Position numbers and translations under genes: made by a program. A stretch of 47,355 nt of DNA from a virus. This document shows positions 1 to 47,355 of this stretch, one piece after another; positions within the stretch are counted from its first letter, which is position 1, and each line of letters starts with the position of its first letter. The stretch is taken from positions 1 through 47,355 of IMG/VR virus record IMGVR_UViG_3300022752_000117, one strand, 5' to 3'. The notes below the pieces were generated by a model. That model searched no databases. It was not told the DNA's origin and saw nothing but the letters and a program-made list of their open reading frames with translations.

Positions 1-235
1 CTGTTGATCTAGCAGGCTTAAATCCTGGTTGCGCTCGTTTAGCAGACTTTTCAGCATCATCTGCTGCCTTGTACATGCCTTTTTCTTTGAACTGATCAAT
101 ATGTTTTTGCCAGTTCTTGATCTTTTCTGCATCAGTACCGCCTTTATATTCAACTACTGGTGCTGCTGACTCAGAGATATATTTTTTACCTTTCTCAATA
201 GCATCCATCTTTGCTATAAGATTTTTCATACTCAT
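1..235 (-). CDS. Partial unknown phage protein (N-terminal 78 residues)
   Basis: An open frame runs from ATG at 235 off the left edge of the window, so only the N-terminal part is present. It begins MSMKNLIAKMDAIEKGKKY and is rich in Lys, Ala and Glu. No enzyme domain is recognised. A Ser-Glu-Ser-Ala-Ala stretch near residue 22 resembles the Glu|Ala/Ser punctuation seen in the two upstream genes, which may be prohead-protease sites. The ATG lies 3 bases past the stop of the preceding gene, so translation is probably coupled. By composition and position it is likely another head-associated or internal protein of the same operon, but that is inference. Confidence 0.6.
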   Translation of the reverse strand, partial: MSMKNLIAKMDAIEKGKKYISESAAPVVEYKGGTDAEKIKNWQKHIDQFKEKGMYKAADDAEKSAKRAQPGFKPARST

Positions 236-238
236 AGT

Positions 239-2497
239 TTAGTCCTTATCGCTACCGTCTGCTTTTTTATGACTCTTGTAGCCTTTGTTTTTCATATGCC
301 AAGCCAATGCCCAAGGATTCTTTTCCTTGCCATCTTTGGTCTTACCCTTGGTAAGTTCAGGGTGTTTTTTCATTGCCTTCACTGTGCCCTTAAAACCAGG
401 TGGGCTTTTTTCCTGTAAACCTTTTTGTTGTGCTGCCATTATATCACGTTTAACATTTGCCATTGCCATTCTTTGCGCTGCTAGATGATTAGCGGGGTCA
501 TTGGGATTGACCAAAAATTGTTTATAATATTTTTGATAGTTAGGATGCTTTACAATTTGATCACCAGTAATACCACTCAATGTGCCTGTCATTGTTTGTT
601 GTTCCATCTTCACACATTTATCCACCGTACGACGACCTTTCTTCTTTGTGCCCATACGCTTGTAGCCTTTCCAGCAGGCCTTGCCATCTACACCTTTTTG
701 CTTTTCTTCAATCATACGCACGATGTTTTTTAGTTCTGGATAACTTACTGTTTCTAATGTATGTTTTTTCAAACCACTTACTGATTCTAAAATATAGTTG
801 ATGTATAAGTTTTTTAGATTACTCTTAGCACCGCTGCTCAGTTGTAGGTAATAACTATCAGGAAGTTTTAGATCACGCTGGATTGCTTCAAAATGTACCT
901 TAAATCCACCATTTTCTTTTTCTTCACGCTCTTTTTTCTGCTTGTCTAGTAAATCTTGTAATCTTTTAGCACCAGCATCCATATCATATCCGGCACGTTT
1001 CATAGAGTTTTTAAACTTCTGTTGTGGTGTTAATTTTTGATATTTAGCTTCTTCAACATCCTTAGGTTTTTTGCCTGCTTTTTTCATGGCTATAGCAATA
1101 GCTGCCTGTTGATTAGCACTACCTGCTTCCGCCACACTTTTCTTAATTTCTCCTGTTTTAGGATTTTCGTGGTCACCTTTATTCGCACCTGATTTATATA
1201 CTTTTTTACCAGTGCTTGGACTTATATGATATTCACCTTTATTATCTTTACCAATAGATTTTACTTTATATTTTGCTCCACTGCCTTCCGCCACACCTTT
1301 GTTTCCTTGAGCCATTTTCAATGAAGTTTTTAGTGCTGCCGTTTTGCCTCTAGAAGTTTTAGCATCATTTGCTGTATCTGCTCTGCGTTGAAGCGGATCG
1401 TAACCAAACTTAGGACTATTAGGATTACGAGGTGTTTTATTACCCTCATCATCTACATCATATGCATCTGGGTGTTTACGCCATTTAGCGCCTTCCGCCA
1501 CACCTTGCTCTGCTATTTTGTCACCGGGAACATTTCCTTTCATCTTGATAACACTCTTGGCACCGTGCCCAGCAGCAATCTTTCTTGCCTCATTATCATT
1601 CATGGCACTAAATCGCTTTACTTGTCCGTTTTTGAACATCATTTCATATCGTTGTTTCTTACCATTGCCTTGTAGAGCAGGGTCATACAATGGTCCCGAC
1701 CATCCGCCAACGCCTTCCGCCACACCTTGCTGAAACTTAGCGAATTGTGCTGGATCTAGTTTTCTACGTTGGGCAACACCTTGAGGACTTAGTAGATCAT
1801 CAACATCTTTTTGAGCATCAGGTGTATTTGCTTGGCCTGTGGTAGTAGTGATTTGTGATCCTATAGGCTTTTGTATTTTCATTGTTGCGTCACGACTCAC
1901 TCTATATGTGCTATTATTTCCAACTACATTTCCTTTAGGATCTTTAGTGACCTGCATATCTATAGGACCCGCTTGATATCTTTGAGTAGTATGACCTGTA
2001 GCGTTGCCTTGCTCCATAAAAGGCTTTTTATGTTTATCCTTACCCTGTTTCTGTTCCTTCTTTTTATCCCTATGTTTGCCCGCACCTGTTTGTGGGCGTA
2101 GTGGACCTTGTCTTGGTTTTTGTGGAACACGAGCATCTTCCATCATACGTTGTACTATACTGCGTACCTGCTCACTGCTTTCATAAGTTTCTTGAACACC
2201 ACCAGCACCTATTTTTTGTAGGGCTCTTTGTGTAGCTGGACCTAACTCATTAAAATTTAAGCCATATTCTGTAACTTCTCGACCATCCTGTACGGTTACT
2301 ATATTAAACACATTAGGTAACTTAGTACTCATTAAAATAAGTTTTCCAGTTTGTGTATCTTTAATACCTTTTTGCCCATTATGATTTACAGTTTCAAACC
2401 CATCACCTAAGTTTCTTATAGGCTCAGGAACCTTATAGCTACCTGGGTCATCTATACTGACCCTTTCAACTATTTTAATATATTTGGCTAGGCTCAT
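239..2497 (-). CDS. Modular lysine-rich head/internal protein with QGVAEG punctuation (752 aa)
   Basis: No enzyme family is recognised. The protein is very basic and apparently low in fold: residues about 115-170 are Lys/Gln/Arg-rich, and the C-terminus is a Lys-Gly-rich tail. The middle (about 255-460) is cut into unlike modules of roughly 40-75 residues by the motif Q/K-G-V-A-E-G (three copies) and S-V-A-E-A (one copy), with a further V-E-E-A nearby. One module has a Cys-containing basic stretch (GKACWKGYKRMGTKKKGRR). Glu followed by Gly or Ala is the kind of site a T4 gp21-type prohead protease cuts, so this may be a polyprotein of capsid internal peptides; this is inference. The stop of the upstream gene overlaps its ATG (ATGA). 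Confidence 0.7.
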   Translation of the reverse strand: MSLAKYIKIVERVSIDDPGSYKVPEPIRNLGDGFETVNHNGQKGIKDTQTGKLILMSTKLPNVFNIVTVQDGREVTEYGLNFNELGPATQRALQKIGAGGVQETYESSEQVRSIVQRMMEDARVPQKPRQGPLRPQTGAGKHRDKKKEQKQGKDKHKKPFMEQGNATGHTTQRYQAGPIDMQVTKDPKGNVVGNNSTYRVSRDATMKIQKPIGSQITTTTGQANTPDAQKDVDDLLSPQGVAQRRKLDPAQFAKFQQGVAEGVGGWSGPLYDPALQGNGKKQRYEMMFKNGQVKRFSAMNDNEARKIAAGHGAKSVIKMKGNVPGDKIAEQGVAEGAKWRKHPDAYDVDDEGNKTPRNPNSPKFGYDPLQRRADTANDAKTSRGKTAALKTSLKMAQGNKGVAEGSGAKYKVKSIGKDNKGEYHISPSTGKKVYKSGANKGDHENPKTGEIKKSVAEAGSANQQAAIAIAMKKAGKKPKDVEEAKYQKLTPQQKFKNSMKRAGYDMDAGAKRLQDLLDKQKKEREEKENGGFKVHFEAIQRDLKLPDSYYLQLSSGAKSNLKNLYINYILESVSGLKKHTLETVSYPELKNIVRMIEEKQKGVDGKACWKGYKRMGTKKKGRRTVDKCVKMEQQTMTGTLSGITGDQIVKHPNYQKYYKQFLVNPNDPANHLAAQRMAMANVKRDIMAAQQKGLQEKSPPGFKGTVKAMKKHPELTKGKTKDGKEKNPWALAWHMKNKGYKSHKKADGSDKD
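1125..1729 (-). repeat. Four dispersed in-frame copies of an 18-bp repeat encoding (Q/K)GVAEG
   Basis: Copies lie at 1712-1729 and 1490-1507 (both CAAGGTGTGGCGGAAGGC on the coding strand), 1283-1300 (AAAGGTGTGGCGGAAGGC) and 1125-1141 (a degenerate copy keeping GTGTGGCGGAAGC). The 12-mer GTGTGGCGGAAG is identical in all four, including third codon positions, and is much more GC-rich than the surrounding DNA. Spacing is irregular (about 160-220 bases) and the sequence between copies is unrelated, so this is not a simple tandem duplication. Confidence 0.85.
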
Positions 2498-3552
2498 GAT
2501 TTTAAACGACCATCTTTTTCAGCACTCTTAAGCATGGCAGCACGATCACTATAACCCTTTACACCAGGCTTAATATCTTTTGCTGCTTTTTTTTCACCTG
2601 CTGTAGGATTCTTAACGTGTTTCATTGTGGTCTTGGCCTGATGACTGGCTTCACTCATACTGCCACATTCTTTTAAACCATGTACTGGACAACTTTTACC
2701 TTTTGGGCTATGATTACATTTGGCTGCTTCACTTACCTTCTTATCCTTGGCTGCTTTTTTCATTGGCTCTTTTTTGTTGCCATCTTTGTCCAAGTCAATA
2801 TAATCTGGTTTGGCTGCTTCTTTAAATGGTTTACCTGACTTAGCAGCGGCCTTAGCACGACTACCCCATACTTCATCTTTAGGAGTTTCTACCTTGCCAT
2901 CACCATCATAATCCTTTTTGGCCTTTTTTGACTCTTGTGTTTTCTTACGTATGCTATCTACACTATAGCCTGTGCTCTTATGATCACGTCCGGCACGATC
3001 ACGTACATCGCCTTCGCTCTCACCTTCATCTGCGTCATAGTGAACGTTCTTAGTCTTAGCACCATCTTTGTGCATTAGTTTTACGCTGTACTGTGATTTG
3101 GTACTGGCAGCAGCCTTTTTCTCTGCTGTGCCAACACCTTTGCCAGCCCTATGACCTGTGGCTTCTTCTACTTTTTCGTCTTTCTTTTCATCCTTTTTCT
3201 TCATCTTTTCAGCCTGGGCCTTCTTAAGAGTTTTCATCTTCTCTTTGGCTTCTATTAGCCTGTGACCAAGAATTTTCTTTTCTTCAGGAGTATACATATC
3301 ACTCATTTCAAGTTTTTGTCCATACTCGCTGAACTTCATTTCATATTCTAAATAATGATATACACTGGCCATATAGTCTGCGGCCTTGGTAATTTTAGCC
3401 TGTACCCAACCATCCAGTTGTGCGTTATCTTCCATCATTTTAAACAGTTTTAACGCATATCTAGCAGTTTTATAAAGGTCAGCCTTGGCCATTTTACCCT
3501 CATCTTCATGTTCTGGGCTTGGTAAAGATTGCTGTTGCATAATAGGATCCAT
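2494..3552 (-). CDS. Putative head scaffold/internal protein with EF-hand-like and Cys/His modules (352 aa)
   Basis: The N-terminal part (about 20-115) is predicted helical, with a conserved-looking core LDGWVQAKITKAADYMAS, followed by a long Lys/Glu coiled-coil region (105-135). The C-terminal half carries two acidic loops of EF-hand type (KDYDGDGKVETPKDE near 218 and IDLDKDGNKKEP near 252) and a Cys/His cluster (KCNHSPKGKSCPVHGLKEC near 280). These are separated by E-A/E-S junctions (VEEA, FKEAA, VSEAA, MSEAS) that could be prohead-protease sites. Function is unknown; composition resembles scaffold or internal head proteins of T4-like phages. The ATG at 3552 has GGAG 7 bases upstream and a late-promoter-like GATAAATA at 3580-3573. 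It ends with an ATGA overlap into the next gene. Confidence 0.7.
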   Translation of the reverse strand: MDPIMQQQSLPSPEHEDEGKMAKADLYKTARYALKLFKMMEDNAQLDGWVQAKITKAADYMASVYHYLEYEMKFSEYGQKLEMSDMYTPEEKKILGHRLIEAKEKMKTLKKAQAEKMKKKDEKKDEKVEEATGHRAGKGVGTAEKKAAASTKSQYSVKLMHKDGAKTKNVHYDADEGESEGDVRDRAGRDHKSTGYSVDSIRKKTQESKKAKKDYDGDGKVETPKDEVWGSRAKAAAKSGKPFKEAAKPDYIDLDKDGNKKEPMKKAAKDKKVSEAAKCNHSPKGKSCPVHGLKECGSMSEASHQAKTTMKHVKNPTAGEKKAAKDIKPGVKGYSDRAAMLKSAEKDGRLKS

Positions 3553-3572
3553 ATTCTACTCCGAATTTGTTA

Positions 3573-3580
3573 TATTTATC
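3573..3580 (-). promoter_or_regulatory. Late-promoter-like 8-mer GATAAATA
   Basis: On the minus strand GATAAATA is followed 20 bases later by the ATG of the 352-residue gene, with a GGAG ribosome-binding site between. It matches the T4 late-promoter -10 element TATAAATA at 7 of 8 positions and recurs at the same kind of site elsewhere in the window. Confidence 0.6.
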
Positions 3581-3803
3581 GTTTAAGCGTTGTTTGTCCG
3601 AATAAGCTTATATTGTTATCTAATGCGTTTTTAGCTGTTCCATTTGTATTTTTGGGGGTCACTACTTTAGGCGGCTTAGGTTTGCTGCCCTTGCCATACT
3701 GTTTTACATTGCCTATAGCTATGTGAGGGTTAGACACCGCTGCTATATTTCCTGCACTTGTAGTGCCTTCGCTGGCCGTTTCAAATAGCTCCCTCAATCT
3801 CAT
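3576..3803 (-). CDS. Small unknown protein with capsid-targeting-like leader (75 aa)
   Basis: It begins MRLRELFETASEGTTSAGN. The first eight residues have the pattern M-(K/R)-h-R-E-h-F-E shared with several neighbours and resembling the T4 internal-protein capsid-targeting sequence. L-F-E and A-S-E|G fit the (L/I)-x-E and E|G preference of T4-type prohead protease. The remainder is Gly/Ser/Lys/Pro-rich and probably disordered, ending SLFGQTTLKR. No known domain. It abuts the upstream gene (stop at 3804). A small packaged head protein is a guess based on leader and context. Confidence 0.6.
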   Translation of the reverse strand: MRLRELFETASEGTTSAGNIAAVSNPHIAIGNVKQYGKGSKPKPPKVVTPKNTNGTAKNALDNNISLFGQTTLKR

Positions 3804-4160
3804 TTATATTCCATACCTATTTGTTTTTTGTTTTGCCACAGGACTTACTGTATTAGTTGTTTTTAATTCTTCACTAGGTCCTTTTGAAATTATAGATTTA
3901 CCTTTAACACCTTGATTTTTTTCAGCTTGGCGTAGTATGTCCTCTTCACCTTGGCTATATAACCAAACAGTAGGAATATCCTTAGCTGGTCCTGCTTTAT
4001 TAATTGATTCATCAGGAGCACCTGCCATAGCTATACCTAAACGATACATGCCGTAATATTGATCCATATCACTATATTGTTTGGCATGGACACCAGATTT
4101 TCTCACATTCTTACCAAGATGTTTTTCTGCTTTTTCATTTATGATTTCACGTATTTTCAT
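3804..4160 (-). CDS. Unknown protein with capsid-targeting-like leader (118 aa)
   Basis: It starts MKIREIINEKAEKHLGKNVRK, again a short amphipathic helix ending in I-N-E. The centre reads as a small folded segment (DQYYGMYRLGIAMAGAPDE), which is reminiscent of a recurring marine-phage motif, but I cannot name the family. The C-terminus is Lys/Ser/Thr-rich. The start overlaps the stop of the 76-residue gene by 4 bases, so the two are translationally coupled. Function unknown; probably part of the head/internal-protein operon. Confidence 0.6.
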   Translation of the reverse strand: MKIREIINEKAEKHLGKNVRKSGVHAKQYSDMDQYYGMYRLGIAMAGAPDESINKAGPAKDIPTVWLYSQGEEDILRQAEKNQGVKGKSIISKGPSEELKTTNTVSPVAKQKTNRYGI

Positions 4161-4387
4161 CTTATTCCCCGTCCAATAGGCTTTTCACCTGTGAGATATG
4201 GTAAGCTAAACCATAGTTGAAACCATTCTTTAGTACCTGGTTTAATATTATGTTTCTTTTGTAATTCGCCTTTTTCGTTGCCTGTTAAGCTGATATTACT
4301 GCCACCGTAAGGATCCACTGGGTCGTACTTAACATAGCCCTTAAACTCATTAATACCTGCTAACTTTTTAAGTTCGCTCAGTGTCAT
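4157..4387 (-). CDS. Small unknown protein (76 aa)
   Basis: It starts MTLSELKKLAGINEFKGYVKY and is 76 residues long. The leader helix ends in I-N-E, like the other short leaders in this operon. The body is Gly/Pro/Lys-rich with no catalytic motif; a stretch NIKPGTKEWFQLWFSLPYLTG could be a small hydrophobic core. It overlaps the gene upstream (stop at 4384) and the gene downstream by 4 bases each, showing it is read as part of a continuous operon. Function unknown. Confidence 0.55.
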   Translation of the reverse strand: MTLSELKKLAGINEFKGYVKYDPVDPYGGSNISLTGNEKGELQKKHNIKPGTKEWFQLWFSLPYLTGEKPIGRGIR

Positions 4388-5739
4388 TGCTTAAACATAC
4401 CCTTCTGTCCAAATACGCTTTGGAATTGATTACCTAACATATTCTTTAACTTGTCTCTCTGATCTGCTCTAAGTATGATTTGATTACCATCAAACTTAAA
4501 TCCCATGCTACGTAGTTTAGGCAATAAATCAGTTTTCAATAATGTGTATTTAAATGTATCTGGTTGTGCCACAGCGTGTCCACCCATCTGTGTATTGGGT
4601 TTACCTGGTATGGCCACACGATGTCTCTTACCATCTGGACCTACCACAAAGTGATCTACACCACTGGCCTTACGATCTGGTTCATCTGGTTCTTTATCTA
4701 CATATAGTTCATAGCGTTCATCGCCACCCTGTTCTATATAATCTTTGATTTGATATAGTTCCGGGCCCTGTTCGCTACGCATTACACTGGGTGGGAACAC
4801 AAACTGAGCCTTTTCAGCACCAATAAAGTCTACGTCACGTAAACTATCTTCAAGTTCTTGTAGAGCAGTAGTAGCATCTGTAAATAGGAAGTTTACTCTC
4901 AATGGACGAACTTTGCCACCCTTCTTATCCTTAATACCTACTGTATTGGCCTTTTGTACAACTTCTTGAGGACGGGTACCAAAGTCTCCTACAACACGTA
5001 CATTGCCTGTGTTGTCTAGTTTGAATACGATATATAGTGTGCCACTGGGCTGTTCTAATTCATATAGTCTCATTTCTTTAGCCTTCTTTTTAGGTTTAGT
5101 AGCAGCCATCTGTGCCATACGTTCTTTGGCCTTACGCATAAGATCCATAACTGTATCGTCATCAATCTCTGGGCTCATAGCATCACGCCAAACTGCGAAT
5201 TGTTCTCTTTCACTCTTACTTGGATCTGTCAATACCTGACGCATTGGTGTAGCACGTGGGCCTTCTTCACCAGCACTGGGATCACCAGTCTCTTGACGAC
5301 TAATAACATCTAAACTGTCAAAGTTAAAGGGAACTTCACCTTTCTTATTAGGTTTACCGTTATATTGTTTAAGATATTGAAACGCAGTGACCTGATCAGC
5401 ACCAACTACCACTGTGACATTATTATAACCTTGTTGATTAAGATTAGTTAGTACTCTTGTTAGATCTGGTAGTTCATCTGTAGCAGTTTGAAATATATGA
5501 CTGCTATCAGGGAACACACGTTTATAGATGCTGAGTTTTTCTTCAGGTTGTAAAGGATCATCAGGACCATATGTTCTACTGACCACAAAGTAGGGATCAC
5601 CATTAAGTTTATCAGCATAAGTTAGTACACTACTGGCTAACATCATATGACCTTTGTGTCCCATGCCTCTGCCCCACCCTACTACAGCAGTGTTACCTCG
5701 ACCTGTTCGATCTAATTCAAATAGCTGTCTTAGTCTCAT
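4384..5739 (-). CDS. HxGH nucleotidylyltransferase-like protein (451 aa)
   Basis: Residues about 16-195 look like the HIGH-superfamily nucleotidylyltransferase fold (NMN adenylyl-, cytidylyl- and related transferases): H28-K-G-H31 in VGWGRGMGHKGH, a VVVGADQV strand near 120, and a late A-T-P-M-R that matches the family's (S/A)TxxR motif. Such enzymes transfer a nucleotide from an NTP to a phosphorylated acceptor; the substrate cannot be read from the sequence. A Lys-rich linker follows, then a second, unrecognised domain (about 225-451). The first eight residues, MRLRQLFE, form a capsid-targeting-like leader. The gene is coupled by 4-base overlaps to the NTase-ligase fusion upstream and the 76-residue gene downstream, suggesting a shared process. 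Confidence 0.65.
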   Translation of the reverse strand: MRLRQLFELDRTGRGNTAVVGWGRGMGHKGHMMLASSVLTYADKLNGDPYFVVSRTYGPDDPLQPEEKLSIYKRVFPDSSHIFQTATDELPDLTRVLTNLNQQGYNNVTVVVGADQVTAFQYLKQYNGKPNKKGEVPFNFDSLDVISRQETGDPSAGEEGPRATPMRQVLTDPSKSEREQFAVWRDAMSPEIDDDTVMDLMRKAKERMAQMAATKPKKKAKEMRLYELEQPSGTLYIVFKLDNTGNVRVVGDFGTRPQEVVQKANTVGIKDKKGGKVRPLRVNFLFTDATTALQELEDSLRDVDFIGAEKAQFVFPPSVMRSEQGPELYQIKDYIEQGGDERYELYVDKEPDEPDRKASGVDHFVVGPDGKRHRVAIPGKPNTQMGGHAVAQPDTFKYTLLKTDLLPKLRSMGFKFDGNQIILRADQRDKLKNMLGNQFQSVFGQKGMFKQ

Positions 5740-7628
5740 TCGCCTTTCCTAGGAGCCCAATTAGCTTGGTCAATAGCTTTTACAAATTGTCCTGGTAAGT
5801 CATTTTGAAAAGGTGTGCCAGGGTGAGCACTAACATAACCTTCTGGTTTGGTTTGCCTAATACCACTGTGTGTACCGCTGCTTAAATTATTGATCATTTC
5901 AAGTTTTGCTCTTGTTAAAAGTTCAACAGCAGTTAAAACAGCGTCCATACCAGCACGATCTTTAAGTATCATATCAGCTTGTTTGGCACTAGTGTTAGCT
6001 GTTACCCAATCAACAAATTTTTGTCTAATTCCAGGAATTCTTAAGTTTTGATTATAAAATTTATAAAGTAAGTCACCTGGTTTGCTTAGTCCTGGTTTAG
6101 GTGCTAGGAAATTATTAATTAAGTTAGCATTTTCTTTTATATATTCTTGCACACTATCTAAACTATTTTCAGTAAATTGTGGGGCTTGTTCAACATATGT
6201 TGTTCCCTGAACAATGGTATCCTGTGTACTTAAACTTTCTGGATCTGGATACCTGCCTTCATCACTACTGCCTAAGCTTTCATAATAGCCAGTGGCAGCT
6301 ACCATAACTTTGGCACTTCTTATTCTGTCACCAAGGTCACTGTTTTTGCCAATATGGAATGTTGTTATATTAGGAGTAAATTCATACTCTTGTGTTTGAC
6401 TATTCAATACTGGCTTGGCTGTAGTTCCATCAGGCTTTGCACCAGGATAAAATAATAGTCCGCCTTCTAGGAATCCTTCTTCTGGGCTAGCTTGTTCAAA
6501 ATATGGCCAAAGACTAGATATTTGTTTAGCATATTGACGACGCTGTGCAATTTGTTCAGGATCTGCTTTTCCAGTACCCATTAAAAATTTTTGTACATCT
6601 TCTGCACTGCGAGGAATAGTGCTTATGCCATTTTGTAATTCTGTTTTGCCACGTTTAATATAGTCCCAGGCATTTTTAGGGATCATCATAAACACACCGT
6701 CTTGTTTGCCCCAATATACAACAGGGCTTCCATCCCATTTAAGTTCAATATTGCCACCTTGGCTACTCATATATCTCATACGTTCTACAGCATGTAGCCC
6801 ACCTTGAGCTCCATTAGTAAAAACTAGATCTTCTATGTGTTGATACTTACGACCTATGGCAGGGGCTGCTGCTTCAAAAAACTTTTGTTCTGGACCTTTT
6901 AGAGGAACACTTTTCCAACTCTGTCCGCTAGTCGCTAAACTATAAATTTTTTGTCTTGTTGCAGCATCGGGTAGTGCTGCCATAATACTTTCTACACTGC
7001 CTAAACTACGAGCATTAGCTCTAGGACCAATTAAGTAACGTGCTATTTCATCCAAGTCAGTGCTGATCAAATCTGCTTTTTTACCCTGTTGATCACGAGC
7101 ATATAATCCTTCATCTGGACTCCATAACATGTTTTGACTACTGGCCAAGGCGTTCATGATCATTTGTTTATGTACACCTTTATATGAGCTACCTTTTGGT
7201 ATTTCATGTACATGGAATTTGTGTACATTAGCAGCATTACGAACTACCTTAACGTCTACTTGATGACAAGTCGATCCAAATGGTAGTTTAACGTGTACTG
7301 TTACTGCTATGCGTTTTGTTTCTAAACCTTTATCGTTTAAATATTTTTCTAGATTTATCCGTATTTTTTTAGGATCTTCTTCATTAAAAAATTGAGCAGC
7401 AGTGTCCAAGTCTACCATAACATCCAAGTCACCGCTCATAACACCTGGTGTTGGTGTTGCTCCGCTGCCTATTCTATATACTTTGAGTCCTGTGCCTCTG
7501 AGATACCTTTCAAGCTGTGCTTCAATTTGAGGAGCCTGACTTTGATCGAATGGTTCACAATCGTCCCAAATATTGCCACCCTCCATCAAAGGAGTACGTA
7601 CCTTAGAGAACAACTCACGCAGCATCAT
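5736..7628 (-). CDS. Fused nucleotidyltransferase and KxDG ligase-like (DUF6267-like) protein (630 aa)
   Basis: The N-terminal domain (about 30-230) has the polymerase-beta-type nucleotidyltransferase signature: G54-S-G, then G66-D67-L-D69-V-M-V, and a third acidic residue D125 in HQVDVKVV, so all three metal-binding Asp are present. From about 260 a second domain begins YQHIEDLVF and contains IELKWDGSPVVYWG (Lys near 297), the KxDG motif of covalent nucleotidyltransferases (ligases), and later EGFLEGGLLFYPG near 383, reminiscent of ligase motifs III/IV. This half resembles the cyanophage family I know as DUF6267. The likely activity is nucleotide transfer or RNA/DNA end joining; substrate unknown. 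The leader MMLRELFSKVRTPLME|GG has an L-M-E|G site of prohead-protease type. Start ATG at 7628 overlaps the upstream stop (ATGA). Confidence 0.7.
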   Translation of the reverse strand: MMLRELFSKVRTPLMEGGNIWDDCEPFDQSQAPQIEAQLERYLRGTGLKVYRIGSGATPTPGVMSGDLDVMVDLDTAAQFFNEEDPKKIRINLEKYLNDKGLETKRIAVTVHVKLPFGSTCHQVDVKVVRNAANVHKFHVHEIPKGSSYKGVHKQMIMNALASSQNMLWSPDEGLYARDQQGKKADLISTDLDEIARYLIGPRANARSLGSVESIMAALPDAATRQKIYSLATSGQSWKSVPLKGPEQKFFEAAAPAIGRKYQHIEDLVFTNGAQGGLHAVERMRYMSSQGGNIELKWDGSPVVYWGKQDGVFMMIPKNAWDYIKRGKTELQNGISTIPRSAEDVQKFLMGTGKADPEQIAQRRQYAKQISSLWPYFEQASPEEGFLEGGLLFYPGAKPDGTTAKPVLNSQTQEYEFTPNITTFHIGKNSDLGDRIRSAKVMVAATGYYESLGSSDEGRYPDPESLSTQDTIVQGTTYVEQAPQFTENSLDSVQEYIKENANLINNFLAPKPGLSKPGDLLYKFYNQNLRIPGIRQKFVDWVTANTSAKQADMILKDRAGMDAVLTAVELLTRAKLEMINNLSSGTHSGIRQTKPEGYVSAHPGTPFQNDLPGQFVKAIDQANWAPRKGE

Positions 7629-8014
7629 TTATAAAGACCATCCTTTAGATTTTGTAGTTCAGTTTCGTATATGGCGTGTGCTATTTCTTCTGTTAAATCT
7701 TCTTCTATACTTTCTTCTAGTTCACGCACAGGAAATTCTTGTCTGTATGCTTCATAGGCTTTTTTAATTAAAGGTTTAAAAATTCTATGACTAAACTGTG
7801 TTCCACTTTCAAACTGTGCCTTACAAGTTTTTAGTATAGGAAAGAAATGACGACGATAAAAGTCATCATTATGGTGCATATAATAAACTAGATCTTCAGC
7901 AAGGTCAAATTCGTATTTGTTATCATGACTACGAATCATCTTTTTAGGACCGTTAACCTTAAGTAGTTCTTCTGTGCTTAATTCTTCATTACCAAACATT
8001 TCATATAGTTTCAT
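7625..8014 (-). CDS. Conserved phage protein with capsid-targeting-like leader (130 aa)
   Basis: The start is taken as the ATG at 8014 (MKLYEMFGNEEL), just after the upstream stop at 8016; a longer reading from 8071 would add 19 residues lying inside the upstream gene. The body is acidic and helical, with a distinctive segment DLAEDLVYYMHHNDDFYRRHFFPIL near 60 that I recall only as an unnamed marine T4-like phage protein. Leader and context suggest a head or internal protein; no enzymatic motif is seen. ATGA overlap with the NTase-ligase gene. Confidence 0.65.
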   Translation of the reverse strand: MKLYEMFGNEELSTEELLKVNGPKKMIRSHDNKYEFDLAEDLVYYMHHNDDFYRRHFFPILKTCKAQFESGTQFSHRIFKPLIKKAYEAYRQEFPVRELEESIEEDLTEEIAHAIYETELQNLKDGLYK

Positions 8015-8015
8015 A

Positions 8016-8591
8016 TTACCAAGCCCTACAACTCCAATAACGAGCTTTCCATTTTGGACCAGGATTGTCACAATTATGTCTAGCTCTAAAATTCTTACGC
8101 CTACTAGGAATGTGTTTTTTGATGCTTAATTTTTTATCACCAAAGTTTACCTTTACTACTTTACCATTTGGTTTACGTACATAAACTTTACTTTTTTTAA
8201 CATCACCTTGAGTTGGCTTACCTAATTCAACATTTTTACCTTGATACTGTGCCTCAGCAGCACCTCCTACTAATTTGCCTTTAGGATAACCTGTAGGTCC
8301 AGGACTACGTAATTGTCCTGCACGGCCTGTTTTATGTTTACCTAGACCAGCAAATGGCCATGAGGTTTCATCTAGCAGTATTTCTTCAAAAAAACTGATC
8401 CCAGTATCCTCTAGAAGAGCTATGCCCATAAGGTCTAATTCAACTAGGATTGCATCCTCCATTACCATAAGGACTTCAGTTTCTATAGCATCTTGATCAT
8501 TGAGGTCAAAATAGAACCCATCTCCAGGACGTATGTCTACATCCTCGGATTCTACTTGTTCAATATATTCTAGTATACTTTTATTAGCCAT
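8016..8591 (-). CDS. Conserved phage protein with RARHxC...YWSCxxW C-terminus (191 aa)
   Basis: It begins MANKSILEYIEQVE and has an acidic N-terminal half with DGFYFDLNDQDAIETEVLMV and a second acidic helix (about 1-85). A Gly-rich linker (KGKLVGGAAEAQYQG, with an A-E-A site) leads to a basic C-terminal domain: KVYVRKPNGKVVKVNFGDKKLS, then FRARHNCDNPG and YWSCRAW. The Arg-His-Cys/Tyr-Trp-Ser-Cys signature recurs, in my memory, in structural or head-maturation proteins of large phages, but the role is not established here. The two Cys and the His could bind metal. A late-promoter-like GATAAATA lies at 8615-8608 and AGGAA stands 6 bases before the ATG, so this is probably the first gene of the 1-8591 operon. 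Confidence 0.65.
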   Translation of the reverse strand: MANKSILEYIEQVESEDVDIRPGDGFYFDLNDQDAIETEVLMVMEDAILVELDLMGIALLEDTGISFFEEILLDETSWPFAGLGKHKTGRAGQLRSPGPTGYPKGKLVGGAAEAQYQGKNVELGKPTQGDVKKSKVYVRKPNGKVVKVNFGDKKLSIKKHIPSRRKNFRARHNCDNPGPKWKARYWSCRAW

Positions 8592-8602
8592 ACAGATTCC
8601 TA

Positions 8603-8624
8603 TGTAATATTTATCGATATTACA
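8603..8624 (-). promoter_or_regulatory. Late-promoter-like GATAAATA inside an 8-bp palindrome
   Basis: Minus-strand GATAAATA occupies 8615-8608, 16 bases before the ATG at 8591. It sits within an inverted repeat TGTAATAT (8603-8610), loop TTATCG, ATATTACA (8617-8624). No U-run follows, so a promoter or protein-binding palindrome is favoured over a terminator. Confidence 0.5.
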
Positions 8625-8644
8625 ACTAACTGTATAGCTATCTT

Positions 8645-9298
8645 CTATGCCTTTACTTTTATTACCTGATCAATTCGTTGTATATTTGAACCCAAAAACA
8701 TTTGTACCATGCTTAATGTTTTAGCGTCTTTTACATAGAAATAACTGTCACCACTACGCCAACCACGTCTAATATGATCACGACAACGCCTAGGCATACG
8801 TATTTTATCATTGCCTGTACACCATTTAAAGAAACTTTCGTTATTGGGAACACGTTGTGTTAGGGTGATTTTAAAGTCATAATCAACACGTTTAAGATAA
8901 ACCTTGTTCTTTTCCAGCACAGAATTGGCATCTTCAGGCATGCTAATGTATTTTACATAACCAAAAAGTTCTTTACTTACTTGTTTGAAATCATCAAACT
9001 TATCTGTGTAAAAGGTTAAGAAAGGACTACTGACCATAAGTTTGTAGTCACTGACCTTTTGAAATGCTTTTACTATATTGTATGCACGGTCCAAGTCACT
9101 AGCAACGCCGTTATAAACCCAACCAGGAAAAGTTTTATTTTCCCTCCAGTGGGAGATTTTTTCTGCGGCGTCCTCAATGTCTCTACCTCTAAAAGTTGTG
9201 GCAAGCTTAGATACGAGAACTATCTTATACCTATACAGGTCCAAAAACAGTTTATTGGTTTTCTTCGTTGGTAATAGTTTCAAGTGGTTCATCTTCAA
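8645..9298 (-). CDS. Conserved phage protein of unknown function (217 aa)
   Basis: The frame opens inside the 3' end of the ClpA-like gene (47-base overlap). The segment KLFLDLYRYKIVLVSKLATTFRG near residue 16 looks like the start of a conserved fold, so the upstream ATG at 9298 or 9292 is kept. The protein is basic, mixed alpha/beta, and ends with CRDHIRRGWRSGDSYFYVKDAKTLSMVQM. I recall similar unnamed proteins in marine T4-like phages. A nucleic-acid-binding role is possible from the Arg-rich C-terminal helix but is only a guess. It is the last gene of the dnaJ-def-clpA operon. Confidence 0.6.
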   Translation of the reverse strand: MKMNHLKLLPTKKTNKLFLDLYRYKIVLVSKLATTFRGRDIEDAAEKISHWRENKTFPGWVYNGVASDLDRAYNIVKAFQKVSDYKLMVSSPFLTFYTDKFDDFKQVSKELFGYVKYISMPEDANSVLEKNKVYLKRVDYDFKITLTQRVPNNESFFKWCTGNDKIRMPRRCRDHIRRGWRSGDSYFYVKDAKTLSMVQMFLGSNIQRIDQVIKVKA

Positions 9299-11519
9299 CT
9301 ACTTTACTTTGTCTTGTGCGTTTAGTCAATGTAATTTGGCTACCATCTAATCCAATAACCAAACTACCTCCATCCTTAAGTTCACCAAATAACATCATAC
9401 GACTTAATGGGCGTTTGATCTCTTTATCAATCACACGCTGTAATGGACGGGCACCCATTTTACTATCAAATCCTTTTTCAATCAAATGATTTATAGCAGC
9501 ATCGTTAATTTTAATGCGAATGCCCTTTTCTGATACTTGTTGTTTAAGCTCGTCAATAAACTTAATAACAATTTTATACATAGTTTCTTTTGTAAGTTTG
9601 CCAAATGTAATAATAGCATCTAACCTATTTCTAAACTCAGGAGCAAAGAATTTCTTAAGATCCTTATCATCATAATCCTTTTCCTGTTTGCCAAAACCAA
9701 TCTGATTCTTCTCAGCATTTTGAGCACCGGCATTGGTAGTGAGAATAAGGATGATATTACGACAGTCTGCTTTCTTACCATTGCTGCCTGTGACAAAGCC
9801 ATTGTCCATCATCTGTAGTAGGATAGTGCTAACATCTGGATGACTCTTTTCAACTTCATCAAATAGTAGTACACAATATGGATTTTCTTGAATCTGTGTA
9901 ATTAATAGCCCAGCGTTTTCTTCGAACCCTACATACCCTGGTGGGCTACCAATTAGTTTACTTACGCTGTGTTTTTCCTGATATTCACTCATATCAAAGC
10001 GTAATAATTTTACACCTAAGTGTTTGGCCAGTATTTTAGCTGTTTCTGTTTTGCCACAACCTGTTGGACCCATAAAAACAAATGACCCAATAGGCTTGTT
10101 CTCAGGTTTAAGACCAGCACGGGCAACAAGAATTTTATCCACTAGTTCAGTCACCGCAGTAGTTTGGCCAAATACTTCACCATTAATTTGTGTTTCTAAA
10201 TTGGCTAAGTTATTGCTTTCAGTTTCAGCAATCTGTTCTTCTGGAAGTTGAATCATTTGACTTAATTCGAATTGAATTTCGTGATCCGTAATAGTGCGTT
10301 CCTGATCTAACTTCAAATTAAATCTACTACAGGCACAGTCAATAAGATCAATAGCCTTATCGGGAAGTTTTTTATCACTCTGATATTTTACACTGAGTTT
10401 CACAGCAGATTGAATAGCTGCCTCTGTAATTTTAACTTTATGAAATTGTTCGTAGTATTTCTTAATACCCTTAAGGATTTGAATAGTTGTTTCGTAGTTA
10501 GGTTCATCAACAGTAATACGTTGGAAACGACGCATTAGAGCACGATCTTTTTCAAAATATTTGCGATATTCTTCCCAAGTCGTACTTGCTACAACCTTAA
10601 TATTACCTTTACTTAAAGCTGGTTTCATCATATTGGCTAAGTCGTTGGCGTTGTTACCGGCACTACCTGCACCATTAATCATATGGGCTTCATCAATAAA
10701 CAGGATAGTTTTGCCCTTAGTTTGTAGACCTTTTAATACAAGTTTAAATCTTTCTTCAAAGTCTCCTCTATACTTGCTACCAGCTAATAGGCTACTAATA
10801 TCTAAATTATATACAGTATAGTCTTTAAGGAAATCTGGAATATGTCCCTTTACAATATTATAGGCTAGTCCTTCAGCAATAGCAGTTTTACCAACTCCTG
10901 GTTCGCCTACCAGCATAACATTATTTTTATTACGACGACCCATGGCCAAGGCAATATTTTCTAGTTCAGTTACACGACCAATAACAGGGTCAATTTTATT
11001 TTTCTTAACTGCTTCGTTTAAATTTGTAGTAAATGCTTTGAGCGCTCTATCAACCTGGATATCATTAGTTTGTTCTTCTTCGTCGTTTTGAATTTCGCTA
11101 TTCAAGTAATCAGCAAATTTACTTTTGTCTATACCTGCCTGTTGTACATAGTAGCTGGCATAGCTACGTTTTTCACTCATTATGCTAATGAATACATCGC
11201 ATAATTCCATAGTTTGACGACCATTAAATAAGGCCTGTGTAAACGCACGGTTGAGTACACGTTCCACAGCCTGCGTTTTCTTTGGCTTATTTACTTCATC
11301 TTTTACTATATCGTTAAGTTTATGCTTGATATAGTGATCCAGATTAGTTCTAATATAACTTGGATCTGCCCCATAACCATTTAATATATTGATGAAATTA
11401 TCATCATTTAACATCGTATAAAGTAAATGTTCTATGGTAAGATATTCGTGCTTTAAATGTTTAGCTAGTTCAATAGCCTGTTCAAAAACTGCTTTAAGAC
11501 TCTCGCTGGGCTCTACCAT
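9252..11519 (-). CDS. clpA: ClpA/ClpC-type AAA+ unfoldase (755 aa)
   Basis: An ATP-driven protein unfoldase that feeds substrates to the ClpP peptidase. The length is nearly that of E. coli ClpA. Order: a Clp N-domain (about 1-145, from [16 protein letters not shown]), first AAA+ domain with Walker A GEPGVGKT near 205 and Walker B LFIDEAH near 276, then a second AAA+ domain with GPTGCGKT near 485 and LLFDEVEKSHPDV. There is no ClpB-type long middle coiled coil. In the second domain the sequence NQIGFGKQ (near 606) occupies the place of the ClpP-binding IGL loop; I-G-F is a known acceptable variant, so the protein could dock on host ClpP. No phage ClpP is seen in the window. The start overlaps the 3' end of def by 26 bases. 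Confidence 0.92.
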   Translation of the reverse strand: MVEPSESLKAVFEQAIELAKHLKHEYLTIEHLLYTMLNDDNFINILNGYGADPSYIRTNLDHYIKHKLNDIVKDEVNKPKKTQAVERVLNRAFTQALFNGRQTMELCDVFISIMSEKRSYASYYVQQAGIDKSKFADYLNSEIQNDEEEQTNDIQVDRALKAFTTNLNEAVKKNKIDPVIGRVTELENIALAMGRRNKNNVMLVGEPGVGKTAIAEGLAYNIVKGHIPDFLKDYTVYNLDISSLLAGSKYRGDFEERFKLVLKGLQTKGKTILFIDEAHMINGAGSAGNNANDLANMMKPALSKGNIKVVASTTWEEYRKYFEKDRALMRRFQRITVDEPNYETTIQILKGIKKYYEQFHKVKITEAAIQSAVKLSVKYQSDKKLPDKAIDLIDCACSRFNLKLDQERTITDHEIQFELSQMIQLPEEQIAETESNNLANLETQINGEVFGQTTAVTELVDKILVARAGLKPENKPIGSFVFMGPTGCGKTETAKILAKHLGVKLLRFDMSEYQEKHSVSKLIGSPPGYVGFEENAGLLITQIQENPYCVLLFDEVEKSHPDVSTILLQMMDNGFVTGSNGKKADCRNIILILTTNAGAQNAEKNQIGFGKQEKDYDDKDLKKFFAPEFRNRLDAIITFGKLTKETMYKIVIKFIDELKQQVSEKGIRIKINDAAINHLIEKGFDSKMGARPLQRVIDKEIKRPLSRMMLFGELKDGGSLVIGLDGSQITLTKRTRQSKVVEDEPLETITNEENQ

Positions 11520-12021
11520 ATTTTGTCCTTAATTTTTTCCATTTACGTTGTGTAAGATTCTGTTTAAGTTTACTTACTCTATCTATAAAACATATTCCAT
11601 TTAAATGATCAAGTTCATGTAAAAAACACTTAGCATCTATATCACTAAGTAATAGTACACAATTATCACCCTTGCTGTCAAGATAATCTACCATAACTGA
11701 CCTTGATCTTTTTACCGGTATTAACATTTTTGGAAAACTTAGGCAACCTTCTATAGCTTCGAATTGTTCGTCGCTAGCGGCTCTAAGTACAGGGTTAAAC
11801 ATAGCAAACGGCCCCATTTCTAAACTTAGATCCTTAGGGAACATGACTAATACTCTAGCTCTAATGCCAACTTGGTTCGCACTTAAACCTATGCCTCTTT
11901 GAGCTATCATAAGTTCTATCATTTCTTTTTCTAACACCATAGGATCCATTACCGGATTTTCAAAATCAAAATCAGGCATTTCTTCTCTTAGTATATCATT
12001 TGGGAAGGTTATCAATTTCAT
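11494..12021 (-). CDS. def: Peptide deformylase (175 aa)
   Basis: Removes the N-formyl group from nascent proteins. All three family motifs are intact: GIGLSANQ (residues 43-50; usual GxGLAAxQ), EGCLS near 90-94 with the metal-binding Cys, and HELDH near 134-138 with the two metal-binding His and the catalytic Glu. Length is normal for a complete enzyme, longer than the trimmed phage forms that lack the C-terminal helix; a basic C-terminal tail ([16 protein letters not shown]) is present. Phage deformylases are known from marine phages, where they are thought to keep newly made proteins processed during infection. It lies between dnaJ and clpA with 26-base overlaps on both sides, implying coupled translation. 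Confidence 0.93.
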
Positions 12022-12871
12022 TTTTAATATCTTGTAATTTTTTAATTATATTTTTATTTTTTACAGTTGGAACTTTAAGTTGTATTATTACTACAAAATT
12101 ACCATTTCTGCCACTTCTAATATTTCTAAATCCCATATTATGTATCGCACATTCACTTCCGTGATGTATACCAGGTATAATATGTAAAGGCATTTGTTTA
12201 CCATCTAGAGTTTCAATTTGTTTTGTACACCCAATCATAGCCTCAATCACATCTATTTCAATTATGGTAACTATATCATCTTCTCGTCTTTTAAAATTTG
12301 GATCATCAAAAACTTCAATAGTTACATTAAGATTGCCTCTTGGCACTTGCGGATATGTATCGTCACCCATACCAGCGAAACTAATTGTTTCACCGTGTTT
12401 TATCCCTGGCGGAATATTAATAACCACTGTTTCTTGACGTCCAGATGGAAGACCAAATTTAGCTTCTAAATCTTTACCTATATAGCTATCTAATAATGAA
12501 ATTCTACATTGTATGTTGAGATCAAAATTCCTAGCTCTAGTTGTACCGTGGAAGGATCTACCACGACCAAATTCAAAATGAAATCCTCTGTTTGCTTGGC
12601 CAAATATATCATGGAACATATTATGGACATCTTCGAAACTTCTAAAGTTACTTTCAAAATGATGATGAACATGACTTTGATTTAGTTGTTGATCATATTG
12701 ATGTTTTTTGTTAGCATCACTTAGAGTTTCATATGCTTGGCTTATTTTTTGGAAATGGCTTTCATTGCCGCCCCTATCCGGATGATGTTCCATAGCCAAT
12801 TTTCTATAGGCTGTTTTTATTTCTTGTTGGCTAGCCTGTTGTGGCACGCCTAGTATATCATAATAGTTCAT
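11996..12871 (-). CDS. dnaJ: DnaJ/CbpA-like co-chaperone (291 aa)
   Basis: The J-domain (about 1-65) is complete, with the HPD tripeptide at 30-32 that stimulates Hsp70 ATPase. A short Gly/Phe-rich linker (about 88-110, [14 protein letters not shown]) follows, then the two C-terminal beta domains (about 120-285; signature GxxxGxxI near [11 protein letters not shown] and [10 protein letters not shown]). The Cys-rich zinc-finger domain of full DnaJ is absent, so it is a type II (CbpA-like) protein. It should act with the host DnaK. It heads an overlapping operon with def and clpA. Its ATG forms the last base pair of a 14-bp AT-rich hairpin and has no visible Shine-Dalgarno sequence, suggesting structured translational control. 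Confidence 0.92.
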
Positions 12872-12907
12872 AAATATTAAAGATGGTTATAGTATCTTTA
12901 ATATTTA
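12871..12907 (-). promoter_or_regulatory. 14-bp hairpin ending on the dnaJ start codon
   Basis: On the minus-strand transcript TAAATATTAAAGAT (12907-12894), a 9-base loop and the exact complement ATCTTTAATATTTA (12884-12871) form a perfect 14-bp stem whose last paired base is the A of the dnaJ ATG. There is no purine-rich ribosome-binding site. It may be a temperature-sensitive translational lock or an AT-rich terminator for the lysis genes; a late-promoter-like GTTAAATA at 12909-12902 overlaps it. Confidence 0.6.
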
Positions 12908-12928
12908 ACATATTAGATTGATAACAAT

Positions 12929-13162
12929 TTAATTTTTTATATCTTTTTTGGCATCTTCAATCTTTGTGCCATCGTGTTTTTTGTGCTTTTTAACTTCTTT
13001 ACATTCTTGTTTAGGTTTGTTGGTTTTTGGATCCATTACTGGCTTACCATCTTTATCCTGTAGGTTAACGCATACTTTACGTGTTTCAGATGTCTTTTCT
13101 TCAGCATAAACTGATGAGAATATTAAACCTACTGCTAATAATATCGTTAGAAAATATTTCAT
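12929..13162 (-). CDS. Small secreted Lys-rich protein (77 aa)
   Basis: A typical Sec signal peptide (MKYFLTILLAVGLIFSSVYA, cleavage likely after Ala-20) is followed by a very polar Lys-rich mature part of about 57 residues. This contains two Cys (KVCVN and KQECKEV) that could form a disulphide in the periplasm. No family is recognised. It follows the holin by 9 bases, at the end of the lysis gene group, so a periplasmic role in lysis or superinfection control is plausible but unproven. Confidence 0.6.
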   Translation of the reverse strand: MKYFLTILLAVGLIFSSVYAEEKTSETRKVCVNLQDKDGKPVMDPKTNKPKQECKEVKKHKKHDGTKIEDAKKDIKN

Positions 13163-13171
13163 AATCTCTCT

Positions 13172-13678
13172 TTAACGTTCTGGCATTGGCGGTTGAACAG
13201 GCATTGGTTTGCCTCGACTGCTATTATTGACTTGTCCCCATTGATCCATTTGCGTAATTGGTGGGGTATTAAATCCAAATGTTGATGTATTAAAATTATT
13301 ATTAGCAAATGGCATAGTCTGTTGAGATGACTGGGGCGGTTGATAGGTTGTTCCAATATTAGTTGGTAATTGGGTACTTCCACCACTAACACCGTTTAAT
13401 TTTTCTTGGGTACGTCCCCATGTTGCTAAACCTAGAACAGCTCCCATGGCAATATGATATAACCCAGCGCCTTGTAGAGTTAATGGTTGCCATTGCATCT
13501 TAACTTCACCACCACCAATCATTTGTACTATAGACCACAGTATAGGGAAGATAACAAAATCAGTTATACAAGTAGCCATATAAGACCACCCCATCATAGG
13601 ACGCCATTTGGTGTTTAACCAATCTTCTTTACGCTTTTCGCTTTCGCTCATCTTGGCGTATTCTGCTGCTGTGGTCAT
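13172..13678 (-). CDS. Holin of the 3TM (GTA_holin_3TM-like) family (168 aa)
   Basis: Holins permeabilise the inner membrane and set lysis time. The sequence NTKWRPMMGWSYMATCITDFVIF, followed by LQGAGLYHIAMGAVLGLATWGRTQEK, matches the pattern I know from the 3-TM holin family first named for gene-transfer-agent release. Hydrophobic segments lie at about 28-52 and 70-88, with the N-terminus charged. The C-terminal 75 residues are a Pro/Gln/Asn-rich low-complexity tail, longer than usual for a holin. It stands in a lysis cassette with endolysin, spanin-like proteins and lipoproteins. Confidence 0.75.
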   Translation of the reverse strand: MTTAAEYAKMSESEKRKEDWLNTKWRPMMGWSYMATCITDFVIFPILWSIVQMIGGGEVKMQWQPLTLQGAGLYHIAMGAVLGLATWGRTQEKLNGVSGGSTQLPTNIGTTYQPPQSSQQTMPFANNNFNTSTFGFNTPPITQMDQWGQVNNSSRGKPMPVQPPMPER

Positions 13679-13708
13679 TATATTATCCTAATAAGCATAA
13701 TTTGTTTA

Positions 13709-14683
13709 CTATTGACAACGACCGCCCGTAAATGTTTGACCTGCTGGACAGGCTACATTATTAGTTGTAGTGGTTGTATTGGTTGTAGTAGTTGTGTTAG
13801 TTGTGCCTGTTAGTTTATCAGAAATATTATTCACAACATCTTTATTAGCATTGACTAACGTAGTGATATTAGTAGTTGCCTGATTACCTAATGCTTGTAG
13901 TGTAGCATTGTTAGAAGTATTAATATTGGTAATAGTAGTTAGGCTGTTGTTAGTAGCAGTATTAACACCTGTAATACCTGCTGTACCTAAAGTAGTTGTA
14001 GCAGTCAAACCTGCTGTACCTACATTAGTAACTGCTGTTAGTCCTGCTTGGGCAGTATTGTTTACACCTGTAATACCTGCTGTACCTACATTAGTAACTG
14101 CTGTGAGTCCTGCACTAGTAGTATCTTTCATAGCATTAAATCCTGCTATGCTAACACCTTGTAGTGCGTTAAATGCTGCTGTGCCTTGCGAACTTATAGC
14201 ATTAAAACCAGCAGTGTTACTGGTGAATCCACTGGCAGCAATATTACTATTAGCAGTATGTCCTGCTGCGTTCATATCTGTAAATGCTTTATTTGTGCTA
14301 ATGGCTATAGCGGCCTGGTTATCACTTTGACGCATGGCCACAGCACTATTTCTTTGTACGGTATAAAGTTGTGTAAATGTTGGTAACAACACACTAGTCC
14401 ATTTAAGAGCAGTGTCCCCGAATGTTTCTGGAGCAGCGACCTGTTGTGGTTGTCTTTGTTGTCCACCTCCCATCTGTATGCTTAATACAGCGGCTACTCT
14501 AGCAGCACTGTCGCCATTTTTAGCGATTTCAGCAAGGGCATTGTATCTTGCTGTCTCTGCCACAGCATGGGCTTGTGCTATTTTTGCCTGTGTTTCAGCA
14601 TAGAGTTGATAGTTACTTGGGCCAGTAGCAGCACAACCTGCTAGGGCTAGTACGGGTACGAGAGCGATTAGTTTAACGTTCAT
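13709..14683 (-). CDS. Repeat-rich phage lipoprotein in the lysis cassette (324 aa)
   Basis: The chosen ATG at 14683 overlaps the upstream stop (ATGA) and gives MNVKLIALVPVLALAGC, a clean lipoprotein signal with lipobox LAGC; the frame could also open at 14698. After the lipidated Cys comes an Ala-rich helical region (about 25-75). A long Ala/Gly/Thr/Asn repeat follows (about 130-280; variants of NVGTAGITGVN and AGFNAxxxxG), then a Thr/Asn run and a C-terminal CPAGQTFTGGRC with two Cys. Two 29-base direct repeats lie at 14010-14038 and 14076-14104. The family is unknown. An outer-membrane-anchored, beta-structured or extended protein acting in lysis or cell-surface change is inferred from position. 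Confidence 0.65.
   Translation of the reverse strand: MNVKLIALVPVLALAGCAATGPSNYQLYAETQAKIAQAHAVAETARYNALAEIAKNGDSAARVAAVLSIQMGGGQQRQPQQVAAPETFGDTALKWTSVLLPTFTQLYTVQRNSAVAMRQSDNQAAIAISTNKAFTDMNAAGHTANSNIAASGFTSNTAGFNAISSQGTAAFNALQGVSIAGFNAMKDTTSAGLTAVTNVGTAGITGVNNTAQAGLTAVTNVGTAGLTATTTLGTAGITGVNTATNNSLTTITNINTSNNATLQALGNQATTNITTLVNANKDVVNNISDKLTGTTNTTTTTNTTTTTNNVACPAGQTFTGGRCQ
14010..14104 (-). repeat. Two 29-bp direct repeats in the lipoprotein gene
   Basis: Identical 29-base blocks begin at 14010 and 14076, offset by 66 bases (22 codons), so loss or gain of a unit keeps the frame. They encode the LTAVTNVGTAG part of the repeat. Confidence 0.8.
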
Positions 14684-14961
14684 TTCTTTTTCTCCCAAAG
14701 ATTTTTTTGTGTTCTATACCATTCATTCCAGCCTTCATTTTTTAGACTACATTGATAGTAAAGAGTATAGTTATCTACTATGGATTTTAACAAGTCTGTT
14801 ATGGCCACTTGATCACCCTCTATTTTTTTCAAATCAGGACAGGACTGTAATAGAGTTTGATCTTTTTGTTCTGGCCATTTTTGTTGAACAGGAATAAACC
14901 TATTAAACATTCCACATCCTGCCAGACTGGATACGAGAAGAACAAATATTAGTTTTTTCAT
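14680..14961 (-). CDS. Small lipoprotein, likely outer-membrane spanin (93 aa)
   Basis: MKKLIFVLLVSSLAGC gives a short signal ending in a lipobox (SLAGC, Cys-16). The mature part (about 78 residues) has PVQQKWPEQ near the start and two Cys (SCPDLKK and YQCSLKN). It is encoded immediately after a transmembrane/coiled-coil protein with the features of an inner-membrane spanin, the usual order of Rz/Rz1 pairs. Outer-membrane spanins link through the periplasm to the inner partner and disrupt the outer membrane at lysis. It is not embedded within the i-spanin gene but overlaps it by 4 bases. The assignment rests on architecture, not on sequence family. Confidence 0.6.
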   Translation of the reverse strand: MKKLIFVLLVSSLAGCGMFNRFIPVQQKWPEQKDQTLLQSCPDLKKIEGDQVAITDLLKSIVDNYTLYYQCSLKNEGWNEWYRTQKNLWEKKK

Positions 14962-15575
14962 TTTTGTTCTCCTGCTTTAAGTTTATTAGTGGATGCTTGA
15001 TTAATTTGATCAATAATAAATTTTGGAACAACTGGACAATCTTTTGAATTTTTGACCAGTTCTTCTATTTGTTGTTCGTACTTGGCTTTTTGTTCTGCGT
15101 TCATAGATTCGTATTTTTTACGTTCTTCATCACCTAAATTCTCAACCACAATCTGTGTTACAGTCTTTGTGCCACCAGGCTGACTTCTAGCAGCCGCTAT
15201 AGCCTGACCAAGTTTATTAGTAAGTTCTTTTTGTTTTTGGTTAGCCTCTTCTAATAAGCGTCTTTTATCTGCATTTTCCTTGGCTAACTTTTCACTGGCT
15301 TCGTCGGCAAGTTTTTCTTTAGCAGCAATCTCTGCTTCAGCCTTTTTAATACGTTCTTCCCAGATATTATTGATTTCAGTGCCACCATACATAAACACAC
15401 TGCCCAATATTACTAAACCACCTATTGGTTTGACCAATGTCATATAAGGACGTAGATGAGGAATATGACTAAAAATACTGGCAAAGAAAAATGCTGCGAA
15501 TCCTACACCCGAACTAACTAACCAAAACCATCCGGGTAAGTTGAGTAAAATACTGGTGATGATCCATTCTATCAT
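14958..15575 (-). CDS. Inner-membrane spanin-like protein with coiled coil (205 aa)
   Basis: Hydrophobic segments lie at about 5-35 (LLNLPGWFWLVSSGVGFAAFFFASIF) and 45-64. A long Ala/Glu/Lys heptad coiled coil (about 70-125) follows, then a conserved-looking VTQIVVENLGDEERKKYESMNAEQKAKYEQQI. This N-terminal membrane anchor plus periplasmic coiled coil is the plan of an inner-membrane spanin, though two membrane segments are unusual and a topology check is needed. It starts with a TAATG overlap from the endolysin and runs with ATGA into the lipoprotein, consistent with a lysis operon in the order endolysin, i-spanin, o-spanin, lipoprotein, holin. Confidence 0.6.
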   Translation of the reverse strand: MIEWIITSILLNLPGWFWLVSSGVGFAAFFFASIFSHIPHLRPYMTLVKPIGGLVILGSVFMYGGTEINNIWEERIKKAEAEIAAKEKLADEASEKLAKENADKRRLLEEANQKQKELTNKLGQAIAAARSQPGGTKTVTQIVVENLGDEERKKYESMNAEQKAKYEQQIEELVKNSKDCPVVPKFIIDQINQASTNKLKAGEQK

Positions 15576-16204
15576 TATGATACTCCAAATACGTGTAAGG
15601 CGTGCTTATAATGTTTTTCACGATCTGCTAGGCCAATAGTGCCGCCATTAATTTTCTTAGTTAATGTTAGTATATCTCCCTGGTCTGCCCAGGTATTTAG
15701 TTTATTCATTTCCCAAAAGAAACAACCACTTTGTACAGCGCCTTCAAATGTTTCCAAATATTCACTGGCTTCTTCTACAGGAATATCCAAACTACCAGCA
15801 AAAAATGTATAATTATTTTTACCTGTTAATTGAATAAGCCCTCTGCCACAATATCTAAAACCATCACCGCTTGCTTCGTCTCCATTGCCCATACGATTAG
15901 CATACACACGATTAGCAATTTTTTCTGGATTATTAGCATAGGCAGCAGCAGTGGCATCATCTGGAAAGTATTTAGGAAACACTTTGCGTAGGCTGGCTGC
16001 TCTATAGTTTAAGTTTTCCTTAAGGAATTTAAACCCACCACTCTCATGGGCACATTGAGCAATAAATGCTGCTACACGTTGTGGTGTATTAATTTCATAT
16101 TCTGGAAGGATTTGACTTAATGCGTTGTACCAATATTCCACATAGGGATTACCAGGTATCATCTGTTTAAGTTGCTCTTTGGTAAAATCAAAAGTAAAAC
16201 TCAT
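15575..16204 (-). CDS. GH19-type endolysin (209 aa)
   Basis: A peptidoglycan hydrolase of the glycoside hydrolase 19 (chitinase-like lysozyme) family. The signature RVAAFIAQCAHESGGFKFLKENLNY is present with the presumed catalytic Glu-54, and the second acidic residue is probably Glu-63. Further family landmarks are FPKYFPDDATAAAYANNPEKIANRVYANRMGNG and the core FRYCGRGLIQLTGKNNY. No signal peptide or cell-wall-binding domain is seen, so export through a holin is expected; the holin is four genes downstream. The ATG at 16204 overlaps the stop of the upstream gene. Confidence 0.88.
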   Translation of the reverse strand: MSFTFDFTKEQLKQMIPGNPYVEYWYNALSQILPEYEINTPQRVAAFIAQCAHESGGFKFLKENLNYRAASLRKVFPKYFPDDATAAAYANNPEKIANRVYANRMGNGDEASGDGFRYCGRGLIQLTGKNNYTFFAGSLDIPVEEASEYLETFEGAVQSGCFFWEMNKLNTWADQGDILTLTKKINGGTIGLADREKHYKHALHVFGVS

Positions 16205-16932
16205 CTCGCTCTCTCCAATACTAGTGCATGTCCCTCATTTTCTAGAATAAAGTCATCACCTATTTTTGTTATGTTGTAGTTTCCTAAATATTTTGTTAAA
16301 AAAATACTTTCGCTAATTGCTTTAGGACCAACATCAATACGTCCATCTAGTCGCTCGTAAACTTGTTTAATTGTGCCAAAATCTTTTATTTTCATCTGTA
16401 GACTTTCGGCAAACATTTTAGTAAACCTAATATCATGATCTAGCATTTCAATATTATCCAAGTAGCTTTGTGAAAAGAAATTACTAAAATTATTAAGTCT
16501 ATTTTCTTTAATGCTTATTGTATATGCTTCTTTATCTAAAGGTACAGTATTTCTAATATTATTATCATCAGCTGGTTGTGTTCTAAAACTTTTATAATAC
16601 CTAAATCTAAAATTTTCAATTCCTGTTAATTTTTTAACAGCGTCTAATATAGTGATTATTCTTTCTGGAGCATGTTTATTACGCTCTAGTTCTACGAATA
16701 CTTTATATTTTCCAGTGTCAATAGGCCCGTCTGTAGCATCAGCATCCACTACCCAGTCATAGCCAAGCTCTAAAAACCTTACTAAATCATCAGCAGGTTC
16801 TTTATCATCTACATTAAAACTGATTACGATCATTTTGCTATCGTCACCAATTTTACTTTTATAACTGTCTATCTCAATTACGCTACTTACTAAAAATTGT
16901 AGATCATTGGCCATTAATGTTTCGTTGAGCAT
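16201..16932 (-). CDS. Conserved T4-like marine phage protein, unknown (243 aa)
   Basis: The start at 16932 overlaps the upstream stop (TAATG); an in-frame ATG six codons later (MANDLQFL) is an alternative. The N-terminal half alternates strands and helices (LVSSVIEIDSYKSKIGDDSKMIVISFNV, then GYDWVVDADATDGPID and YKVFVELERN). I recall these as a conserved but unnamed protein of T4-like cyanophages. No active-site motif is visible. It is coupled both to the 193-residue gene before it and to the endolysin after it, so it may be a structural or assembly protein expressed late. Confidence 0.65.
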   Translation of the reverse strand: MLNETLMANDLQFLVSSVIEIDSYKSKIGDDSKMIVISFNVDDKEPADDLVRFLELGYDWVVDADATDGPIDTGKYKVFVELERNKHAPERIITILDAVKKLTGIENFRFRYYKSFRTQPADDNNIRNTVPLDKEAYTISIKENRLNNFSNFFSQSYLDNIEMLDHDIRFTKMFAESLQMKIKDFGTIKQVYERLDGRIDVGPKAISESIFLTKYLGNYNITKIGDDFILENEGHALVLERAR

Positions 16933-17513
16933 TACATTGGTGCTCCTGCTGCTGGTGCTGCTGGGACTCCTGCTGCTGGTGCTGCTGGTGCCATTCCTGG
17001 TTGAGCTGGTGGTGCCATTCCTGGTTGAGCTGGTGGTGCCATTGGAGCAGGTTGTTGCTGTTCTTTAGTATCACCCTTACGTTCTTCTCTTATCCGATCC
17101 ATATAACTATTAAAAATATCAAATACTAATTTTTTGGGCATTAGTATTTTAACGACCCATACTGGATGTGCATCAAGTTTGCCCTTTTTAGTGCCTGGTC
17201 TGAAATCATCTGGGCTACGTATTTTACGTGGTTCAACCATTTCATCCCGTGTAAACTTAACTTTACAGCCTATTTCCATAAGACGACGAGCACCATCTGG
17301 ATCAGGCATTTTATTCTTAGGCCACATGAATTCGGCACTGACCCAATGCCTACTAATTTTAGGGCCACTGAGTAGCTCACCGTCTAACCAGTTTTTATAC
17401 ACATAGATATCCATTTCATCCAATACACGTTCAAAGTCTTTAAGTACAGCAAGACTGCTATTATTGTTATAGATAGTATCTACGTTGCGAATAACGTCTA
17501 AAATGTCTTTCAT
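16932..17513 (-). CDS. Conserved phage protein with Pro/Ala repeat tail (193 aa)
   Basis: Residues 1-145 form a folded domain (VYKNWLDGELLSGPKISRHWVSAEFMWPKNKMPDP near 40), again of a type I recall as unnamed in T4-like marine phages. The C-terminus (about 150-193) is a low-complexity Pro/Ala/Gly/Met tail built from repeats of APPAQPGM and PAAPAAG. It is probably a late structural or assembly protein. A GATAAATA late-promoter-like element lies at 17544-17537, 23 bases before the ATG, so this is likely the first gene of the leftward lysis operon. Confidence 0.65.
   Translation of the reverse strand: MKDILDVIRNVDTIYNNNSSLAVLKDFERVLDEMDIYVYKNWLDGELLSGPKISRHWVSAEFMWPKNKMPDPDGARRLMEIGCKVKFTRDEMVEPRKIRSPDDFRPGTKKGKLDAHPVWVVKILMPKKLVFDIFNSYMDRIREERKGDTKEQQQPAPMAPPAQPGMAPPAQPGMAPAAPAAGVPAAPAAGAPM
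16987..17034 (-). repeat. Tandem 24-bp repeat encoding APPAQPGM
   Basis: Two exact adjacent 24-base copies (16987-17010 and 17011-17034). A shorter Pro/Ala/Gly repeat follows down to about 16940. The units are in frame. Confidence 0.85.
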
Positions 17514-17536
17514 AATGTGCCCAGAATTTACTATAT

Positions 17537-17544
17537 TATTTATC
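17537..17544 (-). promoter_or_regulatory. Late-promoter-like GATAAATA, leftward
   Basis: Minus-strand GATAAATA, 23 bases before the ATG at 17513, in the divergent gap with phoH. Confidence 0.55.
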
Positions 17545-17586
17545 GTGTTAGAATTTTAGTGTAACCTTATGATTATCCTGTAGAAG

Positions 17587-17594
17587 ATTAAATA
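17587..17594 (+). promoter_or_regulatory. Possible rightward phoH promoter (ATTAAATA)
   Basis: ATTAAATA contains the TAAATA core of the T4-type late promoter. With the usual spacing, transcription would begin at about G17600, exactly the first base of the leader hairpin described next. The match is weaker than in the other promoters. Confidence 0.4.
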
Positions 17595-17599
17595 AAATT

Positions 17600-17655
17600 G
17601 TAGGACCTCTGTAGATATCGGGCGGTACTACATGTCCTACTTTTCTAAGTAGGAG
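17600..17655 (+). promoter_or_regulatory. phoH leader with two mutually exclusive hairpins; one hides the RBS
   Basis: Hairpin A: GTAGGAC (17600-17606) pairs with GTCCTAC (17634-17640), extended by TGTAG (17610-17614) with CTACA (17628-17632), for 12 bp around a 13-base loop (17615-17627). Hairpin B: TCCTACTT (17635-17642) pairs with AAGTAGGA (17647-17654) around a TTCT loop, 8 bp, burying TAGGAG (17650-17655), the Shine-Dalgarno sequence 7 bases before ATG 17663. Bases 17635-17640 are used by both, so A and B cannot coexist: A frees the RBS and B closes it. The architecture is that of a translational riboswitch or attenuator; no known riboswitch class was recognised. Confidence 0.65.
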
Positions 17656-17662
17656 TTACTGG

Positions 17663-18379
17663 ATGAGCAGAAGAGTGAAAAAACGCTTTACCTCAAATGT
17701 GAATGTGATAGATTTTGCCACATTTATTCCCCAAAAAAACTGTAGGGTACACTTGTATCCTCGAAATGAAACCCAAAAATCATATATACAAAAACTTCAA
17801 AATGAAGATAATAGTATACTATTTGCTATAGGACCAGCAGGTACAGGTAAAACTTTACTGGCAGTTCAAGCAGGGATTAAGTTTTTTCAAGAGGGCAAAG
17901 TAGATAAACTCATAGTAACAAGACCCGCCGTGAGTGTAGATGAAGACTTGGGTTTTTTGCCAGGCACGTTAAATCAAAAGATGGAGCCATGGACCAAGCC
18001 TATATTTGACGTTTTAGGAGAATATTATAGTCAAAGAGATATTGTAGAAATGTTAAGTGAGGGTGTGATTGAGATCAGCCCTTTGGCCTATATGAGAGGG
18101 CGCACATTTAAACGTGCCTGGATCATAGCCGATGAGATGCAGAATGCTACAGCAAATCAAATGAAAATGCTACTGACAAGATTAGGAGATCAAAGTCGCA
18201 TGGTAGTCACAGGTGATCTGGCACAAGCAGATAGACTTGAGGACAATGGGTTGGTCGAATTTTGCAACCTACTCGGGAAACATAAACGAACAGAGCATAT
18301 CGATATCGTTAGATTTGAAGCCAAAGATATCGAACGCCATCAAGCCGTGAAGGAGGTGTTATCAATATACGGTGATTAA
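17663..18379 (+). CDS. phoH: PhoH-like ATPase (238 aa)
   Basis: A P-loop ATPase of the PhoH family. Walker A is GPAGTGKT (57-64), and IVTRPAVSVDEDLGFLPG, the Walker B region WIIADEMQNAT near 156, and the VVTGDLAQADRLEDNG motif follow, all diagnostic of PhoH. In bacteria the family is linked to phosphate starvation and RNA metabolism; phage copies are very common in marine myoviruses but their role in infection is unsettled. It is one of only three rightward genes, transcribed away from the lysis operon. The ATG is preceded by AGGAG, sequestered in a hairpin (see leader). Its stop overlaps by 4 bases the stop of the convergent gene, leaving no room for a terminator. Confidence 0.93.
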   Translation: MSRRVKKRFTSNVNVIDFATFIPQKNCRVHLYPRNETQKSYIQKLQNEDNSILFAIGPAGTGKTLLAVQAGIKFFQEGKVDKLIVTRPAVSVDEDLGFLPGTLNQKMEPWTKPIFDVLGEYYSQRDIVEMLSEGVIEISPLAYMRGRTFKRAWIIADEMQNATANQMKMLLTRLGDQSRMVVTGDLAQADRLEDNGLVEFCNLLGKHKRTEHIDIVRFEAKDIERHQAVKEVLSIYGD

Positions 18380-18870
18380 TTAACTGGCTCGCCTTGGGCG
18401 TCTACTTCTATCCAGCTGTAGTCGCCCAGCCATTTAACACGAGTTATATACTCGTACTCTTTAGGTGATGCTGTGGACCAATCATCGGGTCCATGCATAC
18501 TCAATCTTGTACATTGATCCTTATTGTCGTACAAGAGCCAATAAGTTTTCCCATGAAAAATCTGAAACTGATATTTGGCTGCGTGTACAGCATCAGTAAC
18601 TTCTAGCCTACGTTTGATCTGATCTGCCTGCTTTTGTAGCACTGCCACAAGATCCATAATACGTTGATATTCTTGTTGGGCATGTAGGCGTGCTACATTA
18701 ACCATTAAGTCCTTTTGTTTTTCAATAGGGATCAGATCAAACTTTGGAGCACCTATATCTGTAGGGTAAGGAGTAACATTCTTATTAAAGAAGTTAATTA
18801 ATCCCCCACCAATTTCTGCATCGTAACTGGTTCTTCCTTTAGCACTATTAGGTTTATCAGTCTGTGACAT
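18376..18870 (-). CDS. DUF2452-like protein (164 aa)
   Basis: The N-terminal KPNSAKGRTSYDAEIGGG resembles other marine phage proteins. From about residue 35, TPYPTDIGAPKFDLIPIEKQKDL and a long helix HAQQEYQRIMDLVAVLQKQADQIKRRLEV lead to FQIFHGKTYWLLYDNKD, which fits the DUF2452 pattern (helix with Q-x-L-x-x-Q-A, then F-x-x-x-x-G-x-x-Y-x-L-Y). The function is unknown; the family occurs in bacteria and phages. It overlaps the 3' end of the clamp-loader gene by 14 bases, so it is probably co-transcribed with replication genes. Confidence 0.65.
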   Translation of the reverse strand: MSQTDKPNSAKGRTSYDAEIGGGLINFFNKNVTPYPTDIGAPKFDLIPIEKQKDLMVNVARLHAQQEYQRIMDLVAVLQKQADQIKRRLEVTDAVHAAKYQFQIFHGKTYWLLYDNKDQCTRLSMHGPDDWSTASPKEYEYITRVKWLGDYSWIEVDAQGEPVN

Positions 18871-19777
18871 GTGCTAATTTTATAAGTGTGGCCGCTAGGT
18901 TAATTTCTGGATCTTGTACTAGAGTATGATCAACTAATCCTTGTTTAATGATTAAAATTGCTTTTTCTTGTTGGGCATCGTTACCGAATAAGTTTATATT
19001 CTCATATAACCAACGATAGATACTGACCATTTCTTCAGGTCTGGCCTGACTACATAGTAGTTTTCTTGCCGATTTAATATCACCTTTTTGAAAAAGTTCT
19101 ACCATTTCTAATTTATAATCTGGCTCAATACTATCATTATCATTGGGTGATTTAAGGATTTTATCTATACTATTCATTTGTAATGTATTAATACATTTTC
19201 TTAAATCTGGAAATGTCATTTTAACAATTTTATCTAATGATTCCAAATCAAAAGTTACATTTTCTTCAACTAATATGGTAGCAGCTCTAGCAGTGAATTC
19301 AGTTTGATCAATCTTTGGAATGTGAAATCCTTGGCAACGACTATGTATAGCTGGAATAATTTTATTAGGGTAATTACATGTCAAAATCATCCTGGCAGTT
19401 TTATGGCATTCCTCCATAACACCTCTAAGGCTTGCTTGAGCTTCTGGAGTTAGATAGTCTGCTTCATCTAGTATTACAACTTTGAACTCACCATAAGGAA
19501 TTAGATTAACAAAATTTGTAATTTTTTTCCTAACTTCTTCAATGCCACGCTCTCTACTAGCATTAATTTCTAATACATCCAATTGTGGGATGTCTAGTTC
19601 ATTAATCAGTATTTTTGCTAGTGTAGTTTTTCCGATCCCAGCAGATCCGCTGAATAAAAGATGTGGAATAGTTTTTTGTTCTACCCATGATCTGGCTTGC
19701 TCTTCTTGCTGAGAATCTCTAAATACATATTCATTCAGAGTTTTAGGCCTGTATTTTTCAGTCCAAAGTTCTTTCAT
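18857..19777 (-). CDS. 44: Sliding-clamp loader large subunit, T4 gp44-like (306 aa)
   Basis: An AAA+ ATPase that, with gp62, loads the gp45 clamp onto DNA. It has the N-terminal LWTEKYRPKTLNEYVF box shared with RFC subunits, Walker A GSAGIGKTT (44-52), the DEAD-type Walker B VVILDEADYLT near 104, and the arginine-finger SRC motif in IHSRCQGF. Length is that of T4 gp44 (about 319). Its ATG follows an AGAGGT ribosome-binding site located inside the end of the small zinc-finger gene. The gp62 and gp45 partners are not in this window. Confidence 0.93.
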   Translation of the reverse strand: MKELWTEKYRPKTLNEYVFRDSQQEEQARSWVEQKTIPHLLFSGSAGIGKTTLAKILINELDIPQLDVLEINASRERGIEEVRKKITNFVNLIPYGEFKVVILDEADYLTPEAQASLRGVMEECHKTARMILTCNYPNKIIPAIHSRCQGFHIPKIDQTEFTARAATILVEENVTFDLESLDKIVKMTFPDLRKCINTLQMNSIDKILKSPNDNDSIEPDYKLEMVELFQKGDIKSARKLLCSQARPEEMVSIYRWLYENINLFGNDAQQEKAILIIKQGLVDHTLVQDPEINLAATLIKLAHVTD

Positions 19778-19779
19778 AC

Positions 19780-19944
19780 TTACCTCTTAAAGATTGATTT
19801 AATTGCAGTAAGTAAATTATAAAATCTTAAGTGATGAATGTCAAGGAAACTTGGATGATGTGGACAACGACCTTGCTTAAAATCACATTGGATAGTGTAA
19901 GGTCGTCTACAAATATTACACTTAAATGTCGTTTGGTCGCTCAT
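19780..19944 (-). CDS. Small zinc-finger-like protein (54 aa)
   Basis: The start is chosen at ATG 19944 (MSDQTTFKCNICRRPY), giving a 54-residue protein; a longer reading from 19974 lies entirely inside the GroES-like gene. CNIC (residues 9-12) and a later CDF...CPHH supply four to six possible Zn ligands, a treble-clef or ribbon-like arrangement. The role is unknown; such small proteins often bind nucleic acid. It overlaps the 3' end of the upstream gene by 23 bases and ends 2 bases before the clamp-loader ATG. Confidence 0.65.
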   Translation of the reverse strand: MSDQTTFKCNICRRPYTIQCDFKQGRCPHHPSFLDIHHLRFYNLLTAIKSIFKR

Positions 19945-20242
19945 CTGCCACGGCCAAAATACAATCATTATCAATTAATCTAATCACTTGTTCTGTACCA
20001 TCTGGTGACTCAACATTAATACCTCTAGTCCATCTACCATGTTCTACAAGTACCCATTCGCCTACTTGAACATGATTTTGTTCTTCACCAATAGCGTAAA
20101 TCTTACCCCATCTAGGTCTAATACCTTCTGATTTTCCATCGTCATTAAGTAAAAAAATACCATTAGTAGTTGTTCTACTGTCAAAATCCATATCACTGAC
20201 TAGAACTCTATCTCGTATAGGAGTGATTTTACCTTTTACCAT
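19922..20242 (-). CDS. GroES-like co-chaperonin (106 aa)
   Basis: The ATG at 20242 (MVKGKITPIRDRVLVSD) is preferred over the longer frame because it follows AAAGGAA by 7 bases and begins at the usual GroES N-terminus. The sequence has the family's opening (I-x-P-I-x-D-R-V-L-V), a mobile-loop position (DFDSRTTTNGIFL) and the later GKIYAIGEEQNHVQVGEWVLVEHGRWTRGI, with the Gly-rich turns of the Hsp10 beta-barrel. It is likely to replace host GroES on GroEL during folding of the capsid protein, as T4 gp31 does; marine T4-like phages commonly carry such Hsp10 genes. It follows the 66-residue gene directly. Confidence 0.75.
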   Translation of the reverse strand: MVKGKITPIRDRVLVSDMDFDSRTTTNGIFLLNDDGKSEGIRPRWGKIYAIGEEQNHVQVGEWVLVEHGRWTRGINVESPDGTEQVIRLIDNDCILAVADERPNDI

Positions 20243-20243
20243 A

Positions 20244-20444
20244 TTATTCCTTTGTTTGTCCTGTGTAGTATTCTTCTTGAATATCTTCTCTTTTACGTAT
20301 GATTTTTCCGTTGGGACCAATTTCGTCCCCTCTAGCATTTACTTTAGCATTGCCTACAGCTAAGTTCATTTCATTTTGATTACGCAGTTTTTCCATATCT
20401 ACTTCTTTACCCTGCATACTTCTATATACTTGTTTTGTTGTCAT
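20244..20444 (-). CDS. Small conserved T4-like phage protein (66 aa)
   Basis: It reads MTTKQVYRSMQGKEVDMEKL, then NEMNLAVGNAKVNARGDEIGPNGKI. The NxxxxVGNxxVNARGDxxGxxGxI pattern is familiar to me from small proteins of T4-like cyanophages of unknown role. GGAG stands 7 bases before the ATG and a GATAAATA late-promoter-like element lies at 20470-20463. The conserved Gly-rich C-terminal half suggests a structural or adapter protein. It is the first gene of the group leading into the GroES-like and clamp-loader genes. Confidence 0.7.
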   Translation of the reverse strand: MTTKQVYRSMQGKEVDMEKLRNQNEMNLAVGNAKVNARGDEIGPNGKIIRKREDIQEEYYTGQTKE

Positions 20445-20462
20445 AATATACTCCTAAAAAAT

Positions 20463-20470
20463 TATTTATC
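20463..20470 (-). promoter_or_regulatory. Late-promoter-like GATAAATA
   Basis: Minus-strand GATAAATA overlapping the end of the DnaE-fragment gene, followed by TTAGGAG and the ATG at 20444. Confidence 0.55.
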
Positions 20471-20960
20471 TTAAAAAATCTTTCCAATCTAAATTGTATT
20501 TAATAGGGTCAATTTTATGTACACCTATTAAGTATAACACATAACTGCTTACACTACTACCTCTACCTACTCCCCAAACGATATTTTTTTCTCTGCAAAT
20601 ATCGACCATATATTTCAACCATCGCAATATATCCATCATATTACGATTTTTAAATTCATCTAGTTCTTCAGTTATTCTTATATTATTTTCATCCCAGGGA
20701 GGAATTTTATTATATATCCAATTTTCAATATCAAAATCTTTATACTCTGCAGGTAGAAACCATTCAGCTTTACATATATTGTCAAATTCTTCTATGCTTA
20801 ATTCATAAGCATATTCTGGTATATTTTTAATATTATACCCGTTTAGGTGTACATATGATTCACAATATACTTTATCTATCAAATCTAATTTTTTTTGATA
20901 GATAAGTTCTAATAAATCTTTTTCGTTGTATATAGGATTGCCGAATTTATCTATTCTCAT
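20466..20960 (-). CDS. Stand-alone fragment resembling DNA polymerase III alpha (DnaE) (164 aa)
   Basis: The C-terminal third (about 115-164: DILRWLKYMVDICREKNIVWG, then GVGRGSSVSSYVLYLIGVHKIDPIKYNL) aligns by eye with bacterial DnaE just before the catalytic PDFDVDF motif (GPGRGSxAGSLVAYxLGITxxDPxxxxLLFERFL). The protein stops exactly where the polymerase Asp residues would begin, so it cannot be a polymerase. Either ATG 20960 or GTG 20966 may be the start; no clear RBS is present. Its role may be decoy, nucleotide/primer binding or a host-replisome contact; all are speculation. It sits with replication genes. Confidence 0.65.
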   Translation of the reverse strand: MRIDKFGNPIYNEKDLLELIYQKKLDLIDKVYCESYVHLNGYNIKNIPEYAYELSIEEFDNICKAEWFLPAEYKDFDIENWIYNKIPPWDENNIRITEELDEFKNRNMMDILRWLKYMVDICREKNIVWGVGRGSSVSSYVLYLIGVHKIDPIKYNLDWKDFLR

Positions 20961-20969
20961 ATACACATT

Positions 20970-21197
20970 TTAGTTTACTTTAATTAGATTGTCAAGTCCT
21001 TCTTGTTTATCAAATTGTTCGTTATAAATTTTATTCCTTCTATTTGCTAATTCTTCTCTGTACATACTAATAACTATAGAAATCTGGTATTTTAAGTCGG
21101 CATTGTTGGTCATAAAATATTTTTTTGTCAAATCATTAAGTTTCTTTTCTAAATCTGTATCATTGATATTAGTAAAATCTACAAATGGATTGATCAT
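20970..21197 (-). CDS. Small conserved phage protein (75 aa)
   Basis: MINPFVDFTNINDTDLEKKL followed by DLTKKYFMTNNADLKYQIS: an entirely helical, charged protein recalled from T4-like marine phages, function unknown. GGGGAG precedes the ATG at 21197, and that ATG overlaps the stop of the tail gene upstream. In T4-like marine phages such short helical proteins often lie near tail or neck genes. Confidence 0.65.
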   Translation of the reverse strand: MINPFVDFTNINDTDLEKKLNDLTKKYFMTNNADLKYQISIVISMYREELANRRNKIYNEQFDKQEGLDNLIKVN

Positions 21198-21838
21198 ATG
21201 TAACTCCCCAAATATTTAATAAAAACTTCTTGGCCTCCTCTGTAGCTGGATACATCAAATAAGTGTTCATAATCTGAATATACGTTTGATATATCTAAAT
21301 TTACATAAGGCTTCAAATACCAACCACCAAAAGTGGCATCATAGACCCAAGGTGATCCTTGAGTATATGACTTAATTAAGCCGCCTAAATCAGTGGCAAA
21401 GTTAATTTTATAGTTTAATGTTTCTGCATCAGTGGGTGAAAGTTTGAATTGAATTATTAATTTCAAATGATGAAACTTGTTTATATTAGAAACAGTTTGT
21501 GGCCAATTAGTAAATCGAATTGTGGTATTACCAATACAGCGTACTTTATATACTGCTGCTTCGGTTACATTAAGCAGTATTAACTGATCTGTGGGAATAC
21601 CCCTATCTTTATATAGATAGCTGGTATTGTTTAATATTAAATTTTCTATTATTTTACCGTTAATATTATTATCTGTATTATTCTTTACAGTGTCGTTTTC
21701 TAAAACAGTTATTTCTGTTTTGGCGACATTAAGAGCATTTTTAATCACACTGAAGTTACTTCTAAATCCTTGACTATTATTATCTTTTCCCTGTACTGGA
21801 AAGCTCTCATCAATATCTGTGGTGTTGATATTACTCAT
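21194..21838 (-). CDS. Putative small tail fibre/baseplate-associated protein (214 aa)
   Basis: The N-terminus (MSNINTTDIDESFPVQGKDNNSQGFRSNF, then SVIKNALNVAKTEI) is related to the N-terminal attachment motif of several fibre proteins here (GNDGTGDxxRxAFxKVNxNF). The remainder is a beta-rich domain (TEAAVYKVRCIGNTTIRFTNWP). Probably a virion component attached to the tail through the N-terminal helix. It overlaps the 885-residue gene by 4 bases at its start and the 75-residue gene at its end. Confidence 0.6.
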   Translation of the reverse strand: MSNINTTDIDESFPVQGKDNNSQGFRSNFSVIKNALNVAKTEITVLENDTVKNNTDNNINGKIIENLILNNTSYLYKDRGIPTDQLILLNVTEAAVYKVRCIGNTTIRFTNWPQTVSNINKFHHLKLIIQFKLSPTDAETLNYKINFATDLGGLIKSYTQGSPWVYDATFGGWYLKPYVNLDISNVYSDYEHLFDVSSYRGGQEVFIKYLGSYI

Positions 21839-24492
21839 ACGCTTGCCTCTTGATCCTTGAATACCACATATTTATCGTTACCATATCCAATAACATTGTC
21901 TATAATATACCTATCAACATAATAATCTAAGTCTTTAAAATCAAAATTAGTTGTTCTTTGATAGTTTTCTATGTTTAGCATTATATCATATGACATGTTT
22001 GGATTACAGTAACATAGGGGGATAGCTAGGGTAAATCCTAATTGCTGTCTATCATCTTGGAAACTACGCATCCAAAGCGGTAAAAAAGTTTGTTCTGTTA
22101 TTAAGGTATTACCGTCCCAACCTTTATGTGTTTTAATCCTATTTCGCCAGTTATAAACTGTACTTGGGTATCTCTTAGTCTGATTAGGATCACTTACAGT
22201 AATATTGGTTCTGTCAATACTAATATTTTCAAAGGGTCTTAATAAGAACGGTTCTTTTTTGGTAATGTAAATATCTTGCCCGTCAGCCTTCCAAATATAG
22301 TTGCTGACCCCAGTGTTTAATTTTTTGATAGATTTAGCGGGAGTAGATGTTACTAGAGGTAGATGCCTATCTTTAAAATCTAATGGATCTATCATTTCTA
22401 CATATATGACTTCGTACTCTAGTAGATTTGTATCAGGATCATAGGCTTTAGCTGTTTTGACTTGGCCAAATCTAAATCTTTTTCGTTTGTGATTTAGACC
22501 TACTATACTGATATATTCTTCTATATTCTTAGTTTCTATACCTGCATACATGAGCATTTTTAAATCTTTTCTCACACCAAAGTTAGGATCATTGGCCCTA
22601 TATAAATGTGTTTGGAAAAATATACTACCGTCATTCATTAATCTTTCAAACAAGCGTCTTTTATCTTCTGACATATAAGTTTTGACATAGATGTTGCTAA
22701 ACAATCTATCATTAGGTGTTTCTATGTTTAAGGTAAATTCACGATCAACTGAGCTGTATTCTAGTTGATCTTGAGCTCTTACTGTAAATCTAAAGGTTTT
22801 ATCAAATAGTGTTGCTCCACCGTCAAATATTTGGTTGGTGATTAATTCACCTTCTTTTCTATCAAAGAAGGTAGTCAGACCTTCTCCAGTATATTGTTTA
22901 ATAGTGCCTGTTATTTCACCCGAACTTTCTAATGTAAGACCTGATGGTAAAGCACCGCTCAATAATTTATATTCTATATTAGGTACTGGAATCGTACTTC
23001 TTGCTACTATTTTCTTCATACTAACATAATTAGCAGCTATACTACCCAAATTACTACCCGTTTCCCAATATAGATTACTCTTTCTATCACCAATAACTCT
23101 TAAACTAAATGTTCTAGTAGCAGACGAACTCTCATTATCATTACCAAATCTAGTGGCTGTTACACTGAATTTATAATCTAAGTATATGTCATTTTGATAT
23201 GGTAATATACCAAATATTTCACCTGATGTTATATCTAGTTTTAGTCCAGGTGGTAACACACTTAAAGAACCGCTTTTAATTTGTCTATTGTTTGGAATAG
23301 TGAATGCCAGAGGACTATCAATAGTAAGTCTATATTCCTTTGGGCCTATTGAAAACACATTTTTTATTTTATAAATTTTCTTTAATTGAGTATCAATCAG
23401 TCCAATAAAACTTATATATTCGTCAATTAACGGTAACTGCGTAGGGTTTTTTATAGTGACAAACATACTATTTTCAATATTGTCTGTTGACGTTTTAGTA
23501 AATGTTGTCAGTGTTTTTTCACTTTCTTTTATAAAAGGTTCAAAATAATATTGAACACTAAAATAGTCTATTACGTCATATATATCTAGTTTAATAATAT
23601 GATAGTTATTTGATCTTATTATACCTAAATCAGGAGGAGTTCTCCAAAATGGTATTCTTAAACTACTGGAACTTGCGAGGTACGTATTTGTTCCAACAAG
23701 CATGATAGTATTATCAGCTCGTAAATAATCTTCACCTACAACATATATTCTAAATTTTCTTTTGACATATGTGTCACCATCAGTAATTGTTACATAGAAT
23801 TCGTAATTTCTATTCAATTTACGGGCTCCTCGAAATGGAGCACTGTAATCAAAGGTTATAGTATCAAAGTTAAAACTATCATAACCATTATCTGACTTTA
23901 TATTGAAATCGAAGCCAAAGCTATCATATCCTTCTATATCAAAATTTCCGCTGCGTAATTCAATAGGTATTGATAGTAAAGGGTCAATAAATCCTTTAAT
24001 AAGACCATTTCTGTCCATGGTCAATCCTGGTGGTAAGTATCCTTCGCTATCATCAATAAAAAAATTAAGTTTTTGTCCAGGAGCAGTATCTAGGTCAAAG
24101 GCTTCAATTTGAAATTCTACTGGGCTTGAATCCAATATAAAGAAAGTATTATTGGGTCCTATGGCCAGTAAATTTTCAGGTGTTACTATTACAGGTATAT
24201 CTGGACCATCTATGGTTATTGAGAACGTTCTGTCACTTATTTCATTTGTGATAATGTTTTTGGCTCTTATAACAAATACATAGTCTGTTGATCTAAAAAC
24301 TTGGAAAGGAGTTCCTTCTATAGTTACTGTTTTAAGTAATAGTCCCTCAGGAAGCCTACCTGATATTATACTAAATTTTGTGTTTAAAAGTTCTTGAACA
24401 GTGAGGCTGTTAAGAGGTAATGGAATAGAGGTTGTTAATCCTTCGGTATAAGTGCCCAGACTTGCACCTGATTTTTTATTCCAAATATCCAA
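21835..24492 (-). CDS. Ig-repeat (He_PIG-like) tail/baseplate protein (885 aa)
   Basis: At least four copies of the putative-Ig signature LPxGLxL...GxIxG are visible (SGRLPEGLLL near 45, YLPPGLTMDRNGLIKG near 150, VLPPGLKLDITSGEIFG near 410, ALPSGLTLESSGEITG near 500), separated by beta-sandwich-like stretches. This is typical of large phage adhesins and tail-surface proteins. The C-terminal 250 residues are a different domain (YRANDPNFGVRKDLKMLMYAGIE). The start is a TTG at 24492, supported by AGGAGGAG 7 bases upstream and a perfect late promoter TATAAATA at 24519-24512; no ATG fits. Likely role: tail-tip or baseplate surface protein binding the host. Confidence 0.75.
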   Translation of the reverse strand: MDIWNKKSGASLGTYTEGLTTSIPLPLNSLTVQELLNTKFSIISGRLPEGLLLKTVTIEGTPFQVFRSTDYVFVIRAKNIITNEISDRTFSITIDGPDIPVIVTPENLLAIGPNNTFFILDSSPVEFQIEAFDLDTAPGQKLNFFIDDSEGYLPPGLTMDRNGLIKGFIDPLLSIPIELRSGNFDIEGYDSFGFDFNIKSDNGYDSFNFDTITFDYSAPFRGARKLNRNYEFYVTITDGDTYVKRKFRIYVVGEDYLRADNTIMLVGTNTYLASSSSLRIPFWRTPPDLGIIRSNNYHIIKLDIYDVIDYFSVQYYFEPFIKESEKTLTTFTKTSTDNIENSMFVTIKNPTQLPLIDEYISFIGLIDTQLKKIYKIKNVFSIGPKEYRLTIDSPLAFTIPNNRQIKSGSLSVLPPGLKLDITSGEIFGILPYQNDIYLDYKFSVTATRFGNDNESSSATRTFSLRVIGDRKSNLYWETGSNLGSIAANYVSMKKIVARSTIPVPNIEYKLLSGALPSGLTLESSGEITGTIKQYTGEGLTTFFDRKEGELITNQIFDGGATLFDKTFRFTVRAQDQLEYSSVDREFTLNIETPNDRLFSNIYVKTYMSEDKRRLFERLMNDGSIFFQTHLYRANDPNFGVRKDLKMLMYAGIETKNIEEYISIVGLNHKRKRFRFGQVKTAKAYDPDTNLLEYEVIYVEMIDPLDFKDRHLPLVTSTPAKSIKKLNTGVSNYIWKADGQDIYITKKEPFLLRPFENISIDRTNITVSDPNQTKRYPSTVYNWRNRIKTHKGWDGNTLITEQTFLPLWMRSFQDDRQQLGFTLAIPLCYCNPNMSYDIMLNIENYQRTTNFDFKDLDYYVDRYIIDNVIGYGNDKYVVFKDQEASV

Positions 24493-24511
24493 GACCGCTC
24501 CTCCTATAGTA

Positions 24512-24519
24512 TATTTATA
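24512..24519 (-). promoter_or_regulatory. Perfect T4-type late promoter TATAAATA
   Basis: Minus-strand TATAAATA (with a C before it, CTATAAATA), followed by ATAGGAGGAG and a TTG start. It is the only exact match to the T4 late consensus noted in the window. Confidence 0.7.
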
Positions 24520-24524
24520 GGTTT

Positions 24525-25220
24525 TTAGGGCATTACTATTCCCGAGCCTTGTTCTTTTTCTCTAACCTGAGGCATAAAGATATTACTGCCTCCATATGGC
24601 AGAGCTGTTCCTGGTAATATGCTTAGATTAAGATCATTCATTTTAGCAGCTAAAGGAAAACTTAGTTGATCTCTGCTACTACTTTGTACTATAATATCCC
24701 ACCAATTTAGCATAGCAGCCTGTACTTTTGGATTATTATGATAGATAAAACTAGTCATTTCATACAGTCCACTACCACTGGGCCAATTACATCTACGTAA
24801 TATATCGTGAGTAGCATTTAAACATTCTACAGTTTCAAATCTACTTAATGCTACTATGTGTAGTTCTTCATATATACAGCTTCTTCTAGCATGTCTAAAC
24901 ACACCCATATCACCGTCTTTTAGATAATCTTTGATAATGGTTTTAGGATCAGTTTTTACCTCGCAATAGTGATCGTGCCAGATATAGTAATCATAACCAG
25001 GTACCATTAGGAATCCTAAGATTTTAGGCAATTTTACATTTCTGCGAGCTGCATATATTGGATCTTTACTGAAATTGATCAATGATCGTTTTTGCCAAAC
25101 TTTAAATTCGTCTGGTTGATCAGTAAAAGCATAATAATCCACGCCTTCAAATCCCCCGTTACTGGGATCATGTATTTGTGATTTGAGTCCTGATAATCCT
25201 GTAATAACTGCTATCTTCAA
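24525..25220 (-). CDS. TOD1/MUCI70 (DUF616)-like glycosyltransferase (231 aa)
   Basis: Family features: an early strand and VDYYAFTDQ near 28, AARRNVKLPKILG near 58, YDYYIWHDHYCEV near 77 (the position of the metal-binding acidic motif), FRHARRSCIYEE near 108, and late SRDQLSFPLAAKM. These fit the DUF616 glycosyltransferase-like family, a GT-A-type fold. The donor and acceptor are not readable. Its place inside the fibre gene run suggests it glycosylates a tail fibre or modifies a host surface glycan. The start is TTG at 25220, overlapping the upstream TGA, with GGAGG 7 bases upstream. Confidence 0.7.
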   Translation of the reverse strand: MKIAVITGLSGLKSQIHDPSNGGFEGVDYYAFTDQPDEFKVWQKRSLINFSKDPIYAARRNVKLPKILGFLMVPGYDYYIWHDHYCEVKTDPKTIIKDYLKDGDMGVFRHARRSCIYEELHIVALSRFETVECLNATHDILRRCNWPSGSGLYEMTSFIYHNNPKVQAAMLNWWDIIVQSSSRDQLSFPLAAKMNDLNLSILPGTALPYGGSNIFMPQVREKEQGSGIVMP

Positions 25221-25702
25221 GCATAACCTCCGTCAATGACATTACCTGGTTCAATTATATATATCGTTGAACTTGATCCGCCATCAACGGTTACGAAAGA
25301 AGATCCTACTACACCTGCTACCCATTTATCCCCATCAAATACTAGACTTTGACCACTTGTTGGCATAGTTATTTCTACGTCATTTAAATCATCTAAATTA
25401 TGATTGGTAATATCACTGACTTGGCCTTCTAATAAAGGAGTCTTAATACTTGTATTGACTTCAAACTTTTTACCAGTGGGTAGGCTCATTAAAACATTAT
25501 TATTACTGAGTAAATTTTTTCCATTTATATTTAAGTTACCACCTAAGGTAGGATTTGTATCCTCAGCTAGATTAGTAGGTATAGCTAGTTTAAGTAAATC
25601 AAAATTGTAGATTACTTTAGCGAAAGCAGTACGTAGATCATCACCAGTACCATCATTAGCATAGCCACCTAAATTAATTTGTTGTAAAGATATATCTGCC
25701 AT
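25217..25702 (-). CDS. Small fibre protein with GGYANDGTGDD N-terminus (161 aa)
   Basis: It begins ISLQQINLGGYANDGTGDDLRTAFAKV, the same attachment motif as the 94- and 2271-residue proteins (GxxGNDGTGDxxRxAFxKVNxNF). The C-terminus VDGGSSSTIYIIEPGNVIDGGYA resembles that of the 94-residue protein (IDGGSASTDY...IDGGEA), suggesting a shared terminal docking or chaperone unit. Between them is a short beta-rich shaft. Likely a small tail-fibre adaptor. It is coupled to the glycosyltransferase gene after it. Confidence 0.65.
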   Translation of the reverse strand: MADISLQQINLGGYANDGTGDDLRTAFAKVIYNFDLLKLAIPTNLAEDTNPTLGGNLNINGKNLLSNNNVLMSLPTGKKFEVNTSIKTPLLEGQVSDITNHNLDDLNDVEITMPTSGQSLVFDGDKWVAGVVGSSFVTVDGGSSSTIYIIEPGNVIDGGYA

Positions 25703-25716
25703 AATGTATTTCCTAA

Positions 25717-28353
25717 TTAACTATTACCTATGTGTAACACTGTGACGTAAACACCAGCCGCCGGAGGCGTAGTAAATTGTAAATATTTTCCGTTAGGATA
25801 AGGTGGGCTGGAACCTACAAAACCACTATTCACTAGAGTATAATCAATACCTGGAATCTGATATACTCGATCAACATGTACCATAACATGTCTCTCACTA
25901 ATTGCTGGGATACCCCCATATCCAACTATGGGACCAAAATATACTTCAATTCCATTAGTATATGTGGCAGAAGGATCTGGTGCGGCGGGTACTCCAGCGA
26001 AGTTTTGTTGTACTATATTTTCTGGCTCACGTGGTCTAAGTTGTCGCCATACACCACTCATCAAAACTTCAAGTGCTGTTTCATCTGTATTGTATCTAAT
26101 TAAACCATTCTGTGGTAAATTATCTAAAAATGGTCTTTGTAATGTCGTACCAGTAGGTAGAGACAAATACCCTGTACTGGTGTTCGATTTATCTGAAACC
26201 GTAGGTAGAAGATTAAATTCTCTTTCAATTAATATGGGATTAAGTATTTCTCTACTTGTATTGAAGGTAGTCAAATCTGAAGTTGTATCAATACCAAGAT
26301 ATATAATACCATTAGCTACATCATCTAATCTGTATTGATTTATTACAAATATAAAAGGACTAGTAGAACCTGTAATTGTATAACTGCCTAATACTTTTTC
26401 TATTATTTTAGTGCCAGGAATAATACTTCTAATATAGCGCATTACATGATAATCGTTTAAATTAATTGTATTATTAAAAGTTATTTTTATAAAGGCAGTT
26501 TTATTATTAAAAATACTCAGTGTTGGTCTTAATATTAATATTTGATTTATGCCAAAGTTAGCTGTAAAACTGGCTTCTCTTGATTTTATTCCGTTAATAG
26601 AATAAACTGTTGTAATTGTTTTTAGTAGCCCTAATTCATAATCTAATTTAATTTTATGTTCCCAACCGCCAATACTATCATCCTCAACATAGTAGATACC
26701 GTTATCATTTTCTATATTAGTATTTTCAGCATGAGTTGGACCTATAAATAATTTAGCAAATGGACTAGTAGTTTGACCAATTATTTTACTGCCTAAACTT
26801 AAAGATTCGCTAGTTGGAAAAAGACCTTGAGCTGTCGAATCTATATTTTGTATTTGAGTTCCCTGTGTACCTTGACGACCTTGTATACCTTGTGGACCTT
26901 GTGATCCTTGAAATCCTTGTACACCTTGTACGCCCTGTACGCCCTGTACGCCCTGTACACCTTGAATACCTTGAATACCTTTTGGACCTTGTATACCCTG
27001 TATACCCTGTTCACCAGTTATACCCTGTGGACCGTTGCTAGGCCCTTCGAATCCCTGTATACCTTGACGACCTTGATGGCCCTGTGCCCCATCGCTAGGC
27101 CCTTGAAATCCTTGGTTACCTTGCATGCCTTGAACTGATAAAATATCCCAATAATCATCATTAAGTAACCCATTTATTTCTACAGGTAGTTTATTTGTCG
27201 CAGGAATAGGATTTATATAGATATAACTATTACCATAATAAAAGACTACATCATTCTTAGCATAAGATTCTGTTGGGACCCATTGACCACGCCAATTAAA
27301 TCCAAGACCTTGAATACCTTGTGCTCCTTGGATACCTTGTGCTCCTTGTATACCCTGCATGCCTTGTATACCCTGCTGGCCTTGTATACCTTGAAAAACT
27401 GCTGATCCATTTGTACCCTGTACACCTTGGACACCTTGGACACCTTGTCCACCCTGTACACCTTGTCCACCCTGTACACCTTGTCTACCTTGTACGCCTT
27501 GACCACCCTGTACACCTTGTACGCCTTGTCCACCTTGAACACCCTGTACACCTTGTACACCTTGTACTCCTTGTGCCGATATAATATCCCACCATTCGTC
27601 GTTTATAAGATTACTTCCGTCTATTATTGGAAGTATTGGTGGAACAGAAACAGGAATTGGTTTTTTTGCAATGTAGGCATTGCCTTGATAAAATACTATT
27701 TCAAATAATTTATAATTTTTATCTGAATCGTAATTACCAATCCAATTTAGCGATGCTCCTTGTATGCCCTGAGTACCTTGTATGCCCTGAGTACCTTGAC
27801 GACCTTGTGATCCTTGTCCAGCATATTCTCCGGCTATTCCTTGTATACCTTGATTACCTTGTATACCAAAATTTCCTTGTATACCTTGTTCTCCTTGTAT
27901 ACCTTGTATGCCTTGATTACCTTGTATACCCTGATTACCATCTATGCCTTGGATACCTTGGATACCTTGGAACACAGCTGATCCATTTGTTCCTTGTGTA
28001 CCTGTAGCACCTTGAATACCTTGTAGACCTTGTACACCTTGGATACCTTGTACGCCTTGATCACCTTCATTACCTATGAATCCCTGTACACCATCATCGC
28101 CTTGTATACCTTGGAATCCTTGAAAGCCCTGTAGGCCCTGTATACCTTGGAATCCTTGAAAGCCCTGTAGGCCCTGCATACCTTGTAGCCCCATTGTTGC
28201 TACATATGGTAAGTCATTCCAAGCACCTATACCATTACCTATTTTTAATCTTTGAAAATCAGTTTCGTATCCTGGTTCCCCTGGAGATAATATAGGATTA
28301 CCTATGTTCCATTCTGATGCCGTGCCCCTTCGTATTTGTATTTTTGATGCCAT
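25717..28353 (-). CDS. Collagen-like tail fibre with two carbohydrate-binding-like beads (878 aa)
   Basis: The N-terminus (1-50) has the fibre motif KIQIRRGTASEWNIGNPILS, then GEPGYETDF..LKIGNG...WNDLPY. A long collagen-like repeat of G-X-Q triplets (about 55-200) follows, then a bead LNWIGNYDSDKNYKLFEIVF, FYQGNAY (about 203-260), more collagen, a second bead FNWRGQWVPTESYAKNDVVF (about 350-405), more collagen to about 505, and a beta-rich C-terminal head (about 505-878). The beads have the Trp/Tyr...Y..ND.V.Y.G..Y pattern of CBM5/12 (chitin-binding type 3) modules. Gly-X-Gln repeats are expected to form a triple helix. Likely receptor-binding fibre; target glycan unknown. Confidence 0.8.
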   Translation of the reverse strand: MASKIQIRRGTASEWNIGNPILSPGEPGYETDFQRLKIGNGIGAWNDLPYVATMGLQGMQGLQGFQGFQGIQGLQGFQGFQGIQGDDGVQGFIGNEGDQGVQGIQGVQGLQGIQGATGTQGTNGSAVFQGIQGIQGIDGNQGIQGNQGIQGIQGEQGIQGNFGIQGNQGIQGIAGEYAGQGSQGRQGTQGIQGTQGIQGASLNWIGNYDSDKNYKLFEIVFYQGNAYIAKKPIPVSVPPILPIIDGSNLINDEWWDIISAQGVQGVQGVQGVQGGQGVQGVQGGQGVQGRQGVQGGQGVQGGQGVQGVQGVQGTNGSAVFQGIQGQQGIQGMQGIQGAQGIQGAQGIQGLGFNWRGQWVPTESYAKNDVVFYYGNSYIYINPIPATNKLPVEINGLLNDDYWDILSVQGMQGNQGFQGPSDGAQGHQGRQGIQGFEGPSNGPQGITGEQGIQGIQGPKGIQGIQGVQGVQGVQGVQGVQGFQGSQGPQGIQGRQGTQGTQIQNIDSTAQGLFPTSESLSLGSKIIGQTTSPFAKLFIGPTHAENTNIENDNGIYYVEDDSIGGWEHKIKLDYELGLLKTITTVYSINGIKSREASFTANFGINQILILRPTLSIFNNKTAFIKITFNNTINLNDYHVMRYIRSIIPGTKIIEKVLGSYTITGSTSPFIFVINQYRLDDVANGIIYLGIDTTSDLTTFNTSREILNPILIEREFNLLPTVSDKSNTSTGYLSLPTGTTLQRPFLDNLPQNGLIRYNTDETALEVLMSGVWRQLRPREPENIVQQNFAGVPAAPDPSATYTNGIEVYFGPIVGYGGIPAISERHVMVHVDRVYQIPGIDYTLVNSGFVGSSPPYPNGKYLQFTTPPAAGVYVTVLHIGNS

Positions 28354-28359
28354 AGTTGA

Positions 28360-29829
28360 TTATGTTAATCTAACATAAACTCCCCCAAGTCCATCGTACC
28401 ACTGACCGCCAATTGGTACGCCTGCAACTCCAGCAGCAGCTGAGTCTACAAATGGCCCAGGAATTACAAAATTACCTACAGATTTTATTATTTCTATTTT
28501 GGTAAAATTAGTTGTACTTGCTGCCGATGCATCAACAGGAATCGTAAAGGTAGTTTTACCTACAGCAGAACCTAGACCTTTATAATAGTTTATTACTTTT
28601 ACATTACCGGTCTCATCGGCAAGAATATCAAATTTTGATCCAGGGCTACCACCACTCATCGTAGCACTCAGTGTAAATGTACTGGCTGTTTTAGTTTTAA
28701 CATAGTAGGTAGTATTAGGTAATACACCCCCCAAGCCAGTTATAAACTGTACTGGCCCACCTATAGTCATCCAACTAGTACTTGAAGCTGTAAATTCGTC
28801 ATTGCTTGCTGTAGCCTCAGTCACTGAAGATCCGCTATAATTTACCCCACTCACTAATCTTGGAGTTATTGAAGAATCTGATCTAGTACCAATAAAATAA
28901 CTGCCTATGGCCATTGAGTCTAAAATTTTAAATAAATCTGAATTATTATCCACATCAGTAAAGATTATATTACTAGCAGTCCATGTCACGCTAGCAACTA
29001 AACTGGCTGTTACATCAATAGTTTTAGATAATTCTAAAAGATTAGTAGGTCCTATACTTACTTTACTATTACCTAAGTACATGGACTCGGCACTTAGATA
29101 TATACTTTTAAATTTATATGTAGGACTACCTATGTTTATTGTTTCATTGTTAGTAGGTATAATATCTTGACTAATCACTTCCAAAGCATTTCTACCCTGT
29201 ATACCTTGTACTCCTTGATTACCTTGTACTCCTTGATTACCTTGTATACCAAAATTTCCTTGTATACCCTGTCTACCAGCGATACCCTGTATACCTTGTG
29301 CCCCTTTAGGGACAAATATTTCCCAATCGTTTGGATTTGACCCTGGTACTATACTACTATTATCATTTACACAGATCCAGGTGTTGCCGTCATATTGTAC
29401 AATATCATTAGCATCATAATCAAGATTAGTATTCCATTCTTTTTTAAATCGATATCCTACGCCTATGGGCCCCTGATCACCATCTGCTCCTTGTATACCT
29501 GGTGGTCCTTCATTGCCTATGATACCTTGAAATCCTTGAGGACCTTGAGGACCTTGTATACCTTGACCTATGATACCTTGAAATCCTTGAATGCCCTGTA
29601 ATCCAGTGCCTCTTATTCCTTGTATACCTTGAACCCCTTGACCACCCCCACTTCCACCTCCACTTCCACCTAGATTTAGATATGGTAAATTATTCCAATC
29701 GAGCACATTGTTACCAATTTTTAATTTTTGGGTATCTGTTTCGTAACCTAATTCACCTAATGCTAACACAGGATTGGCACTGACCCATTCTGCTGCTGTA
29801 CCCCTGCGTATTTGTATTTTTGAAGTCAT
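28360..29829 (-). CDS. Collagen-like tail fibre with one bead (489 aa)
   Basis: The N-terminal fibre motif (KIQIRRGTAAEWVSANPVLA, GYETDTQKLKIGNNVLDWNNLPY) is followed by a Gly/Ser spacer and G-X-Q repeats. A bead YRFKKEWNTNLDYDANDIVQYDGNTW (about 125-176) comes next, then further repeats to about 215, and a shared module SQDIIPTNNETINIGSPTYKF, KSIYLSAESMYLGNSKVSIG (from about 216). The C-terminal part is beta-rich, ending GQWYDGLGGVYVRLT. Virion fibre role inferred from paralogues in this locus. It has its own late-promoter-like GATAAATA (29855-29848) and RBS AAGGATG. Confidence 0.8.
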   Translation of the reverse strand: MTSKIQIRRGTAAEWVSANPVLALGELGYETDTQKLKIGNNVLDWNNLPYLNLGGSGGGSGGGQGVQGIQGIRGTGLQGIQGFQGIIGQGIQGPQGPQGFQGIIGNEGPPGIQGADGDQGPIGVGYRFKKEWNTNLDYDANDIVQYDGNTWICVNDNSSIVPGSNPNDWEIFVPKGAQGIQGIAGRQGIQGNFGIQGNQGVQGNQGVQGIQGRNALEVISQDIIPTNNETINIGSPTYKFKSIYLSAESMYLGNSKVSIGPTNLLELSKTIDVTASLVASVTWTASNIIFTDVDNNSDLFKILDSMAIGSYFIGTRSDSSITPRLVSGVNYSGSSVTEATASNDEFTASSTSWMTIGGPVQFITGLGGVLPNTTYYVKTKTASTFTLSATMSGGSPGSKFDILADETGNVKVINYYKGLGSAVGKTTFTIPVDASAASTTNFTKIEIIKSVGNFVIPGPFVDSAAAGVAGVPIGGQWYDGLGGVYVRLT

Positions 29830-29847
29830 ATATTACATCCTTGTGCA

Positions 29848-29855
29848 TATTTATC
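29848..29855 (-). promoter_or_regulatory. Late-promoter-like GATAAATA within the fibre locus
   Basis: Minus-strand GATAAATA in the 52-base gap between two fibre genes, followed by AAGGATG and the ATG at 29829; it would give the downstream fibre its own transcript. Confidence 0.55.
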
Positions 29856-29881
29856 TATAGCTTGATATAGTCATAATCCTA

Positions 29882-32800
29882 TTACATTGTGATAGCTTTG
29901 ACTTTGAATTCAACATTAGCAGATCCCAGTACAGTGGCATTTAATTTTAACTTAGAATCTATACTATCCCAAGCAGCTTGTACACTAAAGAAAGGATTAG
30001 TGCTAGTATGTACTATGGCATATGTTACAGATTCTAATGTATTATCAGCTTTTTTAACAATTAATACTTCCATAGCCTGTGAATTAGCAGTAATACTATT
30101 CTCTATTCCGTTGACCAATAACTTAGCTACAGTATTTGTACTATTGTTATCTATCCAAATTACTCCCGTTCCGCCAATATTTAAAGAGTTATTTGTTACA
30201 TTAATTTCACCAGATAAACCTTGGATACCTTGGATACCTTGCATACTTTGGATACCCTGTATACCTTGTTCACCTTGTATACCTTGTAGTCCTTGTATAC
30301 CTTGTAGTCCCTGTATACCTTGTAGTCCCTGTGTACCAACTTTAGGTATTTGTACAACCATCTGATTATATATAGTATTGCTTATTTCTATACCAAAAGA
30401 TAATAAAGGATGTATACCATCTGGGGATGATCCTACTGGTATTGAAAGAACTCTAGGATTAGCATATTTCAAACCTAATGTTGTTGCTTTGGTAATGATT
30501 CCAGAATTAATAGCACTGGCAGCATTTTCCATAGTACTGGTATAAGATGTAGCCCCCCCAAAGCCTAAATTACCTGCTGTACCATCTACACTAGCAGGAT
30601 TGACCCCTAAGAGTATTACTTCAATGCCTCTATTAACAGCAAAATCAATTATTGTTTGAATATTATTCAAAGTTGTTGTAGAGTTTTGTATCAATACAGC
30701 GTCGGCTAAACCATATCTTAAAACAATTTTAGCTGGCTTATTGTCTATGATCCATTGAGTTATCGTAGATGATGAGCCAAAAGGATTGGTTAGTCCTGGT
30801 CCTACATAGGTTTGAATCCCAGTTAATGCTTCATCAGTGGTCATGCCACCTCTAGAAATATTGACAACTTCATAAGCAGGATACAATTTTTCTATTGTTG
30901 ATAAAATACTGCCAGTTTGATTACCTTCATAATCTGCTGTATTTGTTGGATCTCCGCCAGCAGTAACTTGTACTCCGCCGTACATGGAAACGCTATCACC
31001 AAATACGGCAATTTTTTCGCCACCTGCGCCCTGTCGTCCTTGTATGCCTTGTGTGCCTTGTATACCTTGTGGTCCACCTGCAGGCCCACCAACTCCTTGT
31101 ATACCTTGTATGCCTTGGCCACCAAGTAGGCCCGTAGGATCCTGTAATTGATCAACACTGGTTACTAGATTTTGCCAAAGCGCATAAAGAGTGATTTCTG
31201 TTAATACAGAAGCATTTTTGTCAACAGTAAATGTATATATAGATCCAATATTACCATTTAAATCGGTATATGAGCCAATCGCACCTATTCTGTGGCTAGT
31301 AATTTTTAATAATACTGGGGACGCTACAGGAATGGATGTTATTGAATATATATAATCATCCTTTTTAATTTTATTAAATTTTAAAATATCTGCTTCATCG
31401 GCTGAATAAAATTTTACTTCTCCGTTTGTGAACCATTCAACTTTACCAGTTATTAAGTTTGAAATACTTAGACTACCATCGGCGGGGAAGAATAATGTTA
31501 AATTAGAACTTAAACTAAGTTGATTGGTATCCAAGTATAAATTGCTAAATCTAAATTGAGCAGCTCCAATATTATGTATTGATGATGTGGTAGGAATTAT
31601 ACTGCTAGCCACGGCTGTGAGTGGATCTGCTCCAATACCTGGATAACCTTGAATACCCTGAACACCGTTCGTACCTTGAATACCCTGTATACCTTGGTCA
31701 CCAGTGATACCCTGTATACCTTGGTCACCAGTGATACCTTGTAGACCTTGGTCACCAGTGATACCCTGTATACCTTGGTCACCAGTGATACCCTGTATAC
31801 CTTGTTTTCCTTCTGGACCTGCTGCCCCTAATAATCCTTCGGCACCAGTTAAACCAATAGCGCCTTGTAAACCGTCTGTACCTTGAATACCTTGTATACC
31901 CTGCTCACCAAGAATACCCTGTATACCCTGCTCACCAAGAATACCCTGTATACCCTGTATACCCTGTATACCCTGTATACCCTGTATACCCTGTTCACCA
32001 ATTACACCCTGTATACCCTGTTCACCAACTAGTCCTTGTATTCCTTGGCTACTAATATTATTCCAAAAACCTAGATTCGTTGCCCCAATTCCAAATGATG
32101 GAACTGATCCAATAGTTGATTGGATACTGGTGTAAACATAACTTGCCCCCTCATAAAATACTATATCGTTGGTAAAATACTCTACGCTATTGTCATAGGC
32201 ATTTCTATAGTTAAATCTAGTTCCTTGAGGACCTTGTATACCATCTACACCATCTGTACCACTGTTTCCTTGTATCCCTTGTATTCCTATAGGACCCTTT
32301 TGACCTTGTGAGCCTTGAATACCTTGAGCACCTTGTTGTGAAAAATAATCCCAATATAAATCATTTAGAATAAGCGGCACGCCAAATAAGGGTGGTTCGT
32401 TTATACCAGACGTGTTGTTAACAAATATATAACTGGTGCCTAAATAAAATACTATATCATTTTTATTATAAGTCGTAGTAGAATCATATTCGCTTAGGTA
32501 GTTATACCCTACACCCTGTATACCCTGTATACCCTGTCCACCAGTTATACCCTGTATACCCTGTCCACCAGTTATACCCTGTATACCCTGTTCACCAGTT
32601 ATACCCTGTATACCCTGTTTACCAGTTGTACCCTGTATACCCTGTTCACCAGTTATACCCTGTATACCCTGTTTACCAGTTATACCCTGTATACCCTGTT
32701 CTCCTTGTATACCTTGTATACCTTGTATACCTTGTATGCCCTGTCGACCTTCCTTACCAGCAGCACCTTCTCTACTAACAACATTCCAGTGATCTGTGTT

Positions 32801-35338
32801 TACAAAAAAAGGATTGAATAGAGCAGGTACATTTCCTGTGCTAGCGGTTGTGTTTACATAGATAAAGGCACTACCACTAAAATAAACTAAATCATTTTTA
32901 CTATATTCTGTGTTGAGATCCCAATCTCCTCGCCAATTAGTACTTAATCCTATTGGGCCTTGTGGTCCTGGTGGACCTATAGCTCCATCAGTTCCTTGTA
33001 TTCCTGTAGCTCCACTTAGATCTGTAATATAAGTGTAAGTTGTTCCGTTCCATACATATAATTTAGCGTTGTCATCGTCGTTGACATTTCCAGTATCTAT
33101 TAGAGCAAATTCTCCTGGAGTCATTCTAGTACCATTATCTGCTATGAGATCTGTGAAACTGTTGAATAATCTGGTAATTTTAAAGCCTTGTCCCACAGTT
33201 CCTTGTATACCTTGTACACCTTGTATACCTCTACTACCCTGTTCGCCAGTAGTTCCTTTCTGTGATATGATACTCCAAGCACCTGGTGTTACTTCGGGAT
33301 CAGTGTTTATGTTTTGGGATATGGATATATAGGCACTACCATTGTAAAATACTACATCATAGGGATAATAGTCTGTTGTATTTTCCCAAGGACCTGTCCA
33401 ATTGAAACCAATACCAGTAAGACCAGTGTCACCTTGTATACCTTGTATACCTTGTATGCCCTGTTCGCCTGTTAAACCTTGAGCACCTCTACCACTTGAT
33501 GGACTCCAGTAAATAAAATTAGTAACTGGTGGGTCTCCGTAAGCGGGATCCTGACCTATTGATTGAGTTTCAAAAATGTATATATAAGTACTACCTTGAT
33601 AATATACTACATCATTTTTATAGTAAGGATAAGTTGAATTATATTCACCTCTAAAAATTAAACTAGTACCGCTAGTACCTTGTATACCCTGACCACCGTT
33701 TTGACCAGCACGTCCTTGTATACCTTGAATACCATCTACTCCATCTTGTCCACTAGTACCTTGTATACCTTGAACACCTCTGCTTGTCAACAGTGCCCAA
33801 AATAGATCGTTGATTATAGGTGGGTCACTGAATGTTGGGTACTGACCATTAGTTGGTGTATTGGCTATGAATATATAACTTGAACCTTCATAAAATACAA
33901 CTTGATTTAAACTATAGACAGCATCTGGATCAAAAGCTCCCATATAGACAAAACTAATGCCATCTACGCCAGCAGGGCCTGTTGTTCCTTGAATTCCTTG
34001 TACGCTTTCACCTGGTAAACCTTGTAGTCCTGTTTCACTTAAGGTTAACAAGCCACTCATATTAGGATCTATAATGTTAACATAATATAATGTATCAGGA
34101 GCATTAAGTGGAATAGTAAATTCTATAATCCCAAAATCTGTTCCGTTATTAACTACACCGTTAGCATAGATATTATCTAATCCAGAAGTAGGATTTGTTT
34201 TAATAAAAACAGGATAACCAGGTGCATCAACATTGAAATAGTAGGTAAATCCTTTTAGTAGATATAAACTTGCGTTAGGAAATCCTTGTATAAGATATTG
34301 TCGGCCATCTGGATCTACAGTAATTTGATAGGTCGGCCCAGCAGTAGTTCCTTGTAGACCTTGAGAACCTTGTATACCCTGTATACCTTGAGATGATTCT
34401 CCTTGAACTAGTAGACTATTTCCATCTTGATCCTGTATGTCACCACCTAAGGGTAGTCTAATGACACCAGATTCTGTAAAATCAAATGATACAATTTGCC
34501 TATCCCAGCTAGGTACAATACTAACATTTGTATCACCTACTAATATATTTACACCTAAAGGAACTTCATAATAAGGCCATCCTGGAATGGAAACATCAGG
34601 AAGTATTCCATCTGGATCTAAAAGACTGCTGGCAGAAGGTGAGCCAATTTGTTTGAGAAGTTCAAAACTTATGCTAATATCTGAATATGGACTTGATGCA
34701 TTTACATTAAAAGAGCAATCAATAAATACAGGATTAAATTCATCTAATACAGCACTTGGAGTTGTAGTTACAATTAAATCTGTCACCCCAGCATAATCGC
34801 TATCAAGACCAAGTTTATCACCGACCACTATATTTTGACATGTTAAATCAGATGGACTATTGGTTTCTGATCTAATAGTTACTGTGCGTTCATTCCAAGC
34901 AGCACTTACAAATCCACTGGTATTGCCAAGAGACCCAAACTTTACTCCACCAAGCTCTAGTTTATTATCTTTAACACTTAAAGATTTTTCACCTAGATAT
35001 AGTGTATTTGAACTTAGATATAGATCCTTAAATTTATTAGTTGGTGAACCTAAATTGTATGTTACATCTAGAGAAGGAATAATGTCTGTTGTGATACTGG
35101 AAAGATTACCACCACTGCCACCACCTGGTAATCCTTGCGGGCCTTTCAAACCTTGTATACCTTGTACGCCTTGTACTCCACTGCCACCACCACCTTGAGT
35201 TCCTACAAGTATGCCACCAACAGTAGCTCCATCGCCTACATATAGAGTTTTAGTATCAACAGTGTAAATTAATTCTCCTTCTGCGGGAGTAATCGTTAAT
35301 CTTTCCTCATCTGTTCCTCGTCTTATTCTAAATGCCAT
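29882..35338 (-). CDS. Giant collagen-like tail fibre with six carbohydrate-binding-like beads and an embedded SGNH hydrolase (1818 aa)
   Basis: Order: fibre N-terminus ([22 protein letters not shown]), a module [21 protein letters not shown], a cupredoxin-like beta domain (about 333-436), then beads of CBM5/12 type at about 459, 559, 644, 801, 944 and 1041, joined by G-X-Q collagen strings. A second [23 protein letters not shown] module comes near 1240. An SGNH hydrolase (about 1444-1660) has GDS in [29 protein letters not shown] and SPDGIHP, and a C-terminal head matches that of the 160-residue protein. The catalytic Ser and the Asp-x-x-His pair are present; the usual G-x-N-D block reads G-L-A-D. 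SGNH enzymes deacylate polysaccharides, so this fibre may both bind and trim the host surface glycan. Confidence 0.82.
31694..32705 (-). repeat. In-frame minisatellites in the collagen-coding region
   Basis: A run of nearly six copies of the 9-mer ATACCCTGT fills 31941-31993 (Q-G-I repeats). A 27-bp unit (nine residues, G-I-T-G-x-Q-G-I-Q) is repeated about four times at 31694-31805 and about eight times at 32521-32705, varying mainly in the x codon (Glu, Lys, Gly or Asp). The palindrome GTATAC recurs dozens of times in the fibre locus. All unit lengths are multiples of 9, so slippage preserves the collagen frame. Confidence 0.85.
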
Positions 35339-35340
35339 TC

Positions 35341-35856
35341 CTAGCTCCTAAGTATATCACCTGCATCGTAATCGGCATTAGCAGGAATTTGTATGGTTCC
35401 GCCGTCTATATCGGCATTGATTAGTAACCACTCTAATTTGTTTGTTGCTATACGTGGAATAATTGTTCCAAAGTCAAAAGATAATAAAGGTATTGAATCT
35501 AAATATGCATCTAGCTGAGGTCTCAACAAATTATCGTTATCATCAAGATCTCTTACATCTGTAGGGATAAAAGGACGATTTTCTAAATCAGAATAATCAC
35601 CACTAAAACCATAATTTAGAGGTTCCCAAGTAAGAGTACCGTCACCATTGTTTTTTAAGTACCCTGGTGAATTAGGAGGAAATTGTGCTTCAGAATTTAA
35701 GTATGGTAAATCATTCCATCGACTGGTACCATTGCCAATTTTTAATCTGTTACTATTAATTTCAAAACCAGGTTCTCCCTGCTCTAAAATAGGGTTGGTA
35801 TTAGGATCTGCCCAGTTTAGGCTATAGTCTCGTCTTAATAATATTTTATTTGCCAT
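35341..35856 (-). CDS. Short fibre protein (171 aa)
   Basis: The N-terminal motif KILLRRDYSLNWADPNTNPI, GEPGFEINSNRLKIGNGTSRWNDLPYL is the same tropism-determinant-like start as other fibres. The rest (about 70-171) is a small beta domain with FSGDYSDLENRPFIP, similar to linkers in the 600-residue protein (FSGSYNDLSDKP). No collagen repeat. Probably a fibre subunit or adapter. Two tandem GGTAAATA elements (35870-35863 and 35883-35876) lie immediately upstream; no Shine-Dalgarno is visible before the ATG. Confidence 0.7.
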   Translation of the reverse strand: MANKILLRRDYSLNWADPNTNPILEQGEPGFEINSNRLKIGNGTSRWNDLPYLNSEAQFPPNSPGYLKNNGDGTLTWEPLNYGFSGDYSDLENRPFIPTDVRDLDDNDNLLRPQLDAYLDSIPLLSFDFGTIIPRIATNKLEWLLINADIDGGTIQIPANADYDAGDILRS

Positions 35857-35862
35857 ATTCGA

Positions 35863-35883
35863 TATTTACCGTATATATTTACC
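35863..35883 (-). promoter_or_regulatory. Tandem late-promoter-like GGTAAATA pair
   Basis: Minus-strand ACGGTAAATAT-type sequence occurs twice, 13 bases apart (8-mers at 35883-35876 and 35870-35863). The nearer copy would start transcription at or one base before the ATG at 35856. Confidence 0.5.
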
Positions 35884-35944
35884 GTTTTATTAATTGATTG
35901 TAGTGTTATTGTTGGCATAATTTTATCTCATAATGATTTTAATA

Positions 35945-37747
35945 TTACATAGTTACAGACCACACACTACCGTCCCATACAAATTGAATTGGGAAAGGCC
36001 CAAGAGGAGTAGACAAAGTTTGATTAATACTGGCAGTGCTAGTAGATGTATTCCAAGTTACATTTGGTGGATTAGAGACATTTGGTAATCTAATATTATT
36101 GCCATTGCCGTTAACTGTAAGAGCAGTAGTACCAAATTTAAGTTCGCCGTCATAAAGTTTAATCCAATCGCCAAGACTTGGGCTAGCCGGTAATGTCATA
36201 GTAAATCCTGCACCTGAGGTATATTTAACCCAATATACTTTTCCTGCCACCGCACTCCAATTTCCTGTAATTATCTCGTAAATAGGTTTATCACTTAGAT
36301 CATTATAACTACCACTAAAGAGGGGTTTAATAAGATTAAACTCAATATTAACTGCTCCGGCATTTTTGTTTTCTGCTACTACTAATGAATAATCTTTAAA
36401 ACTTGGATTTGGAGCATATATTTGTGAACTAATTGAAACTACTGTGAGAGTACTAATTGATCCTACTGGTGAATCTAATACTAATTTATCGCCTTTTGTT
36501 ATACTATCGGCAATGGTCTCTGCATTAGTACTAACACTGACTCTAATTGTTACAAGTGTATTTTCATATTGTGTATATGCTACTCCCACTACATTACCTG
36601 CCTCACCAAATCTAAAACCCCCCACTTCTAATTTATTACTAGCAATACTCAATGTTTTATCACCCAGATGTATGGTACTGGATTTTAGATAAAGATCTCT
36701 AAATCTTTTTGTTGATGATCCTAAGTCATAAGTTTCTGTAGTTGTTGGTATTATATTTTGATCTACAGCACCTAAGTTAGAAGTACTTGGCTCACCTTGA
36801 CGCCCTTGTACACCTTGTACACCTTGTACACCTTGAATACCTTGACCACCTTGTACACCTTGTACACCTTGAATACCTTGTACACCCTGTACACCCTGTA
36901 CACCTTGACGACCCTGTACACCTTGTATACCTTGCGTACCCTGCTGACCTTGTGGTCCTGTGGCACCGCCACCTAATACACTAGTACCAGTGCTATCTAC
37001 AATATCTCCGCCGGCAGGCAATGTCAGTTTGCCATCATCTTTAAACTGCCAAACACTATTTGGTGGATAGAATTTTAAGTTTGCTCTATACGGTACAACC
37101 ACAGTTTGATCTGCTAGTTGTATTCTATATAAGTTGGTATTAGCAGCATTACCAACTGCTGCTATAGCATATCGTACTCCATTGCTATACATTTCTACAG
37201 TCCAACTTGTAGTGATATTAGCATAGTTAGCATAATCAGCCTTGACTAACCATATGACATAATCTGGGTCTGTAGCATCGTTATCTGGATTTTCATTTGA
37301 TGCTGGAGCATCTATGCCGTAGGGTCTTAGTATTTCTAAATTAGCGGTTTTATCAGATGTAATACTTCCATCGTAGAAACTTACAGTATGATTATTTGTA
37401 CCAATAACTGCTGGACCGTCTTTACTTAATTTAAAGTACTTACTATCGTCGCCTACATATAGGTCAAATACATTATTATTGTTAGTATCAAAATGTAAGT
37501 GCGTTGGGACATCACCACCTCTTACTCTAAAGTATTGTGGTCCAAGTTCCGGTCCAGGGTCTGTTTCAGCACCAGTAGTAAAATCTGGTCCTGGACTGAG
37601 TCCTAGTTCATAACCTGTACCCTCTACAACATTAGTTGAAAATGTCACTTGTCCTGTATTAGCAGCACCGCCACCACCAGTATAGGCTGTAGTTTGTGAC
37701 GTTCCGTCTGGAAATTCTATACCTTCTTCTATTTTAAATTTTGCCAT
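35945..37747 (-). CDS. Collagen-like fibre protein with IIP/YLG module (600 aa)
   Basis: It begins MAKFKIEEGIEFPDGTSQTTAY, a start seen in many phage fibre proteins, then a beta-rich head (about 30-250). A collagen string of G-V-Q/G-I-Q triplets (about 259-319) is followed by the shared module DQNIIPTTTETYDLGSSTKRF, RDLYLKSSTIHLGDKTLSIASNKLEVGG, paralogous to parts of the 489- and 1818-residue fibres. The C-terminal domain ends VWDGSVWSVTM. Probably a trimeric virion fibre. It precedes the 171-residue gene with an 88-base gap containing the tandem promoters. Confidence 0.8.
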   Translation of the reverse strand: MAKFKIEEGIEFPDGTSQTTAYTGGGGAANTGQVTFSTNVVEGTGYELGLSPGPDFTTGAETDPGPELGPQYFRVRGGDVPTHLHFDTNNNNVFDLYVGDDSKYFKLSKDGPAVIGTNNHTVSFYDGSITSDKTANLEILRPYGIDAPASNENPDNDATDPDYVIWLVKADYANYANITTSWTVEMYSNGVRYAIAAVGNAANTNLYRIQLADQTVVVPYRANLKFYPPNSVWQFKDDGKLTLPAGGDIVDSTGTSVLGGGATGPQGQQGTQGIQGVQGRQGVQGVQGVQGIQGVQGVQGGQGIQGVQGVQGVQGRQGEPSTSNLGAVDQNIIPTTTETYDLGSSTKRFRDLYLKSSTIHLGDKTLSIASNKLEVGGFRFGEAGNVVGVAYTQYENTLVTIRVSVSTNAETIADSITKGDKLVLDSPVGSISTLTVVSISSQIYAPNPSFKDYSLVVAENKNAGAVNIEFNLIKPLFSGSYNDLSDKPIYEIITGNWSAVAGKVYWVKYTSGAGFTMTLPASPSLGDWIKLYDGELKFGTTALTVNGNGNNIRLPNVSNPPNVTWNTSTSTASINQTLSTPLGPFPIQFVWDGSVWSVTM

Positions 37748-37757
37748 AATTTCTCTC

Positions 37758-38237
37758 TTATATTGTTATTGATTTAACTTTAAATACTATTTGACTAGCT
37801 CCAGGATTTAATGCATTAACTAATATTTTATTATTAATACTATCCCATGATGCAGTCAAAGAATACATATTACTACTGTTTGTATGTATAACAGCATATA
37901 CTGTTTGAACTAGTGTATTGTCAGATTTTTTAGTTATTAATATTTCACAGCTTTGTGAGTCACCAGCACTATCAACGCCAACAACCATTAGTTTGGCCAT
38001 CACATCAGCTGTACTTGTGCTAGTCCAAATTATGCCTGAGGTGCCTGCATTTATGGTATTTGTTTCTGAATTAATCTCCGAACGACCCAAGTATTGTAAA
38101 TTATTCCAAGAAGTCACACCGTCGCCAATTTTTATTCTATTACTAGTTGTATCGTACCCAGGCTCTCCCGATGCCAGTGTTGGATCGATATTATTCCAGT
38201 TAGCATATGAATCCCTTCTTAGTTTAATTTTTGCCAT
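37758..38237 (-). CDS. Small fibre protein sharing head domain with the giant fibre (159 aa)
   Basis: The start is taken at ATG 38237 (MAKIKLRRDSYANWNNIDPT), just after the upstream stop; a longer frame to 38258 would lie within the upstream gene. The N-terminal motif (GEPGYDTTSNRIKIGDG...WNNLQYLG) is the fibre anchor. The C-terminal 100 residues (INAGTSGIIWTSTSTADVMA ... ASQIVFKVKSITI) are clearly homologous to the last 105 residues of the 1818-residue protein, so the two carry the same terminal head on very different shafts. Confidence 0.75.
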   Translation of the reverse strand: MAKIKLRRDSYANWNNIDPTLASGEPGYDTTSNRIKIGDGVTSWNNLQYLGRSEINSETNTINAGTSGIIWTSTSTADVMAKLMVVGVDSAGDSQSCEILITKKSDNTLVQTVYAVIHTNSSNMYSLTASWDSINNKILVNALNPGASQIVFKVKSITI

Positions 38238-38238
38238 A

Positions 38239-38523
38239 TTATGCCTCTCCTCCATCAATTATGATTTCGGCGGTATAGTCTGTAGAGGCACTACCACCGT
38301 CTATTTCTAACGTAACTAAAGTTGTGCCTGGAAAGCCCTGTACACCTTGTAAGCCTTGAACACCCTGTACACCTTGTACACCTTGTTCACCAGATATACT
38401 TTGAATACCCTGTATTTGATCAGTTATATCAATAAAGTTTAAATTAACCTTTTCAAAAGCTACCCGTATAGGATCACCATTGCCTTTATCTGATATACCT
38501 AAATTAACTAATCGCAAAGTCAT
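38239..38523 (-). CDS. Mini collagen-like fibre protein (94 aa)
   Basis: The anchor motif VNLGISDKGNGDPIRVAFEK, NLNF is followed by a short collagen string (GEQGVQGVQGVQGLQGVQG, about 44-66) and the terminal VTLEIDGGSASTDYTAEIIIDGGEA. The last segment matches the end of the 161-residue protein. It is the shortest complete version of the locus's plan: anchor, triple helix, terminal tag. Possibly a connector between larger fibres. Late expression with the neighbouring fibres is assumed. Confidence 0.7.
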   Translation of the reverse strand: MTLRLVNLGISDKGNGDPIRVAFEKVNLNFIDITDQIQGIQSISGEQGVQGVQGVQGLQGVQGFPGTTLVTLEIDGGSASTDYTAEIIIDGGEA

Positions 38524-38525
38524 TA

Positions 38526-39071
38526 CTATTTTCCAACAACTATTTCAATTATTCCTGACTCATCAGTATGTTTTTCCTCTAATGATTTACCTATTACAGT
38601 TCCTACACTAGGATTTTGAGATTTAATAGCATGACCAGGTATAGCACTGGTAACTAATATATCACCTTTACGCACACGGCCAATTACTTTACAAGGAACT
38701 CTACCAATAAGAGCAATACAAACACTGGTTCCTTTGTCTTTTATTTCTCCGTTCATAATATATGCAGGATTAGTAGTTACTACGCCAGCCACCCTAGTGT
38801 CATTAAAAACATTAGTTATTGTAGTTTCGGCTTCACCACCAAAAATTAAAACAGTTCCTGACTCATATGCTTTATCACTTGTGTACCATTCAGCAAGGTC
38901 AGCACCAAATGTAGCTTCCATTGAACTTCCTGGAGTTAAAACCCATGTGCCTGTTATTCGCCCAGTAGTAGTGGCATCACCAGAGCTTAGATCAGTTGTG
39001 GTTAAATTATCCCCAATTTGTAATTCTTGAATTACATTTCCGCTTAGAACTAAAGGATACTTATTGGCCAT
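38526..39071 (-). CDS. Tail fibre tip/chaperone-like protein (181 aa)
   Basis: The C-terminal region FGADLAEWYTSDKAYESGTVLIFGG, VAGVVTTNPAYIMNGEI, ALIGRVPCKVIGRVRKGDILVTSAIPGHAI is a recurring terminal domain of marine phage fibres and resembles the peptidase-G2-like self-cleaving or chaperone domain; catalytic residues cannot be confirmed by eye. The N-terminal half is a short beta stretch. Encoded as a separate gene here rather than fused to a fibre. It may help trimerise or cap a fibre. Confidence 0.65.
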   Translation of the reverse strand: MANKYPLVLSGNVIQELQIGDNLTTTDLSSGDATTTGRITGTWVLTPGSSMEATFGADLAEWYTSDKAYESGTVLIFGGEAETTITNVFNDTRVAGVVTTNPAYIMNGEIKDKGTSVCIALIGRVPCKVIGRVRKGDILVTSAIPGHAIKSQNPSVGTVIGKSLEEKHTDESGIIEIVVGK

Positions 39072-39081
39072 TTATTATTCC

Positions 39082-42000
39082 TTATATTAATGCTATCTTT
39101 ACTGTGGTATTATCATTTTTTATTATGGTAAACCCATTAACCGTCAATGGTATATCTACAAGAGTTTGATCTCTTTTAAATATAGCAAATTTTGAATTTA
39201 ACACTCTATTAGCTACAGTAGCGGTGGCAGCATTACCAGTGATATCAATACCCCAGGTGCCAGATGCGTTTTTTCCTGTTGTACTTGGTGCCCCTACAGA
39301 TTGATAACTAATTTCTATTTCAGTACTACCGTTATATTCAACAGCAGGCTGTGTAGAACCTACACCTGCATTATTTATTTTTAATTTATTAGATACACTT
39401 CCTGCCGTTAATGCTGATTGAGCTGAATTTAACGTTACTTTTAATTCCTGATTTTGAGAGCCATCTATACTAACTGACCCAGCGGCATCACCAGTTAAGG
39501 TTATAGTTATTGGGCTAGTCCAAATGTCAGCGGCACTGGCTCTAAAGGTTGCGTTGAGCCCTGGACTCCATTGACCTTTGTATGTCACTGGTGTAGCAGC
39601 ATCGTTAATACCTGTAGCATTTACAAAGCTTAGACCATTTATTGTTGAACCATTAGTAGTAATTGCAGTACCATTTAAATTTCTACTTAAGGTAAATTCT
39701 GTGTTACCATTAGTTTGAATTACATAATACGTAGTTGGTGGGCTATAACCAGGAAGTTCTAATGTACCTAAGTTTACACCATTTATAGTGATTCTACTAC
39801 CTTCAAATAAAACGGTAGGATCACAACTAAATTTTCCACCACCTAAATATCTAACTCCTGTGATTATTGTGTTACCAGATACCGAAATAACACTAACATT
39901 ACCGTTAGTATCAATACTAGAAATTTTTATACTACCAGAACTAGTTCTTTTTGGTATACTATTGGCAGTTACATTGCTATTAATATTCAATGTATCAAAG
40001 CTGGAGGCAACTTCTGTTGAGCTTGGTCTAAAAACTAGCACATGATCTTGCCCTATATTACTTAATGGATTTAAAAGATCATAAGTGGCTCTCTTTAAAA
40101 ATTCGTCTGGCGCTATTTCTGTAATAGATTTTTTATCCAATCTATCTAAATTACCTAATATTTTATTAGCAGAAATTTTTTCTATTTCTATTAGGCCAAC
40201 GCCTTCGTCTTTTATTTTAACCCAGCCATTAGTCACGCTAAAATTTGCAGTATCAAAACTGGCAATACCATTAGCAGCCTGTTTCTGTTCAGCAGTGCCA
40301 GTTGGAGAGTTAGCTGAAGTCGTTGCCAGTGTCAAACTTAGTTTGCTTTGTGAAATACCAGCATCGCCCTTTATATCATCATTGACAATAACATTATTAT
40401 TAATTTGGAAATTTACAGCAGCAAAGTCCAAATTATAAACCATATCATTGATAGCATGAGATTGAGTTGGTGAAGTTATAAATTTTAATGCATCATTATC
40501 ACTCTTACTCAGTCGTTGTACACCTGATAATCTTTGGTCAGTTCCATTTGATATTCTAAGCGTATATCTGAATATTTCATCATTAATTACTACATAGCCT
40601 TGCATTGGAAATAGGCTAGCATCTTGTATAACAATTTCAGGAACAAGTTCATTATTATCAATATCTTCGACTAGTGGACTTTTTACAAGACTATCAAAAT
40701 TTGATTTGATATCTCCTATTACTTTGGCAGAGGCTGAATCACCGTTTATATTGGCAAATGCCAATAAATACCCTGCTTCAGACACCATAGCATTAGTATC
40801 TTTTAATAATTTTAATTTACTGGTACTGCCTACTTTAGCATCTACATAACTTTTGGTAGCAGCATCACTATCTTCATCTGGATCTTTTAAATCTATAAGC
40901 TTATTTCCGGCCCAACTAATATTAGTAGTAGGTCCTTTTTGAGCAACATTAGCATTTCTTGCTAAAAATCCTGGAACAGCAGGGAACAATTCGCTCGAAT
41001 CTAGATAGTTGCCTAGTCTGTCCACGCCAAGTCTGCGATCAATATATCCATTTACGGCTGCTTCAGTTGGGATAGCATCTTCAGCTAAATCAGTAAATCT
41101 GTCATCGCTGCTAAATTCTGTTACAAACGTCCCTTTTTTAAATCCAATTCCATCTAAACTAGTTAGAGTTATGCTGGCACTGAAGCTGACAGTACCAGTC
41201 CCTTGATCAACAGTAAAGAATCTACCTACTCTGAAGAAACCATCTTGATCAGTACTGACATAGAATACGCGGCCCCTACTTCTTTCTTGAACTTCCTTAG
41301 CTTGACTGGCTAGTCCTGGTGCTCCGTAAATTTTATTAGGATAGTTACTGGCATTATAACCACCGGTGCCTATATCTAAAAAGTCGTGTCCTGTGGCTCT
41401 CATAGTACTGATATTAACCGTAATATTTGCAGGTTCGTCTTTATCTAGTCCTGCTCTCAATGTTATATCAAATACATTATTAATTAGGTTTGATTGTAGT
41501 CCGGTTGTTTTATTACCATCATTGAGATCAGGTAAAGGATTATTATTTTTATCTAAGTCAGTTATTATAATATACCCAAAATCTTTTTCTGGTACATAGC
41601 CTAATATCCTATGAATTTTACCGTCCCATGCTAATAACATTTCCTCAGTACCTAATCGTTGCCTACTTACAATATTATTAACTGCGAATACAGCAATCTT
41701 CTTATCGCCTCTTCTACTTCCCATAGTTTTATTTGAATCATCTGGATCTTCAGTGGCTATATGATCCTGATCCACAGTGAGAAGTAAAAAGTCTATATTA
41801 ACATCAAATGTTAAAATAGCTTCATCTGGAGCCAAAGGACCTGAACCATCTGGTCCTACTATACTATAGCTAATAACTCTATAAACTATTGGGTTAGAAC
41901 TATTAGGATCACCTGTGAATGTCAGGGCAGTGCTTGGCCTTGTTGGGCTTCTTTCTAATACATCTTTGAATTTAAAATTCTGGCCACTTCTTATGATAAC

Positions 42001-45000
42001 ATTTTGATTATGTACTACAGCAGCCTTAAGTCCAGTTTTACTTGTGCCATCTGAACCGCTGGTGTTAAAATTAAGTTTTATAACATCAGCTTCAATGGCT
42101 TGTATATTACTAACCACGTAGGGAACAGTACCTACTACAGGGCCATGATTTATTTCTATAATACTAATATTTTGTGGATTAAACTGTTGTCTGTAAACAT
42201 ATACAAAAAGATTATCGACTTGGCCAGATCCTGTAAAATTTTTACCCAAAGCAGTGGTTGATTTGAATATTCTTGCTACCTGTATTGTGGGTTCAGCTAA
42301 AAGTACATTATCAGGTAATTCTAAAGGATCACTACCAGCAGCCACTAAACCGTATTCACCATTAGCACTACTGCTGTTAAGACTACGTATTTGTCCACCG
42401 TTATTACTAAACATCCCAGTCCAACAATAATAACTGAAAACACTTACACATTCTGATAGACCATTATTGTTAGTAATTATACCGTAGCCTAAATCATTTA
42501 CTTGAGTATAATCGTTACTTAACATACTGGTATTACCCGCTGTCACTAGGGTGATATCACCAGGATTGCTTGCTAACATGGGAGTATCTGGATCTAATGA
42601 TAATACGTAGCTAGGTAAATTCAAAATATTAGTATTATCTATTCCATTAATTATACTATTTTTTGCTAGATTAATCAAACTGATAATAGTATTTTGACTG
42701 GTTGCAGTGCCTGATCTATTTGGTATTTTTATTTGTACTATTTGTTCTTGATTAGTAGTCACTGTGATATTAACAATTATCTCACATGCCCTTTCCTTAA
42801 TATAGTCTAACATATTTAGAAGTAATGGCTGTAATGTATTATTATACCACAATAATTCAGTGCTTGGGTTAAACAGTCTTCTAATAGCTGATATTGTTTT
42901 ACTATTACCACCTAATGTAACATCAAATGTAATACCTCTAATAAAATTATTAATGTGTCTTCTAAATTCTTCTTGTGGATATTTTGTATTATTAAAAGTC
43001 TTGGCAATATAGGTCGCTGTCTGAATTTCTAAAAATTCAGTATTGAATAATAAAAGGTCTCTAGTATTAGTATCTGCCGTACTATTAGGTAACCAAGTGT
43101 CTACCCTATATCTTTTACCAGATATAAAAAAGCTTGTGGGCATACGTGGTTCTCTGTACATGCCTGTAACTAAAAGTTTAGTATTGCTTATTTTATTGAT
43201 AAATTGGGCACGTTGATTACCATTAAATCCATCAATATATTGTCCGCCTCTAAAACTTTTACGATTAACACTGCCAGCAAAGCTACCACTCTGCTGACAA
43301 TAAGGGCTTTTAGATAGAATTTGACCCTCAGGATCAAGCACCATCATAAAACCGCCATGCCCTTGACAAGTGACTTGTCTAATTATTCCGGCATCGTTCA
43401 TTAAAAATACATCTATATCTTTATTATTTTTTGGTGTATTATAATTACTGTTAGTTAATACAAAATTAATCTTATTGATCATATTTGTTATAACTGTTTT
43501 TACAGTAGGACTGCTACTAAAAATTATATCGTTATTAATAAAATTACCGATTTTATTCAATCCTGCAATACAGGCACTATCTAATACTACGCCATAATAT
43601 GATTCTTGTATGTCAAATATTTTTTTAATTCCGCCCGCTTTAAGATCATGTATCATGGCATCTAATAAAAACTCAATATCTCTTCTACATTTGGATTCTT
43701 CTAATGGAGTTAATAATGATATAGCATTAATAGATCCTACAACATGATCCTGAATAGCAACTTTATTATTAGCTATAGCGTCGGCTTCAGTTTCATATTC
43801 GCCTTCATTTGTATAATTTGGACCGCGATTAATTTCTTTATCAGGTTTTTTCAAGTAATGATAACCATAATAACCTGATAAATTGGTATCTAAATAAGTT
43901 CCACCACTAGTAATATTCAGTCCGTCAAAGGTAGTATTTCTAAAAAAATGTGTATATACCCAAGGACTTTCGCTTATTCTATCTCTTGGCCTAATAAGAA
44001 CTCTTCTAAATTCATCACCTATAATTGCTGTGTTATCTGGAACTTTAATGGGATAGTCTTCTTCATATATACCGCTTTCCACATATATGCTTATGTGTAA
44101 GCCTGATACAGGATCACCAAATTCTAAGTTTTCCCCTATTATAAACTGACCTCTTATGTATTGTAAGTCTACATAATCTTCACCTATAGCACTAGTGATG
44201 TCATTTTGATAATTATATACTATACCAGTGGCCCCAGATAATCTTCCTTTTACAATTTTACCTGCTATAATTTCTATATTAGGACTTACTCCTTGATCAA
44301 CAGGTCCGCCGTTATTGTTAGTAAATTTAAGTCGTCCTAATCCAGTGGCTCCAGGTGGTATAAATTTAGTTATAATACTAAACCTTGTTCCATTACCTAG
44401 AGCTATAAGTTGTCTATATGGCCCAGGCTCTTTTGGAGCATTGTTCATTATGTATTCGGCTACTTGACAGGCTTTACCTACACTCTTAAATGCGTAGGCC
44501 CAAGCTCTACCTTCTTTACCTTGTGGAGTTTCAGTTTGAAAATCGTTACCTGTGGTGCTAACAAATAAATTTACATCACTGGCAAAACTACTGTTGTCAA
44601 CATAAAATTTACTAGCAGCCTGTAGATCATCTGGTCTATTGGGTGTACCAGCTCCATTCAATGGAAAAGGGTGATCATATAAAAATAGAGGTCCCTCCAT
44701 TCGATCACCCTGTCTTCGTACCACACTTTTACGTGGTAATACTTGGCTAGTAAGCCAATTACCTTCTAATCTACTATCGTAATAAGCATCAATAAAAACT
44801 TGATATCCAGTGCCACCACTATAATTAAGTCTGTTATTTCCTGATAGGGCATCATCATAGGTAGGATGTATACTAAGTTCATCTACGTTTACATATTTTA
44901 GATAATAGATAGGACGTACTTTGCCTTTACTAGTTCCTGTAGCCCATAGAGGAGGACCACCATTTATTATTTTTATAAATGTAGTGGTGGATGGAACACC

Positions 45001-45897
45001 ATTATCTTCAATAGATGTTGCTGTACTATTAGGAGCCCCACCATCGTAGTCTATTCGACTACCATAACCTAGTATTCCACTAACACTGGTTAGTTTAAAA
45101 ATCTCGCCTACACGATTATAATTGGCTCCTAAAGTTGTAAAGTCAACACTACCTAACTCTTCAATCCTATAGCTTCTTCCAATAATAAAATGTTGGTTAT
45201 TGGTAATATCAATTATACTTTGAAGATTAGTACCAGGAGCTCCACCATAACTATAGATATAGGCTCCACCATCAAATGCTGTGTCAAAACCATGATTTTC
45301 AACCACTGCATTATTATTGCTACTACCATCAATATTTAGATAATAACGTAGGGTATTAAGAGGTTCGTCACCTACTCTAATTTCCCCGCTTAAACTACTA
45401 CTACCACCAGTCTTTCTAATATAATTTTGATCCGCATAGCCTTTATTAATGACTAGATCATTTATAGTAATTGGATTATCACTGTGTACACTGTTGTATA
45501 CATCAACACTATCAAGATTAATAGGACCTATATTTCCTATAGGAAATCTTTCAGCATTAAATGGGCCAGCTAATGATGGGCTTTCATCTGAATCAAGACT
45601 CACTGCATCCGCACGTATACTGATTTTTTCTTCATCGTAAATAACACTGATGCCAGATCCGCCATCTAAAACTCTATCTATTACTCTTATCCCGCTACCA
45701 GTATCTATTGTACTTAAAATTGTATTAGCAGCCGTAATATCTACATCACTAAGATCCTTAAAACCAATCGAGTCTCCTAGATTAAAAACACCGTATATTT
45801 CTTTAAAATTATCGTTGACTTTTCTAAAGGCTTCACGGATACTATCTCCAGTACCATCGTTTCCAACAACACCTATGTTAACTTCTTGTCTAGCCAT
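39082..45897 (-). CDS. Giant tail protein with beta-helix domain (2271 aa)
   Basis: It opens with the anchor motif VNIGVVGNDGTGDSIREAFR, KVNDNFKEIYGVF. Landmarks recalled from T4-like marine phages: FIIGRSYRIEELGSVDFTTL (near 238), a segment LFVSTTGNDFQTETPQG, GRAWAYAFKSVGKACQVAEY (about 445-480), and IYVESGIYEEDYPIKVPDNT, AIIGDEFRRVLIRPRD (about 600-640), a right-handed beta-helix-like, pectate-lyase-type region. Later come GIITNNNGLSECVSVFSYYCWTGM, SNNGGQIRSLNSSSANGEYG (about 1140-1190) and FYVSTDQDGFFRVGRFFTVDQ (near 1540). The C-terminal part (1800-2271) is beta-rich. Probably a tail-fibre or baseplate adhesin; no catalytic residues identified. Confidence 0.75.
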   Translation of the reverse strand: MARQEVNIGVVGNDGTGDSIREAFRKVNDNFKEIYGVFNLGDSIGFKDLSDVDITAANTILSTIDTGSGIRVIDRVLDGGSGISVIYDEEKISIRADAVSLDSDESPSLAGPFNAERFPIGNIGPINLDSVDVYNSVHSDNPITINDLVINKGYADQNYIRKTGGSSSLSGEIRVGDEPLNTLRYYLNIDGSSNNNAVVENHGFDTAFDGGAYIYSYGGAPGTNLQSIIDITNNQHFIIGRSYRIEELGSVDFTTLGANYNRVGEIFKLTSVSGILGYGSRIDYDGGAPNSTATSIEDNGVPSTTTFIKIINGGPPLWATGTSKGKVRPIYYLKYVNVDELSIHPTYDDALSGNNRLNYSGGTGYQVFIDAYYDSRLEGNWLTSQVLPRKSVVRRQGDRMEGPLFLYDHPFPLNGAGTPNRPDDLQAASKFYVDNSSFASDVNLFVSTTGNDFQTETPQGKEGRAWAYAFKSVGKACQVAEYIMNNAPKEPGPYRQLIALGNGTRFSIITKFIPPGATGLGRLKFTNNNGGPVDQGVSPNIEIIAGKIVKGRLSGATGIVYNYQNDITSAIGEDYVDLQYIRGQFIIGENLEFGDPVSGLHISIYVESGIYEEDYPIKVPDNTAIIGDEFRRVLIRPRDRISESPWVYTHFFRNTTFDGLNITSGGTYLDTNLSGYYGYHYLKKPDKEINRGPNYTNEGEYETEADAIANNKVAIQDHVVGSINAISLLTPLEESKCRRDIEFLLDAMIHDLKAGGIKKIFDIQESYYGVVLDSACIAGLNKIGNFINNDIIFSSSPTVKTVITNMINKINFVLTNSNYNTPKNNKDIDVFLMNDAGIIRQVTCQGHGGFMMVLDPEGQILSKSPYCQQSGSFAGSVNRKSFRGGQYIDGFNGNQRAQFINKISNTKLLVTGMYREPRMPTSFFISGKRYRVDTWLPNSTADTNTRDLLLFNTEFLEIQTATYIAKTFNNTKYPQEEFRRHINNFIRGITFDVTLGGNSKTISAIRRLFNPSTELLWYNNTLQPLLLNMLDYIKERACEIIVNITVTTNQEQIVQIKIPNRSGTATSQNTIISLINLAKNSIINGIDNTNILNLPSYVLSLDPDTPMLASNPGDITLVTAGNTSMLSNDYTQVNDLGYGIITNNNGLSECVSVFSYYCWTGMFSNNGGQIRSLNSSSANGEYGLVAAGSDPLELPDNVLLAEPTIQVARIFKSTTALGKNFTGSGQVDNLFVYVYRQQFNPQNISIIEINHGPVVGTVPYVVSNIQAIEADVIKLNFNTSGSDGTSKTGLKAAVVHNQNVIIRSGQNFKFKDVLERSPTRPSTALTFTGDPNSSNPIVYRVISYSIVGPDGSGPLAPDEAILTFDVNIDFLLLTVDQDHIATEDPDDSNKTMGSRRGDKKIAVFAVNNIVSRQRLGTEEMLLAWDGKIHRILGYVPEKDFGYIIITDLDKNNNPLPDLNDGNKTTGLQSNLINNVFDITLRAGLDKDEPANITVNISTMRATGHDFLDIGTGGYNASNYPNKIYGAPGLASQAKEVQERSRGRVFYVSTDQDGFFRVGRFFTVDQGTGTVSFSASITLTSLDGIGFKKGTFVTEFSSDDRFTDLAEDAIPTEAAVNGYIDRRLGVDRLGNYLDSSELFPAVPGFLARNANVAQKGPTTNISWAGNKLIDLKDPDEDSDAATKSYVDAKVGSTSKLKLLKDTNAMVSEAGYLLAFANINGDSASAKVIGDIKSNFDSLVKSPLVEDIDNNELVPEIVIQDASLFPMQGYVVINDEIFRYTLRISNGTDQRLSGVQRLSKSDNDALKFITSPTQSHAINDMVYNLDFAAVNFQINNNVIVNDDIKGDAGISQSKLSLTLATTSANSPTGTAEQKQAANGIASFDTANFSVTNGWVKIKDEGVGLIEIEKISANKILGNLDRLDKKSITEIAPDEFLKRATYDLLNPLSNIGQDHVLVFRPSSTEVASSFDTLNINSNVTANSIPKRTSSGSIKISSIDTNGNVSVISVSGNTIITGVRYLGGGKFSCDPTVLFEGSRITINGVNLGTLELPGYSPPTTYYVIQTNGNTEFTLSRNLNGTAITTNGSTINGLSFVNATGINDAATPVTYKGQWSPGLNATFRASAADIWTSPITITLTGDAAGSVSIDGSQNQELKVTLNSAQSALTAGSVSNKLKINNAGVGSTQPAVEYNGSTEIEISYQSVGAPSTTGKNASGTWGIDITGNAATATVANRVLNSKFAIFKRDQTLVDIPLTVNGFTIIKNDNTTVKIALI

Positions 45898-45907
45898 ATT
45901 CTATCTC

Positions 45908-46231
45908 TTAGACACTAAAACTGCTTCCACAACCACAAGTAGTCGTAGCATTGGGATTTCTAATTACAAATGACTCACCTTCTAAACTAGATTTATAATC
46001 TATTTCGGCACCCTCTAAATATTGCATACTCATAGCATCTATTAAAACTCTAGTATTTCCTAAAGGAATTTCGAAGTCATCTTCTGCTTGATCCTCGTCA
46101 AAAGTGAACCCATACTGAAATCCGCTACATCCCCCTCCTTGTACAAATGTTCTAAGACATAGGTTGGGATTATTTTCTTCTAATAGTAGTTCTTCTATTT
46201 TTTGTTGGGCAGAATTGCTAATTATTATCAT
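45908..46231 (-). CDS. ErpA/IscA-type iron-sulphur cluster carrier (107 aa)
   Basis: An A-type Fe-S carrier that accepts a cluster from the ISC/SUF scaffold and passes it to apo-enzymes. The ATG at 46231 ([16 protein letters not shown]) is chosen over a TTG five codons upstream. The family hallmarks are all present: [11 protein letters not shown] with the first ligand Cys, and the C-terminal CGCG (two Cys) in TTCGCGSSF. Length is standard. Such genes are known in marine cyanophages and pelagiphages, where they may support host or phage Fe-S enzymes during infection. A GATAAATA late-promoter-like 8-mer ends only 5 bases before the ATG and there is no Shine-Dalgarno, suggesting a leaderless message. 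Confidence 0.9.
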
Positions 46232-46236
46232 AATGT

Positions 46237-46244
46237 TATTTATC
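46237..46244 (-). promoter_or_regulatory. Late-promoter-like GATAAATA abutting the erpA-like start codon
   Basis: With T4 late-promoter spacing (8-mer spanning -13 to -6) the first transcribed base would be the A of the ATG at 46231. Confidence 0.5.
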
Positions 46245-46269
46245 AAATGGTTTTTATAATCTTAACGCA

Positions 46270-46277
46270 GGTAAATA
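46270..46277 (+). promoter_or_regulatory. Late-promoter-like GGTAAATA, rightward
   Basis: GGTAAATA ends 4 bases before the ATG at 46282. It is divergent from the 46237-46244 element and shares its close spacing to a start codon; no Shine-Dalgarno is visible. Confidence 0.45.
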
Positions 46278-46281
46278 TTAT

Positions 46282-46569
46282 ATGTTCATAGGTTTATCAT
46301 ATGAGGAACGAACATATTCGAGACTAAGTAAAACGGGTATGGAACATATCTATACAAGAAAATCAACAATAGTGACTTTTAGATGTGATAATTGTAGTGT
46401 AGTTTTTACACGGCCTAGAGGAAAAATGGACCCAAAAAGACTAAGTAATAACTACTTTCACGTTTGCCCAAATTGTGATAATAAAAGATTTGCTCAGAAA
46501 AAAAGGGTAGAAAGAAAACGTATTTGGGACATTGATTCAAGTAGCCTAGAAGATATTAGTAAAATATAA
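46282..46569 (+). CDS. Zinc-ribbon protein (95 aa)
   Basis: MFIGLSYEERTYSRLSKTGM is followed by FRCDNCSVVFTRPRGKMDPKR and HVCPNCDNKRFAQKKR. The two CxxC pairs (CDNC and CPNC, about 25 residues apart) make a zinc ribbon, embedded in a highly basic chain. It is recalled as a conserved small protein of T4-like cyanophages, of unknown role; DNA or RNA binding is likely from charge. One of three rightward genes, transcribed divergently from the erpA-like gene. Confidence 0.72.
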   Translation: MFIGLSYEERTYSRLSKTGMEHIYTRKSTIVTFRCDNCSVVFTRPRGKMDPKRLSNNYFHVCPNCDNKRFAQKKRVERKRIWDIDSSSLEDISKI

Positions 46570-46617
46570 AATAGGATATATACTACTATATTGGATAAAC
46601 CAATAAAGGAGAATAAA

Positions 46618-46962
46618 ATGTTTAAGAAACTTAAAGAGTTATTCGGCTTTCCTACTGAACAAGAAAAGGCAGCAGCCAAAGATGAAGTTAAAGTTGAAAA
46701 TGCCCCTACTACAGTGGCGACAAATGTTTTTCCATTTCCAACTGGGGATAAACCTGAAGCAGAGCCAAAGGTAAAAAAGCCTCGGGTCGCTAAACCCAAG
46801 GCTGAAAAAGCACCTGTTGAGAAAACACCAGCAGCCAAAAAGCCTGCTGCTAAGAAACCTGCTGCTAAGAAACCTGCTGCTAAGAAACCTGCTGCTAAGA
46901 AGCCAGCAACACGTAAGGCTAAAAGCCCAGTTGTTGGAAGTGGCGATGTAAATCAAAGCTAG
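46618..46962 (+). CDS. Histone-H1-like basic protein with PAAKK repeats (114 aa)
   Basis: The ATG at 46618 follows AAAGGAG by 6 bases, the strongest RBS of the region, so the start is there rather than at 46591. The N-terminus MFKKLKELFGFPTEQEKAAA is an amphipathic helix. A Pro/Lys/Glu linker is followed by five tandem KPAAK-type repeats (about 75-100) resembling the C-terminal tail of histone H1 and bacterial H1-like proteins. Such tails bind and condense DNA. The end is GSGDVNQS. Possible role: nucleoid or phage DNA condensation, or an internal head protein; the leader helix also recalls the capsid-targeting-like leaders at the left of the window. Confidence 0.65.
   Translation: MFKKLKELFGFPTEQEKAAAKDEVKVENAPTTVATNVFPFPTGDKPEAEPKVKKPRVAKPKAEKAPVEKTPAAKKPAAKKPAAKKPAAKKPAAKKPATRKAKSPVVGSGDVNQS
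46840..46899 (+). repeat. Four tandem 15-bp repeats encoding KPAAK
   Basis: Four adjacent 15-base units (46840-46854, 46855-46869, 46870-46884 and 46885-46899) differ at one base at most. Copy-number change keeps the frame. Confidence 0.85.
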
Positions 46963-47355
46963 CCAAGTTTTTAGCCTTACTTTCGACCATCAAATCGGCC
47001 CACTCCCAGTGAGTATAGGCCCAATCATTTACGGCAGTGTTCCACATAAAGTCACTGTGTGCTCTTAGTTTTTGACGCTTATAACCAGCCTCTAATAATA
47101 GTTTTAGGTCTGGCCTAACATCTACAGCGTGATTTACAACAACATCCTCACGACTGACGGAATAATGAGCCACAGGGCGCCTACCACGCCAACTATCAAT
47201 AACCCTGTTGATACGAACATCATCTCGCTGGATATATTCTCCTTCACGAATCCAATGGTGATGTATGTCAAGAACAATAGGCACAATATCACTGATGCCC
47301 AAACAATCATCAAGTCCATAACTTATTTCCTCATTTTCGATTGTGATACAATTAC
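46919..47355 (-). CDS. uvsE: UV-damage endonuclease, C-terminal part (145 codons in window)
   Basis: The frame is open to the right edge, so the N-terminal half is missing. Just inside the edge it reads NCITIENEEISYGLDDCLG then GISDIVPIVLDIHHHWI, the IEND...VP(I/V)VxDxHHHW signature of UvsE/UVDE-type endonucleases, in which the Glu and His residues bind the metal cluster. The downstream part (RPVAHYSVSREDVVVNHAVDV and LRAHSDFMWN) has the family's conserved H-x-D. The enzyme nicks DNA beside UV photoproducts. Its 3' end overlaps the convergent H1-like gene by 44 bases. The start is beyond the window; a TTG at 47302 is internal to the conserved domain and is not the start. Confidence 0.88.
   Translation of the reverse strand, partial: NCITIENEEISYGLDDCLGISDIVPIVLDIHHHWIREGEYIQRDDVRINRVIDSWRGRRPVAHYSVSREDVVVNHAVDVRPDLKLLLEAGYKRQKLRAHSDFMWNTAVNDWAYTHWEWADLMVESKAKNLASFDLHRHFQQLGF

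Follow-up and report, generated by a model that had tools for sequence, protein, structure and literature searches.

A phage phoH leader with two alternative partners for its 5' end, a candidate co-transcriptional switch

The mRNA of hok, the type I toxin gene of plasmid R1, carries metastable hairpins that hide its Shine-Dalgarno sequence (SD). In phage T4, the leaders of gene 32 and gene 43 are autogenous translational operators, though we know of no dual-acceptor design, of the kind described below, in either of them. The gene considered here, phoH, is frequent in phages. Metastable SD-hiding hairpins have also been described in the aapA3 mRNA of Helicobacter pylori, another type I toxin (PMC6733600), and these would be the closest mechanism to the one that we propose for the phoH leader.

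The DNA analyzed (the window) is a 47,355-nt IMG/VR record, a contig from a virus of bacteria, a T4-like phage with clamp-loader, endolysin and tail genes. Its genes lie mostly on the minus strand, while phoH lies on the plus strand, close to the clamp-loader gene. The PhoH product scores 243.8 bits against PF02562 (cut-off 27), placing it within the family; it starts with MSRRVKKRF from an ATG at 17663, and its nearest solved structure is 3b85. The end of phoH overlaps by 4 nt with a convergent gene for a DUF2452 protein (18376-18870, minus strand). Elsewhere on the minus strand, the window encodes a protein that combines a Major tropism determinant N-terminal domain (PF18454) with collagen repeats (28360-29829), and an ATP-dependent protease-like protein (9252-11519; phrog_4871, E=6e-252). 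The elements of the phoH leader are as follows, where ON denotes the fold that leaves the SD free and OFF the fold that hides it.

17589..17594, plus strand: TAAATA, putative core of a T4-type late promoter (from sequence; the same core precedes most related phoH leaders)
17600, plus strand: predicted transcript start (+1), the first base of the 5' hairpin, 6 nt past the last A of TAAATA
17600..17606, plus strand: D1, the 5'-terminal donor strand GTAGGAC (from sequence; resembles the SD region GTAGGAG)
17610..17614, plus strand: D2, TGTAG, ON-fold partner of CTACA (17628-17632)
17619..17631, plus strand: A1, the inner acceptor CGGGCGGTACTAC, OFF-fold partner of D1 plus CCTCTG (17600-17611)
17634..17640, plus strand: A2, the outer acceptor GTCCTAC, partner of D1 (ON) or, as 17635-17642, of the SD (OFF)
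17635..17654, plus strand: SD-hiding hairpin, 8 bp, loop TTCT (from sequence and a 52-leader alignment)
17651..17655, plus strand: SD, AGGAG (from sequence)
17663..18379, plus strand: phoH, 238 aa (PF02562, E=1.5e-72; phrog_170, E=5e-71)

A previous reading of the window, made from its sequence only, had described two competing hairpins at these positions, and both were found where it placed them. The SD-hiding hairpin is formed by TCCTACTT (17635-17642) and AAGTAGGA (17647-17654), and it has 17635-17640 in common with the 5' hairpin; both this geometry and modelled folding support the view that only one of the two states can form around the ribosome-binding site. What had been taken for a 13-base loop turned out not to be a simple loop, as it either extends the hairpin (UAUC-GGGC-GGUA) or pairs with the 5' ACCUCUG. 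In the window's family, two partners are open to D1 (plus CCTCTG), namely A1 (CGGGCGGT.CTAC) and A2 (GTCCTAC): when it pairs with A2, A1 is left to D2 and the SD is free, and when it pairs with A1, A2 is left to the SD. The 5'-terminal letters of the RNA would have two alternative partners, with one fold tending to hide the SD and the other to free it.

The T4 late promoter motif TATAAATA spans positions -13 to -6 (PMC1524935), and the window matches it in the TAAATA core and in spacing, though the leading TA of the consensus is absent (ATTAAATA). This spacing agrees with the earlier proposal that the transcript begins at the first base of the 5' hairpin, such that 17600 is the predicted +1 if TAAATA acts as a T4 late promoter. 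Of 280 regions upstream of phoH genes, 258 could be parsed, and in most of these the TAAATA core lies 4-5 nt ahead of the leader's first G; the first leader base is a G at a fixed 5-nt spacing in the great majority, and at a 4-nt spacing in about 30 more. A scan for sigma-70 promoters yielded no more sites than did shuffled sequences. On the minus strand, TAAATA directly precedes an SD and start codon at 3578, 8613, 20468, 21218, 24517 and 29853, and these six sites are probably T4-type late promoters of the ordinary kind, whose leaders are very short. The phoH leader, structured and 63 nt long, stands out, since the genes downstream of the window's remaining late-promoter-like sites have short leaders, in several cases of only ~10-25 nt.

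The two overlapping helices are not readily produced by chance: a 5'-terminal helix of at least 7 bp together with an SD-hiding helix of at least 8 bp, having at least 6 nt in common, was reproduced in only 14 of 20,000 shuffles of the leader, and the minimum free energy of the leader (z = -2.28) was equalled in 3 of 200. Close relatives keep 91-98% identity over the 56-nt leader, against 33-95% at the third codon positions of phoH and 53-90% over the 60 nt upstream. In an alignment of 52 leaders of the window's family, 98.3% of cells were paired over the 8 bp of the SD-hiding hairpin, with double changes at two pairs, and GGCGGT was invariant. Covariation is weak within this family because its strands are nearly invariant, and so this alignment by itself is too conserved to decide on covariation.

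The leader is specific to phoH, as judged by sequence matches. All 81 checkable matches to a pattern combining the late promoter and the 5' hairpin precede phoH, and in the fetched loci TAAATA-N5-G[TC]AGG occurs 207 times before phoH and 5 times before anything else. For a pattern built on the loop, 86 distinct cases were among the matches listed, and 82 of these were phoH leaders; in cellular genomes the pattern gave 22 matches, none of them at phoH.

Scanning IMG/VR by protein and by pattern, we collected phoH leaders that follow TAA[AG]TA, 281 of them distinct, and by these sequence comparisons the leader is a large structured-RNA family found in hundreds of related environmental phages, in very different letters. 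The D1, A1 and A2 strands read, respectively, GTAGGAC, GTCCTAC and GTCCTAC in leader L232, GCAGGGA, TTCCTGC and ACCCTGC in L244, GTAAGGG, CCCTTGC and TCCTTAC in L302, GTGTTCG, CGGACAC and CTAACAC in L429, and GTGCTCG, CGGGCAC and CTAGCAC in L456. After grouping at 80% identity into 54 clusters, 39 clusters had two acceptors of at least 5 bp for the first 7 nt, compared with 14.6 +- 3.0 (maximum 23 of 500) in dinucleotide shuffles, and the acceptor scores exceeded those of shuffles with z = 13.5 for the best and 16.8 for the second acceptor. Exchanging acceptors across D1 classes cost pairing, with each class fitting its own acceptors better (p = 5e-9 and 4e-7).

The sequence-only reading had made itself dependent on stem covariation in related phages, and paired changes do occur, both within and between leader families. 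In the GTGTTCG family, D1:A1 is 99.4% paired with 8 double-change cells (2.6 expected; 0/500), and D1:A2 with A1:D2 is 97.0% paired with 10 (2.3 expected; 0/500); column 4 of D1 covaries with both acceptors, though most of the sequences concerned may go back to a single event. At least 12 changes of D1 class occur on the PhoH tree. For GTAAG, at least two changes are forced by well-supported branches (three on the best tree), with the acceptors matching each time, and in the sister pair L555/L558 D1, A1 and A2 differ in step. Covariation thus supports both alternative helices across families and is weak inside the window's own.

About 45 leaders of a large PhoH group (L016-L080) are short, ~30 nt, and begin with a conserved GCAGGTCG after TAAATA; the switch design is absent from them. 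Cultured phages gave no PhoH above 60% identity, and inspection of the phoH leaders of Phosso, PA5oct, Atu_ph07 and immuto found no dual-acceptor leader. The phoH leader of PA5oct (L688, ~1300-1383) does open, at its predicted late +1, with a hairpin (GTAAAGAT...ATCTTTATAC), and might serve as a laboratory model.

When the nascent RNA of the window was modelled, D1:A1 formed at 34 nt, D1:A2 at 42-54 nt, and D1:A1 with the SD hairpin from 58 nt onward. The modelled ON fold lay above the OFF fold by a median of +2.8 kcal/mol across the window's family. In 31 of the 39 clusters, modelled SD exposure was lower with D1 paired to A1, and in 34 the model favored D1:A2, by a median of 4.7 kcal/mol. 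As D1:A2 is thus the ground state in most other families, A1 may matter there only during transcription, as a transient fold. Two families, the window's and that of L240, L248 and L261, show strong hiding of the SD by A2; elsewhere it is weak, and the A2:SD match is mostly a generic 4-nt match to AGGA. A test swapping A2 against the SD over all clusters was not significant (p = 0.46); its automatic choice of A2 was wrong for the window's family. The model thus gives mutually exclusive folds that differ in SD exposure in the window's family, and does so less strongly elsewhere.

Taken together, we consider it somewhat better than an even bet that the phoH leader is a bistable translational leader that refolds co-transcriptionally. 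Transcription from the T4-type late promoter would start at the first paired base, and D1 would pair with A1, which emerges first. Once A2 emerges, D1 would shift to it and A1 would pair with D2; once the SD emerges, A2 could exchange D1 for the SD, with D1 going back to A1. phoH would be translated when the SD is open and repressed when the SD is held in the A2 hairpin, with the 5' end paired in both states. The exchange could be modulated by PhoH itself, as autogenous control, or proceed with no trans factor, as a folding timer that times or limits late-phase PhoH synthesis.

The phosphate or other nutrient signal suggested earlier found no support, as nothing links the leader to phosphate. 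The same reading had viewed the GGCGG loop as a sensing site, in effect the aptamer of a metabolite riboswitch. Its invariance among the 52 aligned leaders would suit an aptamer, yet GGCGG is the A1 strand of the alternative D1:A1 helix, and we dropped it as a ligand site after seeing this pairing. Moreover, families of the same design lack GGCGG, which makes an aptamer unlikely; no conserved aptamer separate from an expression platform was found, the families having only architecture in common; and there is no Rfam match, while the loop matches in cellular genomes are unrelated to phoH. Altogether, we regard a riboswitch as very improbable. An RNA thermometer, also raised earlier, deserves hardly any weight: the SD does lie in a hairpin and the modelled difference between ON and OFF in the window does fall with temperature, but the slope is shallow, +3.5 kcal/mol at 5 °C becoming +1.0 at 37 °C, and a thermometer would not need a 5' arm with two acceptors, nor would it account for the many clusters that leave the SD unhidden.

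Hairpins at the 5' terminus are established as stabilizers of bacterial mRNAs, and the leader might simply be a constitutive hairpin guarding late phoH mRNA against decay, with the second acceptor and SD hairpin as by-products. Almost all long-leader families allow pairing of the first transcribed base, and the predominance of D1:A2 in the 34 clusters would fit such a role; still, one acceptor would suffice for it, yet two are conserved and change together with D1, and at the window's other late genes the leaders are short and lack such a hairpin. We therefore find it unlikely. Less probable again is an operator at which another phage or host RNA-binding protein, such as a RegA-like repressor or an RNA chaperone, selects one fold. 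The geometry would suit a protein-gated switch, but a repressor of general action should have more than one target, whereas the leader precedes phoH only, and no sequence motif is common to all leader families.

Returning to the co-transcriptional switch, PhoH itself is our tentative first choice of modulator, ahead of a pure folding timer. The grounds are that the leader is confined to phoH and that the N-termini of all these PhoH proteins are basic (every D1 class averages 4-6 K/R over residues 1-15); binding is guessed from this charge. It is conceivable, though doubtful, that PhoH, by means of its basic N-terminus and ATPase, binds its own leader or remodels it, and so switches the mRNA that encodes it between folds. 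Links of the PhoH family to RNA, namely that of YbeZ with the RNase YbeY (PMC5101352) and the PIN-PhoH RNases (PMC5490813), would be compatible with such self-control. If true, it would give a biochemical handle on phage PhoH, and the leader offers a direct assay, a leader reporter with or without PhoH. That the leader is kept over great sequence divergence, and before phoH only, suggests that the dose or timing of PhoH is under selection.

Comparison with Rfam, proposed in the sequence-only reading, revealed no matching family: the window had no match at the gathering score and, under relaxed settings, one chance snoRNA match outside the leader (E=9.6), and in 18 relatives searched at E<=1 the sole match, to Termite-leu and outside the leader, was at chance level (21.8 bits against a cut-off of 51). 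In open-access papers we found nothing on structure in phoH leaders. The leader is real, widespread and, as far as Rfam and the open-access literature show, undescribed. An RNA of this kind, defined by architecture without a fixed sequence, is missed by profile libraries, and the phoH leaders amount to a natural collection in which one strand-exchange design has been solved in dozens of ways.

Like the T4 gene 32 and gene 43 operators, the phoH leader belongs to a T4-like phage and is a structured leader at the ribosome-binding site of one gene, with self-control plausible; unlike in those, protein binding is only hypothetical, and the likeness is one of description. With translational riboswitch platforms (anti-anti-SD : anti-SD : SD) it shares a set of three segments that can form only one pairing at a time, and it differs in having neither a cross-family conserved aptamer nor an Rfam match. 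Its resemblance to the aapA3 and hok mRNAs would lie in successive, mutually exclusive co-transcriptional hairpins, repeated anti-SD elements and a structured 5' end. Unlike in these, no toxin, antisense RNA or 3' processing step is seen with the phoH leader, and the exchange would run through a 5'-terminal donor with two acceptors, within a leader of only ~60-75 nt.
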